Assembly (NCBI GenBank): GCA_947626395.1 | Contig: CANQRU010000012.1 | Location: 1 to 64,000, forward strand | Reading direction: 5' to 3' | Length of the DNA stretch: 64,000 nt | Source: an uncultured Lachnospiraceae bacterium | GTDB lineage: Bacteria; Bacillota; Clostridia; Lachnospirales; Lachnospiraceae | In this document: positions 1 through 64,000 of the stretch, piece by piece | How the letters are laid out: every line of letters starts with the position of its first letter | Numbering within the stretch: position 1 is the first letter of the stretch | Program-made: the position numbers and the translations under genes | The notes under the pieces: model-generated | Database searches by the model: none | Seen by the model: the letters and a program-made list of their open reading frames with translations, nothing else | Told to the model about the DNA's origin: nothing

Positions 1-1281
1 GAGCGGTTTTGCCGGGAGCATTTCCCCGGACACCAAGCCCTTGTCTGCACCCACCCGGACGGGCATAACCACAGCGGAAACATCCATGTCCACATCGTCA
101 TCAACAGCCTGCGGATCGAGGAAGTGCCGCTCCTGCCCTACATGGACAGGCCAGCCGACACCCGCGCCGGATGTAAGCACCGCTGCACCGACGCGGCCAT
201 GAGACACTTCCGAGCCGAGGTCATGGAGATGTGCCACCGGGAGGGGCTTTACCAGATTGACCTCTTGAACGGCAGCGCAAACCGGGTGACGGAGCGTGAG
301 TATTGGGCGCAGAAAAAGGGACAGGCCGCGCTGGACAAGCAAGCCGCCGCCCTTGCCGCCGAGGGCAAGCCGACCAGCCCCACCAAGTTTGAGACGGACA
401 AGGAAAAGCTGCGGCAGACCATCCGCTCCGCGCTGTCCTCTGCCACCAGCTTTGAGGACTTCGCCGCCCTGCTTCTCCGGGAGGGCGTGACGGTCAAAGA
501 GAGCCGGGGACGGCTTTCCTACCTCACGCCGGACAGGACGAAAGCCATCACCGCCCGGAAGCTGGGGGACGCCTTTGACCGCACTGCCGTCCTCTCCACG
601 CTGGAGCAGAACGCCGCCAGAGCAGCCGCAAAATCCGTGAAGCCACAGCAGCCAGCCAGTATTATGGCGCGTTTGAAAGGGGCAAAGGCTCCCAATGTCG
701 AGCGCGTGATCGACATCGAAGCCAAACGTGCCGAGGGCAAGGGCAAAGGCTACGAACACTGGGCAAGTATTCACAATCTGAAGAACGAGGCAAGGGCTCT
801 TGCTCTCTATCAGGAATACGGTTTTAAGTCCGGCGAAGAATTGAATGCCGCCATCGAAGCTGCTCACAAGGATACGCAGCAGACCCATGAGAAGCTGAAA
901 CAGAAAGAGATTGCTTTGAACGATAAGAAGGAGATCCAAAAGAATCTTCTGAGCTATATCAAGACAAAGCCTGTCCGCGACGGCCTGAAAGCGCAGAAAT
1001 CGGAGAAAGCCCGCCGCGCCTATCGGGAGCAGCATGAGGGCGATTTTATCATAGCCGAAGCCGCCAACCGTTATTTCCGTGACCGAGGCTTTGCCAAGCT
1101 GCCGAACAAGGATGCCCTGCGAGCGGAGATTGAAGCTCTGACTGTGGAGGCCAACACTCTCTATAACGAGTACCGGGAAAAAACTGCGCGGGAAAAAGAA
1201 TTGAAGATCATCCGGGACAATATTGAGCAGACGCTTCACGGAGCGCCCAGCCAGCAGAAAAAGCACGAACAGGAGCGTTGA
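1..1281 (+). CDS. relaxase/mobilization nuclease, MobA/MobL (MOBP-like), 5' end cut by window
   Basis: The frame is open from base 1, so the start lies upstream. The first visible residues include HPDGHNHSGNIHVHIVINS, the histidine-rich motif III of HUH relaxases, which binds the metal at the nicking site. These enzymes nick oriT and pilot the DNA strand during conjugative transfer. The rest is charged and helical, with coiled-coil stretches in the last ~150 residues (rich in K, E, Q), as is usual for the C-termini of Gram-positive MOBP relaxases. A GTG at 124 could be read as a start, but it would remove motif III and is rejected. Two small element genes and the recombinase follow. The family call is strong; the exact MOB subclass is not certain. 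Confidence 0.88.
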   Translation, partial: ERFCREHFPGHQALVCTHPDGHNHSGNIHVHIVINSLRIEEVPLLPYMDRPADTRAGCKHRCTDAAMRHFRAEVMEMCHREGLYQIDLLNGSANRVTEREYWAQKKGQAALDKQAAALAAEGKPTSPTKFETDKEKLRQTIRSALSSATSFEDFAALLLREGVTVKESRGRLSYLTPDRTKAITARKLGDAFDRTAVLSTLEQNAARAAAKSVKPQQPASIMARLKGAKAPNVERVIDIEAKRAEGKGKGYEHWASIHNLKNEARALALYQEYGFKSGEELNAAIEAAHKDTQQTHEKLKQKEIALNDKKEIQKNLLSYIKTKPVRDGLKAQKSEKARRAYREQHEGDFIIAEAANRYFRDRGFAKLPNKDALRAEIEALTVEANTLYNEYREKTAREKELKIIRDNIEQTLHGAPSQQKKHEQER

Positions 1282-1468
1282 TTTCCGCTCCAAAACGTCA
1301 CTGTAACCATAAAAAAGCACAGGTAAGCATTATACCTTACCCGCAATATTGCACCGTCTTCGGATGGAGCAAATGAAGCATATTTTTCCCGAAAAATCAT
1401 ACCGGGAATATACAGTTTTGCCGCCCGGCCGCGTTACCCTGCACAGCGGGCAGAAAGGAGCATCACAC

Positions 1469-1675
1469 TTGCCGAGAATGAGCAAAAAACGGCGGGAGGA
1501 ATGGTCTTTCTTCCTCAACCACCGCAACCGCATTACCTACAATGACCTCTGCCGGGGATGTACCCGCGACTGCAAGCAGAGCTTCCGCGCCGTCGTGCTA
1601 CTCTGCCCTCATTATCAGTCAAAACGCAGAAAGAATGCCAATACATCAAATCAAATCGAAGGAGGAATCGAATGA
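1469..1675 (+). CDS. small Cys-containing mobile-element protein, unknown function
   Basis: This is a 68-residue protein starting at TTG 1469, with AGAAAGGAG about 8 bases upstream; ATG 1478 is the alternative start. It contains the segment SKKRREEWSFFLNHRNRITY followed by a short Cys cluster (CxxCxxxC) and a later single Cys. From memory, similar small proteins occur beside relaxases in Lachnospiraceae elements, but I know of no function. The Cys arrangement could hold a zinc ion, which is inference. Its TGA overlaps the ATG of the next gene (ATGA), implying translational coupling. A longer frame from 1349 has no ribosome site and is not preferred. Confidence 0.65.
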   Translation: MPRMSKKRREEWSFFLNHRNRITYNDLCRGCTRDCKQSFRAVVLLCPHYQSKRRKNANTSNQIEGGIE

Positions 1676-1962
1676 GCGAGAAATTTATCTATGAACCCAT
1701 TGATCTCTGCGCCTGTTACGAGCCGGAAGAAGAAATCCCCGCCGACCTCATAAAAGAATGGGATCGTCTCTACTGGGAAGGCCCGGAGGACACGCCGGAA
1801 AACAGGGCATTTTATCTTATCGAGCCGGACGGTTCACTGTACTACTATTACGGCAACACTCGCATCAAGGTTTCCGAGCATTTCGCCCCAGCCGGTAAGC
1901 CGGTGGACAAGCTCATTGAGGGCGTTATCAGGTACGCCGCGAAAAACAATCCCGGCAAATAA
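1672..1962 (+). CDS. hypothetical acidic accessory protein of the mobile element
   Basis: This is a 96-residue acidic protein starting at ATG 1672, with GGAGG in the end of the preceding gene and a 4-base ATGA overlap. It carries tyrosine- and acid-rich segments such as EPDGSLYYYYGN, with no membrane segment or signal peptide. I do not recognise a domain. Its position between relaxase and recombinase, coupled to a small Cys protein, suggests an element-encoded accessory or control protein. A longer frame from 1558 overlaps the upstream gene and lacks a ribosome site. Confidence 0.65.
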   Translation: MSEKFIYEPIDLCACYEPEEEIPADLIKEWDRLYWEGPEDTPENRAFYLIEPDGSLYYYYGNTRIKVSEHFAPAGKPVDKLIEGVIRYAAKNNPGK

Positions 1963-1974
1963 ACGGGATTCATA

Positions 1975-2021
1975 TTGATTCGGGCCCGCGCTTACAGTAT
2001 AATAAAGGCGTATTGTAAGCG
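1975..2021 (+). promoter_or_regulatory. recombinase promoter with an inverted repeat around the -10 box
   Basis: TTGATT (1975-1980) and TATAAT (1998-2003) are separated by 17 bases. A perfect 8-base inverted repeat, CGCTTACA at 1989-1996 and TGTAAGCG at 2014-2021, flanks the -10 box. It could be an operator that restrains recombinase expression while the element is integrated; that role is inferred. Confidence 0.7.
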
Positions 2022-2056
2022 TGGGTTGTTTCCAAACAGAAGGAGGTTAAATTACA

Positions 2057-3676
2057 GTGAAACAACCGTACAATACAGCACTTTATATGAGACTTAGCCG
2101 TGACGACGAGAATTACGGCGACAGCGTTTCCATCGAGACACAGCGTACCACCTTGCATCAGTATGTGGCCGAACACCCGGAATTCCATGTGGTTTCTGAG
2201 TTTGTGGACGACGGCTGGAGTGGGACAAATTTTGAACGTCCCCAGTTCAAGCGGATGATGGACGAGATCGAGGCGGGGAACATCAACTGCCTGATTACGA
2301 AAGACCTATCGCGTTTTGGCCGCGAACACATCATGATGGGCTATTATCTTGAATTTGTGTTCCCACGGTTGAAAGTCCGTTATATCGCTGTCAATGACAA
2401 TGAGGATACGGACAGGGGACTGTCGGACTTTGTACCCTTCAAAAACCTGATCAACGAGTTCACGGCAAAGGACACCAGCCGCAAAGAAAAAGCTGCTTTC
2501 CGCGCGAAGTTTCTCAATGGCGAGAGGGTCAACTGTGTGCCGCCTTTGGGATATATCAAACACCCGGAGATCAAGAACAAGCTGAAGGTAGACCCGGAGA
2601 CAAGCTGGATCATTGAGAAGATTTTTGACCTGTCCCTGCATGGAACGGGAGCCGCAAAGATCGCTGCGCTTCTGACGGATGAAAAGATTCCGTGCCCCGC
2701 ATGGATACAGTACACCCGGTATGGAGTAAAGGGACGGTACTTTGAAGGGCAGCCGGAGGAAAAACGCTACTTCTGGTCAAACTCGCAGGTAAAGAATATC
2801 CTGAAAGATGAAACCTATATCGGCAATACCGTCCACTATCGTATGGGGACAATCTCATACAAGAACAAAAAGACGGTAAAGAAGCCGCAGGAGGAATGGC
2901 TGCGGGTCGAGGGCACCCATGAAGCTATCATTTCCAAGGATGTCTTTGATACGGTGCAGGAGCAGAGGAAACGCAAGCGCAGGGAATGTAAGGACAAAAC
3001 GACACAGATTTTCGCCGGGCTTCTGGTATGCCCGGACTGTGGCTGGAAGATGCGGTATTCCTGCAAGACCAGACCCAACGGGCTGTACCGCCAGTTTAAC
3101 TGCGGACGCTACCGGGAGTACCGAAGCGAGAGCCGGAGATGCACCCCTCACTATATCCGCTATGAAATGCTATATAATTATGTGCTGACCCGGATACAGT
3201 ATTGGGCGGCACAGGCGGAGCAGGACGAGGGCAAGCTGTTGGAGCGTCTGCTAAGTTCCGGCAGTAAAGAGCGGAATGCGGCGAGGAAGAAGCAGCTTTC
3301 GGACTTGAAAAAGGCCGAGAAGCGGAAGGCCGAGGTTGACGGATTGTTCGCAAGGCTCTATGAGGACTGGGCGGCGGGGCGTATCACCGAATACAATTTC
3401 AATATGCTGACCGCAAAATACCAGACGGAGCAGGGCGAACTGTCTGAGAAGATTGAAGCGTTGACCGCAGAGGTCGAGGCGGTGCGCCAGACAGAGAGCG
3501 ACGCCGAGAAGTGGCTGGCACTGATCCGGCAGTACGCACACCCCACGGAGTTGACCGCCGGGCTGCTGAACGCTCTGATTGACAAGATTCTGGTGCATGA
3601 AGCGACGGAAGACGCAGACGGCTGCAAGGAGCAGGAAATCGAGATTTACTACCGCTTCATCGGCAAAATCGACTGA
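2057..3676 (+). CDS. large serine recombinase (TndX/TnpX-like), intact
   Basis: This 539-residue site-specific recombinase is expected to excise and integrate the element through a phosphoserine intermediate. The N-terminal resolvase domain (about 1-150) carries the catalytic motif YMRLSRDD, with Ser14 as the likely nucleophile, and the KDLSRFGR motif near residue 80. A recombinase domain follows, then a zinc ribbon starting at Cys325 and Cys328 with later cysteines near the RYREYRSESRRC segment, then a coiled coil (about 385-490). Length matches TnpX/TndX-type enzymes. It starts at GTG 2057, with AAGGAGG about 10 bases upstream. It is the last gene of the element; the adjacent truncated recombinase is its probable insertion target. 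Confidence 0.93.
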   Translation: MKQPYNTALYMRLSRDDENYGDSVSIETQRTTLHQYVAEHPEFHVVSEFVDDGWSGTNFERPQFKRMMDEIEAGNINCLITKDLSRFGREHIMMGYYLEFVFPRLKVRYIAVNDNEDTDRGLSDFVPFKNLINEFTAKDTSRKEKAAFRAKFLNGERVNCVPPLGYIKHPEIKNKLKVDPETSWIIEKIFDLSLHGTGAAKIAALLTDEKIPCPAWIQYTRYGVKGRYFEGQPEEKRYFWSNSQVKNILKDETYIGNTVHYRMGTISYKNKKTVKKPQEEWLRVEGTHEAIISKDVFDTVQEQRKRKRRECKDKTTQIFAGLLVCPDCGWKMRYSCKTRPNGLYRQFNCGRYREYRSESRRCTPHYIRYEMLYNYVLTRIQYWAAQAEQDEGKLLERLLSSGSKERNAARKKQLSDLKKAEKRKAEVDGLFARLYEDWAAGRITEYNFNMLTAKYQTEQGELSEKIEALTAEVEAVRQTESDAEKWLALIRQYAHPTELTAGLLNALIDKILVHEATEDADGCKEQEIEIYYRFIGKID

Positions 3677-3698
3677 TTATAGGCATTTATATCCTTAA

Positions 3699-5030
3699 CT
3701 GAATTACACAGATTTCGTTTTTCCAAGCCTCGGCTGCCGGTTCATCGCGCTGGGCGATGGCGTGGATACCATGCACAAGAACAATGAAATGTTGGTCATT
3801 CTGAAAAACGTGATGAACGACCTCTATGCGCGGGATACCAGCAACAAGATCAAGGCGGTCAAGCAATCCACGTTCAAGAGCGGCAAGTATGTCGGGTGCT
3901 ACGCTCCATTGGGCTACAAAAAGAGCGCGGACGACAAGCACGTTTTAGAGATCGACCCCGTGACCGCGCCGGTGGTGCGCCACATTTTCGACCTCAGACT
4001 GCAAGGCAACGGATTCCGAAAGATAGCGATACAACTCAACACGGAGGGTGTTCCCGCTCCGAGAACTTTCTACTACATGGCTGAGGGGAAAGAAAATCCT
4101 CGCGGTGAGACTCCGTACTGGAATGACGTGACTGTAAAGACAATTCTCCGTAACGAGGTTTACATCGGTCACATGGTGCAGAACAAGACGGGTACGGTGT
4201 CCTACAAAAACCATAAGCAGGTCAGCAAGCCGAAAGAGGATTGGATCAAGGTTGAGAATACCCATGAGCCTATCATCTCTCAGGAAACGTGGGATGCCGT
4301 TCAGCGGATGGACAACCACCCGTCCAGAAGCAGGACGGGCAAGAGCGGGACGATTGCTCTATTCGGAGGACTTCTGCGGTGCATGGATTGCGGATCTTCT
4401 TTTCGTTTTGTGAGGGACTACCGTACAAAGCGAAAAGCATCCGAGTATAGGGCTTATGCCTGCAACCGTTTTATGTCGGGTGGCAAAATTGCCTGTTCCT
4501 CGCACTACATCAACGAGAAAGCTCTGGTATCTGTGGTGCTGACCGATATTCGGAACAAAGCGTTCTTCGCCCAGCAGAGCCGCGAAGCCCTTAAAGAGCG
4601 GATACTCGCTAAGAAAGAATCTGTTAACGCAGAACGGGCGAACACTCTGAAAGCAGAGTTGTCCGCACTGGATAAACGTCTTGCCGAACTTGAAAAGCTG
4701 ATTCAAGCCGCCTATGAGGATAAGGTCATGGGACGTATCCCGGAGAGTGTCTGTATCCAGCTTCTGAACAAGTACGAAGCCGAGCGGACGGAGAAGCTGG
4801 AACACAAAAAGGACATCTCCGCGAAGCTGGCAACCAGCCGGGCAAACGAGCAGTCGGTTGACGATTGGCTGGACATGATACAGGACTATACCCAGCTTGA
4901 GGAACTTGACCGTCCCACCCTTGTCCGGCTCATTCAGAAAATCGAGGTCGGAGAAAAATATCAGGTGAATGACCACATGGAACGGGACATCAACATCTAC
5001 TATAATTTTGTAGGCTTTGTAGAACTGTAA
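3699..5030 (+). pseudogene. large serine recombinase lacking its catalytic N-terminus
   Basis: The open frame follows a TAA at 3696-3698 and reads LNYTDFVFPSLGCRFIALGD, a conserved segment normally about 110 residues into a large serine recombinase. The catalytic-serine region and any start codon with a ribosome site are missing. What remains is the rest of the resolvase domain (YARDTSNKI), the recombinase domain, a zinc ribbon (CMDCGSSF and later cysteines) and the coiled-coil tail, with no internal stop through 5030. An internal GTG at 3762 would give 422 residues without the active site. The clean loss at the end of the neighbouring element fits disruption by insertion, with the 5' half predicted beyond the element's left end. 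Simple deletion is the alternative. Confidence 0.85.
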
Positions 5031-5090
5031 ACCCGTCATGCTTTATGCAAGGTTGACTAAGGAATTTCTGTATACATGCGCCGTCAGGGC

Positions 5091-5119
5091 TCGACGGGAA
5101 AGAGAAGGGATGGTATAAT
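5091..5119 (+). promoter_or_regulatory. promoter of the double-flavodoxin gene
   Basis: TCGACG (5091-5096), a 17-base spacer and TATAAT (5114-5119) with an extended TG upstream. About 165 bases of leader follow before the start codon. They contain hairpins (CTGCCGG pairing with CCGGCAG near 5237-5263, and GTCCGAAGGAC near 5210), but no riboswitch class that I recognise. Confidence 0.6.
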
Positions 5120-5285
5120 TGCGTCAGAGGTCATAACTGCGCCGGTTCGCGCCTGACCGAAAGGATGGCAGTTACCGGGGCGGAGCGTGCGCATCCTTTG
5201 GAGAGAGCATGTCCGAAGGACAGGGTATATCAAAAACTGCCGGCTGTGGTTTTCCGGCAGAATCCGGGAAAGAGGGGCAGGGCTT

Positions 5286-6812
5286 ATGAATATTCTTGTA
5301 TTAAATGGAAGTCCCAAGGGGCAGTACAGCATTACGCTTCAGACGTCGCTTTATCTGGAAGTGAAGCGTCCGAAGCATACGTTTCGAGTGATCCATGTGG
5401 GGCAGCGCGTCCGCGCGCTGGAGAGAGATTTCTCGGAGATCAGAGAGGCGGCCGAATGGGCGGATCTGCTGGTATTTTCCTATCCGGTCTATACGTTTAT
5501 CGCGCCAAGCCAGCTGCATAAGTTTATCGAACTTCTGAAGGCGTCGGACGCAGCCGTGGCCGGGAAATACGCGACCCAGATCACCACATCGAAGCATTTC
5601 TACGATGTGACGGCTCACCGGTATATTCAGGACAACTGTCAGGACATGGGCATGAAATTCATCCGCGGTCTGTCGGCGGACATGGACGATCTGACGACGC
5701 CGAAGGGGCAGAAGGAGGCGCTGGCGTTCTTCGACCATGTGATCTGGCAGATGAAGAAGGGAATCTATGAACCTGCCCCGGCGCCGCAGGCGCCGGCAAG
5801 ACATTCGGCGGTGACGGTGCCGGGAGGCGGGACTGCTGCGGAAGCTTCCGGTTCGGCGGATGCGACAGTTTCTGCGGAAGCGAAATCAGCAGAAGCGGCT
5901 GAATCTGGTGAGCAGGAGGCAGTGCAGAACCGGCGTGAGTCTGGAACTGCGGAGCCGGCTGCCGTATCGGATAAGCCCGGCGACGTAGTCATTGTCACCG
6001 ACTGCGCCCCCGGCGATACGCAGCTTGCGGACATGATCGCCCGGTTCCGGGCCGTGCTTCCGCTGGCCAGCCGGATCGTCAACCTGCGGGAGTATCCGTT
6101 TAAGGGCGGCTGTCTGGGGTGTTTCCACTGCGCCACGTCCGGCAAATGCGTCTATATCGACGGCTTCGACGAGTATCTGCGCAATCACATCCAGACGGCC
6201 CAGGCCATCGTGTACGCATTCTCCATTCAGGACCATTCCATGGGACCGGTCTTTAAGATGTACGACGACCGGCAGTTCTGCAACGGCCATCGCACTGTGA
6301 CCATGGGGATGCCTATGGGCTATCTGGTCAGCGGAAATTACAGTCAGGAGTTTAACCTGCAGATGATCGTGGAAGGCCGCGCCCAGGTGGGCGGCAATTA
6401 TCTGGCCGGAGTGGCCACGGACGAGACTGATCCGGATCATGCCATCGATCAGATGGCGGCCAACCTGACCTACGCCATTAAGCGCCGCTACGCGGAGCCG
6501 CAGAATTTCTACGGCGTCGGCGGCATGAAGATCTTCCGCGACCTGATCTACCTGATGCAGGGCATGATGAAGGCGGATCATCGGTTCTATAAGGCCCATG
6601 GCCAGTATGATTTCCCGCAGAAGAAGAAAGGAACCGTCGTCAAGATGTACCTGGTGGGGGCGCTCCTGTCCCAGCCTGCGGTCATGAAGAAGATGGGGAA
6701 TCAGATGAACGAAGGGATGCTGATGCCTTATAAGAAAGTGATCGAGAGAGCGAAGGCGGGGACGGCCGCTACTTCTCCCTCCGTAACGGCAGACGGTCCG
6801 AGAAAAAGCTGA
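5286..6812 (+). CDS. tandem flavodoxin-fold NAD(P)H/FMN oxidoreductase
   Basis: This cytoplasmic protein of 508 residues has two flavodoxin-like halves. The N-terminal half starts MNILVLNGSPKG, the FMN phosphate-binding loop of NADPH-dependent FMN reductases, and has FSYPVYTF further on. A low-complexity Ala/Glu/Ser-rich linker (about 165-225) follows. The second half (VVIVTDCAPGDTQ) carries GGCLGCFHCATSGKCVY, a Cys-rich loop like that of iron-sulfur flavoproteins, and the flavodoxin-type segment DDRQFCNGH. It probably moves electrons to an unknown acceptor. ATG 5286 is chosen because it begins the fold and follows AGAGGGG; the frame extends 33 codons further upstream without support. It is monocistronic, with its own promoter. 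Confidence 0.8.
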   Translation: MNILVLNGSPKGQYSITLQTSLYLEVKRPKHTFRVIHVGQRVRALERDFSEIREAAEWADLLVFSYPVYTFIAPSQLHKFIELLKASDAAVAGKYATQITTSKHFYDVTAHRYIQDNCQDMGMKFIRGLSADMDDLTTPKGQKEALAFFDHVIWQMKKGIYEPAPAPQAPARHSAVTVPGGGTAAEASGSADATVSAEAKSAEAAESGEQEAVQNRRESGTAEPAAVSDKPGDVVIVTDCAPGDTQLADMIARFRAVLPLASRIVNLREYPFKGGCLGCFHCATSGKCVYIDGFDEYLRNHIQTAQAIVYAFSIQDHSMGPVFKMYDDRQFCNGHRTVTMGMPMGYLVSGNYSQEFNLQMIVEGRAQVGGNYLAGVATDETDPDHAIDQMAANLTYAIKRRYAEPQNFYGVGGMKIFRDLIYLMQGMMKADHRFYKAHGQYDFPQKKKGTVVKMYLVGALLSQPAVMKKMGNQMNEGMLMPYKKVIERAKAGTAATSPSVTADGPRKS

Positions 6813-6887
6813 TCAGATTCTTTTTAACATAGCGGTTCTGATCCTCCTGCGATAAGGTTTGGGTGGTCTGTGTGAATGGCATGCAGA

Positions 6888-7392
6888 TTAATAAACGGCT
6901 CCGCTGTTGTACACAGCTGTCCCGGTATGCTCCGCGGTCACACGGATGGCGGTTTCCAGCGCCGCGCGGATCATGGACAGCGCCATGCTGGGCGTGCCGG
7001 CGGGCTTATCGACGACCTGTTCCGGGATATAGGGGACATGGATGAATCCGCCCCTGATGCCGGGATACCGGTTAGCGATCATATGCATCAGCGAATAAAA
7101 TGTATCGTTGCATACGTAGGTTCCGGCGCTGTAGGATACGGCGGCGGGAATCCCCTCCGCCCGCATCGCTTCCGCAATCTTTTCGACCGGAATGGTGGCG
7201 AAATACGCCGCGGGGCCGTCAGAGCAGACCGGCGTTTCCCGGGGACTGGCGCCCAGGTTATCCGGGATGGAAGCATAGCGGTAGTTGATGGCGACTTTCT
7301 CCACGCTGATCCGGAAGACGCCGGACCGCTTCCCAGGAAGGATTGACGCTGTCTCCGCCAAAAGGCGTGAAGCCTGTCAGAAGTATTTTCAT
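6888..7392 (-). pseudogene. pcp: pyrrolidone-carboxylate peptidase with internal deletion and frameshift
   Basis: Pcp removes N-terminal pyroglutamate from peptides. On the minus strand from ATG 7392 the frame reads [20 protein letters not shown] then EAVRRLPD, a canonical Pcp N-terminus. The C-terminal two thirds lies in another frame: [22 protein letters not shown] (catalytic Cys) and GGFIHVPYIPEQ (catalytic His). Compared with a ~215-residue Pcp, about 45-50 residues between 'RRLPD' and the 'VEKVAIN' segment are missing, and the junction near 7305-7315 changes frame. The catalytic residues survive, but no single frame encodes the enzyme, so the gene is judged inactive. Its stop is at 6888. 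Confidence 0.85.
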
Positions 7393-7562
7393 AATGTGTC
7401 TCCGTTTTTATTTGCAAGTTTTTCGCTTTTATTGTAATATGCTCATTGTAGACCCGCGGCGTCTTTTTGTAAAGTCTGAAAGCTGCGGTCCGCGGCATTT
7501 TCCGTCGGAGGGCGGCTGCAAATAAAGAGGCATTTTTGAAGAAATAAATCGGAGAGAAGCTT

Positions 7563-8160
7563 ATGGACAGAGAACGTTTTGAGAAACAGCTGCAGTTTAT
7601 TCTTGAGATCGACAAAGAGAAGAATATTCTGCGCCAGACCCATTTAAGCGGCCACGGCCGGCCGCCGGGAGAACGACGCGGAGCACGCATGGCACATGGC
7701 GGTCATGATCTGGCTTCTGCGGGAATATTCCAACGAGGAGTTTGATCTGGCGAAGGCCATGATGATGGCGCTGATCCACGATATCGTGGAGATCGACGCG
7801 GGGGATACCTACGCCTACGACGCGCAGGGACTGGCGACCCAGAAGGAGCGGGAGGAGAAGGCCGCGGAGCGGATCTTCGGTCTGCTGCCGGACGAACAGC
7901 GGGAAGAGCTGCGCGGGCTGTTCGAGGAGTTTGAGACTTACGCGACGCCGGAGGCGCGCTTCGCCCATACGATGGACAATCTGCAGCCCCTTCTTCTGAA
8001 CAGTTCCAACGGCGGCGCCGACTGGCGGGAACACGGTGTCTGCCGCTCCCAGGTGGAAGGCCGCCATAAGACGACAGCGCGGGGGTCGAAGGAGATCAGC
8101 GAATTCGCGATGGGGCTGATCGATGAGAATGTGAAGAAGGGGAATATACGGGACGAGTGA
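7563..8160 (+). pseudogene. HD-domain hydrolase (YfbR/HDDC2-like nucleotidase) with a frameshift
   Basis: From ATG 7563 (GGAG 8 bases upstream) the frame reads MDRERFEKQLQFILEIDKEK then NILRQTHLSGHGR, the usual N-terminus of HD-family 5'-nucleotidases. The following conserved RENDAEHAWHMA segment lies in the next frame, so a one-base indel sits in the GC-rich run at about 7658-7672. The second frame continues through ALIHDIVEIDAGDTYAYD, which contains the HD metal-binding pair, to the stop at 8160. The family hydrolyses deoxynucleoside monophosphates. Everything outside the indel looks intact, so this may be a recent mutation or a base-calling error. Confidence 0.8.
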
Positions 8161-8228
8161 GAGCGGATTTACTGTTCAGTTTTATCTGAATTGCCCAAAA
8201 TAGGGTAAGCAAATTACAAGTAAAAGTA

Positions 8229-8257
8229 TTGACAAAAGGCAAAGAATATCATATAGT
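8229..8257 (+). promoter_or_regulatory. promoter of the DUF3800-linked RNA
   Basis: TTGACA (8229-8234) and TATAGT (8252-8257) with a 17-base spacer, predicting a start near 8264. The transcript would pass through a compact structured leader that ends in a terminator 16 bases before the DUF3800 start codon. Confidence 0.8.
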
Positions 8258-8263
8258 AACATT

Positions 8264-8358
8264 GCAGGTAGAAATACGCTGTATACCCGTGCCACCGAAT
8301 TCACGTTTAAGTGTCATGTACTGGCACCGGCCACGGGGCCGCCGAAAGGCGGCTTTTT
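8264..8358 (+). ncRNA. short structured RNA upstream of the DUF3800 gene
   Basis: This predicted ~95-nt RNA lies between a strong promoter and an intrinsic terminator. GTGCCA (8289-8294) can pair with TGGCAC (8322-8327), and CCCGTG (8286-8291) with CACGGG (8332-8337). The two pairings share bases 8289-8291, so they are alternatives. From memory, several candidate structured RNA motifs named for adjacent DUF3800 genes have been described by comparative genomics; this arrangement fits them, but I cannot assign a class. Its role (antitoxin-like, attenuator or other) is unknown. Confidence 0.6.
8338..8358 (+). terminator. intrinsic terminator between the small RNA and DUF3800
   Basis: GCCGCC (8338-8343), GAAA loop, GGCGGC (8348-8353), then five T. 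It is textbook in shape and sits just before the ribosome site of the DUF3800 gene, so translation of that gene depends on read-through. Confidence 0.85.
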
Positions 8359-8374
8359 GTTTAAGGAGATAGAA

Positions 8375-9058
8375 ATGGATTTATATATTTATTCAGACGA
8401 ATCCGGAGTGTTCGATAGGGAGCATAATGAAATCTTTGTCTATGGCGGCTTAATATTTACCGGGAAAGATGAAAAAGATAATTTCTCCAGGAAATACAAA
8501 GTAGCTGAGAATGCTATTCGGAGCGGAAAGTATTCTGCCGGTGAGGAATTAAAGGCTTGTACCATTACGAATAAAGAAAAGGGTAAATTGTACAGGTCAC
8601 TCAATAATGCCATTCGTTTTGGAATCGTTATAAATCAGAAAAATGTTCTTGAAAGAATATTCTTAAGTAAGAAAGACAAGCAGAGATATTTGGATTATGC
8701 TTATAAGGTCGGCCTTAAGAGAATATTGAAGCGGTTGATAAGTGAAGACAAGATCGATCCTGTAGATATTGAAACCATACACATTTTTAACGATGAACAT
8801 ACTACTGCTACCAACGGAAAATATGAACTCAGAGAGGGCCTTGAACAGGAACTTAAGTCAGGTACTTACAATATGCAGTACAATAAGTTTTTCCCTCCAG
8901 TATTTGAAGGATTAGAAGGCGTGTCATTACGGTTTTGTGATTCAAAGAACACGACTCTTATAAGAGCGGCCGATATAGTTGCCAATCGCATATATTATAT
9001 GGCACTTAATAGAAGAATGGAAAGCCTGATCGGAGTATACATATCTACGCTTCCGTAA
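8375..9058 (+). CDS. DUF3800 domain protein
   Basis: This protein of 227 residues begins MDLYIYSDESGVFDREHNEI, the YSDESG signature that opens DUF3800, with a further acidic segment (HIFNDEHT) and a C-terminal DSKNTTLIRAADIVAN. The family resembles an RNase H-like fold with acidic residues, but its biochemical role is not established. ATG 8375 is chosen because AAGGAG ends 6 bases upstream; the in-frame TTG at 8357 lies in the terminator. The coding sequence is more AT-rich than its neighbours, suggesting recent acquisition. The upstream promoter, small RNA and terminator resemble the layout of type III toxin-antitoxin loci, but no toxin activity can be read from sequence. Confidence 0.85.
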   Translation: MDLYIYSDESGVFDREHNEIFVYGGLIFTGKDEKDNFSRKYKVAENAIRSGKYSAGEELKACTITNKEKGKLYRSLNNAIRFGIVINQKNVLERIFLSKKDKQRYLDYAYKVGLKRILKRLISEDKIDPVDIETIHIFNDEHTTATNGKYELREGLEQELKSGTYNMQYNKFFPPVFEGLEGVSLRFCDSKNTTLIRAADIVANRIYYMALNRRMESLIGVYISTLP

Positions 9059-9156
9059 TGATAATTATTCACCTGCTATTTACCCCCTATTTACCCGCAA
9101 ATTTCTTTCGATTATCTTAAGACGATATTAATTTATCGAAAAACAATAAAAACATA

Positions 9157-9185
9157 TTGAAATACGAATCACCCGGTGCTATAAT
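9157..9185 (+). promoter_or_regulatory. promoter of the DUF2975/HTH pair
   Basis: TTGAAA (9157-9162), 17-base spacer, TATAAT (9180-9185). The remaining ~140 bases before ATG 9330 show no clear hairpin or known leader. Confidence 0.75.
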
Positions 9186-9329
9186 GCGTATTGATAAAAG
9201 CAAAGCGGAGGCACTGGGTGATTTTTATGTGCCGCGGTAAAGGGAGCTCCTGAACATCAAAGTGCAAAATGCAAAGAGCAAAACACAGCACGCGAAACGA
9301 AAAACACAATTCAAGGAAAGAAGAGGTGT

Positions 9330-9782
9330 ATGGATATGAACAATCGGCTGGTCCGGTTTACGAAAGGCCTTCTGGATCTGATGTTTTATCTGGGGATACT
9401 GGTGACGCTCGCGGTGCCGGCGATCTTTAAATGGGTGGGCAATTATCTGGAGGATTTTAAGACGTATTATCTGCCGCAGACGGCGCTGTATATGCTGTCC
9501 GGCGTCGCCAGCCTTCTGATCATCCTGGAGCTGCGGCGGATGTTCGCCACGGTGCTGAAGGACGACGCGTTTGTCATGGCGAATGTGGAGTCGCTTACGC
9601 GGATGGCGTGGTGCAGCTTCGCGATCGCGGTATTTTCGATCCTGCGGCTGCTTTACGCGCCTACGCCCGCCACGGTTGTCGTTGTTCTTGTGTTCTTTAT
9701 CGCCGGACTGTTCAGCCTGGTGCTGGCGCAGGTCTTTGAGAAGGCCATCCGGTACAAAGAAGAGAACGACCTGACCATATAG
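9330..9782 (+). CDS. DUF2975 family membrane protein
   Basis: This 150-residue integral membrane protein has four predicted hydrophobic segments (around 15-35, 55-75, 90-110 and 115-135). It matches the usual size and layout of DUF2975 proteins, which are encoded next to a small Cro/C1-type regulator, as here with the next gene 14 bases downstream. The function of the family is unknown. It starts at ATG 9330 after AAGAGGTG; ATG 9336 is an equally plausible alternative. The two genes probably form one operon from the promoter at 9157-9185. Confidence 0.75.
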   Translation: MDMNNRLVRFTKGLLDLMFYLGILVTLAVPAIFKWVGNYLEDFKTYYLPQTALYMLSGVASLLIILELRRMFATVLKDDAFVMANVESLTRMAWCSFAIAVFSILRLLYAPTPATVVVVLVFFIAGLFSLVLAQVFEKAIRYKEENDLTI

Positions 9783-9796
9783 AACAGGAGGCGCGT

Positions 9797-10024
9797 ATGG
9801 GACGAATCATCATTGATCTGGACGTGGTCATGGCGAAGCGGAAGATGGGCCTGACGGAGCTTTCGAAAGAGGTGGATATCACCATGGCGAACCTGTCCAT
9901 TTTGAAAAATAATAAGGCGAAGGCCGTCCGGTTCTCCACGCTGGAGGCGCTCTGCAAAGCGCTTAAATGCCAGCCGGGGGATATTATAAGGTATGAGGAG
10001 GAAGGCAATGCGCAGCATTCTTAA
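9797..10024 (+). CDS. small Cro/C1-type HTH regulator (YozG-like)
   Basis: This 75-residue cytoplasmic DNA-binding protein is a single helix-turn-helix: TELSKEVDITMANLSILKNN is the HTH core and FSTLEALCKALKCQPGDII the trailing helices typical of YozG-type regulators. It starts at ATG 9797 with AGGAGG about 7 bases upstream. Regulators of this type are routinely paired with DUF2975 membrane proteins and probably control the pair's own expression, which is inferred from family context. Confidence 0.85.
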   Translation: MGRIIIDLDVVMAKRKMGLTELSKEVDITMANLSILKNNKAKAVRFSTLEALCKALKCQPGDIIRYEEEGNAQHS

Positions 10025-10121
10025 AATGCCTTCCGACGACGTGGCAGGTCTGCGAAGCAGGCGTGCCGATACCTTGGTATGAAGAGGATGGCGGCGCGGA
10101 AGTGTGAAGGAGGGGGAAATT

Positions 10122-11891
10122 ATGGGAAACGCTGAAGAAAGTGTGCGTGTGGGAGTGACGGAGAAGGACATCGAACTGGCTGATCTGCCGGGGGATGCTG
10201 TGAAGCAGGGTTCCGGGGACGCGCAGCCGGAGGCTGTGAGCCGGGAGAGCAGCGGAGTGGCAGTCGACGCCCCGCTCTCCGAATCCGAACGATACGATCT
10301 TGAACAGCGGGAGAAGAAGCGCGTCCGCGACGAGCGGCTGCAGCCGATGAAGCGGAACTTCCCGTATTTCGCGGGGCTGAGCCTGTTCTTCGCGCTGGCG
10401 TATACCTTTTGCCTGTATAAGAACCCGGGTGGGATCACCTATCCATTGTTCGTGGCCGTGGCCTGCCTCTGCGGCGTGCTGGCCTGCCGGAAACTGGGCC
10501 GGCCGGTGAAACGGGGCAGCTGGTTTCTGCTGGCGGCGGCCATGGCGCTGGGGATCGGCACCTGCCGGACCGCCGAGTGGTTCCTGATCGCGGTCAACGG
10601 CCTGGCGCTGGTGCTTCTGGGCTGTGTCTTCGCGCTTCACCAGTTCTACGATGACGACGCCTGGAACCTGGGGAAATATTTCAGCGCCATTTTTCAGTAT
10701 CTGCTTCATGCTGTGGGACTTCTGGCGGTGCCGTTTCAGCACCTGGAGAACTGGCTTGGAAAGCAGGAGAACGGGCGGATGCGCCGGGCGGCCGTGTTTG
10801 GGGCCGGGATTCTGATCGCGGCGCCGGTGCTGGCGCTTCTGGTGGTGCTTCTGGGGCAGGCGGATGTGGTATTTTGGGGTTTCGTCCGGAAGGCGCTGAG
10901 CCTGCTTAAGCCGTTGACGCTTCTGCATATCGGCTTCATGGTGGCGTTCGGGTTCTTTGCCATGTACTGCCTGATCGGCTGCAGCCTGACGCGCCCGGTG
11001 AAGGAGGAGACGGCCGATCGCAGGAAGGGCGAGCCGCTCATGGCGATCGCTTTCATGGGGAGCATCGCGCTGGTCTATATGGCGTTCTGCGCGATCCAGA
11101 TCTTCTATCTGTTCCTGGGGAAAGGGCGGCTGCCTGAGGGTTACACATATTCCAGCTACGCCAGACAGGGATTCTTCCAGCTGCTTTTCGTGGCGTGTCT
11201 GAATCTGGTCATGGTACTCGCCTGTCTCAAATTCATCCGTCCCAGCCGCATCGTGAATGCGATCCTGACGCTGATCTGCGGCTGTACCTATATCATGCTG
11301 GCGTCGGCGGTCCTGCGGATGCTTCTGTATGTGCGGGCGTACCATCTGACGTATCTGCGGCTGACGACATTGTGGTTCATGGCTATGCTGGCGGTGCTGC
11401 TTTTCGGCGTGACGGTGATTGTCTGGCGGCCGAAATTCCATCTGTTCCGGTTCGGCCTGGCGGTGGTGACCATTTTCTATATCGGTCTTGTCTGGGCAAA
11501 GCCGGGGGAGATCCTGGGCTGGGACTATGTACGTTATCTGAACCGGGCCCATCTGACGCAGGAGGACGCCCGGTATCTGTTTCATGAACTGAGCGCCGAC
11601 GCGGCGCCGGCCATCGCGGCGATGCAGCTGACCGGGGATGAAGTGGAGAAGCTGGACTGGCGGTACCATGGGCCGCAGGCGGAGACCGGACCTGCTGTGG
11701 CGGAAACGGCTGAGGCAGAGGCGAATGGAGCAGAAACGGACGGCGCGGACACGAATGGCGCAGAGGTTCCCAACGCGTGGATGGAATGGTACTATAATCT
11801 GCACGCCGGGGCCAATTACCGGGAAATGGGGCTGCGCAACTACAATTTCGCGCTGGCGAAGGTGAGGGCGCTGATCCCGGGCGGGGACTGA
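10122..11891 (+). CDS. DUF4173 domain polytopic membrane protein
   Basis: This protein of 589 residues has a charged, hydrophilic N-terminus (about 1-80) followed by around twelve hydrophobic segments and a soluble C-terminal tail (about 480-589). A central stretch with FLGKGRLPEGYTYSSYARQG is characteristic of DUF4173, a family often next to HTH/DUF2975 modules. Its function is unknown. ATG 10122 is chosen because AAGGAGGGGG precedes it; an in-frame GTG at 10104 lies in that ribosome site. A run of E/A/T/D/G near residue 530-550 is low complexity. It may be co-transcribed with the HTH gene 97 bases upstream. Confidence 0.78.
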   Translation: MGNAEESVRVGVTEKDIELADLPGDAVKQGSGDAQPEAVSRESSGVAVDAPLSESERYDLEQREKKRVRDERLQPMKRNFPYFAGLSLFFALAYTFCLYKNPGGITYPLFVAVACLCGVLACRKLGRPVKRGSWFLLAAAMALGIGTCRTAEWFLIAVNGLALVLLGCVFALHQFYDDDAWNLGKYFSAIFQYLLHAVGLLAVPFQHLENWLGKQENGRMRRAAVFGAGILIAAPVLALLVVLLGQADVVFWGFVRKALSLLKPLTLLHIGFMVAFGFFAMYCLIGCSLTRPVKEETADRRKGEPLMAIAFMGSIALVYMAFCAIQIFYLFLGKGRLPEGYTYSSYARQGFFQLLFVACLNLVMVLACLKFIRPSRIVNAILTLICGCTYIMLASAVLRMLLYVRAYHLTYLRLTTLWFMAMLAVLLFGVTVIVWRPKFHLFRFGLAVVTIFYIGLVWAKPGEILGWDYVRYLNRAHLTQEDARYLFHELSADAAPAIAAMQLTGDEVEKLDWRYHGPQAETGPAVAETAEAEANGAETDGADTNGAEVPNAWMEWYYNLHAGANYREMGLRNYNFALAKVRALIPGGD

Positions 11892-12021
11892 AATTCCCAT
11901 TTTCCGCCGCCCTCCACTGCCCGCGGGATGACAGCGGAACGGACAGCCGGTTGGTGAATTCTTTCAATTTCGGATACATTTCCGTATAGGAATTCGTAAG
12001 AAATTCGCCGCTGAAAAGGTA

Positions 12022-12049
12022 TTGCAAGATTTGCCCGAAGTGCTATAAT
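12022..12049 (+). promoter_or_regulatory. promoter of the MATE gene
   Basis: TTGCAA (12022-12027), 16-base spacer, TATAAT (12044-12049); the MATE start codon lies about 50 bases on. Upstream, 11892-12021 holds only short imperfect hairpins around two GAATTC sites. Confidence 0.65.
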
Positions 12050-12097
12050 CTGATGAAGCGTGAAAGCAAGACGCACGCAAGGAGGAGTAGAAAGATT

Positions 12098-13612
12098 ATG
12101 GCATTTCAGAGAAAGACGGCCAGGTCCTATGAGATCGATATGTGCAACGGCCCGCTTTTTTCCAAACTGTTGATTTACGCGCTGCCGCTGATGCTTTCCG
12201 GCATCCTGCAGCTTCTGTTCAACGCGGCGGACATCGTCGTGGTGGGCCGCTTCGCGGGGAGCGAATCCCTGGCGGCGGTGGGTTCTACCTCGGCGCTGAT
12301 CAACCTTCTGATCAACCTGTTCATCGGTCTGTCCATCGGTACCAATGTGCTGGTGGCCCGGTATTTCAGCGCCCAGCAGAAGCGGGATCTGGAGGAGACG
12401 GTCCACACGTCCATGGTGGTGGCCGGGATCGGCGGCGTGATCCTGATCGCGGTCGGCTACTTTCTGTCGGAGCCGCTTCTGACGCTGATGGGAACGCCGG
12501 ACAATGTGCTGCCGCTGTCGGTACTGTATATGAAGATCTATTTCGTGGGCATGCCCGCGATGCTGGTCTATAACTTCGGAAGCGCGGTTTTGAGAGCCGT
12601 GGGCGATACCCGGCGGCCGCTTTATTTCCTGTTCACCGCGGGTGTGGCCAATGCGCTTATGAATCTGTTCTTCGTCATCGTCTGCCACATGGGCGTGGCC
12701 GGCGTGGCGCTGGCAACCACGATCTCCCAGTGCATTTCGGCGGTGCTGGTGGTGCGGTGCCTCCTGTTTACGGATGCGGATTATAAGCTGAATCTGAAGA
12801 AGTTGCGCATCGTGAAGCATAAGCTGGTGAGCATCGTCCGCATCGGACTGCCGGCCGGTATGCAGGGCGCGGTGTTCTCCATTTCCAACGTGCTGATCCA
12901 GTCGTCGGTCAACTCCTTCGGCTCGGTGACCATGGCCGGCAACACGGCGGCGTCGAACATCGAAGGCTTCATTTACACCGCGATGAACTCGTTTTACCAG
13001 ACAGCCTTAAGCTTCGTCAGCCAGAACTACGGCGTGAAGAATTACAAACGGATCAGCCGCATCATGATCTACTGCGAGGGCATGGTATTTGTGGTCGGCG
13101 CGGTGCTCGGCGCGGGTGCGCTGGCGTTCGGCCCCACGCTTCTGAGCATCTACAACTCGGAACCGGAAGTGATCCAGTATGGCCTGATCCGTATGTGGAT
13201 CATCTGCACAACTTATTATCTGTGCGGCATGATGGATGTGTTTGTGGGCGGCCTGCGCGGCATGGGCTATTCGGTTCCGCCGATGATCGTGTCCATATCC
13301 GGCGCCTGCGCGTTCCGCGTGATCTGGATCTACACGATATTTGCCGCGAACAGGACCCTGCAGACGCTGTATATCTCCTATCCGGTATCCTGGGCGCTGA
13401 CCGGCGCGATCCATTTCATCTGTTATCTGGTGATCAAGAGGAAGCTGGAGCGGAAGGACGGATCCGGGGCCGGAGTTGCTGCTGGTGCTGCTGCGGTGCA
13501 GAATGGCCCTGTTTCCTGGCGGAAGGCGCCGCAGAAGAAGAAACTGTATGACTTCTCGCGGGGCGGCGGATTTCCGGGGCTGGTGCGGAAGGTGTTTGAT
13601 AAGGCGAGATAA
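12098..13612 (+). CDS. MATE family efflux transporter
   Basis: This inner-membrane exporter of 504 residues belongs to the MATE family, which expels cationic drugs or metabolites using Na+ or H+ gradients. Twelve hydrophobic segments span about 20-440. Typical features include FNAADIVVVGRFAGSESLAA in the first helices, the repeated two-lobe layout, and the second-lobe start around GLPAGMQGAVFSISN. A ~50-residue Gly/Ala- and Lys-rich cytoplasmic tail follows the last helix. It starts at ATG 12098 after AAGGAGGAG; an upstream in-frame ATG at 12053 has no ribosome site. Substrate is unknown. A strong terminator follows. Confidence 0.9.
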   Translation: MAFQRKTARSYEIDMCNGPLFSKLLIYALPLMLSGILQLLFNAADIVVVGRFAGSESLAAVGSTSALINLLINLFIGLSIGTNVLVARYFSAQQKRDLEETVHTSMVVAGIGGVILIAVGYFLSEPLLTLMGTPDNVLPLSVLYMKIYFVGMPAMLVYNFGSAVLRAVGDTRRPLYFLFTAGVANALMNLFFVIVCHMGVAGVALATTISQCISAVLVVRCLLFTDADYKLNLKKLRIVKHKLVSIVRIGLPAGMQGAVFSISNVLIQSSVNSFGSVTMAGNTAASNIEGFIYTAMNSFYQTALSFVSQNYGVKNYKRISRIMIYCEGMVFVVGAVLGAGALAFGPTLLSIYNSEPEVIQYGLIRMWIICTTYYLCGMMDVFVGGLRGMGYSVPPMIVSISGACAFRVIWIYTIFAANRTLQTLYISYPVSWALTGAIHFICYLVIKRKLERKDGSGAGVAAGAAAVQNGPVSWRKAPQKKKLYDFSRGGGFPGLVRKVFDKAR

Positions 13613-13639
13613 AACAACGGTATTTGCAGGATAAACTCC

Positions 13640-13675
13640 AGCGGCGGCATGGTAACTTTGCCGCCGCTGTTTGTT
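13640..13675. terminator. bidirectional terminator between MATE and the Rpn-like gene
   Basis: AGCGGCGGCA (13640-13649) pairs perfectly with TGCCGCCGCT (13659-13668); T-rich sequence follows on the plus side. It lies between convergent genes and can serve both. Confidence 0.8.
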
Positions 13676-13689
13676 TCACTTTTTAGTCG

Positions 13690-14721
13690 CTATTTCCCCT
13701 GCGCTGCCCGCAGTTCATCAATCTGGCGACGCAAATTGTCGATCAATGCGTCCTTCTGGTTCAGTTGTTCGTCCTTCTGGTTCAGCTGTTCATCCTTCTG
13801 AGTCAGCAGCTCGTTCTTCTGGTTGATCGTCTCCTGCATTTCGTCGATCATATACTGGACTGTGTTGCTGTCCAGCTCTTTAAGCAGCTCCGAATACATT
13901 CCCATCACCCTTTCCAAGTTAAGGCACATCTCATATACTTCCTCATACAGAGGCCGGAAGTCCGGATACGCACTGATCACTTTCTCGATCCATTCCGGAT
14001 CGTCCAGTGACAGGAACGCCAGCCAGGCGTCCAGCCGGTTCCTAATGCCTTTATTCTGAAGGATTTGACGGAAGATGTCAAGGGGGACGAAGAAATATTC
14101 CTCCAGAAGTTCCATTTCCAGACCGGTATCTGAGACCTGCCGGAAATGGTGTACATATGTATCCGGATATTTTCCGAATACGGACGGGCTGGACTCATAC
14201 AGAACGATGGTGTATACCGGTTTGATTGCCCGGTAATTCATCCGCTTATTCTGTTTCCTAAAATCATCCCGCAGTTTCTTATACTGCCGCAGCAGCATGT
14301 CCGCCGAGTAGCAGGCAGCCCGCTGACCGGGAAAGGCGTAGCCGTATTTCTGGACTTCTACTGTGGTAATGCTGCCGTCTTCCAGCTGTACGATAATGTC
14401 CATTACCATCAGGGTATCCGGGGTGATGCGTCCACCCTCGTGGGGAAGTTCCCGCAGGACGCGGACTTTCCGATTCATCAGCAGGGAGAGCAGGTCGCTC
14501 AGACGCTTCGGATCCTGTTCCGGATCCATGATGGATTTGAAGAAGGAATCGTAGAGCAGCTTCACTCCCCGTACGCCGCTGCAGAAGTCAAGGAACTCAT
14601 CCTGGTGTTCCGGCTTCCAGGACTGGAATGTGGCGAGCAGGACAGGGCTGTGCTGGATTTCCCCCATGATCTCTTTCCGTGTCCGGATCAGGGGGAAATA
14701 GGTTTGTAATTTTGTCGGCAT
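13690..14721 (-). CDS. Rpn-like PD-(D/E)XK nuclease/transposase-family protein
   Basis: This protein of 343 residues has an N-terminal nuclease-like region. The stretch DTLMVMDIIVQLEDGS followed by TTVEVQKYG supplies the Asp and Glu-x-Gln of a PD-(D/E)XK site. Rpn proteins are recombination-promoting nucleases, and many homologues are annotated as transposases without being known to move. The C-terminus is a coiled coil built of near-identical heptads (QKDEQLN, with variants) encoded by 21-base direct repeats at about 13755-13815. ATG 14721 is chosen because AAGGGAG precedes it; an in-frame ATG at 14748 lacks a ribosome site. Confidence 0.75.
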   Translation of the reverse strand: MPTKLQTYFPLIRTRKEIMGEIQHSPVLLATFQSWKPEHQDEFLDFCSGVRGVKLLYDSFFKSIMDPEQDPKRLSDLLSLLMNRKVRVLRELPHEGGRITPDTLMVMDIIVQLEDGSITTVEVQKYGYAFPGQRAACYSADMLLRQYKKLRDDFRKQNKRMNYRAIKPVYTIVLYESSPSVFGKYPDTYVHHFRQVSDTGLEMELLEEYFFVPLDIFRQILQNKGIRNRLDAWLAFLSLDDPEWIEKVISAYPDFRPLYEEVYEMCLNLERVMGMYSELLKELDSNTVQYMIDEMQETINQKNELLTQKDEQLNQKDEQLNQKDALIDNLRRQIDELRAAQGK

Positions 14722-15012
14722 AGGAAAACTCCCTTCAATTATTTTCATATTTCCGGGCTGGGGGGACCCGATATCTTTCCCGTTGAGTTCCCTCCTTGGA
14801 ACATAATGGATCTTTCACTTCTGTAAGGCTGTATACCAGTGGAATCTGCCGGAGACTTAGTCCGGTTATGAAACCAGATACATGATAACGGAAGACGGAA
14901 TGTCTTCCGAAGCAAGTTCATCATAGCATATCTGCAGGTTGATTGCAAGACTTGAATCCTCAAAGATTGTGGAATAGACGGTGTTCGGATATACTTGTTT
15001 ATATCGTGAAAA
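14722..15012. other. divergent intergenic region
   Basis: This spacer (continuing to 15089) separates the minus-strand Rpn-like gene from the plus-strand sigma gene. It holds a hairpin GGAAGAC / GTCTTCC (14890-14908). The ECF-type promoter that follows at 15013-15040 is listed separately. I see no gene here. Confidence 0.5.
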
Positions 15013-15040
15013 TGAACCTTTTGTCATTTTATTTCGTCTA
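15013..15040 (+). promoter_or_regulatory. ECF-type promoter of the first sigma-fusion gene
   Basis: TGAACC (15013-15018) and CGTC (15035-15038) are 16 bases apart, matching the general ECF pattern (compare SigW-type TGAAAC-N16-CGTA). The wider pattern AACCTTTTG ... GTCT ... TATAAGTG recurs with the same spacing upstream of the second sigma-fusion gene at 42071-42103. Autoregulation is the simplest reading. Confidence 0.72.
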
Positions 15041-15089
15041 TATAAGTGAAGCTGGCTTCAAAGAAACGAAAATGAAGGGAGGTGACGGT

Positions 15090-16757
15090 ATGGATGGATC
15101 CGGAAAAGCGGGTTCCGAGAATTCCGGGAACAGGTTTGATTTTGAAAATCTGCTGAAGGACAATCGCGCCGCGGTGGAGCGGTTCGTGCGTTTCAGGCTG
15201 CCTTCGCGGACGGATGCGGAGGACGTGCTGCAGGAGATCTACCTGACGGCCTACGAGCGGTTCGGGAACCTGAAGAATCAGGAAGCGTTCTTGGCCTGGA
15301 TCATCAGCATTGCGAGGAATAAGTGCAGCGACTATTTCCGGGAGATGGCCAGACGGCTGGAGATGCCCTTCGCGGCGCTGCCGGAGAATGTGGGCGGTCT
15401 GTCTGCCTGTTCAGACGAACCGCCAGGTCAAAATCTGACGGATAGCGGAGTCAGCCTGCGGGAATGTGATCTGATCAGCAGCAGGCATGGACTGGTGATT
15501 CCTGGCCAATTCGGAGATACGGGCAATACATCCGAGGCGGACGCGGTGCGCGAGACCCTGGAACTATTGCGGGATAAAGACAGGCAGATACTGTATCTGT
15601 ATTTTTGGAAGGAACTGACGCAGGCCGAGATCGCCCGGCGGCTGGGCGTTCCGCTGGGAACGGTCAAGAGCCGCCTGTTTACGGCAAAGCAGAAGTTTAA
15701 GGAACAGTATCCGCCCGGCGGCGGTACATTCGGAGAAGGCCATCCGCCCGGCAGCGGTACGCCGAGGGAAAAGCATCCATACCGCACCGGCGCACGGAAA
15801 GGAGAGAACAATATGACTGCGGGATCGAAAATGGCAGAAGAAAGAATTACAGGCAGGACGAGCGGGAAAGGGAAGCGGCTCCCCGAATATCTTCCCGCCT
15901 ATCGGATCGAGGCGAGCGGCGAAGCGCCATTTTCCGTGAAATGGGAAGAACTGATGGGATGGTTTCTGGTGCCGAGGCTGGGAGAGAAGCTGACATGGGG
16001 GATGTATGACATGCCGTCGCGCCGGTGCCATTACGTCTATGATATGGAAGCGACCGGCAGGGCTATGGTGCATGGGATCGAGGGCGTGGAACTGACGGCG
16101 AAGGAAATGATCTGGGAGAATTCGCCTGAGGGAGCGCGTCAGCAGGAAAGCGGCAGCCCCGGTATGGCCGGGGCAGCAGGCGAAAGCCGGAGCCGTTCCG
16201 TTCTTTCCATCCCCGGTCCTGAGGATACGACCAGGCGGGTATTTGTGGCCCAGCTCACAGACACCCACTGCCGCTATCTGGCGACGCTGCGCTATGACGG
16301 CGATGTGAGGAACTATATCACATTTCTGGACGGCGACGCGTTCATGAACAACTGGGGCTTCGGCGAGGACAACTGCGGCAACGAGACAAACCTGTCGCCG
16401 AAAGGCGATATTACGAGGGTCGGAAATGTGATCACAAGCGTCCGGAAGGACTTCCTGCTGGACATCGTCGGGCGGTACACGGTGACCATTGGAGGAAAGA
16501 GCTACGACACCGTCTGTGTTATGGATATTGAGACTTACAACAGCGGCGTGGTGTCCGAGCAGTTTCTGGACGCCAACGGCCGGACGATACTCTGGCGGCG
16601 GTTCAACCGTAACGACTGGGCGTTTGACCGTTACCATAAGAAATGGACGGAGCTGCTACCGGAGAATGATCGTCTGATCGTCAACGGCGTGCCGTATGTG
16701 CAGTGGTATGACTGCGTGACGGATTATATTTTTGAGATACAGCCAGAGGCAAAATAA
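15090..16757 (+). CDS. ECF sigma factor with large C-terminal extension
   Basis: This protein of 555 residues has a sigma region 2 at about 14-90 (TDAEDVLQEIYLTAYERF, then AWIISIARNKCSDYFRE) and region 4 at about 160-206 (ELTQAEIARRLGVPLGTVKS), so it should direct RNA polymerase to ECF-type promoters. A Gly/Pro-rich linker (208-235) leads to a ~300-residue C-terminal domain with no membrane segment, rich in aromatic residues (WGMYDMPSRRCHYVYDME; NDWAFDRYHKKW). Ordinary ECF factors end after region 4, so the extension may act as a built-in sensor or anti-sigma, which is inferred. ATG 15090 follows AAGGGAGGTG. No separate anti-sigma gene lies nearby. Confidence 0.82.
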   Translation: MDGSGKAGSENSGNRFDFENLLKDNRAAVERFVRFRLPSRTDAEDVLQEIYLTAYERFGNLKNQEAFLAWIISIARNKCSDYFREMARRLEMPFAALPENVGGLSACSDEPPGQNLTDSGVSLRECDLISSRHGLVIPGQFGDTGNTSEADAVRETLELLRDKDRQILYLYFWKELTQAEIARRLGVPLGTVKSRLFTAKQKFKEQYPPGGGTFGEGHPPGSGTPREKHPYRTGARKGENNMTAGSKMAEERITGRTSGKGKRLPEYLPAYRIEASGEAPFSVKWEELMGWFLVPRLGEKLTWGMYDMPSRRCHYVYDMEATGRAMVHGIEGVELTAKEMIWENSPEGARQQESGSPGMAGAAGESRSRSVLSIPGPEDTTRRVFVAQLTDTHCRYLATLRYDGDVRNYITFLDGDAFMNNWGFGEDNCGNETNLSPKGDITRVGNVITSVRKDFLLDIVGRYTVTIGGKSYDTVCVMDIETYNSGVVSEQFLDANGRTILWRRFNRNDWAFDRYHKKWTELLPENDRLIVNGVPYVQWYDCVTDYIFEIQPEAK

Positions 16758-16760
16758 TGC

Positions 16761-16789
16761 TTGCAGATCTTCTGAGACTGTGGTACCAT
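16761..16789 (+). promoter_or_regulatory. putative promoter of the antitoxin RNA
   Basis: TTGCAG (16761-16766), 17-base spacer, TACCAT (16784-16789). It is moderate in quality but correctly placed for a transcript that starts near 16796 and covers the tandem repeats. Confidence 0.5.
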
Positions 16790-16815
16790 AAGAATCGAAG
16801 AGATTCTATCGCTTC

Positions 16816-16919
16816 ATGAGACGAGTGACGGTTCCGACTCGTCGGTAAAATAAAAATTGACCGAGCGATGAGACGAGTGACGGTTCCGACTCGTCGGTAA
16901 AATAAAAATTGACCGAGCG
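16816..16919 (+). repeat. two identical 52-bp tandem repeats
   Basis: Copy 1 is 16816-16867 and copy 2 is 16868-16919; they are identical, and four more bases of a third copy follow. Each carries a palindromic stem and an A-rich linker. They form the core of the predicted antitoxin RNA. Confidence 0.95.
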
Positions 16920-16933
16920 ATGAATTCGATTCG

Positions 16934-16957
16934 GCGGGAGGACTCCGGTTCTCCCGC
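16934..16957 (+). terminator. terminator between antitoxin RNA and toxin gene
   Basis: GCGGGAG (16934-16940) pairs with CTCCCGC (16951-16957). The T-tract is poor, so partial read-through is likely, as in type III loci where it sets the RNA-to-toxin ratio. Confidence 0.65.
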
Positions 16958-16995
16958 ATCTTACATCAAAAGAACAGTCTGCAGGGAGAATATCT

Positions 16996-17547
16996 ATGAT
17001 ACCAGAAGATATTTTCGATTATCAGATTCTCAGACTGACCGACGCCTTTTATGAGGCATATCCCCATTCATCTTACAAAGAAATGTTGAATAAGGCACAG
17101 AGGCCCTATAATTGCTTGCTGCTCCAGACTCATTACGAATATTTTATATGCATTCCATATCGCAGTAATATTTCTCACAGATATGCGTTTCATTTTAAGG
17201 AGTCAAAGCGGTCTCGGGAAAATCGGTCAGGGTTGGATTATTCGAAAATTGTAATTATTGCAAACAAAGAATTTATATCCTCCGAAGGGGCAGTCATTGA
17301 TCAGGACGAATATGCCGAAACAGTGAGCCATATTAGCCGGATTCGGCAGGAAGCGGAGCGTTTTGTTCAGGATTACATAGCGCATATTTCGGGTATGCAT
17401 TTGCTTTCAGAGCGTGAATTCGACCGCCGGTATCATTATGCGCCGTTAAAATATTTTCATAAGGAGCTGGGAATTAGTTCTGAAAATGTTGGCGGCGGTC
17501 CCGGTGGGAATTTGAATATGCCGGATGAGCCGGCAGAAAACCCTTGA
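16996..17547 (+). CDS. tenpN: type III toxin, TenpN family
   Basis: This protein of 183 residues matches the TenpIN toxin pattern as I know it: LTDAFYEAYPHSSYKEML, RPYNCLLLQTHYEYFICIPY, RSNISHRYAFHF, SGLDYSKIVII and VIDQDEY, in that order. TenpN toxins are endoribonucleases of the ToxN/AbiQ superfamily that cleave cellular RNA and process their own repeat RNA; several type III systems abort phage infection. The Gly/Asn/Pro-rich last ~20 residues look unstructured. It starts at ATG 16996 after GGGAG. The upstream tandem-repeat RNA and terminator give the complete expected locus. The family assignment rests on motif recall, strengthened by the context. Confidence 0.82.
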   Translation: MIPEDIFDYQILRLTDAFYEAYPHSSYKEMLNKAQRPYNCLLLQTHYEYFICIPYRSNISHRYAFHFKESKRSRENRSGLDYSKIVIIANKEFISSEGAVIDQDEYAETVSHISRIRQEAERFVQDYIAHISGMHLLSEREFDRRYHYAPLKYFHKELGISSENVGGGPGGNLNMPDEPAENP

Positions 17548-17573
17548 CAATTCCCCCGCCCGTGGTTTATGAT
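17544..17573 (+). promoter_or_regulatory. promoter of the valS leader
   Basis: TTGACA (17544-17549) overlaps the toxin stop codon; TATGAT (17568-17573) lies 18 bases on. It drives the T-box leader, the DUF6472 gene and valS. Confidence 0.75.
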
Positions 17574-17579
17574 GTGTGA

Positions 17580-17886
17580 TGATAAAGGTGGAGACGGAGA
17601 GGAGTACATCCATAACCCTGACAGAGAGGACTGTTCATCGGGTGGAAGGCAGTCTGAGGCAGTGTGGATGGAAGGTCGCTTCGGAACCGGGACGGGGAAC
17701 CGTATGCAGTAGCCGTTCACGCGTGGCCTGCGTTAGAGGGCTGTGAGAGATGTGGGACAGCGGCCGGCTGACCGGACGCGCGGATATGCGGATGCGCAGA
17801 AGCGGAAGCGGCGCCGGAAGGTCTCACGAACAAAGGTGGTACCGCGAACGTTTCGCCCTTTGCATGAGTGATCATGCAGAGGGCGT
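17580..17886 (+). promoter_or_regulatory. valine T-box leader
   Basis: This tRNA-sensing leader senses uncharged tRNA. The conserved T-box sequence AACAAAGGTGGTACCGCG lies at 17830-17847. Its TGGT (17838-17841) would pair with an acceptor end of ACCA, consistent with tRNA-Val. In stem I, an AGTA element near 17602-17605 precedes CATCCA, which pairs with TGGATG (17665-17670). GTC (17675-17677), a valine codon, sits in the specifier position. Uncharged tRNA-Val would stabilise the antiterminator and let transcription reach valS. Confidence 0.92.
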
Positions 17887-17896
17887 TTCCATTTTC
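17855..17896 (+). terminator. T-box terminator
   Basis: CGCCCTTTGCATGA (17855-17868) and TCATGCAGAGGGCG (17873-17886) form the stem, followed by TTTCCATTTT. It competes with the antiterminator built from the T-box sequence. Confidence 0.88.
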
Positions 17897-17981
17897 GCGA
17901 AGCGTTTTCGAGGCGGCGCGTACTGACAGCGACCGCCCCGGCGGTCCTATTCATTGCCGGTCATATAAAGGGGGTGATCCG

Positions 17982-18185
17982 GTGCAGGCAAAAGGAAGGA
18001 AAAAGACAACAGAAACCAGCTGCGACAGCTGCGCCAATCTGGTCTATGACGAGGATTACGAGGAATATGTCTGCGACGTCGATATGGACGAGGACGACTA
18101 CGGCCGCCTGATGGCGGACCGGTCATTCGTATGCCCCTACTACCGCAACGGCGACGAGTATGCGGTCGTGCGGCACCAGATGTAG
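17982..18185 (+). CDS. DUF6472 family small Cys protein
   Basis: This acidic protein of 67 residues has paired cysteines: CDSCANLVYDEDYEEYVCDV and, near the end, CPYYRNGDEY. The sequence fits DUF6472, small proteins of unknown function common in Clostridia. The four Cys suggest a zinc or iron site. It starts at GTG 17982 after AAGGGGGTGAT; ORFs reading further upstream run into the T-box terminator. It lies between the T-box and valS, 109 bases before valS, so it should be induced by valine starvation along with valS, which is the most informative clue to its role. Confidence 0.8.
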   Translation: MQAKGRKKTTETSCDSCANLVYDEDYEEYVCDVDMDEDDYGRLMADRSFVCPYYRNGDEYAVVRHQM

Positions 18186-18294
18186 CAATAAATCTTCAGG
18201 CTCCAGAAAGCACATAAGTTGCATCATCCGCAAAACCCACACGGGATGGCAGAAAAGGAGCCTTTGCAAAAAAGAAAGAAGGAGACAATCACAC

Positions 18295-21075
18295 ATGAAA
18301 GAACTGGAGAAAAATTACAACCCCGCCAAGATCGAAGGCGAGCTCTACGACCGCTGGATGAGCCGCGGGTATTTTAAGGCGAAGCCCAATCCGGACAAAA
18401 AGCCGTTTACCATTGTGATGCCGCCGCCCAACATTACCGGGCAGCTGCACATGGGCCACGCCCTGGATAACACGATGCAGGATATCATCATCCGCTACCG
18501 CCGGATGCAGGGCTACGAGGCCCTGTGGCAGCCGGGTACGGACCACGCGGCCATTGCTACCGAGGTGAAGGTGATCGACAGCCTGAAGAAGCAGGGCATC
18601 GAGAAGGAGGATCTGGGACGCGACGGCTTCCTGGAGAAATGCTGGGACTGGCGGAAGGAATACGGCGGCCGCATCATTAACCAGCTGCATAAGATGGGTT
18701 CCTCCGCCGACTGGGACCGGGAGCGCTTCACGATGGACGAAGGCTGCTCGGAGGCCGTGCTTGACGTGTTTACGCGCCTGTATGAGAAAGGCTGGATCTA
18801 CAAGGGCAGCCGCATCATCAACTGGTGCCCGGTGTGCCAGACCTCCATTTCCGACGCGGAGGTGATCCATGAGGACCAGAACGGCTATTTCTGGCATATC
18901 AATTATCCGATCGTGGGCGAGGAAGGCCGCTTCGTGGAGATCGCGACGACCCGTCCGGAGACGCTTTTGGGCGATACGGCGGTGGCCGTGAACCCGGAGG
19001 ATGAGCGCTATCAGGACCTGGTCGGGAAAATGCTGGAGCTGCCGCTGACCGGTCGCCAGATCCCGGTGATCGCCGACTCCTATGTGGACAAGGAATTCGG
19101 GACCGGCTGCGTGAAGATCACGCCGGCACACGACCCCAACGACTTCGAGGTGGGCAAGCGCCACAACCTGGCGGAGATCAATATCCTGCACGACGACGCG
19201 ACGATCAACCTGCCGGGCAGCAAATACGACGGTATGGACCGCTACGAGGCCCGCAAGGCGATGGTGGCGGATCTGGACGCCCTGGGTCTTCTGGTGAAGG
19301 TGGTTCCCCACACGCACGCCGTGGGTACCCACGACCGATGCGGCACCACCGTGGAGCCCATGATCAAGCCCCAGTGGTTCGTGAAGATGTCGGAAATGAT
19401 CAAACCTGCCGTGGAAGCCGTGAAGAACGGAGATATCACGCTGCTTCCCCAGCGCATGGATAAGATCTTTTACAGCTGGACCGACAATATCCGCGACTGG
19501 TGCATTTCCCGCCAGCTCTGGTGGGGCCACCGGATCCCGGCCTATTACTGCGCCGACTGCGGCGAGATGACGGTTTCTAAGACCCGCCCGGAGAAATGTC
19601 CCAAGTGCGGAAGCACGCATCTGAACCAGGACGAGGATACGCTGGATACCTGGTTCTCCTCCGCGCTGTGGCCCTTCTCCACGCTGGGATGGCCCGAGCA
19701 GACGGAAGACTTAAAATATTTCTACCCGACGGACGTGCTGGTGACCGGATACGATATCATTTTCTTCTGGGTCATCCGCATGATCTTCTCCGGCTACGAG
19801 CAGACCGGACAGAAGCCCTTCCACACGGTGCTGTTCCACGGCCTGATCCGCGACTCCCTGGGCCGGAAGATGAGCAAGTCTCTGGGAAACGGTATCGACC
19901 CGCTGGATGTCATTGACAAATACGGCGCCGACGCGCTGCGCATGACCCTGGTGACCGGCAACGCTCCCGGCAATGACATGCGCTTCTACTGGGAGCGGGT
20001 GGAGAACAGCCGCAATTTCGCCAACAAGATCTGGAACGCGTCCCGGTTCATCATGATGAATCTGGAGAAGGCGTCCCCCGAGCAGCTTCACGCCTACGAT
20101 ATCGCTTTCGGCGTCAAGCCCTGCCCGACCGCGAACGGCGGCGACGGAACCTGCGTAAACTGCAGCAGCGTGGAGCCGCTGACACTGGCGGATAAATGGA
20201 TCCTTTCCCGGGTCAACGACCTGATCCGTGAAGCAACCTATAACCTTGATAAATATGAACTGGGCATCGCGCTGCAGAAGGTGTACGATTTCGTGTGGGA
20301 GGAGTTCTGCGACTGGTACATCGAGATGGTGAAGGCCCGTCTGTGGAACGACGACGACAAGACCCATACGGCGGCTATCTGGACGCTGAAAACGGTGCTG
20401 GTGCAGTCGTTAAAGCTTCTGCATCCGTACATTCCGTTCATCACCGAGGAGATCTTCTGCAATCTGCTGGATGATAACGAGACGATCACTGTGGCCCAGA
20501 TGCATCCCGACGGGACGGTGACGGAGAGCGAGAGCACGGAGCGGTCCATCATGATCTCGTCCTGGCCGCTGTACCGCGAGGCGTGGAATTTCGCGAAGGA
20601 AGAGGCCGAGGTGGAGACCATCAAGGACGCAGTCCGCGCGATCCGCACGGTGCGTACTTCGATGACGGTGCCGCCCAGCAAGAAGGCCCATGTGTATGTG
20701 GTGTCGGAGAATCAGGAGCTTCTGGACATCTTCGAGCGCAGCAAGGCGTTCTTTGCGCTCTTAGGATACGCCAGTGAGGTGAGCCTGCAGACTGACAAGA
20801 CCGGGATTCCGGAGAATGCGGTATCTACGGTGATCGCCCAGGCGGCCATCTACATTCCGCTGGCGGAGCTGATCGATATCGCGAAGGAGATCGAGAGGCT
20901 GGAGAAAGAGGAGACACGGCTTGTGGGCGAACTGGCACGTGTGAACGGGATGCTTAGTAATGAGCGCTTCGTGAGCAAGGCTCCGGCGGCGAAGATCGCT
21001 GAGGAGCGGGAGAAGAAGCAGAAGTATGAACAGATGATGGAGCAGGTGAAGGAGAGATTGGCGCAGCTGCGGTAG
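18295..21075 (+). CDS. valS: valyl-tRNA synthetase
   Basis: This class I aminoacyl-tRNA synthetase of 926 residues charges tRNA-Val in the cytoplasm. The HIGH motif appears as HMGH (52-55, within PPPNITGQLHMGHALD) and the KMSKS motif at 525-529 (GRKMSKSLGNGIDP). The editing domain lies between them, and zinc-type CxxC pairs occur (CADCGE ... CPKCGS). The last ~65 residues form the coiled coil typical of ValRS (EIERLEKEETRLVGELARVN). It starts at ATG 18295 after AAGAAGGAG. Expression is governed by the valine T-box leader at 17580-17886. No truncation is seen. Confidence 0.97.
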   Translation: MKELEKNYNPAKIEGELYDRWMSRGYFKAKPNPDKKPFTIVMPPPNITGQLHMGHALDNTMQDIIIRYRRMQGYEALWQPGTDHAAIATEVKVIDSLKKQGIEKEDLGRDGFLEKCWDWRKEYGGRIINQLHKMGSSADWDRERFTMDEGCSEAVLDVFTRLYEKGWIYKGSRIINWCPVCQTSISDAEVIHEDQNGYFWHINYPIVGEEGRFVEIATTRPETLLGDTAVAVNPEDERYQDLVGKMLELPLTGRQIPVIADSYVDKEFGTGCVKITPAHDPNDFEVGKRHNLAEINILHDDATINLPGSKYDGMDRYEARKAMVADLDALGLLVKVVPHTHAVGTHDRCGTTVEPMIKPQWFVKMSEMIKPAVEAVKNGDITLLPQRMDKIFYSWTDNIRDWCISRQLWWGHRIPAYYCADCGEMTVSKTRPEKCPKCGSTHLNQDEDTLDTWFSSALWPFSTLGWPEQTEDLKYFYPTDVLVTGYDIIFFWVIRMIFSGYEQTGQKPFHTVLFHGLIRDSLGRKMSKSLGNGIDPLDVIDKYGADALRMTLVTGNAPGNDMRFYWERVENSRNFANKIWNASRFIMMNLEKASPEQLHAYDIAFGVKPCPTANGGDGTCVNCSSVEPLTLADKWILSRVNDLIREATYNLDKYELGIALQKVYDFVWEEFCDWYIEMVKARLWNDDDKTHTAAIWTLKTVLVQSLKLLHPYIPFITEEIFCNLLDDNETITVAQMHPDGTVTESESTERSIMISSWPLYREAWNFAKEEAEVETIKDAVRAIRTVRTSMTVPPSKKAHVYVVSENQELLDIFERSKAFFALLGYASEVSLQTDKTGIPENAVSTVIAQAAIYIPLAELIDIAKEIERLEKEETRLVGELARVNGMLSNERFVSKAPAAKIAEEREKKQKYEQMMEQVKERLAQLR

Positions 21076-21150
21076 GGGCGTGGATTCGCATGTTCTGTCG
21101 GTGTGCATTCCAAAGAATATAAGGGGTGCGCATATGGTCGCGGGAGGTAC

Positions 21151-21406
21151 GCGTGGCAGACGGGGCCGGGACACATCCTGAACGCTCATGACTCCGAAGG
21201 GAAGTCTTTCTAAATTCAAAAACGCCAGTTTGAGGGCAACGGCAAATTCGCGAGAATTTCTGAAGAAATTCTCGCTCAGGTTGCCGCTCCGCCCATGACT
21301 TGTGGTCATGGGCGTCGACCCTCAAACTGGCGTTTTCTCATTAAGAAAGACTAACCCTTCTCCGTAAATCGCGCCCAGGATGTGTCCCGGCCCCGTCTGT
21401 CACGCT
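21151..21406 (+). repeat. structured palindromic element, copy A (plus orientation), unrecognised family
   Basis: This ~256-bp element can fold on itself along its whole length. Outer arms: 21151-21180 pairs with 21376-21405 with one mismatch. Inner arms: the segment around AACGCCAGTTTGAGGG (21220-21235) pairs with 21321-21337. The apex carries two hairpins: GCGAGAATTTC / GAAATTCTCGC (21250-21260 / 21265-21275) and CGCCCATGAC / GTCATGGGCG (21290-21299 / 21305-21314). Unpaired segments GCTCATGACTCCGAAGG (21184-21200) and CTAACCCTTCTCCGTAAATC (21351-21370) recur in copy B. It could be an RNA gene, a mobile structured repeat or an elaborate terminator after valS. ORFs running through it are side effects of the palindrome. 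Confidence 0.8.
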
Positions 21407-21528
21407 GTGTTGCCGCTGGCGGAACTTTTGCTGTAGAAGATTCGTTCTTTTTATCGACTTCTAAAATGATTCTCTGCCGCCGGCGCGATGGCGTGAAGGA
21501 AGCTAGGACTTTAGTCCTTGCGAAAACA

Positions 21529-21770
21529 CAGCGAGAGGAAGCCCCGCCGTCTGCGCGATTTGTGGAGGAGGGTTAGAGGTTCTTAGGCGAAAAGCGGCCG
21601 CCGCCGGGGCCGGAGTCCCTGACCTCAAGTCAGGGACGGAGCGCAAGCTGAGTGAGAAATCCCTTCAGGATTTCTCACGAATTTGACGGAGCCCCGGCGG
21701 CGGCCGCTTTTTGTCTTAGAACCTCTTCCCTCCGGAACCATGAGCGCAGGCGGCGGGGCTTCCTCTCGCG
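21529..21770 (-). repeat. structured palindromic element, copy B (minus orientation), homologous to copy A
   Basis: Read on the minus strand, this ~240-bp element has the architecture of copy A. Outer arms pair 21530-21546 with 21754-21770, and GCGGCCGCCGCCGGGGC (21594-21610) with 21691-21707. Apical hairpins are GTGAGAAATCC / GGATTTCTCAC (21652-21662 / 21668-21678) and GTCCCTGAC / GTCAGGGAC (21615-21623 / 21629-21637). Helix sequences differ from copy A while pairing is kept. Unpaired stretches are conserved: minus-strand GCTCATG.TTCCGGAGGGAAG (21725-21745), CTAACCCTCCTCC then AAATCGCGC (21553-21576), and the inter-hairpin linker TCAGCTTGCGCTCC (21638-21651) against TCAGGTTGCCGCTC in copy A. 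Confidence 0.8.
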
Positions 21771-21871
21771 TACCTCTCGCGACTATGTGCCACATTTTGC
21801 CGGCAAATATCACCTATCAGCTCAAAATTTCATTTCAACATCCCGCCATCGAAAATTAATTTCCAAAAAGA

Positions 21872-21900
21872 TTGCATTCCGCGCCCATATGAAATATGAT
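21872..21900 (+). promoter_or_regulatory. promoter of the GNAT/EEP/NamZ operon
   Basis: TTGCAT (21872-21877), 17-base spacer, TATGAT (21895-21900), 41 bases before the GNAT start codon. Confidence 0.6.
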
Positions 21901-21941
21901 GATGTATATGGACATCGCATTCTCCACGGAAAGGAGTCCGC

Positions 21942-22910
21942 ATGTATACGGAAGTATTTCAGAAAAGCCGGGTTGCCGGCCAGATATACGACTTATGGTC
22001 GGAATGCGCGGGAGAGAACGATTTCCCGTATAAAGCGTTGAATTCCGACGAACTTGAACGTCTTCTGCTGGCGGCGGAGCCGGGCATTGGGAAGATAACG
22101 CTTCTCCACGAGAGCGGCCGTGCCTTCGCAGGCGGCAGTTATACAGAAGACGAAGGGCGGGGCTTTATCACCATGGTTCTGACAGCGGCCGATGCCAGAA
22201 GAAGCGGCCTTGGCAGTGAGATGCTTTACGCTCTTGAGGCGGAAATGAAAAAACGTTTCCATTTGAAAGAGATACATATATCCTATTTCGATCCGGTCAA
22301 TCTGGTCTGGGAGATTCCCGGTCATCCGGGCTGCGAGCATCCCAATTCGCCCGGCGTGGATATATCGTCGCCGGCTTATGAATTCTTCCATGCCGTGGGA
22401 TATCGGGACTACTCGCGGCAGAACAGTTATTTCAGGCAGATCGGAGACTATGAGGTTCCCGCATCCATCAGGGAGATCGAGGCGCGGCTGAACGCGGACG
22501 GTTATTTTATCCGCGTCTATGATCCGGATACGATGGAGGGCATGACGGATCTGATCGATCATCTTGGAAATTCCATGTGGAGAAGATCGATCCTGGGTGA
22601 ACCGCTTCCTGCAGACGGCGGACGGCCGATCCTTGTGCCGGTGAAGAACGGCAGGGTCCTGGGATTTGCGGGGCCGCTGGATGTGGAAGTCAGCGGAAGA
22701 GGTTTCTTTTCCGGGATCGCCGTCGATCCGTCCGCCAGGGGCCGGGGTGTGGCAAAGGTATTATTCTCGGCGCTCTGCGCGAATCTGCGGGCGATCGGAG
22801 CCGGCTATATGACGCTCTTTACCGGCGAGGATAACCCGGCCAGAAGGATCTACGAGGCGGCAGGGTTCACGATCGTGAAGAGCTGGGCGGATATGAAGAA
22901 GGAGGTATGA
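21942..22910 (+). CDS. tandem GNAT N-acetyltransferase
   Basis: This cytoplasmic protein of 322 residues has two GNAT-type halves that transfer acetyl or acyl groups from CoA. The first half has VLTAADARRSGLGSEMLYAL and the second IAVDPSARGRGVAKVLFSAL, each an acetyl-CoA-binding RxxGxG/A loop, and ends with the typical NPARRIYEAAGF. It starts at ATG 21942 after AAAGGAG. The stop lies just before the GTG of the next gene, with AGGAGG inside its own 3' end, so the three genes to 25758 form one operon. With the NamZ enzyme downstream, the substrate could be an amino sugar or muropeptide, which is inferred. Confidence 0.85.
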   Translation: MYTEVFQKSRVAGQIYDLWSECAGENDFPYKALNSDELERLLLAAEPGIGKITLLHESGRAFAGGSYTEDEGRGFITMVLTAADARRSGLGSEMLYALEAEMKKRFHLKEIHISYFDPVNLVWEIPGHPGCEHPNSPGVDISSPAYEFFHAVGYRDYSRQNSYFRQIGDYEVPASIREIEARLNADGYFIRVYDPDTMEGMTDLIDHLGNSMWRRSILGEPLPADGGRPILVPVKNGRVLGFAGPLDVEVSGRGFFSGIAVDPSARGRGVAKVLFSALCANLRAIGAGYMTLFTGEDNPARRIYEAAGFTIVKSWADMKKEV

Positions 22911-22913
22911 GCG

Positions 22914-24539
22914 GTGGAACCGATGGAATTATACGGGGAAATCGGGCTATTGCCGGAAGATATCGAGTTCCTTAAGGAGAGCGCGAAGCGCCTGCCGTTA
23001 CAGGAACTGGACGGCTTTATTGAGGGAATGACCTGCATGGAAACGGCGGAGCAGGCGTATCTGGGACTGAAGGATTGGCTGGACGCGTATGAGAGGTCGC
23101 GGCAGGAGATGGTTGGTGCGGTTAATAAGCGTCTTCGCAGCTATGATATGCTGTACTGCCATCTTGAGAGCGCCCGCCGCGTCTATGAAAAATACCGTTC
23201 CATGGGGATATCCGAACGCATTTTCATCGATACGATGAAATGCTTTCCGCGTTTCATGGGCGAATGCCAGGTGCGAAATGGAAGCCGGTATTTTGAGAGA
23301 GACTTCTGGACCTACCGGCAGACAAGTATGCGGCTGTTTCGGATCGGCGCGCTGGAATACGAGATGGTAAAGGAACCGGCGGATGGAACACTCAGCATTC
23401 ATCTGCATATTCCGTCTGACGCGGATCTCTCCGGATCGTCCGTGGATGTGTCGCTGCGGGAGGCGGAAGAATTTTTCCATCAGTATTATCCGTCCTATGA
23501 CGGCGCGGAATATGTATGCGGATCCTGGCTGCTGTCGCCGGCTCTGGGACGGCTTCTTCCGGAAGGAAGCCATATTCTCGCGTTTCAGTGGCGGTTCATT
23601 ATCGACCGGGTGAATGAGGATGATAAATCCTACATGCGGTGGCTGTTTCAGTCGCCGGAAGATACGCCGGTCTCCGACTTGCCGGAACGGACCCGCCTTC
23701 AGCGAACCGCAAAGGCTTATCTGCTGGACGGCGGGAAGATCGGTTCGGGCCGCGGGAGACTGCGGAAATCTATGCAGGTCTCAGTGATGACCTTTAATAT
23801 CCAGCACGGACTTGATTATAAGCGCCGGAAAGCGGCGCGCGCGGCCGGAGCGGGAGCGGAGGAGGTTATCGATCTGCCGTTATTTGCGGATGCGATCAGA
23901 ACCTGCGGCGCGGATATTATCGGCTTAAATGAAGTGCGCGAAGTGATGCCGGGAATCAGCGATCCGGAATTTATGCCGCAGGTGAAACAGATCGCGGAAA
24001 GGCTGGGGTACCGGTACTATTGCTTCGGACGCGCGATCGATATTGAAGGCAGGGGCGCCTACGGGGATGGGATCATTTCCAGATATCCGATCCTGAGTGC
24101 CGAAACGGCGGCGATACCGGATCCTCCCGTGAAGGATGAACCGGTATATTATGAATCGCGCTGCGTGATCCGGGCGGAAATCGACCTGGGAACGCAGAAG
24201 CTGACGGTGCTGGTGACTCATATGGGACTGGCTTCATCGGAAGCGAAGAACGCGGTACAGACGGTTCTTTCCCTGGTCAGACCGGGCGAACCGACGGTTC
24301 TGATGGGAGATTTCAATCAGACGCCGGACAGTCCGGTCCTGAGGCCTTTGCAGGAAATTTTCGAGGACGCGGGGAAGCTTCTGACGCCGGGCGAAGAACG
24401 GACGTTTCCGTCGGATGTACCGGACTGTAAGATCGATTATATCATGACGGCCGGTCCGGCGAGAGCGGTGCGGGCGGCCGTCCCGGATCTGATAGTCAGC
24501 GACCACAGGCCGCATATAGCGGTGGTAGAGTTGGGCTGA
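22914..24539 (+). CDS. acyltransferase-like domain fused to an endonuclease/exonuclease/phosphatase domain
   Basis: This two-part protein has 541 residues. Residues 1-285 resemble a GNAT-type acyltransferase with an N-terminal helical domain (DUF5596-like); this is a lower-confidence match. Residues 290-541 are a clear EEP domain: MTFNIQHG, LNEVRE (metal-binding Glu), GDFNQTPDS and the terminal SDHRPH. EEP enzymes are Mg2+-dependent phosphodiesterases acting on nucleic acids, phospholipids or sugar phosphates. It starts at GTG 22914, 8 bases after AGGAGG; ATG 22923 is the alternative. Fusion of these two activities is unusual. Its place between a GNAT and NamZ suggests joint action on a cell-wall-derived substrate. 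Confidence 0.78.
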   Translation: MEPMELYGEIGLLPEDIEFLKESAKRLPLQELDGFIEGMTCMETAEQAYLGLKDWLDAYERSRQEMVGAVNKRLRSYDMLYCHLESARRVYEKYRSMGISERIFIDTMKCFPRFMGECQVRNGSRYFERDFWTYRQTSMRLFRIGALEYEMVKEPADGTLSIHLHIPSDADLSGSSVDVSLREAEEFFHQYYPSYDGAEYVCGSWLLSPALGRLLPEGSHILAFQWRFIIDRVNEDDKSYMRWLFQSPEDTPVSDLPERTRLQRTAKAYLLDGGKIGSGRGRLRKSMQVSVMTFNIQHGLDYKRRKAARAAGAGAEEVIDLPLFADAIRTCGADIIGLNEVREVMPGISDPEFMPQVKQIAERLGYRYYCFGRAIDIEGRGAYGDGIISRYPILSAETAAIPDPPVKDEPVYYESRCVIRAEIDLGTQKLTVLVTHMGLASSEAKNAVQTVLSLVRPGEPTVLMGDFNQTPDSPVLRPLQEIFEDAGKLLTPGEERTFPSDVPDCKIDYIMTAGPARAVRAAVPDLIVSDHRPHIAVVELG

Positions 24540-24579
24540 GACGGCAGGAAAGGAAATTGTTTGAGAAGGAGGAACTGCG

Positions 24580-25758
24580 ATGAGAACGATCATAGGAGTC
24601 GAACGTATCAATGAGTATGAACGCCTGTTTCGCGGCAGACGGATCGGTCTGATCACGAATTTTACCGGCATATCCCCCGACTGGAGCAGGGACACAGTGG
24701 AACTTTTCATGGAAGCGGGCTATGAGATTGCGAAGATCTTCACGCCGGAGCACGGTCTGTATGGGGCCGAGGCCGGGGAGAAGGTCGAGGATTCGCATCA
24801 TCCGCGGTTCCGGATCCCGGTGCTGTCCCTGTACGGAGAGCGCCGTAAGCCGGAGAAGGAGGATCTCGAAGGTCTGGATCTGCTGGTCTACGATATTCAG
24901 GACGTAGGACTGCGTTATTACACTTATATCTACACCATGTGCTATACGCTGCAGGCCGCGGCGGACGCCGGGCTCCCCTATGTGATCCTGGACCGGCCGG
25001 ATCCGCTGGGCAGCCGCGTGTGCGGCGCGCGCATCCGGGCGGACATTCACAGCTTTGTCGGCGATCTGGAGCTTCCCATGCGGTATGGCCTGACTGTCGG
25101 GGAACTGGCGGGATATTATCTGAAATACACAGGCCGGAAGGCGGATCTGACGGTGGTGGCGATGGAGAATTACAGCCGGGATATGCTCTATCCAGACACG
25201 GGGCTTCTCTGGAATACGCCGTCGCCTGCGCTTCCTTCGTTTGACAGTGCGGTCTGCTATAGCGGCGGCTGCCTCTTTGAGTCGCTGAACATCAGCGAGG
25301 GGCGCGGAAGCGAGAAGCCGTTCCAGGTCTATGGCGCGCCGTTTATCGATATGGATCGGATCTATCGGGATCTGAAGGAACTATTCGCTGAGGACGGCCT
25401 GGACGACGGCTCTGTCTGCTTCCGGCGGCGGTCCTTTGTGCCGTCTAACAGCAAATACCGCGGCGAACTCTGCTTCGGCCTGGAATTCCAACCGCTGAAG
25501 GCGGACTGCGATTTCCTGCCGGCGGCCCTGGCTTTCATAAGGGCCGTTGCGCGGCGCTATCCGGATCGGCTGGAGTACCGGCCGATGGCCGGCAGTATCG
25601 ACGGCCGTCATCTGACGGTTCTGTCCGGTAATGAGTGGGCGGAAGAGTATGTGAACGGCCGCCTGAGCATGGCGCGGCTTAAGGAGAACTGGCAGGTACA
25701 GCGGGAGGAATTTGAGAGATACACGGCAGATTTGAGGCTTTACCGCGCAAATGATTGA
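24580..25758 (+). CDS. namZ: exo-beta-N-acetylmuramidase, NamZ / DUF1343 (GH171) family
   Basis: This protein of 392 residues belongs to DUF1343, whose founding member NamZ releases N-acetylmuramic acid from non-reducing ends of peptidoglycan fragments. Family features include GLITNFTGIS, FTPEHGLYG, LDLLVYDIQDVGLRYYTYIY, LDRPDPLGS and NISEGRGSEKPFQVYGAPF. No signal peptide is present, so it would act on imported muropeptides or be released by other routes. It starts at ATG 24580 after AAGGAGG, 40 bases downstream of the EEP fusion gene. Together with the two preceding acyltransferase-type genes it points to a peptidoglycan-sugar salvage operon, which is inferred. Confidence 0.88.
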   Translation: MRTIIGVERINEYERLFRGRRIGLITNFTGISPDWSRDTVELFMEAGYEIAKIFTPEHGLYGAEAGEKVEDSHHPRFRIPVLSLYGERRKPEKEDLEGLDLLVYDIQDVGLRYYTYIYTMCYTLQAAADAGLPYVILDRPDPLGSRVCGARIRADIHSFVGDLELPMRYGLTVGELAGYYLKYTGRKADLTVVAMENYSRDMLYPDTGLLWNTPSPALPSFDSAVCYSGGCLFESLNISEGRGSEKPFQVYGAPFIDMDRIYRDLKELFAEDGLDDGSVCFRRRSFVPSNSKYRGELCFGLEFQPLKADCDFLPAALAFIRAVARRYPDRLEYRPMAGSIDGRHLTVLSGNEWAEEYVNGRLSMARLKENWQVQREEFERYTADLRLYRAND

Positions 25759-25783
25759 CAAACCCCATATTCTTCCGTATAAT
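25755..25783 (+). promoter_or_regulatory. promoter of the CNNM-CBS gene pair
   Basis: TTGACA (25755-25760) overlaps the NamZ stop; 17-base spacer; perfect TATAAT (25778-25783). Confidence 0.85.
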
Positions 25784-25839
25784 AAAACCATCTTTACTCA
25801 AAGAAAGGTGTATTTAAGAAAGGCTAGGTGGTTTTTCCG

Positions 25840-27102
25840 ATGGAAGGGGACAGTTGGATATCCCTAATCCTGATCATTGTTTTGCTCGTTATGGGCGCAT
25901 ATTTCGCATCCAGTGAGATTGCGTTAAGTTCTGTCAATAAAGTTCGTATCCGTCTGCTGGCGGACAAGGGCGACCGGGGGGCGAAGAATGTCCAGTATAT
26001 CCTGGATCACTTCGACAAGGCCCTGTCCACTATCCTTATCGGCAATAATCTATCACATATCCTTGCATCCTCCATCACTACGGTCTGGGCGACACGGATG
26101 TGGGGCACGAACGCTGTGGCTGCCACGACGCTGGTGCTTACTGTTATTGTGTTCTTTTTCGCGGAACTGCTTCCCAAAAGCGTCGCGAAGAAATATTCGG
26201 AGCATTTTTCCCAGACGATCGCGGGATCGCTGATCCTGTTCATGCGCATCTGTACGCCGTTTTCCTTTTTGCTGACGGCGATCGGCAATGTGGCGGCGAA
26301 TCTGATCGGCGGCGGCGACAGCGCCGTTACCGAGGATGAGTTCTATGATATGGTGGAAAATATCGCGGAGGAAGGCGGGCTGGAGACCGAGAAGGGCGAG
26401 CTGGTACAGTCCGCTCTCAGCTTCGGCGACCATATCGTGGACGATATCCTGACGGTCCGGGTGGATGTGGAAGCCATTGACGACAGCGACAGCGTGGAGG
26501 AGATCCTGAGCCATATCCGCGCGGTGCGTCATTCCCGGATGCCGGTCTATCATGATTCCATCGACAATGTGGTGGGCGTGCTGTCCTGCCGCAAATTCGT
26601 GAAGGCTTATCTGAAGGACGGAGAGAGAGTGGACATTCATCAGGTCATGGATCCGCCGTTCTTCGTCCACGGCAGCACGGAGATCGCCGACCTTCTGCCG
26701 GCCATGAACCGCCGCAAGGCCACCATGGCTATTGTCACCGATGACTACGGCGGCGTGGAAGGCGTCGTCACGGTAGAAGATATGCTGGAGGAACTGGTAG
26801 GCGATATCTGGGACGAGGACGACGAGGTCGTGGAGAGCTTCGTGCAGATCGACGACCATACCTGGGATGTGGACGCGTCCATGAGTGTCGACGACTGCTT
26901 CGACCGTATGGGATATGAGAATTACGACGAGGACGAGGTGGCCCACAGGAATATGGTGAGCCTGGCTTACGACGCATTTGATACTATTCCCCGGCAGGGG
27001 GACAGTTTCACCTACCGGGATCTGCATATCACGATCCTTAAGATGGAGAAGCGGCGTATTCGCGTCCTGCGGATCGTCAGGGAGGAGGCGAAGGCGGAAT
27101 GA
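25840..27102 (+). CDS. CNNM/CorC-type membrane protein with CBS pair (hemolysin family), first paralog
   Basis: This protein of about 420 residues has an N-terminal CNNM domain with hydrophobic segments (ISLILIIVLLVMGAYFASSE, then further helices to ~140), a CBS pair at about 200-320 and a C-terminal CorC_HlyC domain (about 335-418). Family members are linked to Mg2+ or Co2+ handling; the older hemolysin label rests on weak evidence. ATG 25840 is preferred, with AGGTGG upstream; GTG 25828 is in frame. Its stop overlaps the ATG of the second paralog (ATGA), so the two are translated together and may form a heteromer. Confidence 0.88.
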   Translation: MEGDSWISLILIIVLLVMGAYFASSEIALSSVNKVRIRLLADKGDRGAKNVQYILDHFDKALSTILIGNNLSHILASSITTVWATRMWGTNAVAATTLVLTVIVFFFAELLPKSVAKKYSEHFSQTIAGSLILFMRICTPFSFLLTAIGNVAANLIGGGDSAVTEDEFYDMVENIAEEGGLETEKGELVQSALSFGDHIVDDILTVRVDVEAIDDSDSVEEILSHIRAVRHSRMPVYHDSIDNVVGVLSCRKFVKAYLKDGERVDIHQVMDPPFFVHGSTEIADLLPAMNRRKATMAIVTDDYGGVEGVVTVEDMLEELVGDIWDEDDEVVESFVQIDDHTWDVDASMSVDDCFDRMGYENYDEDEVAHRNMVSLAYDAFDTIPRQGDSFTYRDLHITILKMEKRRIRVLRIVREEAKAE

Positions 27103-28391
27103 CTGCGGTGATTCTCTATAGCTTCTCAATTGTGGTCCTGCTGGCTTTCTCCGCGTTCTTCTCGGGATCGGAGATCGCTTATTCCGGGCTGAACCGCACA
27201 AGACTGGAGGCCGGCCACAGCCCGGCGGTGAAGCAGGCGCTTTATATCTGCGACCGGTTTGACCGGGCGCTTTCGACGATCCTGATCGGCAATAATCTGG
27301 TAAATATTTCCGCGTCCAGCGTGATGACGCTTCTTGCGCTTCTGATCGCGGGGGCGGACGCGTCGGCCGCGAAGCAGGATATTTATACTTCCGCCGCGTC
27401 GCTCCTTCTGACGGTGCTGGTGCTGATCTTTGGCGAGACCATGCCCAAGATCATCGCCAGGCGGAATCCGCAGCCCTTTGCCCTTAAGGTGGCCAGTCCG
27501 CTGCGCTTCCTGATGACAGTGCTGACGCCGGTGACCTGGGTGATCTGCGGCGCGGTGAACCTGATCACGTCGTCGTTAAAGGGCGAGACCCTGGATGAAG
27601 ACGAGGAGGCCGAGGCGGCGGAGGAAGAGCTGATCGACCTGATCGAGACCTCGGAGGATGAGGGGATCATTGATGAGGACCAGTCGGAGCTTCTGCAGAA
27701 CGCGCTGGATTTTGCGGAGATATCCGCTCATGAGATCATGACGCCCCGCGTGGACATGGAGGCGCTGGAGATCGACGACGATCCGCAGGAGATCCGGCGG
27801 CAGATCGAGGAGAGCACATTTTCCCGCCTGCCGGTCTACGACGACCGGAGAGAGCGGATCCTGGGCGTTCTGTACCTGAACCATTACTACCGGGCGCTTC
27901 TGGATACGCCGGAACCGGATCTGAAAGGGCTGCTGATCGAGCCCTGCTTCGTCTATAAGACCACGAAGCTGCCGGCTATCCTGGCGATGATGAAGCAGCG
28001 CAAGACCCATATCGCGATCGTTACCGACGAGTACGGAAGCACGATCGGCATGGTCACCATGGAGGATGTGCTGGAGCAGATCGTCGGCGATATCTGGGAC
28101 GAGACCGACGAAGTGGTGAACGAGGTGGTGGAGCGCGGCGAACACGAGTACGAGATCGACGGCGATCTGTCCATCGGCGAGTTCTGCGAGCTGGCGGAGT
28201 GGGACGAGGATAATTTCGAGACGGATTCCGTCACCGTCGGCGGCTGGACGCTGGAGCAGTTCGGCGGCTTCCCGAAGGCCGGGGACAGCTTCGATTATGA
28301 GAATGTCACGGTGACGGTACTGGAAATGGACGACCTGCGGGTCGGAAAGCTTCTGGTTGCGGTGCATCCGGTGAAAGAAGAAGAAGAATAA
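27099..28391 (+). CDS. CNNM/CorC-type membrane protein with CBS pair, second paralog
   Basis: This protein of 430 residues has the same order of domains as its upstream neighbour: CNNM membrane domain (FSAFFSGSEIAYSGLNRTR), acidic connector (DEDEEAEAAEEELIDLIE), CBS pair (about 205-330) and CorC_HlyC domain (VNEVVERGEHEYEIDG onward). Conserved blocks shared with the first copy include 'STILIGNNL' and 'VTMEDVLEQIVGDIWDE'. It starts at ATG 27099, four bases overlapping the first gene. Tandem copies suggest a hetero-oligomeric transporter or sensor. The gene ends 11 bases before the convergent citG. Confidence 0.88.
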   Translation: MTAVILYSFSIVVLLAFSAFFSGSEIAYSGLNRTRLEAGHSPAVKQALYICDRFDRALSTILIGNNLVNISASSVMTLLALLIAGADASAAKQDIYTSAASLLLTVLVLIFGETMPKIIARRNPQPFALKVASPLRFLMTVLTPVTWVICGAVNLITSSLKGETLDEDEEAEAAEEELIDLIETSEDEGIIDEDQSELLQNALDFAEISAHEIMTPRVDMEALEIDDDPQEIRRQIEESTFSRLPVYDDRRERILGVLYLNHYYRALLDTPEPDLKGLLIEPCFVYKTTKLPAILAMMKQRKTHIAIVTDEYGSTIGMVTMEDVLEQIVGDIWDETDEVVNEVVERGEHEYEIDGDLSIGEFCELAEWDEDNFETDSVTVGGWTLEQFGGFPKAGDSFDYENVTVTVLEMDDLRVGKLLVAVHPVKEEEE

Positions 28392-28402
28392 AGCCGCCCC
28401 GG

Positions 28403-29389
28403 TTATGATACACTGAGAAAATACAGCAGATAGCAGATCGCCAGCAGATCCGCGCTGCCGCCGGGGGACAGATTCAGGGAGATGAATTCCCGGTCGAGGT
28501 CTTCCAGCGTCCGGCGGTCCGGGTACGGGTCTGCGATCAGCAGTTCACGGATTTCTTCGACGACCCTCTGTTGCGTGTCAATATTGCTTCGGGCGATCAT
28601 GTTCGTGTCCGTGGACGCGCACATCAGGGCAAGCAGGGCGGCGCAGCCGGCGTCGTTGACAGAAAGGCCCATGGAGATCCCATTCTTAAGTACCGGCAGG
28701 CCGGTCTCGCGCACCGCGGGAAATCCGGCTTCCGCCTGGCCGCGGATGCCGGTAATGCCGTACTGAAGATAGAGACGCTGGCCGGTAGTAACAGCCCGGT
28801 CCGGCGTCAGCCCCGCGAAATCTGACGCGGTAAGACCCTGGGTCATAGCGGCGCATTCCGAGAGGATGGCGTCGGCGGAGGGATGTACTGCCGGGTGGCT
28901 GCCGCCGCACGATGCTTCCGCCAGGCGGCCTTCGCCTGACGGAGTTTCTGCCAGCCGTCCGATCGCCGCGCAGACGATCCCCATGGAGAAAATGGCCCCT
29001 TTGTGGGTGTTGACGCCGCCGGTGGCGGCAAACATTTTCTTCTCCGCCCGTATGCCGGCCGGACGCAGCAGTCCAAACGTCTCCGGTGCGGCAAGAAGAG
29101 CAGTCTTTTGACCGATACGCGCGCATTCTTCAAAATAGGGCTGCAGCGCGAAAGCGCTGTCCACGAATGTATAGATATCCATATCCCTGTGGCTGCCGCT
29201 GTTGGCGCGGTCTACCAGACCGGGCTTGGGAGTCGTGCAGACTTCATAGAGAAGCGCGCGGAGGGCCAGATGGGAGACCGGTTCGGATGAAAATACCGGA
29301 TGAGCTGCGCCGGTATACGGAACCGCAGACAGTTCTGCCGCTGTTCGTTCGATTATTTTATCAGCTTCATATGCGTTCTTATTCATCAT
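28403..29389 (-). CDS. citG: triphosphoribosyl-dephospho-CoA synthase, CitG-like
   Basis: This protein of 328 residues matches the family that makes the 2'-triphosphoribosyl-dephospho-CoA precursor of the citrate or malonate lyase prosthetic group. Key motifs are LYEVCTTPKPGLVDRANSGS followed by HRDMD, GVNTHKGAIFSMG, and the C-terminal NLSPGGSADLLA. ATG 29389 is used because AGAAGGA precedes it; the open frame extends far upstream without support. Citrate lyase genes (citDEF, citC, citX) are not in this window, so the partner enzyme must be elsewhere or the substrate differs. It is divergent from the KAP-like gene. Confidence 0.85.
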   Translation of the reverse strand: MMNKNAYEADKIIERTAAELSAVPYTGAAHPVFSSEPVSHLALRALLYEVCTTPKPGLVDRANSGSHRDMDIYTFVDSAFALQPYFEECARIGQKTALLAAPETFGLLRPAGIRAEKKMFAATGGVNTHKGAIFSMGIVCAAIGRLAETPSGEGRLAEASCGGSHPAVHPSADAILSECAAMTQGLTASDFAGLTPDRAVTTGQRLYLQYGITGIRGQAEAGFPAVRETGLPVLKNGISMGLSVNDAGCAALLALMCASTDTNMIARSNIDTQQRVVEEIRELLIADPYPDRRTLEDLDREFISLNLSPGGSADLLAICYLLYFLSVS

Positions 29390-29473
29390 CAGTGCATCCT
29401 TCTTGTATTTCCATGAAACCACTATAAACAATATATTTGTGAAACGCAAGTGGAAGTTGCTGAAGATTGGCTC

Positions 29474-29502
29474 TTGCAAGCTAAGAGAGGCAGTCGTATA
29501 AT
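29474..29502 (+). promoter_or_regulatory. promoter of the zinc-ribbon/KAP-like gene
   Basis: TTGCAA (29474-29479), 17-base spacer, TATAAT (29497-29502), 55 bases before the start codon. Confidence 0.72.
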
Positions 29503-29556
29503 GGTTATTGGTATTTCTGTCAGGAACGGATGTCCACATAAGAGGAGGAAGATGGT

Positions 29557-32271
29557 ATGCAGTGTGCAAAGTGCGGAAAAGAGCTGGATGATGCGGTACT
29601 GTTCTGTCCGTTCTGCGGTGAGAAGGTGGAGCGCGGTGCGGCGGCCCCCGCCGCTAAGGCATCGGGGAATGAAGCGCCTCTTTATCAGACGGAGGTGAAG
29701 GGCCTTCTGAAAGCCGGCCGGCTGGCCGTCTACAGCGACAGGACGGAATTCGTAGTCAGCGCAGTTCAGAAGATCGTGATCCCGTACGACAGTCTGGTGG
29801 CGTTAAAGAAGGGCTTGGACCGCATCAATTTTATTATGGAGGATGGCCGGACAGAGTCCTGCGCGGTGAACCGCAAAAATCTCCATGAGGCGTATTTTAC
29901 CATAGAACAGGCCAGCAGAAGCTATCTTTCCGAGCGCAGCCGCAGGCTTCAGTCCGAAGGGATCATGTATTCATTTCCCAGCAGCCGTTTCGGGATCAGC
30001 GGCATGTTAAACAGCGGGATCCTCAGTGTGCTGGATGACAGGACCGAATTCAGTACTCCGTCAGGCAAGGGAGAGACGGTCTCCTATGAGGATGTGAAGT
30101 CGGTGCGTATCTCCGCGGTCGGCGCGTTGGAATTCGTCATGTACGACGGAACCCATAAAGCATTTGCGATCGATAAGGAGCTTCGGGAGAATGTCGCCGG
30201 GTTTATCGCGAAGGCGCTGCAGCCTTTTATTGAAGCGAGGAAGGAGCGGCTTCTGGCCCAGGGGATCTATTTTTCTTTCCTGGACCTTCAAAGCTATAAC
30301 AAAGGGGTCCTGAATATCTACGCAGACCGGCTGGAGTATAATGTGCCGTCGGGGAAGAGCGATGTTGTCGCTTTTCAGGATATTCTCACCGTAGGAGGGC
30401 AGGACACCACGCTGGAGACGGCGCTGACGAACGGAACGACGAAGACGTTTTATGTGGATAAAGAGGCGCAGAGCGAGGTGCAGGCCTTTCTGAACGAGGC
30501 GATCGCGCCGTTTGTGAAGGTCCGTACGGAGGGTTTCGACGCGAAGTTCGGTATGCATGAAAAGCTGGAGATCAATGAGAGCCGCGGCGTTTTCCATGTG
30601 ATCCGGCAGGGCGGAAAGGAGATTACCGCAGAATACGCGATCGGAAACATGATGAAGGCGGAGGCTGTCGAGACAAAGACATCCCAGAATATCGTCGGGT
30701 CTCTGTTTGCTTCCAGGAATCAGGATGCGGCCTCGAAGAACGCAGGCGAGCGGATCACGGATATCGGGATCCTTCTGACGGTGCGGACCGGGGATCGTAC
30801 GGGAAATATACCCATAAGCTTCGGCAGTTTTCTTTTCGGCGTCGTGCGGGCAAGCGCGGATTATGAAAAATGCGCGGCTGAGCAGAGCCGTTTCTTCTCC
30901 TATATGGAAGAGTATCACCCGGGCTGTCAGCTGATCGTGCCTGTACCGGTGGAGGAGGAGAGGGAGAGTATTCCCGCCGCACCCGCGGAACCGGCTGCGG
31001 CTGCCGCTGCGTCAGACGAAAGCGGCGCGGCTGCGGATACGGAAGACGGACAGCCGGCCGTAAAGGAGCCTTCTGCCGGTGCTGAACGGAAGGGGCAGTA
31101 TGGAACCCTGATCGACGGTATTTCGAAATTTGCCGGGCAGTGCGACACGCCGATGACGATCGCGATACAGGGAGACGGAGAGGCCGTGGGCAGCGGTTTT
31201 ATCCGGATGCTTCAGGATGGTCTGGAAGAGAACTTCCATGGGAATATCTTCCGGCTTTATACGTGGCAGTTCTCCAAATTCGATGAAGCGGAGCAGCTTC
31301 CCATGGTTCTGGCGGACAAGCTGATGGAACTGTTAAACGGCACTGTGAACGAGGAGACGAAAGCCAGAGCGAAGATGCTGGCGCAGGGAGTGATCGGGAT
31401 CGCCTCGGGGATGCTTTCCCAGGGCTCTTCGGACGGCCAGAAGCTTGCCGACGCCCTTTTCAGGGATAACCGCGCCAATTCCCTGGAGCAGAAGGTACGG
31501 CTTTTCACAGAGACAGTGAAACGCAGGGCGGCCGGCGGCAATGGGAAGGTGATCTTCCTGGTAGACGATCTGAACCGGCTGGCTCCTGCCAAGGCGGCGG
31601 AGATCCTGGATGCCATGCGGTATTTCTTTGACTGTCCAGGGTGCATTTTCATGGTGGCGGTGGACCGCGAGACGGTCATCCGCGGCCGGCGGGAACTGCA
31701 GGGATCGCAGTATACCGATGAGAAGGGCGACGCCTATTTTGATAAGACGTTCCGGATGGCGTTCCGCGTGGCCGGCGGGAGCGTTGATATTCACAGATAT
31801 ATCAGGGATAATCTCGGACGTGTGAACATCTGCACGGACGATGAATCGGAAGTCCGGCACTATGGCGAGCTGGCGCGTCTTTCTGTGGGAAGCGATCCCA
31901 AGGCGTTAGAGCGGCTGTTTAACTCGTTCCTGCTCCTCAAGAGCTTCGGAGGCGAGGAGGCGTTCGCGGACGGACACAAACGTCTGGCGCTGTTCGCGCT
32001 TCTGTGCATGCAGAACCGTTTCCCGGCCGCGTACCACAGCCTTGTGAAAAGAAAGGACCGGCTGACGCCGGAGATGCTTACCGGTCTGGCTACGGGACCG
32101 GTCATGGAAGAACAGGCGGGGACAGACGAATCGGAAGGAGCGGCGTTTGCTTCCTTCGCGGAGGAGCTGTGTTCCTCGATCAACACAGACGGAGCGGCGG
32201 GGATTACGGACCGGGAATGCGATGCGTTCGCGCAGGCGCTTGCGATCTCTGCGATCACCTCTTTAAAATAA
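29557..32271 (+). CDS. zinc-ribbon, PH-like repeats and degenerate KAP NTPase, single protein
   Basis: This protein of 904 residues has an unusual layout. An N-terminal zinc ribbon uses C3, C6, C17 and C20. Three similar ~90-residue segments follow (about 47-120, 130-220, 225-320), each with a pattern like 'G.L.VY.DR.EF' then a helix, resembling bacterial PH domains. After an Ala/Glu-rich linker (450-510), a KAP-like domain begins. Its Walker A position reads AIQGDGEAVGSGF (536-548) and lacks GK[ST], while Walker B is well kept (VIFLVDDLNRLAP, Asp670-Asp671), as is MVAVDRETVIRG. KAP NTPases are often membrane-associated and some act in defence. ATP hydrolysis is doubtful here. Monocistronic; function unknown. 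Confidence 0.75.
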   Translation: MQCAKCGKELDDAVLFCPFCGEKVERGAAAPAAKASGNEAPLYQTEVKGLLKAGRLAVYSDRTEFVVSAVQKIVIPYDSLVALKKGLDRINFIMEDGRTESCAVNRKNLHEAYFTIEQASRSYLSERSRRLQSEGIMYSFPSSRFGISGMLNSGILSVLDDRTEFSTPSGKGETVSYEDVKSVRISAVGALEFVMYDGTHKAFAIDKELRENVAGFIAKALQPFIEARKERLLAQGIYFSFLDLQSYNKGVLNIYADRLEYNVPSGKSDVVAFQDILTVGGQDTTLETALTNGTTKTFYVDKEAQSEVQAFLNEAIAPFVKVRTEGFDAKFGMHEKLEINESRGVFHVIRQGGKEITAEYAIGNMMKAEAVETKTSQNIVGSLFASRNQDAASKNAGERITDIGILLTVRTGDRTGNIPISFGSFLFGVVRASADYEKCAAEQSRFFSYMEEYHPGCQLIVPVPVEEERESIPAAPAEPAAAAAASDESGAAADTEDGQPAVKEPSAGAERKGQYGTLIDGISKFAGQCDTPMTIAIQGDGEAVGSGFIRMLQDGLEENFHGNIFRLYTWQFSKFDEAEQLPMVLADKLMELLNGTVNEETKARAKMLAQGVIGIASGMLSQGSSDGQKLADALFRDNRANSLEQKVRLFTETVKRRAAGGNGKVIFLVDDLNRLAPAKAAEILDAMRYFFDCPGCIFMVAVDRETVIRGRRELQGSQYTDEKGDAYFDKTFRMAFRVAGGSVDIHRYIRDNLGRVNICTDDESEVRHYGELARLSVGSDPKALERLFNSFLLLKSFGGEEAFADGHKRLALFALLCMQNRFPAAYHSLVKRKDRLTPEMLTGLATGPVMEEQAGTDESEGAAFASFAEELCSSINTDGAAGITDRECDAFAQALAISAITSLK

Positions 32272-32305
32272 CAGAATGACATCGAAAGGAAGGCAGCTGA
32301 CAGCA

Positions 32306-33298
32306 ATGGAAGACTTTATGAAATTGATCGAGTTTTGCGGATCGAAAAAGGTATATATCCAGACCCATAATTTCCCGGACCCGGACGCGATCGCGTCCGC
32401 GTACGGCCTGCAGACGCTCCTGGCGCATTACGGAGTGCCGTCTGTACTGTGTTATCACGGTAAGATCGATAAGCTCAGCACGCGGAAGATGACAGAACTT
32501 TTCCATATCGATATTTTTCCGTACACCGATTTTGAAAAGGAAATGAACGCGGAGGATTATATCATCTGCGTGGATTCCCAGAAGAGCGGCGGAAATATTC
32601 TGGATCTCGAAGGCTGTGAGATCGCCTGTATTGATCACCATCCGACTTATGTGGAGGAGAACTACCAGTATTCGGATATCAGGATCGTGGGCAGCTGCGC
32701 GACCCTGATCGCGGAGTATTTCCAGAAACTGAATGTTCCCATGACGGCGGATGTGGCCACAGCGCTGCTGTACGGGATGAAGATGGATACGGCCCATTTC
32801 ACAAGGGGCGTCACGCTTCTGGATATTGATATGTTTAAGTATCTGTTCCCCAAAATGGATGAGGAGAAGATGACGGATCTCGAGAAGAACACCATGGAAT
32901 TCAATGATCTGAAGGCCTACGGCTCCGCGATCGAGAATATCCGGGTATATGATAACGTGGGCATTGCCGCGATTCCTTTCGAATGTCCGGATTCCCTGAT
33001 CGCGCTGGTCGCGGATTTCATCCTCAGCCTGGAGGAAGTGGAGATTGCTGTGATCTATTCGTACCGGGCGAAGGAGATCAAGTTTTCCGTACGTTCGGAG
33101 ATGGCCTCCGTTCATGCGGGAAAGCTGATCAACCGGATCCTTAAGGGGTACGGGAACGGCGGCGGGCATGCCGAGATGGCCGGAGGAAGCATCAGCAATG
33201 AGAATATAAAGCTGCTTGGCGCTTATCCGGATGATACGATCCGGGATCTGTTTGTAAATGCGATAGCGGAAATGGAAGGCCGGGAAATCAGATCATGA
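32306..33298 (+). CDS. DHH/DHHA1 family phosphoesterase (NrnA-like)
   Basis: This cytoplasmic phosphoesterase of 330 residues belongs to the family that hydrolyses nano-RNA, pAp or cyclic dinucleotide products. The DHH domain carries DPDAIASAYGL, CVDSQKSGG and CIDHHPT; the DHHA1 domain ends with GNGGGHAEMAGG, which binds the substrate phosphate. ATG 32306 is preferred because it begins the conserved fold; ATG 32276 lacks a ribosome site. The gene follows the KAP-like gene by 34 bases and may be co-transcribed with it. Its stop lies inside a hairpin shared with the convergent lipoprotein gene. Confidence 0.88.
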   Translation: MEDFMKLIEFCGSKKVYIQTHNFPDPDAIASAYGLQTLLAHYGVPSVLCYHGKIDKLSTRKMTELFHIDIFPYTDFEKEMNAEDYIICVDSQKSGGNILDLEGCEIACIDHHPTYVEENYQYSDIRIVGSCATLIAEYFQKLNVPMTADVATALLYGMKMDTAHFTRGVTLLDIDMFKYLFPKMDEEKMTDLEKNTMEFNDLKAYGSAIENIRVYDNVGIAAIPFECPDSLIALVADFILSLEEVEIAVIYSYRAKEIKFSVRSEMASVHAGKLINRILKGYGNGGGHAEMAGGSISNENIKLLGAYPDDTIRDLFVNAIAEMEGREIRS

Positions 33299-33307
33299 TT
33301 TCCCGGC
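33279..33307. terminator. hairpin spanning both stop codons of convergent genes
   Basis: GCCGGGAAATCA (33279-33290) and TGATTTCCCGGC (33296-33307) form a 12-bp stem with loop GATCA. It contains the TGA of the DHH gene and, on the other strand, the TGA of the flavodoxin-DUF362 gene. There is no T-tract on the plus side. Confidence 0.65.
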
Positions 33308-35155
33308 ACTGTGGATGTGCAGAAGCGGAATGAGTTCGATTCCTTCGCTTTTTCCGAGATTGCGGCTATACAGTTTTTCTGTGGAATTGTTCCAATGCTC
33401 GTGGACGCCCAGGTTCGTGACCGGATGCCCCTGACTGTCCGTGTAGACAGTGCCGGATGGAGACTTAGCGACGAGTCCGGCCTCATGCAGATAGTTTTCT
33501 ACGGTGGGATTGCCGCGCAGAGAACCGTTGTTTTCCGTGACCGTCGGTTCGTTCATCAGGAAATCCGCGCCTACGCTGTCAATGGCGACCGGATCCTGGG
33601 ATACGAACACGCTGGAAGTGTAATCTCCGTCAAAGGGAGACTGCTGCCATCTGGAATTGTTTCCGGTGATGGACGCTCCCTCACTGGGAGCGCAGATGAG
33701 GGCGTCCAGCATATAGAGTATCGTTTTCCCGCCGAGATCCGCATTTGCCATCAGATCAACAAGAGGGCTGTAAATGCCCATCTCATTTCGGGTAAGCCAT
33801 TGATGCAGGTTTGCGCCTTCCGGCGGGCGCATGGTATTTCCATTGATGAAGGAGCCAAAATGATTCTTCCCGCACAGTGTGATCCCGTAGCTATGCCCTT
33901 TGAGGTTGGCCAGGTTGATGACATATGCCGCTTCGGTGACGCAGGTGGGCAGGTAGTTGACCTTTCCGCTGAAAGAATGGGACCAGACAATGGGGGCGGA
34001 CTCGTCCGCGACGCCGGTGCTGCGGTCAACGAAATGAATACCATTCAGTTCCCCATTCGTACACATTTCTACCATGTAGTCCGGGAAAAGCCGGGACACG
34101 TCATAGACGGTGATGTTCTCCGGTGCGACGCCGGCTTCCTCTACCAGCGATGTGAGCAAGGCTTTCAGCAGCACTGGGTTGGTATAGCTCATTTTCGTTT
34201 CGCCGGAGGTGTCGTCGTCATAGACGGCGGAGCCGTTGATATTGGCTTTGATGGCAATTTTTTCGCCGGCGGTGTAGCCGCCGCTCCTGCCGCGGGTACT
34301 GTTATTCGCGGCGAACAGCGCCGCCCAGCCGTCTTTCGCATTCTCCTTTCCGCCGAGGGAAGCGATGCTTTCATTTACCATATCTAAAATGGCGCTTTCG
34401 TCGAAGTGATCTGTTTCCCACCAGTAGCCTTTTCCATCCCAGTCCACGCTCTCCGGGTCGTAGGCCCAGACCACGCGCCCCGGCATGGCGCCGACGCCGG
34501 TTCCGTAGGGTTCGTGCTGCGGATAAATCCCGTCGTAAGGCAATGTGGACACCTCCTTCGTATCTATTAGTTCATGGCTCTCAAGCCATGCCTGTATTTC
34601 CGATTCGGAGGTTCCGGCTGCAAAGCGTGTACCATCCAGCCAGTTTGCGTTCGGTGCAAGGGAGTGAAGATTGCTTGCACTGGAGCCGATCCCGCTGGAA
34701 TGCGACGTGCAGAACGGCAGAATCGTCTTGCCGGAAAAATCATAGCTTTCCAAAAAAGTATAGATGATCTTCGGGGCCTGACCGTGCCAAATGGGGTAGC
34801 CGATCAGCACAGTGTCGTACTGACTCATATTCTTGATCAAGCCGGATATTGCCGGACGCGCGGACGGATCGTTTTGCTCCTGATCGGCTCGGCCTCCTGT
34901 GTAATAGGCCAAGTCCTCATCCGTGTAGGGGTCTTGCGGTACAATTTCGTAAATATCGGCATTCAGAATGCCGGCGGCATATTCGGCGAGATTTTTTGTC
35001 GTCCCCGTCGCGGAAAAGTAAGCGACAAGGACAGACGCCCCCTTGGATTTGGCGGGTGTACTTTCCGCACAGGAAGCAAGGCAAATGCAGCCGATCAGAG
35101 CTACCAAAATACCGGAAACGATTTTTTTCATATATTTTCTCACGCTTTCCATCAT
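33293..35155 (-). CDS. lipoprotein with flavodoxin domain fused to DUF362 domain
   Basis: This predicted exported lipoprotein of 620 residues has a signal peptide with lipobox LASC (Cys29). A flavodoxin domain follows at about 40-200, with the FMN-phosphate loop FSATGTTKNLAEYA and GYPIWHGQAPKI. A connector (LPYDGIYPQHEPYGTGVGAM) leads to a DUF362-type domain (about 215-610), a family tied to iron-sulfur proteins. Flavodoxins are usually cytoplasmic, so a surface-anchored copy fused to DUF362 is odd and suggests extracytoplasmic electron transfer. The start may be ATG 35155 or ATG 35131 (MKKIVSG); neither has a strong ribosome site. An alpha/beta hydrolase and a small protein gene follow upstream on the same strand. 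Confidence 0.82.
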   Translation of the reverse strand: MMESVRKYMKKIVSGILVALIGCICLASCAESTPAKSKGASVLVAYFSATGTTKNLAEYAAGILNADIYEIVPQDPYTDEDLAYYTGGRADQEQNDPSARPAISGLIKNMSQYDTVLIGYPIWHGQAPKIIYTFLESYDFSGKTILPFCTSHSSGIGSSASNLHSLAPNANWLDGTRFAAGTSESEIQAWLESHELIDTKEVSTLPYDGIYPQHEPYGTGVGAMPGRVVWAYDPESVDWDGKGYWWETDHFDESAILDMVNESIASLGGKENAKDGWAALFAANNSTRGRSGGYTAGEKIAIKANINGSAVYDDDTSGETKMSYTNPVLLKALLTSLVEEAGVAPENITVYDVSRLFPDYMVEMCTNGELNGIHFVDRSTGVADESAPIVWSHSFSGKVNYLPTCVTEAAYVINLANLKGHSYGITLCGKNHFGSFINGNTMRPPEGANLHQWLTRNEMGIYSPLVDLMANADLGGKTILYMLDALICAPSEGASITGNNSRWQQSPFDGDYTSSVFVSQDPVAIDSVGADFLMNEPTVTENNGSLRGNPTVENYLHEAGLVAKSPSGTVYTDSQGHPVTNLGVHEHWNNSTEKLYSRNLGKSEGIELIPLLHIHSAGKS

Positions 35156-35191
35156 TTTAACGACGTGTCAAAGCTTCTGATTCCAAAACAA

Positions 35192-36193
35192 TTACCTTTT
35201 AAGATATTCTGTAAAGAAGTGCTCCAGTCTGTCAAATGGAATCGCGTTCTTCCCGCCGCCGTCGTACAGATCGGTGTGGACGGCGTCCGGAATGATCAAA
35301 AGCTCCTTGTTGTCTGTATACTTGCTGTCCTTTGTCATGGCGGCGTAGGCGTCCTTACTGAAATAGCAGGAGTGAGCTTTCTCACCGTGCATAATCAGCA
35401 CAGCGCTTCTGATCTCATTGCTGTATTTGAGAATGGGCTGATTGAGGAAGGATTCACAGCCGATCACATTCCACCCGCCGTTGGAGTTGAGGCTGCGGGG
35501 ATGGTAACCACGTTCAGTCTTATAGTAATCATAATAATCCTTTACGAAGAACGGCGCGTCCTCCGGCAGAGGATCAACGACACCGCCGCCGAGAGCGTAA
35601 TCTCCCGCCTTCAAATCCGCAAGCCGCTGCGCGCACATGGCCGCCTTTTTCTGATACCGGGCTTCTTCGCTGTCCTCGGCGTCAAAGTAGCCGTTGGCAT
35701 TCACTCTTGTCATGTCGTACATGGTGGAGGCTACGGTCGCTTTTACTCTCGTATCCAATGCCGCCGTATTCAGTGCCATGCCGCCCCAGCCGCAGATACC
35801 GATAATACCGATTCGGTCAGGATCAACTTTATCGTGCAGCGACAGAAAATCCACCGCCGCCATAAAGTCCTCGGTATTGATGTCGGGGGACGCCATGTAG
35901 CGGATATTTCCGCCGCTCTCGCCGGTGAAGGAGGGATCAAAGGCGATGGTCAGAAATCCGCGCTCCGCCATCGTCTGGGCGTACAGTCCCGCCGCCTGCT
36001 CCTTGACCGCGCCGAAGGGGCCGCATACTGCAATCGCCGGAAGCTTACCTTCCGCATGTTTCGGAACATACAGATCCGCCGCCAGCGTGATACCGTAACG
36101 GTTCACAAAGGTCACCTTGCTGTGATCGACTTTTTCGCTTTTGGGAAAGGTTTTATCCCATTCCGCCGTCAGTTTCAGTTCTTCTTTTTTCAT
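35192..36193 (-). CDS. alpha/beta hydrolase, dienelactone-hydrolase-like
   Basis: This cytoplasmic hydrolase of 333 residues has a core fold seen in ADLYVPKHAEGKLPAIAVCG, a nucleophile elbow IGICGWGGMALNTA and late segments IMHGEKAHS and DAVHTDLYD that would supply Asp and His. The elbow reads G-x-C-x-G-G, so the nucleophile is probably Cys, as in dienelactone hydrolases. Substrate is unknown. The gene lies 36 bases from the flavodoxin-DUF362 gene and 21 bases from the small protein gene, forming a minus-strand operon divergent from the LysR gene, whose product probably controls it. Confidence 0.85.
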   Translation of the reverse strand: MKKEELKLTAEWDKTFPKSEKVDHSKVTFVNRYGITLAADLYVPKHAEGKLPAIAVCGPFGAVKEQAAGLYAQTMAERGFLTIAFDPSFTGESGGNIRYMASPDINTEDFMAAVDFLSLHDKVDPDRIGIIGICGWGGMALNTAALDTRVKATVASTMYDMTRVNANGYFDAEDSEEARYQKKAAMCAQRLADLKAGDYALGGGVVDPLPEDAPFFVKDYYDYYKTERGYHPRSLNSNGGWNVIGCESFLNQPILKYSNEIRSAVLIMHGEKAHSCYFSKDAYAAMTKDSKYTDNKELLIIPDAVHTDLYDGGGKNAIPFDRLEHFFTEYLKR

Positions 36194-36214
36194 GCTGCTT
36201 TTCCCATCCTTTCA

Positions 36215-36442
36215 TTATTTCACTGAAAATTTTTCGGTCTGTCTTATCAGGTAATCCATACGATCAACCCGATTCTGGCTTTCATGCATTTGTTCCATCA
36301 GGGCACAGCGGCATTGTTTGAGGAACTTTGTCAGTTCGTTAAAGCTGCCCGCGTTCAAAAAGCATCCGGCTCTTTGGATTTCCTCTTTCGTACATCCTGC
36401 TTCAGCCATCCCTGCGAGCAGATTCTCCGTTTGTTCGCTCAT
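36215..36442 (-). CDS. small conserved protein of unknown function
   Basis: This soluble, helical protein of about 75 residues starts MSEQTENLLAGMAEAGCTKE and has regularly spaced charged residues and three cysteines. Similar small proteins occur next to LysR-type regulators and redox genes in Clostridia, from memory. ATG 36442 is preferred because AAAGGA lies 7 bases upstream; in-frame ATGs at 36445 and 36478 are possible. It is the first gene of the minus-strand operon that continues with the alpha/beta hydrolase and the flavodoxin-DUF362 lipoprotein. Confidence 0.65.
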   Translation of the reverse strand: MSEQTENLLAGMAEAGCTKEEIQRAGCFLNAGSFNELTKFLKQCRCALMEQMHESQNRVDRMDYLIRQTEKFSVK

Positions 36443-36493
36443 CATCTCGTCCTTTCTGCGCCCGATTTTTTCTGACATCTACAATATAGCACA

Positions 36494-36560
36494 TTGACAT
36501 TTTCCCTCGCTAATGGCTATAATGAATATCGTGATATTCGTTTTAGGAATATCATGATAT
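36494..36560 (+). promoter_or_regulatory. lysR promoter and paired operator palindromes
   Basis: TTGACA (36494-36499), 18-base spacer, TATAAT (36518-36523). Immediately after lies GAATATCGTGATATTC (36524-36539), and a second palindrome ATATCATGATAT (36549-36560) centred about 23 bases further on. They are good candidate LysR-type binding sites between the divergent transcription units. Confidence 0.75.
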
Positions 36561-36578
36561 GAAACGGAGGACAGGAAT

Positions 36579-37454
36579 ATGGAAATTCGTACTTTAAGAT
36601 ATTTTCTTGCCGTTGCAAGGGAAGAAAACATGACCCGCGCCGCCGAATATCTGCACGTTACCCAGCCGACGCTCTCAAAGCAGATCCAGTCTTTGGAGGA
36701 CGAGCTTGGGAAAAAGCTGTTTATACGGCACAGCTTCAGCATTTCGCTGACCGAGGAAGGAATCCTTCTCAGAAAGCGGGCAGAAGATTTAGTTTCGATG
36801 GCGGATAAGATCATCGGCGAATTTGTGTCATTGGACGATCTAACCGGCGGAGATATTTATTTTGGGCTGGCTGAGTCCTATCAGATACGTTACCTTGCCC
36901 GGGAGATCAAGCGTTTCAAAGAGATCTATCCCGGCCTGCGCTACCATATCAGCAGCGGGGATACGGAGCAGGTCACGGAAAAGCTGGATAAGGGCGTTCT
37001 CGATTTTGCCGTGCTGGCGGAGGAGCCGGATACCGCGAAGTACCACTATCTCACGTTCCCGGAAGCGGATGTATGGGGACTTGTCATGCCCGCGGATCAC
37101 CCTCTGGCGGAAAAAGAGAGCATCCTTGCGGAAGATGTTATCGGGCTGCCCCTGTTCTGCTCGGAACAAGGGTGGAAACGGGACATTCCATGCTGGTGCG
37201 GAGAGAAAATGGACAGACTGCATCTGGAGGGCTCCTTCCGCTTATCCTACAACGCATCTTTGTTTGTCAAAGAAGGGCTGGGGTTTCTGCTCACGTTTGA
37301 CAAGCTTATCGATACGAGCCCGGCAAGCGGGCTTGCGTTCCGTCCGCTTGCGCCGAAGCTGGAAACGAGGATGTATCTGATATGGAGAAAGTACCAGGTT
37401 TTCACGCCGATCGCGGAACGGCTGCTCGCGGAATTGAAAGAACGGTTTGTCTGA
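36579..37454 (+). CDS. LysR family transcriptional regulator
   Basis: This protein of 291 residues has the LysR-type N-terminal winged HTH (MEIRTLRYFLAVAREENMTR then AAEYLHVTQPTLSKQIQSLE, residues 1-60) and a periplasmic-binding-protein-like effector domain (about 90-285). It starts at ATG 36579 after GGAGG. It is divergent from the small-protein/hydrolase/flavodoxin operon, with paired palindromes in the shared region, so it most likely controls both itself and that operon. The effector is unknown; the redox nature of the target operon suggests a redox or electrophile signal, which is inference. Confidence 0.92.
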   Translation: MEIRTLRYFLAVAREENMTRAAEYLHVTQPTLSKQIQSLEDELGKKLFIRHSFSISLTEEGILLRKRAEDLVSMADKIIGEFVSLDDLTGGDIYFGLAESYQIRYLAREIKRFKEIYPGLRYHISSGDTEQVTEKLDKGVLDFAVLAEEPDTAKYHYLTFPEADVWGLVMPADHPLAEKESILAEDVIGLPLFCSEQGWKRDIPCWCGEKMDRLHLEGSFRLSYNASLFVKEGLGFLLTFDKLIDTSPASGLAFRPLAPKLETRMYLIWRKYQVFTPIAERLLAELKERFV

Positions 37455-37474
37455 GATAAGCCGGGAAAATAAAA

Positions 37475-37535
37475 CGCCCGTCTCCGTTACGGCTGATACG
37501 GATACGTTCCAGCCGCGGGAGGCGGGCGGTTTGGG
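37475..37535. terminator. bidirectional terminator between lysR and the GH2 gene
   Basis: CGCCCGTCTCC (37475-37485) pairs with GGAGGCGGGCG (37518-37528) with one wobble; A-rich and T-rich flanks serve the minus and plus directions respectively. Confidence 0.75.
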
Positions 37536-37536
37536 T

Positions 37537-39336
37537 CTAGAATTTGTTCATTAACTCTTGATAATATTTCTGCAGCACGTAAAACGCCGGCTTCTTATAT
37601 TTCTTGTCCGGAGAGAGCAGTCCCTTGCGGTTATAGTAGCCCTGGATCGCGCTGGTGCGCCGCGGACAGCGGAAATCGTACAGGATCCAGGGGGTCGTGC
37701 CTTTCACATAATCGATGCCCCGCAGGGTCTCGGCCTGCCGTTCGTAGACGTAGGCCTGGTATTCTTCCGTGCCTTTATCCTGGATGGTTCCGTGGTGCCC
37801 CGGCATGGCGTCCGCGCCGAATTCCGTGATGATCACCGGCTTCGACGGATCGCTGTTGGCAAAAAGCTGGGGCAGCTGGGCGAAATCCGGGGAATACCAC
37901 CCGAAATACTCGTTCAGCCCGATGATATCCAGATATTCCGCCAGACGGTCGGCGATGGCCAGCTTGTGCATACTGACCAGGCAGGCGGCGGAGACCATGC
38001 GGGTCTCGTCGACCGCATGGGCGCAGTCGGCCAGACGCTTCATGAATGCCAGACGTTCGTCGGAGTCGGCGTTCTCATTTCCAACGGACCAGATGATCAC
38101 GCTGGCCCGGTTCCAGTCCCGATAGATCAGCTCCTTCAGCTGATTCTCCGCGTCCTTGTAGGTCTCTTCGCGGGTGAAGCGGATCGCCCAGTAGACCGGG
38201 ATCTCCTCCCAGAGAAGAAGGCCTTCCCGGTCGGCCAGCTTCGCCATGCGTTCGTCGTGGGGATAATGGGCCAGGCGCATGAAGTTGCAGTTCATTTCTT
38301 TGGCCAGGCGGATGGTCTCCAGACGCTCTTCATCAGTAGGCGCCTTGCCGTGAGCGACGCTTTCCTCATGGCAGCTGATGCCGCGCAGATAAATGGGCCT
38401 GCCGTTTAAGAGGATGTCGCGTCCCCGGACGCGGATCTCGCGGAAACCGACGGTGTCGCTGACCGCGTCCTCGCCGCAGGTGAGGGAGACGTCGTAGAGC
38501 CGGGGATGTTCCGGTGACCATAATTCAGGAGACGCGTCGATGATGAGTTCGCCATAGCCGTCTGCGAGCGGGATCTCTGCGCGGATGTTAAGTTCCGGGA
38601 TGCGCAGTTCGGCGGAGGCGGAAGCGGATTCTGACACCTGCACGCGCACCTTGATCTTCGAGAACGTCCCGTCCGGCACCAGAGCGATCTGGAATTTCTT
38701 TATGTATGTGGCCGGAACCCGGATCAGATCGATGTCCCGGTAGATTCCGCCGTAGTTGAACCAGTCTGTATTCTCCGTGGGCACCTGCTCCGGACGCCGG
38801 GTGCTGTCGGCCTGGATCAGGATCCGGTTCTCCGCCTGCAGCGCTTCGGTTACTTCGAAATACGCCGGCGTCGAGCCGCCCCGGTGCATGCCGATGTATT
38901 TTTTGTTCAGAAATACCCGGCAGATATAATTGGCCGCGCCTACTTTTAAGAAGACGCGCTCCTTTGTCCCGGCCGCGCCCGTTTCCCCGGCCGCGTAACG
39001 GAAGGTGCGGGTAAAGACCATGCTGCCTTCGTAGAGCAGGAACATTTCCTTCTCCGTATTCCAGCAGCAGGGCAGGTTCATCGTGGGCCATTCGTCGAAG
39101 GAGTAGTCTACCGGCAGCGTGAAGCCGTTTTTGTCCTCGTACCGCTCCTCAAACCAGTGCTGGCGTATGCAGGTGTCGTACTGGTCGACGGCGTAGTGCC
39201 AGGCGCCGTTTAGGGATTCCTTTCTGCGGCCGCAGTCGAAGAACATATCGTCCGCCGTGGCCTGCGGATCTTCGTACTCGCCCAGATAATCTTCCAGATT
39301 GATGTCGGATACATTTTTCTGCTGATATTTTTTCAT
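37537..39336 (-). CDS. GH2 glycosidase, probable beta-glucuronidase
   Basis: This cytoplasmic enzyme of 599 residues has the GH2 order: jelly-roll domain, Ig-like domain, then TIM barrel. The acid/base is Glu421 in WSVGNEN and the nucleophile Glu505 in ITEFGADA. Asn569 and Lys571 in NRKG match the NxK pair that binds the glucuronide carboxylate in beta-glucuronidases (N566/K568 in the E. coli enzyme), and the region before the active site ([13 protein letters not shown]) is also GUS-like. ATG 39336 follows AAGGAG; ATG 39360 is in frame but lacks a ribosome site. Galactosidase or another GH2 activity remains possible. It would release aglycones from host or drug glucuronides. Confidence 0.85.
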
Positions 39337-39349
39337 ATGGGATCTCCTT

Positions 39350-39387
39350 TTCATTTCCATGCGAGAAAAGCGCTAATGACGCTCTGA
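39350..39387 (-). repeat. TTTCCATGC leader repeat, copy 1
   Basis: Plus-strand TTTCCATGCGAG ... TGACGCTCTGATT, an imperfect ~38-base unit. Related copies lie at 45383-45420 and 46580-46615, each within 110 bases upstream of a minus-strand start codon; a shorter core also occurs at 29405-29416 before citG and at 46540-46550. Confidence 0.5.
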
Positions 39388-39391
39388 TTGT

Positions 39392-39420
39392 ATTGTAAAT
39401 GAATCGTATGGAAAATGCAA
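39392..39420 (-). promoter_or_regulatory. promoter of the GH2 gene
   Basis: On the minus strand TTGCAT (39420-39415), 17-base spacer, TACAAT (39397-39392). A copy of the TTTCCATGC repeat lies between this promoter and the start codon. Confidence 0.6.
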
Positions 39421-39511
39421 GGGCAGAAGCCGACAGAGGAACATCAGACTTGTCAGAGAGTTAACCGCTTTGAAAGAGATTAGCTCTCTGCCTGTACCCT
39501 GTCTGTCAGCG

Positions 39512-42046
39512 TTAATGATAGTTTGTGCGGCACATGGTTTGAAAATCGGCTCTGTTCTGGCTGCCGGCCGCATTGCGGAAAACGCGGGTATCCTTTTTGT
39601 CGGAATCGAAGGTATACTCAAGGGCTGCCGTGTAACCATCTCCGATCTGATCGGGCTCATATTTACGGTATAGGCCGTCAGCGATGGGATAAAACCCTTC
39701 TCCGATGCCCCGGTATGCCGTAAGCTGCCATATGGCCGCAGTATTCCCTTTCATTTGGTGCATAAATTTTACGATTCCGATTCCCTCTGCATAGAAACAT
39801 TCGCTTTTTCCGCCAAAATAGGAGTTCAAAGCAAGATCAAAGCGGATATGCCGGCAATTTTCAAACGTCCCGGCCGGTGTGGTCACCGCCTCGTCCTCTA
39901 AGACTGCGAATTCCTTTAACGTTTTATGCGGCTTTGCGGCGAACCCGGGCGTCCATCTGTCGTTCCAGCGCCCCATACCGCATTCGTCAATGATCTCGTC
40001 GAAAAAGCTGTAGAGCATTTTCTGGCCTTCCGGCCCTAAATTGGAAGTATTTTTCCATTCAAAATGTTCTTTTTGCATCCATTCTGTTTTCCCGTTTGTT
40101 TTCGTAAAGATGCCGCTGCTATAGAAATTCCAGCGCCCTATCTGAGTACAATCTGGCGTGATCTCAGGATCGGTGCCAAGAATTCTCAGCATGACGTCTT
40201 CTGCAACCTGTATTTGGACCCTTTGACGCCTTGTTTGGGCGAGTTCCCTTGCGCGGCGCAGCGGACCTCTGACGTCAATCAAATGCTGGATACCGTCAGG
40301 ATCGCAGCCATCGGTGCAGTAGTTTTGTCTTATTTCCTCCATTTTACCGTCAAAGGTATCCGAATAGCCCAGGGTTTCGCAGCAGATCACGGCGGCTGCC
40401 GTTGCCGCATTGTCTTTATATGCCGTTATCTCGAAAAAAATATCCTTATCGTACAGAACCGTCCCTTCGTCCCCCACAGCCTGATAATCCCATCGGTTTC
40501 CGGGCGCGAAGGGGATGATCCCTTCTCCCCCCGCAATATGTGCCCCGGACAATTCGAGAATTCTTCTCATACCGTAGCGTTCCGCTTCCTGGCGGACGAT
40601 GCCTGTTCCGGCGCAAAGGAAGGTTTTGCAGTAGGTTAATCCATGCTTATCGCCGCGGAATTCGAATACAAGGCAATGCTCAAACTTTCCCGCAGGCGTG
40701 TCGCAGGTTTCTGTGTCTGAAATGAACTCCAGCTGCCCTTTTCCGGAATCGGACACGATCACATCTCCGACCTGCATTTTGGGGTCATACAGGAGGTGAT
40801 TGCAGGCTGCAAGATTCCAAAATATACTGGCTCCCGCAATTTCTTCTGAACCGCCGTACCCTGGCTGGCTCCAAAAATACAGTTTACCGTCAATAAATCG
40901 ATATATTTCACCGGAGACATGGACGTCTATGTTTCTGAAGCCTTCCCTTCGCGTTGCTTTTAACACCCTGGTTTCGCAGTAAATGGCGGATTTCGCATTG
41001 GCATAGTATTCGTTTTCGGGCGGCAGGATTTTTAATACTTCCTCAAACGCTCCAATGGCCTTTTCATACTGCCCAATACGCCTGTATTCATATCCGAGCC
41101 AAAACCATGTGTACCCAAGGACGCCGGGGAATCCTTTTTCCTTAAAATACGGTATTTGCGTATGCAGCATGAAGTTCCGTTTTTCTTCGCCGTGATACTT
41201 CTCGCACTCATGAGCCGCAACGTTCTGCATAACAGCTTCATTGTGCCCGTCCTCGGCAACTTTTTTGATCTTAGCATAGACTTCATCATTTGCCCATCCG
41301 GGAATCCACCAGGTCCCAAGCATCCAGGCGTCGGCTAGCATATGGCTTTTCTCCTTAGAGTCGGGCAGATCGTTCACCAGCTGCAGAACCGCGTGGTAGT
41401 CGGCTTCAAACCCGGATTTATCGTCCTTGATCTTCCACAGCTTCAGCGCTTCTACCTGACGCATTACGCGGGCAGCAACAGACTCATTTTCGTTATAAGT
41501 TTTTTCCATGATCCCATATCCCTTTCTTAGTTGTTTTCGGCCTTCGAAAAGTCTCCATTTGACCGTGCCCTCGGAGACGGATAGCTTTTGGGCGATCTCT
41601 TTTACCGAAAGATCGGAAAAATAGTGCAGTTTTATCGCTTCGCGGATTTTTTCACTCAGGGCTTCAATGTTTTCATGCAGATCGGCATACTCGAAGAAAT
41701 CCGAATCCGCGGTATCAGGAATATCCCAGTTTTCAAATTCATTTAAGCTGAGACTTGGAATGGCGCTGCGGTATTGTGCTTCGAGGGTTCTTGCATGGTT
41801 TTTCGCTATGCTGCGAACCCATACGCCGAATTTCTCCGTGTCCCGCAAAGCCGAAAGATTCATCCAGGCCGACACAAAAGCGTCCTGCGCGGCGTCCTCC
41901 GCGGAAAATGTACATCCTGTTACCGAATATGCCGCGCTTTTTACCGCGCGCTGATGTCTGGCGACAAGCTCCTCAAAAGCCGATTGGTTTCCAAGGAGAG
42001 TCATTTGCACTAAAGTGGTGTCATCCTTATCCGAGTATTGGTTCAT
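39512..42046 (-). CDS. ECF sigma factor with very large C-terminal sensor-like region
   Basis: This protein of 844 residues starts as an ECF sigma factor: region 2 at about 20-95 (FSAEDAAQDAFVSAWMNLSA then FGVWVRSIAKNHARTLEAQY) and region 4 at about 130-180 (LSVKEIAQKLSVSEGTVKWR). A helical, TPR-like stretch follows (about 200-365; GQYEKAIGAFEEVLKILPPE). Then come two related modules, one with TPAGKFEHCLVFEF ... GTGIVRQEAERYG (about 460-510) and one with TPAGTFENCRHIRF ... GIGIVKFMHQMKG (about 735-790). No membrane segment is seen. It starts at ATG 42046 after AAAAGGAG. It probably senses a ligand within the same polypeptide. Confidence 0.82.
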   Translation of the reverse strand: MNQYSDKDDTTLVQMTLLGNQSAFEELVARHQRAVKSAAYSVTGCTFSAEDAAQDAFVSAWMNLSALRDTEKFGVWVRSIAKNHARTLEAQYRSAIPSLSLNEFENWDIPDTADSDFFEYADLHENIEALSEKIREAIKLHYFSDLSVKEIAQKLSVSEGTVKWRLFEGRKQLRKGYGIMEKTYNENESVAARVMRQVEALKLWKIKDDKSGFEADYHAVLQLVNDLPDSKEKSHMLADAWMLGTWWIPGWANDEVYAKIKKVAEDGHNEAVMQNVAAHECEKYHGEEKRNFMLHTQIPYFKEKGFPGVLGYTWFWLGYEYRRIGQYEKAIGAFEEVLKILPPENEYYANAKSAIYCETRVLKATRREGFRNIDVHVSGEIYRFIDGKLYFWSQPGYGGSEEIAGASIFWNLAACNHLLYDPKMQVGDVIVSDSGKGQLEFISDTETCDTPAGKFEHCLVFEFRGDKHGLTYCKTFLCAGTGIVRQEAERYGMRRILELSGAHIAGGEGIIPFAPGNRWDYQAVGDEGTVLYDKDIFFEITAYKDNAATAAAVICCETLGYSDTFDGKMEEIRQNYCTDGCDPDGIQHLIDVRGPLRRARELAQTRRQRVQIQVAEDVMLRILGTDPEITPDCTQIGRWNFYSSGIFTKTNGKTEWMQKEHFEWKNTSNLGPEGQKMLYSFFDEIIDECGMGRWNDRWTPGFAAKPHKTLKEFAVLEDEAVTTPAGTFENCRHIRFDLALNSYFGGKSECFYAEGIGIVKFMHQMKGNTAAIWQLTAYRGIGEGFYPIADGLYRKYEPDQIGDGYTAALEYTFDSDKKDTRVFRNAAGSQNRADFQTMCRTNYH

Positions 42047-42070
42047 TGCGGACTCCTTTTCTTTTGGTTA

Positions 42071-42103
42071 CACTTATAAGACTCAAAAAACAGGCAAAAG
42101 GTT
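42071..42103 (-). promoter_or_regulatory. ECF-type promoter of the second sigma-fusion gene
   Basis: On the minus strand AACCTTTTG (42103-42095) and GTCT (42082-42079), followed by TATAAGTG. The distance between AACC and GTC start points is 21 bases, the same as in the first sigma-fusion gene's promoter (15015 to 15036). Confidence 0.72.
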
Positions 42104-42149
42104 GGGTCTGTTTTTCATTATAAGTTTCCCCGTCAAAAAGACAAGCAGA

Positions 42150-42240
42150 ACCACACCCCATGCCCCGGCATAGTGTCTGCGCTTGTGCCGCAGGGGTCGA
42201 ATGCGGATAAATGCTGTCATAAGGCAATGAGGGAGTTTTC
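42150..42240 (-). pseudogene. fragment resembling the flavodoxin-DUF362 connector
   Basis: The minus strand encodes SLPYDSIYPHSTPAAQAQ, which resembles TLPYDGIYPQHEPYGTG in the connector of the lipoprotein gene at 33293-35155. The DNA over about 75 bases looks roughly two-thirds identical to 34485-34560. The rest of the gene is absent. It lies just upstream of the second sigma-fusion gene and is taken as a decayed remnant. Confidence 0.45.
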
Positions 42241-42257
42241 TTACTTTCCGTACCCAC

Positions 42258-42286
42258 TTGAAAATTGTTACCATATATGATAACAT
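42258..42286 (+). promoter_or_regulatory. promoter and operator of the HTH-HipA-like gene
   Basis: TTGAAA (42258-42263) precedes the near-palindrome TGTTACCATATATGATAACA (42266-42285), which covers the expected -10 region (TAACAT, 42281-42286). Self-repression by the gene's own HTH domain is the natural inference. Confidence 0.6.
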
Positions 42287-42304
42287 AAGGAGAGGAACGG
42301 AGAG

Positions 42305-43717
42305 ATGGGAGGGATCGTTTTGCAAAGGCAGGATATAATCGCGCAGCTTGTAGAGGCGCGGCTGGAAAAGGGAATCTCGCAGGCGGAGCTTGCACGGATG
42401 ATCGGAACTCAGCGGTCAAGCATTTGCCGCCTGGAGAGCGGCGCGCAGAATCCAACGCTGGATATGGTTTTGAAGATCGCATCCGCCCTGGGCAAGACGG
42501 TTTCTCTTTCCCTGGAGGAGCAGGAAGAAATGAAGAAAAACTCTTACAGCCTCCGCATTTATGATACAGAGCTTATGGAGTTTATCATGGAAAAGCGCGG
42601 TCTGGAAGGACTGGTAGCCGAGATCGTTTCTGTAAACGAGGAATATCGGCACCTGCTTCCGCTGGATATGGAATGTACCGGCGAGGGCGTCATCCGATGG
42701 CTGGAGCGCCGTGTGATCCCCAAGAACCGCACATTTGTGGATGAGATTTTGAAAACGCTGGGGTTGAGCCATAATGATACCAAGGGAATCATTGATGTAT
42801 GCAAGGGCCTGTCCCTTAATGACAGCTACTGGATCGTGCCGGAAGGGTTTGACGGGAAGTTTGCCGACTACAATCTGTATCAGAACCGCTTTTCGGAAAT
42901 GCTGGCGCTGGTGGCCTATACCGGCGCGGGACAAAGCCGGGAGGCGTTCACCACTTCCCCGGAGCTGACGACCAACGGGATGCTGCCAAAGGCGTGGCGT
43001 TTCATTGAGAACGACGGTATTTATCTTTATAAGGGCGGCTCCAGCGGTGCCTCTAATACCGGGCGGGAACCCTACTGTGAATATTATGCTTCGCAGATTG
43101 CAGAAACCATGCGTCTGAACGCCGTTCATTACGACTTGGAGAACTGGAAAGGGATTACGGCGTCCAAATGCGCGCTGTTTACCGATGTGGATACTTCCTA
43201 CATTCCCATTGGACGGTTGGTTAAGGCCGGCGGGATTCAGAAGTGCCTGGAATACTATGACGCGCTCGGCCCGGAATACGGGGAGCAGATTCGCAGTATG
43301 CTGGTGTTTGACGCTCTGATCTATAACGAGGACCGGCATTTCGGAAACTTCGGCGTTCTCCGGGACAATCATACCGGCAGGATCAAGGCCCCGGCTCCCA
43401 TTTTCGATAACGGCCTGTCTCTGCTGTGCTATGCAGGACGGGATGAAATCGCGGATTTTGAAAAGCTCCGATCCTACGCCGGGACACGTACTAATCCCTA
43501 TCGTTTATCATTTGAGGAAGTGTGCGTCGCCGTGATGGGCGCGAAGCAAAAGGAGCAGCTTCGCCGGATGATCGGCTTTACGTTCAAACGGCATCCGTCC
43601 ATCAACTTTCCGGAAGACCATTTGCGGGCGTTGGAAAAGCTGTTGGAGATTCGCGTCAGAAGGCTGCTGGCGATCCCCACAAAAGGGAAAGCTGAGAGGC
43701 GCAGATCGCGTGGCTGA
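42305..43717 (+). CDS. HTH domain fused to a HipA-like kinase
   Basis: This protein of 470 residues has an N-terminal Xre-type HTH (about 10-70; ISQAELARMIGTQRSSICRL). A HipA-like kinase domain follows (about 190-450): YLYKGGSSGASNTGREPYCE matches the ATP-binding strand-loop, NEDRHFGNFG supplies catalytic Asp343 and Asn348, and FDNGLSL matches the metal-binding segment. In classical hipBA loci the antitoxin and the kinase toxin are separate genes; here they are one chain, so the protein could regulate its own activity. ATG 42305 has GGAG close upstream. HipA kinases phosphorylate GltX in E. coli; the target here is unknown. Confidence 0.82.
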   Translation: MGGIVLQRQDIIAQLVEARLEKGISQAELARMIGTQRSSICRLESGAQNPTLDMVLKIASALGKTVSLSLEEQEEMKKNSYSLRIYDTELMEFIMEKRGLEGLVAEIVSVNEEYRHLLPLDMECTGEGVIRWLERRVIPKNRTFVDEILKTLGLSHNDTKGIIDVCKGLSLNDSYWIVPEGFDGKFADYNLYQNRFSEMLALVAYTGAGQSREAFTTSPELTTNGMLPKAWRFIENDGIYLYKGGSSGASNTGREPYCEYYASQIAETMRLNAVHYDLENWKGITASKCALFTDVDTSYIPIGRLVKAGGIQKCLEYYDALGPEYGEQIRSMLVFDALIYNEDRHFGNFGVLRDNHTGRIKAPAPIFDNGLSLLCYAGRDEIADFEKLRSYAGTRTNPYRLSFEEVCVAVMGAKQKEQLRRMIGFTFKRHPSINFPEDHLRALEKLLEIRVRRLLAIPTKGKAERRRSRG

Positions 43718-43762
43718 AAACGTCAGAGAGACATTCCTCGGAGATGAGGCAGTAGAATTCAT

Positions 43763-44500
43763 TCAGTCTTCAAACAGATAACGGATATACTCTGCGGCGG
43801 TTTCGGCCCGCGGCGTGTTGGTGATGACGCCCAGATAGACGCTGCCGTTAAAACCGGCGCGGCGGATCACCGGAGCCTGGGAGAGTTCCAGGGCCATGGG
43901 AAAGTCCTCGGTGACGGCCTGGTATTCGATAGATGGATCAAGCCGGACGTCCGTGGCGTTGTCTTCCAGAACGGCGGTGCCTGTGGTCAGGGCGGAGCGC
44001 AGCGTTTCCAGCTTCTTATAGTCGGAAAGGTGCGCTGTCAGGAAATCTTCCATATTGATCAGATAACCTTCCCGCGCGAAAGCGTCGAAGGCTTCCTGGT
44101 CCATAAGGACCACGTCGAGCTGTTCGCCGTCGATAGTCGCCAGGATCTTCACCCGCGACGCGTAGACGTATTCGTAATAAGGACTGTTCTCGTCTGCGGT
44201 GAGATAGAGGCCGGTATAGAGCTGCATTCTGTTTTTGGCGGCGTCTGTCCCGGTATCGGTGAGGAATCCGCCATCTAAGTCGTTAAGCAGATCGTCGCCG
44301 GCGGTGACATTGACCAGGCCGGTGTAAAGGACGACGTCTTTGTGGGTGACTTTTCCGTAGATATTGTAGCCGACGATATAGGCCAGGATCAGAAATACCG
44401 CGATGGGAAGCTTATAGTAGTCCCAGATGTAGCGGACTTTGCCGCGTCCGTTTAGGGATTTGAATTTGCGGCGTTCTTCTTCCATGGCTGGATTTTTCAT
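43763..44500 (-). CDS. single-pass membrane protein of unknown function
   Basis: This protein of 245 residues has a charged N-terminal tail, one hydrophobic segment (about 33-52; YYKLPIAVFLILAYIVGYNI) and an external domain of ~190 residues. The topology suggests a membrane-anchored extracytoplasmic domain, and the text resembles binding-protein-like folds (DVVLMDQEAFDAFAREGYLI), though no family is assigned. It starts at ATG 44500 after AAAGGA. It is on the same strand as, and downstream of, the DUF624 gene (192-base gap) and is probably co-expressed with it, since such pairs recur next to sugar ABC systems. Confidence 0.65.
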   Translation of the reverse strand: MKNPAMEEERRKFKSLNGRGKVRYIWDYYKLPIAVFLILAYIVGYNIYGKVTHKDVVLYTGLVNVTAGDDLLNDLDGGFLTDTGTDAAKNRMQLYTGLYLTADENSPYYEYVYASRVKILATIDGEQLDVVLMDQEAFDAFAREGYLINMEDFLTAHLSDYKKLETLRSALTTGTAVLEDNATDVRLDPSIEYQAVTEDFPMALELSQAPVIRRAGFNGSVYLGVITNTPRAETAAEYIRYLFED

Positions 44501-44692
44501 CGTGACGGATCCTTTCTTTCTATTTTGGATGGTGTTTCACTGGCGAATTTCTTTTTGTGATTGTGTCGCCGGCTTCGTCTGGAAAGCTCACACAGAAATA
44601 GCATCTGATATCAAAAAAGATAACTATTTGTGTGTAAACATTTTTTTGATTTCGGGTGGCGGTTCATCTGTCTGTAGTTCAAGAGTTAAGAT

Positions 44693-45343
44693 TTACTCCT
44701 CGTCGTCCCTGCGTATTTCCTCATAATTGGAGGCTTTCGTCTCCAGTTGTCCCAGCACGTTGTTCATCAGAAACGAGCAGAGAAATGCGCAGGTTCCTTC
44801 GCCGAATACGATGACGGGAAGGAAGACATTGATGATGACCACCAGCATGGCGAAATGGATCGCCGCCGCCAGGGCGGTGCAGAAGAGGAAGCGCATTCCT
44901 ACCATCAGGGCGTTCTTGATGGTGCGGAAGGCGGTATTTTCGAACCGCGCCATGATCGGGAACACCCACAGAAGGATGATGGCATATCCTACCAGCAGGA
45001 CGATGAAGACGGCGGTCTCCACGGCCCAGAACGTATTCTCGAAGCGCATATGGTAGAATACGTAACCGTCCACGCCTAAGAGGATCCCCAGCGCCAGCAG
45101 GATCAGCCAGACAATGGTGGACTGGCGGAAATTTTCCTTGAACGCCTGAAAGAAGCCGGACGTCAGATGGCCTTCTTCGTTCTTCGCCATTTTGAGGGTC
45201 ATGTGGTAGAGGGCGGTGGTGGACGCGCCTGCCGTGACGATGGGGATACAGCAGATCATCCAGAGAATGTTTAAGTAGGCGCTGTATACCAGTCTGGTGA
45301 TAAATGACATGGCCGGGCCTTCCGGATCCAGTAAACGACTCAT
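44693..45343 (-). CDS. DUF624 (YesL-like) membrane protein
   Basis: This protein of 216 residues has five or six hydrophobic segments and the family pattern near the N-terminus (FITRLVYSAYLNILWMICCI). YesL-type proteins accompany Lpl/Yte-type sugar ABC transporters in Firmicutes, where their role is unknown. It starts at ATG 45343 after AGGAGG. A LacI regulator lies directly upstream on the same strand, and the ABC genes are divergent from it, so this is part of the same sugar-uptake region. Confidence 0.85.
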   Translation of the reverse strand: MSRLLDPEGPAMSFITRLVYSAYLNILWMICCIPIVTAGASTTALYHMTLKMAKNEEGHLTSGFFQAFKENFRQSTIVWLILLALGILLGVDGYVFYHMRFENTFWAVETAVFIVLLVGYAIILLWVFPIMARFENTAFRTIKNALMVGMRFLFCTALAAAIHFAMLVVIINVFLPVIVFGEGTCAFLCSFLMNNVLGQLETKASNYEEIRRDDEE

Positions 45344-45382
45344 GGGGTACCTCCTTACTTCTTACGGTTTTCCTGCATTTAT

Positions 45383-45420
45383 TTCCATGCGGGCAGGACG
45401 CTGGTGACGCCCTGTCTGTA
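45383..45420 (-). repeat. TTTCCATGC leader repeat, copy 2
   Basis: Plus-strand TTTCCATGCGGGCAGGACG ... GTGACGCCCTGTCTG, between the lacI stop and the DUF624 start codon, in the same orientation relative to the downstream gene as copies 1 and 3. Confidence 0.5.
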
Positions 45421-45425
45421 TTTTC

Positions 45426-46496
45426 CTATCCTTCCGTCGACTCCCTGTAGATCAGCTCCGTCTCCGTGTGCATGATCCGGTAGTTCAGTTCCGGCTCCCG
45501 GATGCGGGACAGCAGAAGCTGGACCGCTGCGAAGCCCATGATCTGGCTGTGGATGTGGATCGTGGTCAGCGTCGGCGTCATGATCCGGGACTCCGGGGAA
45601 TCGTCGAAGCCGCAGAGCCAGACGTCCTTCGGGACAGACCGGCCCAGACGCTTAAGGACAGTGACGACGTCAATGGCGACGAAATCATTGGCGCAGAGAA
45701 AGACGTCGGGCATTTGGTCAAGCCCGCCCAGCTGCTCCGCCAGATAGGCGCGGTAGGCGTCCCGGTCCAGATGGCTCTGGCCTTCCTGGGTTCGGGTCAG
45801 GCAGAAATGCTCGTCAATGGGCAGCCCCAGCGTGAACATGGCGTTGCGGAACGCCATATAGCGCTCGTAGAAAGACTGACAGTGCAGGAATTCGCCGATG
45901 AAGCCGATCCGCGTCCGGCCGCGCCGCGCCATCTCGCTGATAAAGCGGTAGATCTCGGTCTGGTTGTCCATGTACAGCCGGTCTGCTTCCAGCGGGCGGT
46001 CAAAGCCGTCGGCGGGAGTATCGATGAAGAGCGTGGGAATCCCCTGACCGCAGATCCTATGGCTGTATTCGTGGTCAAAGATCTCCACGCACACGATGCC
46101 GGCGGTCCGGTCCGGATTAAAGGACGCCGGCAGCCGCCCCGCCGCCTGATCTTCGTAATAGACCCGGTGCAGGGTCAGGCTGTAGCCGGCCTGGGTCAGT
46201 TCTCTCTGAAACTTGTCCAGGATAACGGAAGCGATATGGGAACCGCCCAGCGCCGAGCCGGTCAGCAGGGCGATCTCCCGCTTGTCGTCGGGACCGGGGA
46301 AGGAAGAGGGCGTCCTGGCAGAGTCTGTGAGGGCCATGTAGGAAAACTGCTTGTAGCCCATCTCCTGCGCCTTCTTAAGAACCTTCTCCCTGGTCGCGTC
46401 GGCCAGGATGCCGGTATTGTTGATCGCCTTGGAAACGGTGTTGCGCGATACGCCCAGCGCGTCCGCGATGTCCTGGATCGTGACTCGTTCTGCCAT
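45426..46496 (-). CDS. LacI family transcriptional regulator
   Basis: This protein of 356 residues has an N-terminal LacI HTH (VTIQDIADALGVSRNTVSKA, 4-23, then the hinge INNTGILADATREKVLKKA) and a sugar-binding periplasmic-type domain to the end, with FLCANDFVAIDVV and LCGFDDSPESRIMTPTLTTI. ATG 46496 follows AGGAGGGGGG; the longer open frame upstream consists of leader repeats. It has a perfect consensus promoter at 46656-46684 and is divergent from the ABC transporter genes. It most likely represses them in the absence of an unknown sugar. Confidence 0.92.
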   Translation of the reverse strand: MAERVTIQDIADALGVSRNTVSKAINNTGILADATREKVLKKAQEMGYKQFSYMALTDSARTPSSFPGPDDKREIALLTGSALGGSHIASVILDKFQRELTQAGYSLTLHRVYYEDQAAGRLPASFNPDRTAGIVCVEIFDHEYSHRICGQGIPTLFIDTPADGFDRPLEADRLYMDNQTEIYRFISEMARRGRTRIGFIGEFLHCQSFYERYMAFRNAMFTLGLPIDEHFCLTRTQEGQSHLDRDAYRAYLAEQLGGLDQMPDVFLCANDFVAIDVVTVLKRLGRSVPKDVWLCGFDDSPESRIMTPTLTTIHIHSQIMGFAAVQLLLSRIREPELNYRIMHTETELIYRESTEG

Positions 46497-46579
46497 GTAA
46501 CCCCCTCCTGAGAATTTCCTTATATATGTGCCGCCTGCATTTCCATGCAGAAAGTGTGCCTGTGGTCCGTTTTCTGTAT

Positions 46580-46615
46580 TTCCATGCAGGCACGGCACCT
46601 GTGACGTTCTGATCA
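46580..46615 (-). repeat. TTTCCATGC leader repeat, copy 3
   Basis: Plus-strand TTTCCATGCAGGCACGG ... TGTGACGTTCTGATC, with a shorter core copy at 46540-46550. It lies between the lacI promoter and start codon. Confidence 0.5.
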
Positions 46616-46655
46616 TGCTGCGTCAACTTGTGCATATGCCTAACTCACTGTCTCT

Positions 46656-46684
46656 ATTATAATGCACAAATCAAAATGTGTCAA
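46656..46684 (-). promoter_or_regulatory. consensus promoter of lacI
   Basis: On the minus strand TTGACA (46684-46679), 17 bases, TATAAT (46661-46656): both boxes perfect. A TTTGTGCA-type half-site overlaps the spacer. Confidence 0.85.
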
Positions 46685-46844
46685 ATGTAAAAATGTAAAT
46701 ATTTTAGTATAATTGCATGTGCAATATGCAAAATTCAGACAACGACAGGCGGCTCGGACTGCAAAAGATGTGCATAGTGCGCGGTCAGGGTGGAAAACAC
46801 CCAATATGAATGAAAAATAATTTGTGCAAATGTTAAAATTTATA

Positions 46845-46873
46845 TTGACTAAATGTAAAAACAGTGGTATAAA
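46845..46873 (+). promoter_or_regulatory. promoter of the sugar ABC operon
   Basis: TTGACT (46845-46850), 17-base spacer, TATAAA (46868-46873); a candidate operator lies immediately upstream and another downstream. Confidence 0.72.
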
Positions 46874-46994
46874 TGATTTACACAAATCCGAATGACATTT
46901 TTACAAATGCACAAACAAACGGCCGACAAATCCATTTTTCATTCCCATCGGCCGTGAAATTCGGAGAACGTGTGAGGAAGGAGGAACACATTCT

Positions 46995-47915
46995 ATGAAA
47001 CAGAAAAAAGAAGCGGCGGGACTGCACAACTCGCTGGTGTATGTGAGACAGCACTGGCAGCTGTACGTATGCTTCCTGCTGCCGGCTCTCGCGCTGACCA
47101 TCATCTTCAAGTACATACCGATGGGCGGCATCCTGATCGCGTTCCAGGATTACAATCCGTTCAAAGGTATCCTGGGCAGCAAGTGGGTCGGATTCAAGAG
47201 TTTCACCCGGTTCTTGTCGTCGCCGGACTTCATGTCCTACCTGGTCAATACGCTGAAGCTGAGCGTCTACGGCCTCTTGTGGGGCTTCCCGGTTCCGATC
47301 ATCCTGGCGTTTTTGCTGAATCGGATCCAGAGCAAGGGAATTAAGAAGAAGGTACAGCTGATGCTCTACCTGCCCAACTTCATTTCCGTCATCGTCCTCT
47401 GCGGTATCGTGAGGATCTTCCTTTCCGTAACCGGACCGGTGAACCTCCTTCTCGGCACCCAGATCAATTTCATGACCATGCCGCAGGCCTGGCGGACCAT
47501 TTTCATCGCCAGCGGCATCTGGCAGGGCGCAGGCTGGGGCTCCATCATCTACACGGCGGCTCTTGCCAACGCCAGTCAGGACCTTCGGGAAGCGGCGGTC
47601 ATCGACGGCGCCAATATCTTCCAGCAGATCAAGGTGGTCGAGTGGCCGGCTATCAAGGACGTGGTCATCATTCAGTTCATCCTGCAGGCCGGCAACATCA
47701 TGAGCATCGGCTTCGAGAAGGCCTACGCACTGCAGACGGACCTGAACCTGGCAAGTTCCGAGATCATTTCCACCTATGTGTATAAACAGGGTCTGATCAG
47801 CGGCGACTTCAGCTTCTCAACGGCGGTAGGTCTGTTCAACACGATCATCAATGTGATCCTTCTCGTGAGCGTCAACGCGATCGTGGCGCGCATGAACGAA
47901 GGACAGGGACTGTAG
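46995..47915 (+). CDS. sugar ABC transporter permease, LplB-like
   Basis: This inner-membrane permease of 306 residues has six hydrophobic segments and the permease loop EAAVIDGANIFQQIKVVEWP (around 199-218) that contacts the ATPase. The start reads HWQLYVCFLLPALALTIIFK, typical of LplB/YteP-type permeases for complex sugars. It starts at ATG 46995 after GGAAGGAGG. The second permease follows 10 bases later and the binding lipoprotein after that, forming one operon. No ATPase gene is present, as is usual because a shared MsmX-type ATPase serves such systems; this is family knowledge. Confidence 0.92.
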   Translation: MKQKKEAAGLHNSLVYVRQHWQLYVCFLLPALALTIIFKYIPMGGILIAFQDYNPFKGILGSKWVGFKSFTRFLSSPDFMSYLVNTLKLSVYGLLWGFPVPIILAFLLNRIQSKGIKKKVQLMLYLPNFISVIVLCGIVRIFLSVTGPVNLLLGTQINFMTMPQAWRTIFIASGIWQGAGWGSIIYTAALANASQDLREAAVIDGANIFQQIKVVEWPAIKDVVIIQFILQAGNIMSIGFEKAYALQTDLNLASSEIISTYVYKQGLISGDFSFSTAVGLFNTIINVILLVSVNAIVARMNEGQGL

Positions 47916-47925
47916 GAGGTGCGAT

Positions 47926-48822
47926 ATGAAACAGGTTAAATTTTCCAAATATTCCCTTCAGGACAAGATCCTTGTGGGAACCGGCTACGCGCTGATCGGT
48001 CTGTTTGTCCTGGCGATCATCGTTCCGGTGCTCTACATTATCGTAGCGTCCTTCATGGATCCGGTTACCCTGCAGAATAAGGGCATTACCTTTGATTTCA
48101 GCAAATGGACGCTGACCGCTTACGAGCGCGTCATGACCAACTCCCAGATCTGGGTCGGCTTCAAGAACGCCGTGGTCTATTCGGTGGTATTCACCGTGGT
48201 GTCCGTAGCGGTAACGCTTTTGTGCGCCTACCCGATGTCCAGAGAGGATTTCCGCGGCAGGAAGTTCTTCAATGTGATCTTCATGATCACGATGTTCTTC
48301 GGCGGCGGCCTGATCCCCACCTACCTGCTGATCAGCAACCTGGGACTTCTGGACAGTATGTGGGCCGTGATCCTGCCGGGCGCGTTCAGCGTCTGGAACA
48401 TGACCATTGCCAGGACCTATTACCGCGGGATCCCGCAGGATCTGCGTGAGGCGGCGGATGTGGACGGCGCCAACGAGCTGGTATTCTTCTTCAAGATCCT
48501 TCTGCCGGTCTGCGTGCCGATCATCGCCGTGCTGGCCCTGTGGCAGTTCGTAGGCATGTGGAACAGCTATTTTGACGCGATGATCTACTTAAACGATTCG
48601 GCCAAGCAGCCCCTGCAGCTGGTGCTTCGTTCGATCCTGATCCAGAACCAGCCGGAGCCGGGCATGATCGCCGATATGCAGAGCACCGCCCAGAGAGCCC
48701 AGCTGGCGGAGCTTCTGAAATACGCAACCATTATCATTTCCAGCCTTCCGCTTCTGGTGATGTATCCGTTCTTCCAGAAGTATTTTGACAGCGGCATCAT
48801 GGCCGGCGCGGTCAAGGGCTGA
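47926..48822 (+). CDS. sugar ABC transporter permease, LplC-like
   Basis: This inner-membrane permease of 298 residues partners the LplB-like protein. It has six hydrophobic segments and the loop EAADVDGANELVFFFKILLP (about 174-193), and it ends KYFDSGIMAGAVKG, the conserved C-terminus of LplC/YtcP-type permeases. It starts at ATG 47926 after AGGAGG. It lies 21 bases before the binding-protein gene. The substrate is inferred to be an oligosaccharide or glycan fragment; no specificity can be read from sequence. Confidence 0.92.
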   Translation: MKQVKFSKYSLQDKILVGTGYALIGLFVLAIIVPVLYIIVASFMDPVTLQNKGITFDFSKWTLTAYERVMTNSQIWVGFKNAVVYSVVFTVVSVAVTLLCAYPMSREDFRGRKFFNVIFMITMFFGGGLIPTYLLISNLGLLDSMWAVILPGAFSVWNMTIARTYYRGIPQDLREAADVDGANELVFFFKILLPVCVPIIAVLALWQFVGMWNSYFDAMIYLNDSAKQPLQLVLRSILIQNQPEPGMIADMQSTAQRAQLAELLKYATIIISSLPLLVMYPFFQKYFDSGIMAGAVKG

Positions 48823-48843
48823 CGGGCAGAAAGGAGTCGGATT

Positions 48844-50511
48844 ATGAAGAAGAAAATAATAGCGCGCGCGGCAGCTGTCTGTCTGGCCGCGGCGTCGATG
48901 GGGTTGCTGGTCGGCTGCGGCAGCCGGGTGGAGATCAATCCCGGCACGGAGATGCAGGTGGTGGATCCCGCCACGCTCCAGTTCCCGTTGGCGGAGACTG
49001 CGACGCTGACCGGTATGATCAGCTATCCGCCCAGCACCGAGTCGAATCCCAATAACCGCACGATCTTTAAGCGGCTTCAGGAAGCCACTAATGTGGAGAT
49101 CAAGTGGACGGCGATCCAGTCGGATCAGTGGGGCGACAAGATCGTGCTGAATATGTCCAATCCCAACATCCTGACGGATTTCGTGTTCACCGCCGGCTTC
49201 AGCGACAACGACCTGCTGCGCTACGCGGACTACGGCGCGATCATTCCGCTGGAGGAGTACATTGACACCTATATGCCCAACTTAAAGAGCGTATTTGACA
49301 AATATCCGGAGTACCGGAAAATGTGTACCGACGTCAATGGCCACATCTGGGCGCTGCCGTGGATCGAGCAGCTGGGTTCCAACTATACGGCGATCCAGAC
49401 CATCGGCGACATGAGCTTCATCAACAAGAAGTGGCTGGATTTCCTGGGACTGGAGATCCCCACGACTGTGGATGAGTTCGAGCAGACGCTCATCGCGTTC
49501 CGGGACAACGCGTCCAGGCTGCAGGCGGAGTTCGGTATCGACGGAAGCATCATTCCCATGTCCTGCATCGTCAACGACGGCGACCAGGATCCGGCGATCC
49601 TGATCAACGGTTTCGGCGAGGGCTACGGCGACGCGGACCGCGGCCGTCATATCGCGGTGACCGACGATCTGAAGGTGATCTGCTCCGGGACCCAGGAGGG
49701 CTTTAAGGACGGTATCGCGTGGCTCCACAAGCTGTATGAGGAGGGCCTGATCGATCCGGAAGCATTTACCCAGGAATGGTCCACCTACGTGGCGAAGGGC
49801 AAATCCGGACGCTACGGCGTCTGCTTCAGCTGGGACGTAGCCAACATCGACAACCTGACAGACTGGGTTCCCCTTCCCGCGCTGACGGCCGATACGAGAA
49901 ATATCACTCCTGCCAACGGTTCCTTTACCAGCGGTTTCGACCGCGGTCGCTGCGTGGTGACTTCCGTGGCGAAGCAGCCCGCGCTGGTCTGTGCATGGCT
50001 GGATCAGATGTACGCGCCGCTTCAGTCTCCGCAGAACAACTGGGGCACCTACGGTGAGGACGACGAGTTCGATATCTTCGAGATGGGCGTCAATGACGCC
50101 GGCGAGCCCATGCTGCACCACGCGCCTCTTGGCGACGCTTCCCCGGTGGAAGTCCGCGAGGCGGAGTCGGTCGGCGGTCCTCTGGCCGTGCTGGATGAGT
50201 ATTACGGTGTGTACGTGACCTGCCCGGACGACGCGCAGTACCGTCTGGACTGGATCAAGGATTACTATACGCCGGATATGCATACCAAGTACGTCTATCC
50301 CAACGCGTTCATGAGCCGCGAGGATACGGAACGCCTGTCCAACCTGCAGGCGGACATCACCAAGACCATCAACGCGAAGAAGTCCGAATGGATCATGAAC
50401 GGCGTTACCGACGCGGACTGGGATGCGTATCTGAAGTCCCTGGACGCATACGGGCTGCAGGAATTCCTGGGGATCTACCAGAAGTATCTGGATTCGTTCT
50501 ACGCGGAGTAA
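48844..50511 (+). CDS. sugar-binding lipoprotein of an Lpl-type ABC transporter
   Basis: This extracellular solute-binding lipoprotein of 555 residues has an N-terminal signal (MKKKIIARAAAVCLAAASMG then LLVGCGS) with a lipobox Cys near residue 25, so it would be anchored to the outer face of the membrane. The rest is a two-lobe binding protein of the LplA/YtcQ size class. It starts at ATG 48844 after AAAGGAG. It is the last gene of the ABC operon, followed by a strong terminator. Confidence 0.9.
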   Translation: MKKKIIARAAAVCLAAASMGLLVGCGSRVEINPGTEMQVVDPATLQFPLAETATLTGMISYPPSTESNPNNRTIFKRLQEATNVEIKWTAIQSDQWGDKIVLNMSNPNILTDFVFTAGFSDNDLLRYADYGAIIPLEEYIDTYMPNLKSVFDKYPEYRKMCTDVNGHIWALPWIEQLGSNYTAIQTIGDMSFINKKWLDFLGLEIPTTVDEFEQTLIAFRDNASRLQAEFGIDGSIIPMSCIVNDGDQDPAILINGFGEGYGDADRGRHIAVTDDLKVICSGTQEGFKDGIAWLHKLYEEGLIDPEAFTQEWSTYVAKGKSGRYGVCFSWDVANIDNLTDWVPLPALTADTRNITPANGSFTSGFDRGRCVVTSVAKQPALVCAWLDQMYAPLQSPQNNWGTYGEDDEFDIFEMGVNDAGEPMLHHAPLGDASPVEVREAESVGGPLAVLDEYYGVYVTCPDDAQYRLDWIKDYYTPDMHTKYVYPNAFMSREDTERLSNLQADITKTINAKKSEWIMNGVTDADWDAYLKSLDAYGLQEFLGIYQKYLDSFYAE

Positions 50512-50543
50512 GGAGCGGGGACGAACTGAATATGAAAAATGAG

Positions 50544-50592
50544 ACATCCGTTTCCGGTAAGGCTTAAATGCCTGCCGGGGGCGGGTGTTTTG
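50544..50592 (+). terminator. terminator of the sugar ABC operon
   Basis: CATCCG, CCGGTAAGGC and their partners GCCTGCCGG and CGGGTG fold into a long hairpin (about 50545-50586) followed by TTTTG. Confidence 0.78.
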
Positions 50593-50626
50593 TATATATG
50601 AAACAATATAGCAATCAAAAAATATG

Positions 50627-50655
50627 TTGACACTCGACATATGTCGTGATATGAT
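50627..50655 (+). promoter_or_regulatory. padR promoter with operator
   Basis: TTGACA (50627-50632), 17 bases, TATGAT (50650-50655). A perfect palindrome CGACATATGTCG (50635-50646) sits in the spacer, a typical position and style for a PadR operator; a related half-site follows near 50661-50674. Confidence 0.8.
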
Positions 50656-50716
50656 ATATATCGACGGACGACATAGGTGCACAGGATGAACCTGCGCAGA
50701 AAGAGAAGGTGATCAT

Positions 50717-51028
50717 TTGAAAAAAAGCGAGCCGATGTCGGAGAGCTACTATTACATTCTGCTCTGTCTGGCCAAAGGCGCCAATCACGGCTACGGCATC
50801 ATGCAGATGACGGAGAAGTTGTCCGACGGGGATGTGACGATCGGCTCCGGAACCATGTACGGGGCCACCAGCAATATGATGAAGAAGGGTTGGATCCACG
50901 AGATCATGTCCGAAGAGCCGGGGCAGGAGCGGCGCCGGCTGTACCAACTGACGGACGCTGGCCGCGACGCGCTTAAGGCGGAGATTGCGAGGCTTAGACG
51001 AATGCTTGAGAACGCGGAGGAGGTGTAG
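50717..51028 (+). CDS. PadR family transcriptional regulator
   Basis: This winged-helix regulator of 103 residues has the PadR core YYYILLCLAKGANHGYGIMQ, the recognition region GSGTMYGATSNMMKKGWIHE and RRRLYQLTDAGRDALKAEIA. TTG 50717 is preferred because AGAAGGTGA lies 6 bases upstream; ATG 50735 is the alternative. It is followed by a DUF2812 gene 3 bases later, the standard pairing of PadR with its membrane partner. The palindrome within its own promoter suggests self-repression. Confidence 0.9.
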   Translation: MKKSEPMSESYYYILLCLAKGANHGYGIMQMTEKLSDGDVTIGSGTMYGATSNMMKKGWIHEIMSEEPGQERRRLYQLTDAGRDALKAEIARLRRMLENAEEV

Positions 51029-51031
51029 GAG

Positions 51032-51931
51032 ATGGCGATGGAATATAAGACGTCGCACAGGGCGTACGCGGCGTGGAATTACCGGCAGGAGATCGAGGAT
51101 CTGAACCGGGCTTCGGAGCAGGGCTGGCAGCTGGTGCGCGGCGGCTGCTTTTACAGCCGGTTCGTGAAGAATCCGGACGTGCGCTACCGCTACCAGATGG
51201 ACTGGCGGAAGGTGGAGGATATGGGCCGCTATATCGAGACCTTCCGGGAGCAGGGCTGGGAATATGTGAGTTCTTCGTTTAACGGCTGGCATTTTTTCCG
51301 CAAGTTTTACGATCCGGCGCTTAAAGAGGAGGATTACGAGATCTTCACGGACCGGGAATCACTTCAGGCGATGACCCGCCGCTGGTCGCGTGTTGTCATG
51401 GCCATTAGCGCGGTGCTCCTGGTGGTTGCATTGATAATCATCGTACAGGAAATTCGGACACCGAACATTCCACGGCTGCTGCAGACACTGATCCTGCTGG
51501 CTGCGTGCGCATTTCTGATGCGGGGCGGATTTCTTATGCGCAGCCAGGGTACTATCCGTCCCGGCGACAATACGCTGCTGCATGGGTTCCTTCTTTTCCT
51601 TGTCGTCGGCTGGGCCGGGATGATGGCTCTTCTGATCCTGCGGCCGGATTTTTCCATACACCAATATACGGCGGAGCTGAGCGAGCCGTATGAGGATAAC
51701 CGGTTTGCGGAATTTGAGGTGCATTATCCGGATTTTTATTATCTGGATCTGAAGATCGGTGCGGACGCGCCGTTTGCGTTTTCGGTCGTAAATGAGGCGG
51801 GCGAGGCGGTGTATTCCGTGACCGGAACGGATATCGATGAGGAGAATATCCGGATCAGGCTTAAGCGGGGGAAATATTGGCTTTTGTCCTCCTGCGGGGC
51901 GGGGTTTGAGCTGGAGAGTTATCTGAATTGA
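51032..51931 (+). CDS. DUF2812 domain membrane protein
   Basis: This protein of 299 residues has an N-terminal DUF2812 domain (about 1-110; YRYQMDWRKVEDMGRYIETF and GWEYVSSSFNGWHFFRK), then hydrophobic segments around 118-140, 148-165 and 182-202, and a C-terminal extracytoplasmic domain (about 205-299) with a beta-rich pattern ending in FELESYLN. Such proteins accompany PadR regulators; their role is not known, though membrane stress has been proposed. It starts at ATG 51032 with GGAGGTG upstream inside the PadR gene. Confidence 0.85.
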   Translation: MAMEYKTSHRAYAAWNYRQEIEDLNRASEQGWQLVRGGCFYSRFVKNPDVRYRYQMDWRKVEDMGRYIETFREQGWEYVSSSFNGWHFFRKFYDPALKEEDYEIFTDRESLQAMTRRWSRVVMAISAVLLVVALIIIVQEIRTPNIPRLLQTLILLAACAFLMRGGFLMRSQGTIRPGDNTLLHGFLLFLVVGWAGMMALLILRPDFSIHQYTAELSEPYEDNRFAEFEVHYPDFYYLDLKIGADAPFAFSVVNEAGEAVYSVTGTDIDEENIRIRLKRGKYWLLSSCGAGFELESYLN

Positions 51932-52013
51932 GATACGCCTGGCGGCTGTGGGACTGTTAATGCAGCCGCCAGGTTTCGTTTCTATAGATCCAATGCTTCC
52001 GATCCCGGCATTT

Positions 52014-53306
52014 TCACAGAAGTTCCCGCGCTTTTCGCGCAAGATATGGGGGCATATTTGTGATAGTTCCGCTTTTCAGGTAGCCTCTGTCGGAGAAACG
52101 CAGTGCGCAGGATGGCTTTCTTTCCGACACATATCGTTTGAAGGACGGCGCGGATTTATCCGTTCCGCCCTTCACCTCGACCGGAATGATCTCGGTTCCG
52201 TATTGAAGAAGAAAATCGATCTCGCTGTTTTTATCGGCATAATAGCGCGGCGCGGCATCAAATTGTCCGCGGAGCTGCTGCAGGATATAATTCTCGGTCA
52301 GAGGGCCTTTGAACTGATAATCGCTTTTCAGAAGGATCGCGCTGTTGTCGATTCCTGCCATCTGCTTGAGAAGGCCGGTATCGAAGACAAAAAGCTTGAA
52401 GGCGTCCAGTTTATCAAAAGCGGACAGCGGGTGCTCCGGTTTTGAAACGTTATAGACGCGGTTCAGCATTCCGGCAGAAACGAGCCACTCGATGGCTTCT
52501 TCAAAATCCCTCGCGCGTCCGCCTTCTCGGACGGCGCCGTACATGAATTTCTCGTTTTCCTTGGCAAGCTGTGACGGAATGCTTCGAAACACCATAAGCA
52601 GGCGCCCGCTGTTGATTCTGCCGTTATGTTTGGAGAAATCATTTTCATAGATCTCAATCAGCTCCCGCTGGATGCGGCTGATGCGGGCCGGGTCTTTGAA
52701 ACGGATCCAGGAATCGACGCACTCCGGCATCCCTCCGATGATAAGATAGGAGCGATAGGCGTCCATCAGGCGGTTATGGAAGATCTCTTCAATGATCTGG
52801 TTTTTCCGGATCGTCTGGTAGTATGCAAATAACGGTGCGTCCGTCGCTTCGAGAAACTCATCAAATGTCATCGGAGATAGTTCAAGCAGATTGACCATGC
52901 CTACCGGGTAGGATTTCGGCTGAGCGAGCAGTGTGCCCAGAAGGCTGCCCGCCGCGATCACATGGTATTCATTGGCATTCTCCCTGAAGTATTTGAGAGC
53001 GTTCAGCGCATCCGGACATTCCTGAATCTCGTCAAAAATCAGGAGTGTTTTTTCGGGAAGGATCTTCCGGCCTGCGATCAGAGACAGCAGTTCGACAATG
53101 CGCTGCGGATTCTTGTTCTTTTCAAAAATGGATTTCAGTTCGTCTTCCTCATCAAAATTCAGGTAGACAAAGCTTTCGTAGGAAGTTCGTCCGAACTCCT
53201 TCATCAGCCATGTTTTGCCGACCTGACGCGCGCCTTTCAGAACCAGCGGCTTGCGGTCGGGGCTGGCCTTCCATGCGGCCAGGTCGCGGATTGCGCTGCG
53301 GTACAT
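52014..53306 (-). CDS. AAA-type ATPase with DUF4143 domain
   Basis: This protein of 430 residues has an AAA_14 ATPase domain, with Walker A GARQVGKTWLMKEFG (about 25-40) and Walker B TLLIFDEIQECPDALNALK, and a C-terminal DUF4143 domain with a nuclease-like ending (NSEIDFLLQYGTEIIPVEVK). The family is common in bacteria and its function is unsettled; it is often called a predicted ATPase. ATG 53306 begins the fold after AAGGA; the frame runs further upstream without support. It is isolated from its neighbours in orientation. Confidence 0.85.
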   Translation of the reverse strand: MYRSAIRDLAAWKASPDRKPLVLKGARQVGKTWLMKEFGRTSYESFVYLNFDEEDELKSIFEKNKNPQRIVELLSLIAGRKILPEKTLLIFDEIQECPDALNALKYFRENANEYHVIAAGSLLGTLLAQPKSYPVGMVNLLELSPMTFDEFLEATDAPLFAYYQTIRKNQIIEEIFHNRLMDAYRSYLIIGGMPECVDSWIRFKDPARISRIQRELIEIYENDFSKHNGRINSGRLLMVFRSIPSQLAKENEKFMYGAVREGGRARDFEEAIEWLVSAGMLNRVYNVSKPEHPLSAFDKLDAFKLFVFDTGLLKQMAGIDNSAILLKSDYQFKGPLTENYILQQLRGQFDAAPRYYADKNSEIDFLLQYGTEIIPVEVKGGTDKSAPSFKRYVSERKPSCALRFSDRGYLKSGTITNMPPYLARKARELL

Positions 53307-53639
53307 AACATCATCGTCCTTACTTTGCAAATGTGGTGCGTTTATAGATTCTCTCCAAGCTTTTTTCATAGCCATAATCATAGATTAGCACATTTTTCTG
53401 AACGATTCAAGCGTGTAGGCCCACATTTTTTCGGATAAATAAACGAAATATATTCACATTTTTCCAAAACGATGAATGCACATTTGTACTGGTCAGGAAA
53501 AGTGGACAAGAAATGCGCAGCGGTAACCGGCGATTTCGGTTGCCTTCGTGATTAACATATTGTAATATAGTATTAACATCGGGCAAGAAACTGCCTGAAC
53601 AGAGAAACGCTAAAAAACGAAACCGGAGGAAAACATTTT
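53307..53639. other. divergent intergenic region
   Basis: Spacer between the ATPase gene and the esterase gene. It is AT-rich, with a run near 53440-53470, and I see no gene or strong structure. Promoter boxes for either side are not convincing. Confidence 0.4.
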
Positions 53640-54551
53640 ATGGAAGTAAAAAACTGGACTTACGAGGAAATTCCGGAGTTTACCGAGAAGGTGGAGGGCG
53701 CCCATATTATTCCGACGACCGGAGATGAGATCGGTGTGGCGTATCTTCATGACGTCGTCTACGCGGAGATCGACGGCGAGAAGCTTCACCTGCAGATCCT
53801 TCTGCCTTACAGCCGCAACAACCAGCAGATGGTCTGCCCCTGCGTGGTGTTCGTTCAGGGTTCCGCCTGGTTTAAGCAGTATGTCTATGGCAATGTGCCC
53901 CAGCTGGCCGGGCTGGTGAAGCGGGGGTATGTGGCGGCTATTGTCGAGTACCGCCACTCCGGCATCGCGCCGTTCCCGGCGCAGATCATGGATGCGAAGA
54001 ATGCGATCCGATTCCTGCGTGTGCATGCGGAAGAGTACCATATCGATCCGGAGAATATCGTGATCTCCGGCGATTCCTCCGGCGGTCATACGGCTATGTA
54101 TGCGGGGATTCTGCATGACGACACGGAAAGTAACCTGTTCCCCGGCGTATCTGCAGAGGTTAAGGGTATCATCAATTACTACGGAAGCTGCAGCGTGATG
54201 AAGGATGATTCCAACCCGATTCAGGTTCTGCACTGTCAGCCGGACAGCCCGGAGGGGATGGTCATGGGACATGTGGATCTGCGGCAGAGGGAGGATCTGA
54301 AACGGAAGCTTTCCGTAGAATGCAATATCACGCCGGAAACGGTGGTGCCGCCGGTGCTGATCTTCCACGGCACGAAGGACCGGACGGTCAACTGCGAGGG
54401 CAGCGTGATCCTCTACCGGCAGCTGCGAAAATGCGGCAAGGAGGTACAGCTGTATTTCATCCAGGGCGGCGACCACGGCGGAGCCGAGTTCTGGACGGAT
54501 CAGGTGCTGGATATCGTGGAGGCGTTTCTGAAGGATGTGTTTGGCCGGTAG
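53640..54551 (+). CDS. alpha/beta hydrolase, acetyl-esterase-like
   Basis: This cytoplasmic esterase of 303 residues has the nucleophile elbow GDSSGGH (Ser146), an oxyanion-type segment CVVFVQGSAWFKQY and late residues for the triad in IFHGTKDRTVNCEGS (Asp) and GGDHGGAEFW (His). The N-terminal ~45 residues are an extension. It starts at ATG 53640 after GGAGG. It opens the glycoside-utilization locus and may remove acyl groups from imported plant glycosides, which is inferred from context. Confidence 0.85.
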   Translation: MEVKNWTYEEIPEFTEKVEGAHIIPTTGDEIGVAYLHDVVYAEIDGEKLHLQILLPYSRNNQQMVCPCVVFVQGSAWFKQYVYGNVPQLAGLVKRGYVAAIVEYRHSGIAPFPAQIMDAKNAIRFLRVHAEEYHIDPENIVISGDSSGGHTAMYAGILHDDTESNLFPGVSAEVKGIINYYGSCSVMKDDSNPIQVLHCQPDSPEGMVMGHVDLRQREDLKRKLSVECNITPETVVPPVLIFHGTKDRTVNCEGSVILYRQLRKCGKEVQLYFIQGGDHGGAEFWTDQVLDIVEAFLKDVFGR

Positions 54552-54581
54552 GTGAAAGCGGCAGATTTTAGACGGTGAAGA

Positions 54582-55832
54582 TCAGGGGAGAGTCTGGTGG
54601 ACTTTCCCCTGATTCTCTTTCCGAAACGCAAGCGGCGTGAGGCCGTATTTCTTTTTGAAGACATTCTGAAAATACGACTGGGACGAGAAACAGAGGTATT
54701 CGCTGATCTCGCTGATCGAACGGTCAGAGTAGAGCAGCAGGCTCCTGCCTTCTTCCAGCTTCCGGCGCATGATGAAATCGCTCAGATTGAATCCCAGTTC
54801 TTTTTTGAACTGTCGCGAGATGCAGGAGCGGCTTTTGCCTACGGCGTCTGCTACGTCTCTGACGCTGACGGGCTGGTTGGTGTGGGTGGAAATGTATTGG
54901 ATGCAGGCAAAGATATCCGGCGAGATGCCCTTTGGAATCCTGCAGGCGGCTACCCGGTTAGTGAAATCCATGCAGGCGGCCTGATTCAGGTGGTTTACCT
55001 CGTCGATCGTCTGCGCTTTTTCGGAAGCCTGAATATAGATATCGCTTAGACGGTAGGCCGTTTCTACGTCAAGGCCGCCGGCGATACTGTGGCGGGTAAG
55101 CAGGGTTACAGACGCGATCAGGATATTTTTCTCCTGCCGCAGGGAATTGCCGCCGATGACGCCGGCCTGCAGCTTCTGCGCTTTTTGGAACAGGGTTTCG
55201 AGTGCGGCCGTGTCTCCGTTCTCTACACAGCGCAGCAGTTCCAGCTCGAACTGATAGGTATTATGGAAATTTTCGTCTTCTTTGGCCTGGTATAGCTCGG
55301 CGGTGTGACGCTGCCCAATCTGCGAGATATTCTCGGTGCTGACACGACGGAAATAGGTCAGAGGATCGATCAGACTGCCGTTCAGTTCCCGATACAGCAG
55401 GGTCAGCAGGCAGATAAACTGTTCAAATGTGACCTGTGGGGTCATACTTAGAAAATTCTCTACCTGCTCCGCGTAGGCAGAGGAAATGGAGGACTCTGTC
55501 AGAATGCGCGGCAGAGCGCGGGGGCGGATGCGGCTGGTGGAAACCGGACCGGCGATGATGTATTCGTCCGTATCCAGATTCCGGACGATTCCGTAGAACA
55601 GGTATTCAGAGGAGACTGCGTGGTCAAGACCGGTACCCTTCTGAAGCAGCAGCGGGCGGAATGTTTCGGTCAGATCCCATTCCCGATGTATGTCCGGATA
55701 TGCCGCCAGAAGCTCGCTTTGCCTGTAATATGCGACAGGCAGGAACGTGGAATGGTAGAAAATCTGCAGGTAGCGGCAGATATCGCCGGATGCCTTGCGG
55801 TTCGGTATTTCCTCGCTTTTTCTGTCTTTCAT
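54582..55832 (-). CDS. AraC family transcriptional regulator
   Basis: This protein of 416 residues has a large N-terminal ligand or signal-binding part (about 1-300) and a C-terminal double HTH (about 310-410): VRDVADAVGKSRSCISRQFK and SISEISEYLCFSSQSYFQNV, ending with the conserved FKKKYGLTPLAFR. It starts at ATG 55832 after AAAGGAG. It is divergent from the GPH symporter gene and convergent with the esterase gene; it is the likely activator of the glycoside locus. The ligand is unknown. Confidence 0.9.
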   Translation of the reverse strand: MKDRKSEEIPNRKASGDICRYLQIFYHSTFLPVAYYRQSELLAAYPDIHREWDLTETFRPLLLQKGTGLDHAVSSEYLFYGIVRNLDTDEYIIAGPVSTSRIRPRALPRILTESSISSAYAEQVENFLSMTPQVTFEQFICLLTLLYRELNGSLIDPLTYFRRVSTENISQIGQRHTAELYQAKEDENFHNTYQFELELLRCVENGDTAALETLFQKAQKLQAGVIGGNSLRQEKNILIASVTLLTRHSIAGGLDVETAYRLSDIYIQASEKAQTIDEVNHLNQAACMDFTNRVAACRIPKGISPDIFACIQYISTHTNQPVSVRDVADAVGKSRSCISRQFKKELGFNLSDFIMRRKLEEGRSLLLYSDRSISEISEYLCFSSQSYFQNVFKKKYGLTPLAFRKENQGKVHQTLP

Positions 55833-56145
55833 AGAGTTCTCCTTTACCGGTCAATTCTCTGCAGTCTGGAAGTTTGATGACTGGCAGCGCTATTTTATAT
55901 ATGCTGGGTTGTTGAATGCCTGATGACACAATTTTACAATAAATAGCACAGAATTACAATACATTATCCCGATATTCCGGTATGATAAGGTTAAATCAAA
56001 GGAATCTGCGCAGGAAGCCTTCGAAGCAGCACCGTATATTCGCTCAAACCGCGGGGACTGTCCGCCGGTCCGCCTAAATATCCGTGCAGGGCAGCGGCGG
56101 CAGCAGAGTATGCGGCCACAAACAATAAGAAGAGAGGGATAAAGA
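55833..56145. other. divergent region between araC and the symporter gene
   Basis: A 313-base spacer with an AT-rich middle and a possible -10 box TATGAT at 55981-55986, without a good -35 box, as is common for AraC-activated promoters. The last ~130 bases are GC-rich. No gene is seen. Confidence 0.45.
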
Positions 56146-57552
56146 ATGGCAAAGAAAGATCTTGGCAAAGACAAATTCGGCGTTCAGCGCGTGATGCGCC
56201 GGAAAGACTATCTGGGCGACTGCCTGGGGCAGTTCTCCTTAAATGCGATCAGCGGTCTGGTCGGTCAGCTGACTTACTTCTACACCGATAAGGTAGGAGT
56301 CGCAGCAGGCGCAGTAGCGACCGCGTTTCTGGTCGTTCGTATCATTGACGCGTTTACCGATGTGATCATGGGCAATATTGTGGACCATACGCTGATCAAA
56401 GGGGAACGCTACAGGCCCTGGCTGCTCCGGATGGTGATTCCGACGGCGCTTATGATCATTTTGCTGTTTACGGTTCCCAGCGGTGCGCCTTCCGGCGTCC
56501 AGATCGCATATATGTTTATTACGAATTTCCTGCTGAGTGCGATCATTTATACGGTTATCTGCGTCCCGTATTCGGCGCTGACCGTAGTCCGCACAGCCAG
56601 TCAGGAGGAGCGGAGCAGAATGGGAACCTGGCGTGCGGCGGCAGGCTACATATCCGGCATGGTGATCGTGGTTGCCATTATCCCGATTACGAATATGCTG
56701 GGCGGCGACCAGAGAGCATGGATCATTTTCGGCAGCGTGCTGGGTATCCTTGCGGCTGTCCTTCTGTTCATTACCTGGAAGACCAGCCGTGAGACCAATC
56801 CGGCCGACGCGGTGCAGGAAGCGCAGCAGGACGAGGAGGCCGTCCCGATGAAGGAAGCGGTCGGTTTCCTGTTCCGGAATAAATACTGGGTATTGGCGCT
56901 TATCATGGGCGTCTGCGCGAACGTGGTCTATGGACTCGGCAATTCCTCCGGTACCTATTACGCGAAATGGATCTACGGCGATGACAACCTGATGGGGATC
57001 ATGGGTGCGGTAGGTATGATCCCGACGCTCCTCGGATTTTTGACGGTCGGACTGTTTATCAAATTCCTGGGCGTGACCAAGACGCTTCGTGCGACATTCG
57101 CGATCGGCGCGGCGTCCCAGCTGCTGCGTCTTATTAACCCATATCATTTCGGGTTTAACCTGCTGATGGGGTGCTTCAGCACCTTTGCCAATATTCCGAT
57201 GATGTGCGTGCTGGGCGTGCTGACGGCTATGGCGATCGATTATAATGAGTATCAGTTCGGAAAACGTATGGTGGCGGTTTCCCAGAGTGCCAGCAGCTTT
57301 GCGGGAAAGATCGGAAATGGAATGGGCACATCCCTGATCGGCTGGTCCCTGGCGCTGGCTTCGTATGATGGGGGGGCGGCAGTACTGACCGAAGCCACCA
57401 AACAGGCTATTTTCACCTTTAATATCTACGCGCCGGCTTTGATGTTTATCATCATGCTGGTCTGCTCCATGAAGTTCGACCTGGAGGCGAAACTGCCGGG
57501 AATCCAGAAGGAGATCGCACAGAGAAAGGCGAAAGGAAGCGCGAAGGCGTGA
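56146..57552 (+). CDS. GPH-family sugar:cation symporter
   Basis: This inner-membrane transporter of 468 residues belongs to the glycoside-pentoside-hexuronide family. Twelve hydrophobic segments are seen, and family motifs include YTVICVPYSALT and RSRMGTWRAAAGYISG, with RIIDAFTDVIMGNIVDHT in the N-terminal half. It imports glycosides with Na+ or H+. It starts at ATG 56146 after GAGAGG. It lies 76 bases upstream of the GH78 gene and is probably co-transcribed with the three hydrolases. Confidence 0.92.
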   Translation: MAKKDLGKDKFGVQRVMRRKDYLGDCLGQFSLNAISGLVGQLTYFYTDKVGVAAGAVATAFLVVRIIDAFTDVIMGNIVDHTLIKGERYRPWLLRMVIPTALMIILLFTVPSGAPSGVQIAYMFITNFLLSAIIYTVICVPYSALTVVRTASQEERSRMGTWRAAAGYISGMVIVVAIIPITNMLGGDQRAWIIFGSVLGILAAVLLFITWKTSRETNPADAVQEAQQDEEAVPMKEAVGFLFRNKYWVLALIMGVCANVVYGLGNSSGTYYAKWIYGDDNLMGIMGAVGMIPTLLGFLTVGLFIKFLGVTKTLRATFAIGAASQLLRLINPYHFGFNLLMGCFSTFANIPMMCVLGVLTAMAIDYNEYQFGKRMVAVSQSASSFAGKIGNGMGTSLIGWSLALASYDGGAAVLTEATKQAIFTFNIYAPALMFIIMLVCSMKFDLEAKLPGIQKEIAQRKAKGSAKA

Positions 57553-57628
57553 AAACGGCACTTCGCAAGTGAGAGAATGGTGCTGCGCAAGCGGCTTCAT
57601 CAACCGGGTATAAAGGAGGGACTTTGTT

Positions 57629-60574
57629 GTGCTGCAAATAGAAAAGCTGCGTGTAGAATATCGTGAGAACCCGATCGGGCTGGATGTGGCGGAGCCGCGA
57701 TTCTCCTGGATCTTAAAGACGGAGAAAGAAAACTGTATGCAGTCGGCATACAGGCTCTGTGTGAGGGAGACGGCGAATGCGGACCTGGGGGCGGCGAATG
57801 TGGTCAGGCCGGAAGCGGAACATGCAGACCGGCCGGCTGCGGATGCAGGTGATACGGCCGCGGAAAATGCTGGAAGGCCGGATGCGGACAAAGATACGGC
57901 GTGCGGCCTCTGCGTCTGGGATTCGTTACGTGTGGAAAGCGATCAGTCGGTGCTCGTGGAGTATGCGGGGGCATCGCTTAAGCCGGAGACCGCATACCGT
58001 TATCGGGTGACGGTGTGGGATCGGGAAGGCGAATGTGCGGAGGCGGAAGGAAGCTTTGAGACCGGACTTCTGCAGCCGGAGAACATGGCGGCGGATTGGA
58101 TCACTTCCGGCTTTGGTGAGGAAGAAAAAGCCTGCCCGGTATTTACTCGCTCGTTCATGCTGCGGGGAGAGGTAAAGAAGGCGAGACTCTATGCCACGGC
58201 GCTTGGCCTGTATGAGATCGAACTAAACGGGGAGAAGGTCGGAGATGCGTACTTCGCGCCCGGCTGGACCAGTTACGGGCATCGGATTCAGTATCAGACG
58301 TATGATGTGACGGAGCTGTTGCGGAAGGCGGGATCTGTGCCGGCCGGTGCGCCGGGAAAGGATTCGTCTGCAGGCGGACGTCCGGTCTGTATGCAGATCA
58401 CCGTGGCCGACGGCTGGTATAAGGGGCCGTTCGGGTTCACTCTGCGTCCGAATATTTACGGGGATCAGACCGCGGCGCTGGCGGAACTGCACATTACTTA
58501 TGCTGATGGTTCCGTTCAGACTGTGAAGACGGACAGGGACTGGCAGGTACAGACCGGCCAGATCCGGGAGAGCCAGATCTACTTCGGAGAGACGTTTGAC
58601 AGTACATGGGACTCACAGTCATCGGCCCCGCAGCCGGCCCGCATCCTCGCAAAGGACAAATCCATGCTGACTGCGCAGGAGAGCGAGCCGGTGCGGATCA
58701 CCTGCCGCACGGAGGCGAAAGAACTTATTGTGACACCGAAGGGCGAACTGGTGCTGGATTTCGGCCAGAACATGAGCGGGTTTGTTGAGGTTCATGTGAC
58801 CGGGCGGGACGGATGCGGGGCACTCGGCCAGAAGATCATTATCCATCACGCGGAGACGCTGGATAAGGACGGCAATTTCTATCCGGAGACGCTGCGTCAG
58901 GCCGTGTCGGTCGATACGTATATCTGCGACGGAACGGAGCGGGTGTTCCGGCCCCATTTCACATTCCACGGCTTCCGTTATATCCGGCTTGAAGGGCTTG
59001 AGAAGGGTGCAGTCCGGCCGGAGAATTTCGTCGCCTGTACGCTGCATACGGATATGGAACCCACCGGCAGCTTTCATTGTTCCGACGAACGGGTCAACAG
59101 GCTTTGGAGCAACATCGGCTGGGGCATGCGCGGCAATTTTCTGGATATCCCTACGGACTGTCCGCAGCGTGACGAGCGTCTGGGCTGGACCGGCGACGCG
59201 CAGGTGTTTTCGGCGACGGCCTCCTATCTGCGAAATACGGCCCTGTTCTATGAGAAATGGCTTCGCGACCTGAAGGCGGAACAGACGAAGGAGTGGGGCG
59301 TGCCGCATGTGATTCCGAATATTCTGGGAGATCAGGCTTCGGCCGCCGCATGGAGCGACGCGGCGACGGTGATTCCGTGGGTGGTCTATGAGACCTTCGG
59401 CGATAAGCGGGTGCTTAAGGAACAGTTCGAGAGCATGAAGGGCTGGGTGGATTACATTACGGAGCACTGTGGGGAGAACGGCCTGTGGCAGAACGGCTTC
59501 CAGTACGGCGACTGGCTGGCGCTGGATAAAGAGGAGAGCGCGGACCGAACGGGCGCTACGGACAAATATCTGGTGGCAAACGCCTATTACGCGTATTCCT
59601 GCGGGATCGTGGCGAAGGCGGCGAAAGTGCTGGGGCGCGAAGACGAAGCGGTTCGTTATGAGGCGCTCTGCCGGGATATTACGGAACGCTTCAATGACGA
59701 GTATATCACGCGGACCGGGCGCCTGGTCAGTGAGACGCAGACCGGTTGTGTGCTGGCGCTGCATTTCCATCTGGCGAAGGAGGAGTACCGGGAGCGGATC
59801 CTCGGTTCGCTGGTGAACAATATCGAGAACCACAAGAACCATCTGGCGACGGGCTTTGTGGGGACGCCTTATCTCTGCCTGGCGCTGTCGGACTGCGGCC
59901 GTCATGATCTGGCGGGAACCATTTTCCTGCAGGAGGATTATCCTTCCTGGCTGTACGCGGTGAAAATGGGCGCGACGACGATCTGGGAGCGGTGGAATTC
60001 CATCATGCCGGACGGAAGCTTCGACGTGTCGGGGATGAATTCGCTGAACCATTACGCCTACGGTTCCATCGGCGAGTGGATGGTGAAGAAGGTAGCCGGA
60101 CTTACGCTTTTGGAACCCGGGTATAAGAGATTTCGGGTAAAGCCTATGTTCGTGAAGGGGATTACCCATGCGGAAGCGGTCTATGAGAGCGTTTACGGAA
60201 CGATCCGGGCGGCGTGGAAATGTGAGGACCATCAGATCACGGTGGATGTGACGGTTCCGGCCAATACTTCGGCGGAAATTCTCCTGCCGGAAAAGGATGG
60301 CGTGATCACGGTGGGTTCCGGCACATACCACTATGCGTATGCGACCCGGACCAGCCTTGAAAAAGCGCGGTATTCCATGGATTCCACACTGCAGCAGATC
60401 GTGGCGGAGCCGCTGGCGGTGGAGCTGTTTAACCGGTACGCGCCCGGTGCGCTGGACGGTCCGATGATTCAGTTTGCGTATCAGATGACGATGGCGGAAA
60501 TGTGCGCGGTAGCGCCGGAGGCCAGACCGCTCTATGAGATGATCGTAAACACGTTGAATGCGCAGTGTCAGTAA
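57629..60574 (+). CDS. GH78 alpha-L-rhamnosidase
   Basis: This enzyme of 981 residues removes terminal alpha-L-rhamnose. Its order is an N-terminal beta domain, a carbohydrate-binding-like domain (SRSFMLRGEV-type start near 170; ATALGLYEIELNGEKVGDAY), a linker domain, the (alpha/alpha)6 barrel (about 480-830) and a C-terminal beta domain. The GH78 motif DCPQRDERLGWTGDAQ spans 510-525, with acidic residues Asp510, Asp515, Glu516 and Asp523. No signal peptide is seen, so substrates are imported by the adjacent symporter. It starts at GTG 57629 after AAGGAGG. An Ala/Asp-rich insertion of ~35 residues near 50-85 is unusual. Confidence 0.93.
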   Translation: MLQIEKLRVEYRENPIGLDVAEPRFSWILKTEKENCMQSAYRLCVRETANADLGAANVVRPEAEHADRPAADAGDTAAENAGRPDADKDTACGLCVWDSLRVESDQSVLVEYAGASLKPETAYRYRVTVWDREGECAEAEGSFETGLLQPENMAADWITSGFGEEEKACPVFTRSFMLRGEVKKARLYATALGLYEIELNGEKVGDAYFAPGWTSYGHRIQYQTYDVTELLRKAGSVPAGAPGKDSSAGGRPVCMQITVADGWYKGPFGFTLRPNIYGDQTAALAELHITYADGSVQTVKTDRDWQVQTGQIRESQIYFGETFDSTWDSQSSAPQPARILAKDKSMLTAQESEPVRITCRTEAKELIVTPKGELVLDFGQNMSGFVEVHVTGRDGCGALGQKIIIHHAETLDKDGNFYPETLRQAVSVDTYICDGTERVFRPHFTFHGFRYIRLEGLEKGAVRPENFVACTLHTDMEPTGSFHCSDERVNRLWSNIGWGMRGNFLDIPTDCPQRDERLGWTGDAQVFSATASYLRNTALFYEKWLRDLKAEQTKEWGVPHVIPNILGDQASAAAWSDAATVIPWVVYETFGDKRVLKEQFESMKGWVDYITEHCGENGLWQNGFQYGDWLALDKEESADRTGATDKYLVANAYYAYSCGIVAKAAKVLGREDEAVRYEALCRDITERFNDEYITRTGRLVSETQTGCVLALHFHLAKEEYRERILGSLVNNIENHKNHLATGFVGTPYLCLALSDCGRHDLAGTIFLQEDYPSWLYAVKMGATTIWERWNSIMPDGSFDVSGMNSLNHYAYGSIGEWMVKKVAGLTLLEPGYKRFRVKPMFVKGITHAEAVYESVYGTIRAAWKCEDHQITVDVTVPANTSAEILLPEKDGVITVGSGTYHYAYATRTSLEKARYSMDSTLQQIVAEPLAVELFNRYAPGALDGPMIQFAYQMTMAEMCAVAPEARPLYEMIVNTLNAQCQ

Positions 60575-60675
60575 GTCTTGCAAGGTTACAGGATACAGGG
60601 TTATCGAAGAAAGACGGCTGCATATCGTGCTGTGACCGGAGAGACGTGTGACGATGACAGGATAAGGAGAAAGAC

Positions 60676-62073
60676 ATGGAAAAAATACTGCTAAAAGGGA
60701 CCAGGTTTATCAATGAGTCGGGCAGAGAAGTCCTCCTGCATGGCGTCAATGTCCTGTGCCGGGAGGCGAAGCTTGGGCATTTCTACCCGAAGTTTGAGGA
60801 TGCCTTCCCGTTCTTTAAGAAGATGGGTTTTAATCTGCTGCGCTTCGGCATCTTCTGGGACGGCGTGGAGCCGCAGCCGGGGGTTTACGATGAGGCCTAT
60901 CTGGGCAGGGTGAAGGAGATCGTGAAACTGGCGGAGGATTATGGAATCTACATCATCCTCGACATGCATCAGGATCTGTTCGCGCAGAAATATATCGACG
61001 GCGCGCCGGACTGGGCCTGTCTGGATGAAGGTCTGCCGCATCCGGAGCATTGTACGATGTGGTATAACGCGTATCTGGAGAGCGAGGCCATCATCCGGGC
61101 GGCGGATAATTTCTGGGCGAACGCCCCGGCGGCGGATGGCGTGGGGCTTCTGGATCACTATTCCGCCATGTGGGAGAGAATTGCGCAGACATTTGCGGAC
61201 TGTTCGAATGTCATCGGTTTTGAACCTATGAATGAGCCGTTTATGGGACATATCGCACGGGAGGCGTTCGGATTGGCCGCACAGAAGATGATGGAGAAGA
61301 ACCCGGATTTCGATATGAACAGGCCGGAAACGGTTTCTCCCGAAGAACAGGTGGAATTTATGCAGATCGTCGGCGGGCGTTTCCTGGAATTCGACCGGAC
61401 GACGCTGATGGATTTTTACCGCCGCATGCAGGCCGCCATCCGCCGTGTAAGCGATAAGCCGGTTGTCACGGGCGGTAATATTTACTGCAGCACCGACATT
61501 CCGACCGGCATCGGGCGGCTGGACGACGGAAATCAGATCTACGCGCCGCACGGCTATGATTCGGTCGTGGACTCGGACCGCTATGAAAGCTTCAGTAAAG
61601 AAAATGTGGAGCGGCTCTACGAGGAAAAACGGCGGGGACAGGACCGTCTGGGGCTTCCGACGATCGTCGGCGAATGGGGCGCATTCCCGTCGGCGGACTT
61701 TACGAATAATCTGATCCGTCATATGAACGGCATTCTGGAGAAGAATCTATGGGGATCGGCGTACTGCGAGTACCGTCCCGGGATGGAAAGCGACCCCAAC
61801 TTCTCCTCGCTGTGCCGGGCCTATCCGCAAGAGAGTGCGGGGACGCTTGAGGCGTATCATTATGACGAGGCTTCCTGCCGCTTTGAAATGACTTTTCAGG
61901 CGGAGGCGACAGGCGAGACGAGGATATTCTGTCCGTTTGTTCCGGAGAAAATGGAGTGCAGCCTGCCCGGTGCGTTTCGGATCGAGCCGGTGGCGGACGG
62001 GAGTTGCTTCTGCATCCTGAAGACGGAGACCGTGGGAAGGGCTGTTGTGGTGATCAGCCGGAATTCGGGGTGA
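60676..62073 (+). CDS. GH5-type glycosidase, endoglycoceramidase-like
   Basis: This enzyme of 465 residues has a TIM-barrel glycosidase fold, with acid/base Glu187 in GFEPMNEPF and nucleophile Glu333 in GEWGAF, and opens with the family pattern 'HGVNVLCREAKLG'. A C-terminal beta domain (about 385-465) matches that of endoglycoceramidase-related GH5 enzymes. It lacks a signal peptide. Activity could be on plant glycosides (as in related beta-glycosidases acting on flavonoid or saponin glycosides) or glycolipids; the context favours the former. It starts at ATG 60676 after AAGGAG. Confidence 0.85.
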   Translation: MEKILLKGTRFINESGREVLLHGVNVLCREAKLGHFYPKFEDAFPFFKKMGFNLLRFGIFWDGVEPQPGVYDEAYLGRVKEIVKLAEDYGIYIILDMHQDLFAQKYIDGAPDWACLDEGLPHPEHCTMWYNAYLESEAIIRAADNFWANAPAADGVGLLDHYSAMWERIAQTFADCSNVIGFEPMNEPFMGHIAREAFGLAAQKMMEKNPDFDMNRPETVSPEEQVEFMQIVGGRFLEFDRTTLMDFYRRMQAAIRRVSDKPVVTGGNIYCSTDIPTGIGRLDDGNQIYAPHGYDSVVDSDRYESFSKENVERLYEEKRRGQDRLGLPTIVGEWGAFPSADFTNNLIRHMNGILEKNLWGSAYCEYRPGMESDPNFSSLCRAYPQESAGTLEAYHYDEASCRFEMTFQAEATGETRIFCPFVPEKMECSLPGAFRIEPVADGSCFCILKTETVGRAVVVISRNSG

Positions 62074-62134
62074 CGTGTATTTTGAATGCCTGATTTTTGG
62101 ATGTGAAGGAAAGAAATATTAGAGCTTAGAGCTG

Positions 62135-62165
62135 AGCCGGCCGGGACGAACGGCCGGCTGTTTTT
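62135..62165 (+). terminator. intrinsic terminator after the GH5 gene
   Basis: AGCCGGCCG (62135-62143) pairs perfectly with CGGCCGGCT (62151-62159), followed by GTTTTT. A TTGACA at 62236-62241, with only a weak TATATA 13 bases later, may begin the next transcript. Confidence 0.85.
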
Positions 62166-62303
62166 ACAGATTCTGCCCGGCTTGATGGAAGACGGGCAAG
62201 ATTCCGCTTGCAAAGAGATTGGCGAGGGAATATGATTGACACAGAGTTATCTTGTATATAGGACGGAGATTCAGACAGAGAGTCAGAAAGGAGCGATTTA
62301 AGC

Positions 62304-64000
62304 ATGGCGGTCAACAGGTATGAAAAGGAACATTTCGCGAGGCTTAGGAAGCTGGCGCCGGAATGCACGGTGCTTCTTAAGAAAAACGGTGCTTTCCCGC
62401 TTTCGGCGGCGGGACCGGTCGCGCTCTACGGCAGCGGCGCGCGCCTCACGGTCAAGGGCGGCACCGGTTCGGGCGACGTGAACTCCCGCTTCTTCGCGAC
62501 GGTGGAGTGGGGGCTTGAGAAGGCAGGATTTACAATTACAAGCAAGAACTGGCTGGACGGCTACGACGCGGTCCGGGAAGAGGCGCATAAGCAGTTCATC
62601 GCGGATATTAAGAGGAAGGCGAAAGAGAGCCATCAGATGGCAATCCTGGCGGGCATGGGAGCGGTGATGCCGGAACCGGCGTATGAACTGCCCATCGACG
62701 CCGCGGGGGACACGGCCGTTTATGTGCTGGCGCGCAATTCCGGCGAGGGCAATGACCGCAGGCCGGAAGCCGGCGACATCAGGCTGACGGAGACGGAGAT
62801 CCGGGATATCCTGGCATGCAGCAGGAAGTATGAGCGCTTCATGCTGGTGCTGAACGTGGGCGGCGTCGTGGACCTGAGTCCGGTGGCGGAGGTGGAGAAC
62901 ATCCTGATTCTGTCCCAGCTGGGGGCGGTGACAGGCCGCGTGTTGGCGGATATCCTGCTGGGGGAGAGCGTGCCTTCCGGGAAGCTTGCCGCCACCTGGA
63001 GCGCGTGGGAGGATTACGCGGCCATCGGCGAGTTCGGAGGGCCGGACGAGACAAGATATAAAGAAGGCATCTATGTAGGTTACCGGTATTTCGACAGCGT
63101 GGGGAAAAAGCCCATGTTTCCGTTCGGTTACGGCGTGACTTACACGGATTTTGAACTTGGAAGCGCGGCAGCGACGATCGAGGGTACAGAGGTTACAGTG
63201 TCTGTGCCGGTGAGGAATACGGGCGGTTATCAGGGCAAGGAGGTCGTGCAGGTCTACGTCTCCGTTCCGTGGGGGAAGCTGGATCAGCCGTATCAGACGC
63301 TGGCCGGGTTTGCGAAGACCGGATTGTTGGAGCCGGGAAAGAGCGAGACGGTGACGGTGCATTTCCGGATGGAAAATCTGGCCGGGTATGATACGGAGAC
63401 GGCAAGATATATTCTCGAAGCCGGAGATTATGTTGTGCGTGTCGGAACGAGCAGCTGTGAGACAAGGGCCTGCACCGTGGTAAGACTGTATGAGACTGTG
63501 CCGGTGCGGCAGCTGACCAATGTGGGCGGAAAGCCGGATTTTGAGGACTGGAAGCCGGAAAGGCCGGTGGGGGAACCGACATGGACCGTGGTTTCGGAAT
63601 CGACGGAGCCGAACATGTCGGTGACAGGAGAGATAGACGGCAGCGTGGCAGAAGGCGACAGGGCATCAGAAAACGGCAGCATAAAAGAAAGCACTGCCAC
63701 GGCGGAATGCGGAGGCACAGAAGTCTATCGTGAGTTTGACGGCGACAGTGTGGCAACTGTAAATAATGCGGAAAAAACAGAAGGAATGACACGGGCCGGC
63801 CGCTTGAGCGGTCTGGCAGTCTTGCATCTGAATGCAGCTGCATTTTCTTCCCTGACCTGGCCGGAACCTTACGAGGCGTCGGAGGAGGCCCGACGTAAAG
63901 CAGCCTCCCTCACCGACGAGCAGCTGATCAGCCTGTGCATGGGTAGTTTCGGCGAGGGGCTGCAGGGAATCGCCGGCGTTATCGGCAGCGCGTCCGCAAG
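62304..64000 (+). CDS. GH3 family glycosidase with permuted domain order, 3' end cut by window
   Basis: At least 565 residues are open to the window edge. The protein starts with what is normally the second GH3 domain: VALYGSGARLTVKGGTGSGD, then VLARNSGEGNDR, LAATWSAWEDY and YRYFDSVGKKPMFPFGYGVT. A fibronectin-III-like domain follows (VTVSVPVRNTGGYQGKEVVQ), then a linker. At about residue 530 the sequence EEARRKAASLTDEQLISLCM opens the catalytic TIM-barrel domain, which would carry the nucleophile beyond the window. This reversed order is known in some GH3 beta-glucosidases of gut Clostridia. It starts at ATG 62304 after AAGGAG and has no signal peptide. It probably acts after rhamnose removal. 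Confidence 0.88.
   Translation, partial: MAVNRYEKEHFARLRKLAPECTVLLKKNGAFPLSAAGPVALYGSGARLTVKGGTGSGDVNSRFFATVEWGLEKAGFTITSKNWLDGYDAVREEAHKQFIADIKRKAKESHQMAILAGMGAVMPEPAYELPIDAAGDTAVYVLARNSGEGNDRRPEAGDIRLTETEIRDILACSRKYERFMLVLNVGGVVDLSPVAEVENILILSQLGAVTGRVLADILLGESVPSGKLAATWSAWEDYAAIGEFGGPDETRYKEGIYVGYRYFDSVGKKPMFPFGYGVTYTDFELGSAAATIEGTEVTVSVPVRNTGGYQGKEVVQVYVSVPWGKLDQPYQTLAGFAKTGLLEPGKSETVTVHFRMENLAGYDTETARYILEAGDYVVRVGTSSCETRACTVVRLYETVPVRQLTNVGGKPDFEDWKPERPVGEPTWTVVSESTEPNMSVTGEIDGSVAEGDRASENGSIKESTATAECGGTEVYREFDGDSVATVNNAEKTEGMTRAGRLSGLAVLHLNAAAFSSLTWPEPYEASEEARRKAASLTDEQLISLCMGSFGEGLQGIAGVIGSASA

Follow-up and report, generated by a model that had tools for sequence, protein, structure and literature searches.

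Paired branched hairpins with inverted ends form a candidate mobile, non-coding DNA element in Lachnospiraceae

Anatomy of the 661-bp unit

In the window, by which we mean the whole 64-kb stretch of DNA that was analysed, a plus-strand gene (18160..21075) that we take to be the valyl-tRNA synthetase gene, valS, ends with its stop codon 54 nt ahead of a 661-bp unit (21130-21790). Beyond the unit lies a GNAT acetyltransferase gene (21942..22910, plus strand), the start of which, not the end, is toward the second half of the unit. The unit comprises two ~260-nt branched hairpin halves and 24-nt inverted ends, arranged in the order terminus, hairpin A, middle, inverted hairpin B, terminus. The hairpin of half A (type A; 21151..21405, plus strand) is built from outer arms (21151-21201/21355-21405), inner arms (21203-21236/21319-21352) and two apical hairpins, both on the plus strand: apical hairpin 1, GCGAGAATTTCTGAAGAAATTCTCGC (21250..21275), is a module swapped among copies, and apical hairpin 2 reads CGCCCATGAC-TTG-TGGTCATGGGCG (21290..21314). 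The hairpin of half B (type B; 21531..21769, minus strand) has outer arms at 21531-21572/21728-21769 and inner arms at 21575-21610/21691-21726, and carries the minus-strand apical hairpins 1, GTGAGAAATCCTGAAGGGATTTCTCAC (21652..21678), and 2, GTCCCTGACTTGAGGTCAGGGAC (21615..21637). The 105-bp middle (21416..21520) is variable; its counterpart in the nearest relative's orthologous unit is 492 bp long. The window has 11 inverted repeats that are 20 nt or longer, and five of these come from A and B, four of them as arm pairs and one as a pairing between A and B. Middles, as at L245, L062, L158 and L007, often contain tandem repeats, and their length differs between orthologous loci.

An earlier note on this DNA had reported two oppositely oriented copies of one ~250-bp structured element here. 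Both structures lie where it placed them, with nested arms at the coordinates given above, and both fold far more stably than shuffled sequence: half A at -180 kcal/mol (z -17.8) and half B at -184.2 kcal/mol (z -14.8), with 0/200 shuffles as good in each case. The outer ends that it gave, 21151 and 21770, fall short, as homology extends over 21130-21415 for half A (plus strand) and 21521-21790 for half B (minus strand), reaching a left terminal inverted repeat, GCATATGGTCGCGGGAGGTACGCG (21130..21153, plus strand), and its right partner, minus-strand GCACATAGTCGCGAGAGGTACGCG (21767..21790); this 24-nt pair is 88% complementary. Because the homology runs outward to these inverted termini, we treat 21130-21790 as one unit with two unlike halves instead of as two copies of one element. 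Elsewhere in the genus, sequences resembling the left terminus stand at the start of many A and B halves and at the end of type C halves.

No Pfam match up to an E-value of 0.01 was obtained for ten ORFs that lie within units or overlap them, and the one ORF of at least 50 aa that lies fully within the window unit matches no Pfam family. The earlier note had not recognised the family, and Rfam agrees: the element in the window has no Rfam match at the gathering score, and 16 related loci searched against Rfam at a relaxed E-value matched miRNA or viral hairpin models only, all below gathering scores. Such an element was not found described in the open PMC literature, among the matches listed. 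Elsewhere in the window, Rfam matches a DUF3800-I RNA (8257-8363, plus strand, 94.9 bits) and a GA-cis RNA (9993-10077, plus strand, 45.8 bits).

Two kinds of partner gene were considered and rejected. Twenty proteins, of which 16 are encoded close to copies in other genera and four come from the window and the C8 locus, belong to unrelated families (HSP90, UvrC, EPSP synthase, YchF, SpoIIIAA, MraW and others, with 2/20 proteins in none), and no linked transposase or integrase was seen among the neighbours scanned. Nor does PF01797, the mark of a RAYT/Y1 partner, track the element over 26 genus genomes; it is absent in 6 of the 9 element-bearing genus genomes, which are drafts, full in G000 and G012, and present as a fragment in G001.

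Copies, spread and doublet layout

The family is patchily distributed over Lachnospiraceae. In the genome from which the window comes, a DNA search with half A returned 12 places with full or near-full copies, in addition to mirror and partial rows, and a motif search allowing up to 3 mismatches returned 17 places, one of them (C26) fragmentary, including B halves missed by the A query. Among 41 genomes searched, nine were positive, corresponding to 9/25 of the same genus and 0/16 of others. An exact motif scan of a species-genome collection, from which records of the window's own genome were possibly left out, found 34 stretches, 33 of them from uncultured Lachnospiraceae MAGs named Lapin, a name that we infer points to rabbit. 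The sole motif match outside Lachnospiraceae in that scan, in an actinobacterial MAG (L115:5973-5994), may be due to chance.

A covariance model, which the earlier note had proposed as a route to homologues, was built from 23 copies and found many: relatives occur in 16/299 genomes of the family, representing 15/298 genera including that of the window, with E ~1e-5 for the weakest two family-wide matches. When 12 of the 16 carrier genomes were re-searched, 12/12 were positive, with 1 to 37 copies among the matches listed, a few of which are mirror rows. A class-wide sample, for which the filters were stricter and 6 candidates were scored in each genome, such that weak copies may be missed, gave 1/391 genomes positive, the window's own. 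Plasmid and phage records gave no element match, and viral contigs gave none to the one 22-base motif by which they were searched. In the genome G219 the unit is ~980 bp long; counting the query, 11 full-length matches at 84-100% identity stop sharply at flanks that are unrelated. The 60-nt ends of this unit are 85% complementary and its middle has inverted arms of its own. No autonomous copy or parent transposon was seen in G219 (139 matches; 40/166 candidates scored).

Neighbouring halves are arranged as 39 convergent, 2 tandem and 0 divergent pairs. In the window's genus all 19/19 neighbouring pairs are convergent, each joining an A with a B, and in other genera 20/22 are convergent and 2 tandem. 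The 95 copies from other genera exclude opposite-strand mirror rows, the partial copies L163, L168 and L243, and the full-length L148, L149, L173, L242 and L234 836-1071, the last of which (43 bits) would give one more convergent pair. Eighteen of the 37 own-genus copies without an A/B partner have a type C hairpin downstream, 50 to 384 bp away; its far end, printed for 13 of the 18, starts with CGCGT, the inverted terminus, in 13 and goes on to TGTGC in 11. For a further 19/75 copies in the genus no partner is seen, and 2 of these lie near a contig edge.

Variants of this layout were seen at individual loci. Two sister genomes have a solitary type C hairpin (GGTGAATTTTG.GAGC...GCAAATC...) after valS (L247:747-898, plus strand; L249:1110-1317, minus strand), and that of L247 has TACGCG-like ends on both sides. 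At L064:2150-5040 (G000:C8), 2.4 kb separates converging A and B halves, with three ORFs between them (EamA, one that has no family, and tRNA_bind). The flanking genes there are presumably rsmG and parA, which are usually adjacent, and the locus is possibly a unit that took up genes. A short derivative at L068:2548-2664 (G000:C4) has the terminus and left arm of B and, after them, an inner end in inverted orientation.

Helices, conserved loops and the strand that folds

Covariation was measured on 23 of the 72 aligned copies (alignment A2), picked at <95% identity. In this alignment, in which copies from sister species are not independent of one another and paired cells are not independent events, 96.5% of 1466 cells are paired and 33/64 pairs show two-sided change. 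The covariation score is 0.386 as compared to 0.126 in shuffles (0/500) and no more than 0.079 when partners are slid; of five covariation measures, one, the count of additional pair types, did not exceed shuffles (151/500). Two-sided changes occur almost without G-U steps, and the pair closing the loop of hairpin 2 is U-G in 18/23 copies. The covarying helices described in the earlier note thus stand up statistically, although part of the two-sided change is whole-hairpin exchange, as detailed below. With many homologues, significant covariation and no match in Rfam, none of the outcomes that would have overturned that note was seen in these searches.

The conserved bases outside the helices, also described there, hold in the consensus of the 72 genus copies, in which unpaired stretches are among the most conserved positions. 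These are CGCTCATG..TCCG.AGGG; TCTAA; CAAATTCG before and CTCAG after hairpin 1; and CTAACCCT.CTCC..AAATCGCG. In other genera, read by eye, hairpin 1 mostly retains a CTGATG- or CTGAAG-like loop and ATTC...TCAG flanks. Copies of 325-331 bp occur at L044/L157, L057 and L050, and in L157 the extra bases sit in the loop of hairpin 1. At the 5' ends of L072, L083 and L085, the hairpin is preceded by GGTACGCG-like units in tandem, each 10-12 nt or roughly one helix turn long.

Counts of G-U and A-C cells are equivalent for duplex DNA and unequal for an RNA strand. Across seven alignments of 129 sequences, with 708/732 helix pairs kept (at least 70% Watson-Crick cells), the 12,529 filtered cells include 12,093 Watson-Crick, 123 GU and 158 AC. 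RNase P, taken through the same steps as a control (28 RNAs of the family, out of 30 loci returned, 39/40 genomes matched, L312 and L317 near contig ends), gave 73 GU and 8 AC, and on the wrong strand 6 GU and 50 AC. The unfiltered element counts are 377 GU and 177 AC; by subtraction, the 24 skipped helix pairs contribute 254 GU and 19 AC; G-U frequently predominates in their columns, the U-G that closes the loop of hairpin 2 being one example. The reverse strand of the element is more stable than the forward strand in 6/7 alignments, whereas the RNase P reverse strand is much less stable. Folding the reverse strand gave 166 GU and 106 AC summed over the seven alignments, RNAalifold favouring G-U on whichever strand is folded, and G219 leans to the reverse strand, with forward GU of 1 and 2 vs AC of 16 and 10. 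Because filtered G-U is no commoner than A-C, unlike in RNase P, and because hairpins swap as blocks, the fold looks to be kept in DNA or on both strands, and not on a forward RNA strand. We regard the count as strong but not final, since the cells are not independent events. On both grounds, the two-sided change that the earlier note had taken for the signature of a selected RNA does not bear that reading. Strong covariation in bacterial DNA, this suggests, need not mean RNA, and the G-U vs A-C count, having told the element from RNase P, is usable on other candidate RNAs.

The block swaps emerge when orthologous copies are compared: in 17 such comparisons, with backgrounds differing by 0 to 12%, hairpin 1 was either the same (0-1 difference) or wholly swapped (7-9). 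It was replaced by another known allele in 5/17 comparisons, two of the five using the same G000 copy, and seven alleles cover 65/76 copies. Copies here trade whole blocks, for which gene conversion is the simplest explanation, and the result mimics compensatory change. The exchange, together with GU about equal to AC, would also suit functionless quasipalindromes behind genes, kept symmetric by replication template switching and with their variants spread by gene conversion; in the excerpted text of PMC8794818, template switching can create and maintain hairpins. We find this account quite improbable, as internal loops are retained in the 72-copy consensus and not corrected away, the loop-based model finds the family in 14 further genera, and neither the termini nor the convergent, heterotypic layout is predicted. 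Template switching may help the arms stay alike, leaving the kept loops, shared termini and layout unexplained.

Gene ends, orthologous loci and the favoured reading

Position was scored against ORFs of at least 150 aa within 300 nt of a copy. The outer end is toward the 3' end of a gene in 101/123 scored copies: 42/52 in the window's genus (75 examined) and 59/71 in other genera (95 examined), with G087 as a counter-example at 2/6 scored copies. In G126, 21/21 scored halves (24 examined) face a 3' end; the stop codon lies 55-78 nt from the model start in 19 of them, and a stop codon (TAA, TAG or TGA) abuts WTGG, the start of the shared terminus, in 13/21. The G126 units lie between convergent genes in 8/8 cases, with stops 67-77 nt from the model on both sides in 5 and on one side in 3. 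Among own-genus units (n=19), 4 are between convergent genes, 11 between tandem and 1 between divergent genes, and 3 are not assigned; the convergent-gene rule is a G126 result, and the window's genus is looser.

This orientation is what a 3'-end RNA device would produce, each half forming the 3' UTR of the preceding gene and either terminating transcription or protecting the message from 3' exonucleases. The two halves of a convergent unit would then serve one gene each and, both strands having to fold, no G-U bias would result. The orientation of the 101 copies, the G126 halves in which WTGG directly follows the stop codon, the very stable folding of both strands, and a GC stem then a T run within the half in the own-genus consensus are all consistent with such a device. 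We nevertheless consider it unlikely, for GU is not above AC after filtering, and a terminator scan found 2 sites vs 1.5 in shuffles, both on the plus strand, with the site in B against the orientation of B. The A-run/T-run of the window's genus was not seen in G126 or L158 and is reversed in G219, the outer side of B in the window is toward a gene start, and the shared inverted termini and the dispersal of ~980-bp units would be left unexplained.

Many copies occupy one and the same locus in several species. Two loci have a single half in G000 vs both halves in G004 (~95% identical at the valS flank), and because the middle sequence persists past the G000 half at one of the two, the single halves at such G000 loci look like remnants. 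The earlier note had raised the question of empty sites in related strains; no clean one was found, and no insertion was caught, among the valS loci of the genus and the G126 locus in three sisters. valS was found in 25/26 genus genomes, and the window DNA past valS was matched in G004 only; in 11 stretches downstream of valS, inspected by reading, other genes follow. At the G126 locus, by eye, G339 has unrelated sequence, whereas G341 and G340, whose sequence there includes a run of N in the case of G340, have other hairpins. Again by eye, these (L271 and L272; G341:C1 and G340:C5) are a different family of large convergent hairpins, placed past the stop codon of the first of the two genes that flank the unit in G126, with a similar terminus and a G126-type remnant in the middle.

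Conservation at shared loci can also be read as that of fixed chromosomal protein-binding sites, spread long ago, now kept by selection and immobile today. BIMEs, for comparison, contain sites for gyrase or nucleoid proteins. Conserved unpaired bases, TACGCG-like motifs spaced 10-12 nt at some termini, and the many copies at one locus across several species would fit such sites. Immobility is harder to square with G219 units of 84-100% identity at unrelated places, with an element in only 9/25 genus genomes, and with other hairpins, seen by eye, at the same site in sister species, all of which make this reading decidedly unlikely in our estimate.

The flanks bear on how the units might have moved. 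Over 35 units the longest shared flank word is 6 nt, short target duplications being still possible, and mean flank words for true vs mispaired flanks are 3.2 vs 2.6 in the window's genus, 3.6 vs 2.9 in G126 and 2.8 vs 4.3 in G219. The absence of a target duplication longer than 6 nt argues weakly against ordinary DDE transposition.

Taken together, we favour, with moderate confidence, a DNA element that is non-autonomous, non-coding and probably mobile and that operates in the manner of a very large REPIN, in line with the structured mobile repeat that was among the options of the earlier note. Dispersal is what points to mobility, since gain at a new site was never seen, and the function suggested here is likewise read from sequence comparison. 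An enzyme acting in trans might recognise the inverted terminus together with the folded hairpin, as a single strand or a cruciform, and would copy the unit to new places with no visible target duplication. Insertions would persist at sites where the damage is slight, immediately after stop codons, and the paired hairpins there may also act as a boundary between transcripts. The arms would be held complementary by selection on the DNA fold together with template switching, and the copies would be homogenised by gene conversion. A bolder version, which we put forward as a doubtful possibility, is that of mobile non-coding DNA homing to gene ends, with inverted ends and two interchangeable giant hairpins able to fill the stop-to-stop gap, moved by an enzyme other than a known Y1 with no visible target duplication and with its modules shuffled among copies. 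A mobile element of the favoured kind would extend the structured repeats of Lachnospiraceae, one of the main groups of bacteria in the gut, by a large class, and raises the questions of which enzyme moves the unit and why it starts so often at stop codons.

Several known systems invite comparison. The GC stem and T run of the own-genus consensus recall an intrinsic terminator; they are absent or reversed in the other genera read, and the terminator scan was not above shuffles. Large Rfam RNAs are likewise long, branched and covarying, but the element has no Rfam match, no G-U excess after filtering, and many copies. Integron attC sites are recognised as folded single-stranded DNA. So are the ends of IS608 and ISDra2 (IS200/IS605), according to the excerpted text of PMC6006769. 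No transposase or integrase linked to the element was seen among the neighbours scanned. With MITEs and ERIC/RU-type repeats, as portrayed in part of PMC2759123, it shares a non-coding nature, multiple intergenic copies and inverted ends. Terminal inverted repeats, a MITE feature, are present at 24 nt in the window's genus and 60 nt in G219; no target duplication longer than 6 nt was seen in 35 units, though shorter ones may exist, no parent transposon was seen among the G219 candidates scored, and the element has far more internal structure than MITEs.

REPINs and BIMEs, as described in the excerpted founding paper (PMC3116915), resemble the element in that they are non-coding and extragenic and pair palindromic halves in inverted orientation around a spacer that is less conserved, with singlets as remnants; 93% of the 430 doublets reported there are inverted. 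REP palindromes measure 20-40 bp in the excerpt of PMC3733652, whereas the halves of the element are ~260 nt long, carry two apical hairpins each and come in the unlike types A, B and C. The element also differs in occurring 1 to 37 times per carrier among the matches listed, not hundreds of times, in often beginning at a stop codon, and in that the RAYT (Y1 family) is missing from 6/9 genus carriers, all drafts. Since size, unlike halves and the missing Y1 transposase (6/9 carriers) fail to match, we do not file the unit as a REPIN; since its inverted doublets, non-coding nature, singlet remnants and folded palindromic halves do match, we read it as working like one.
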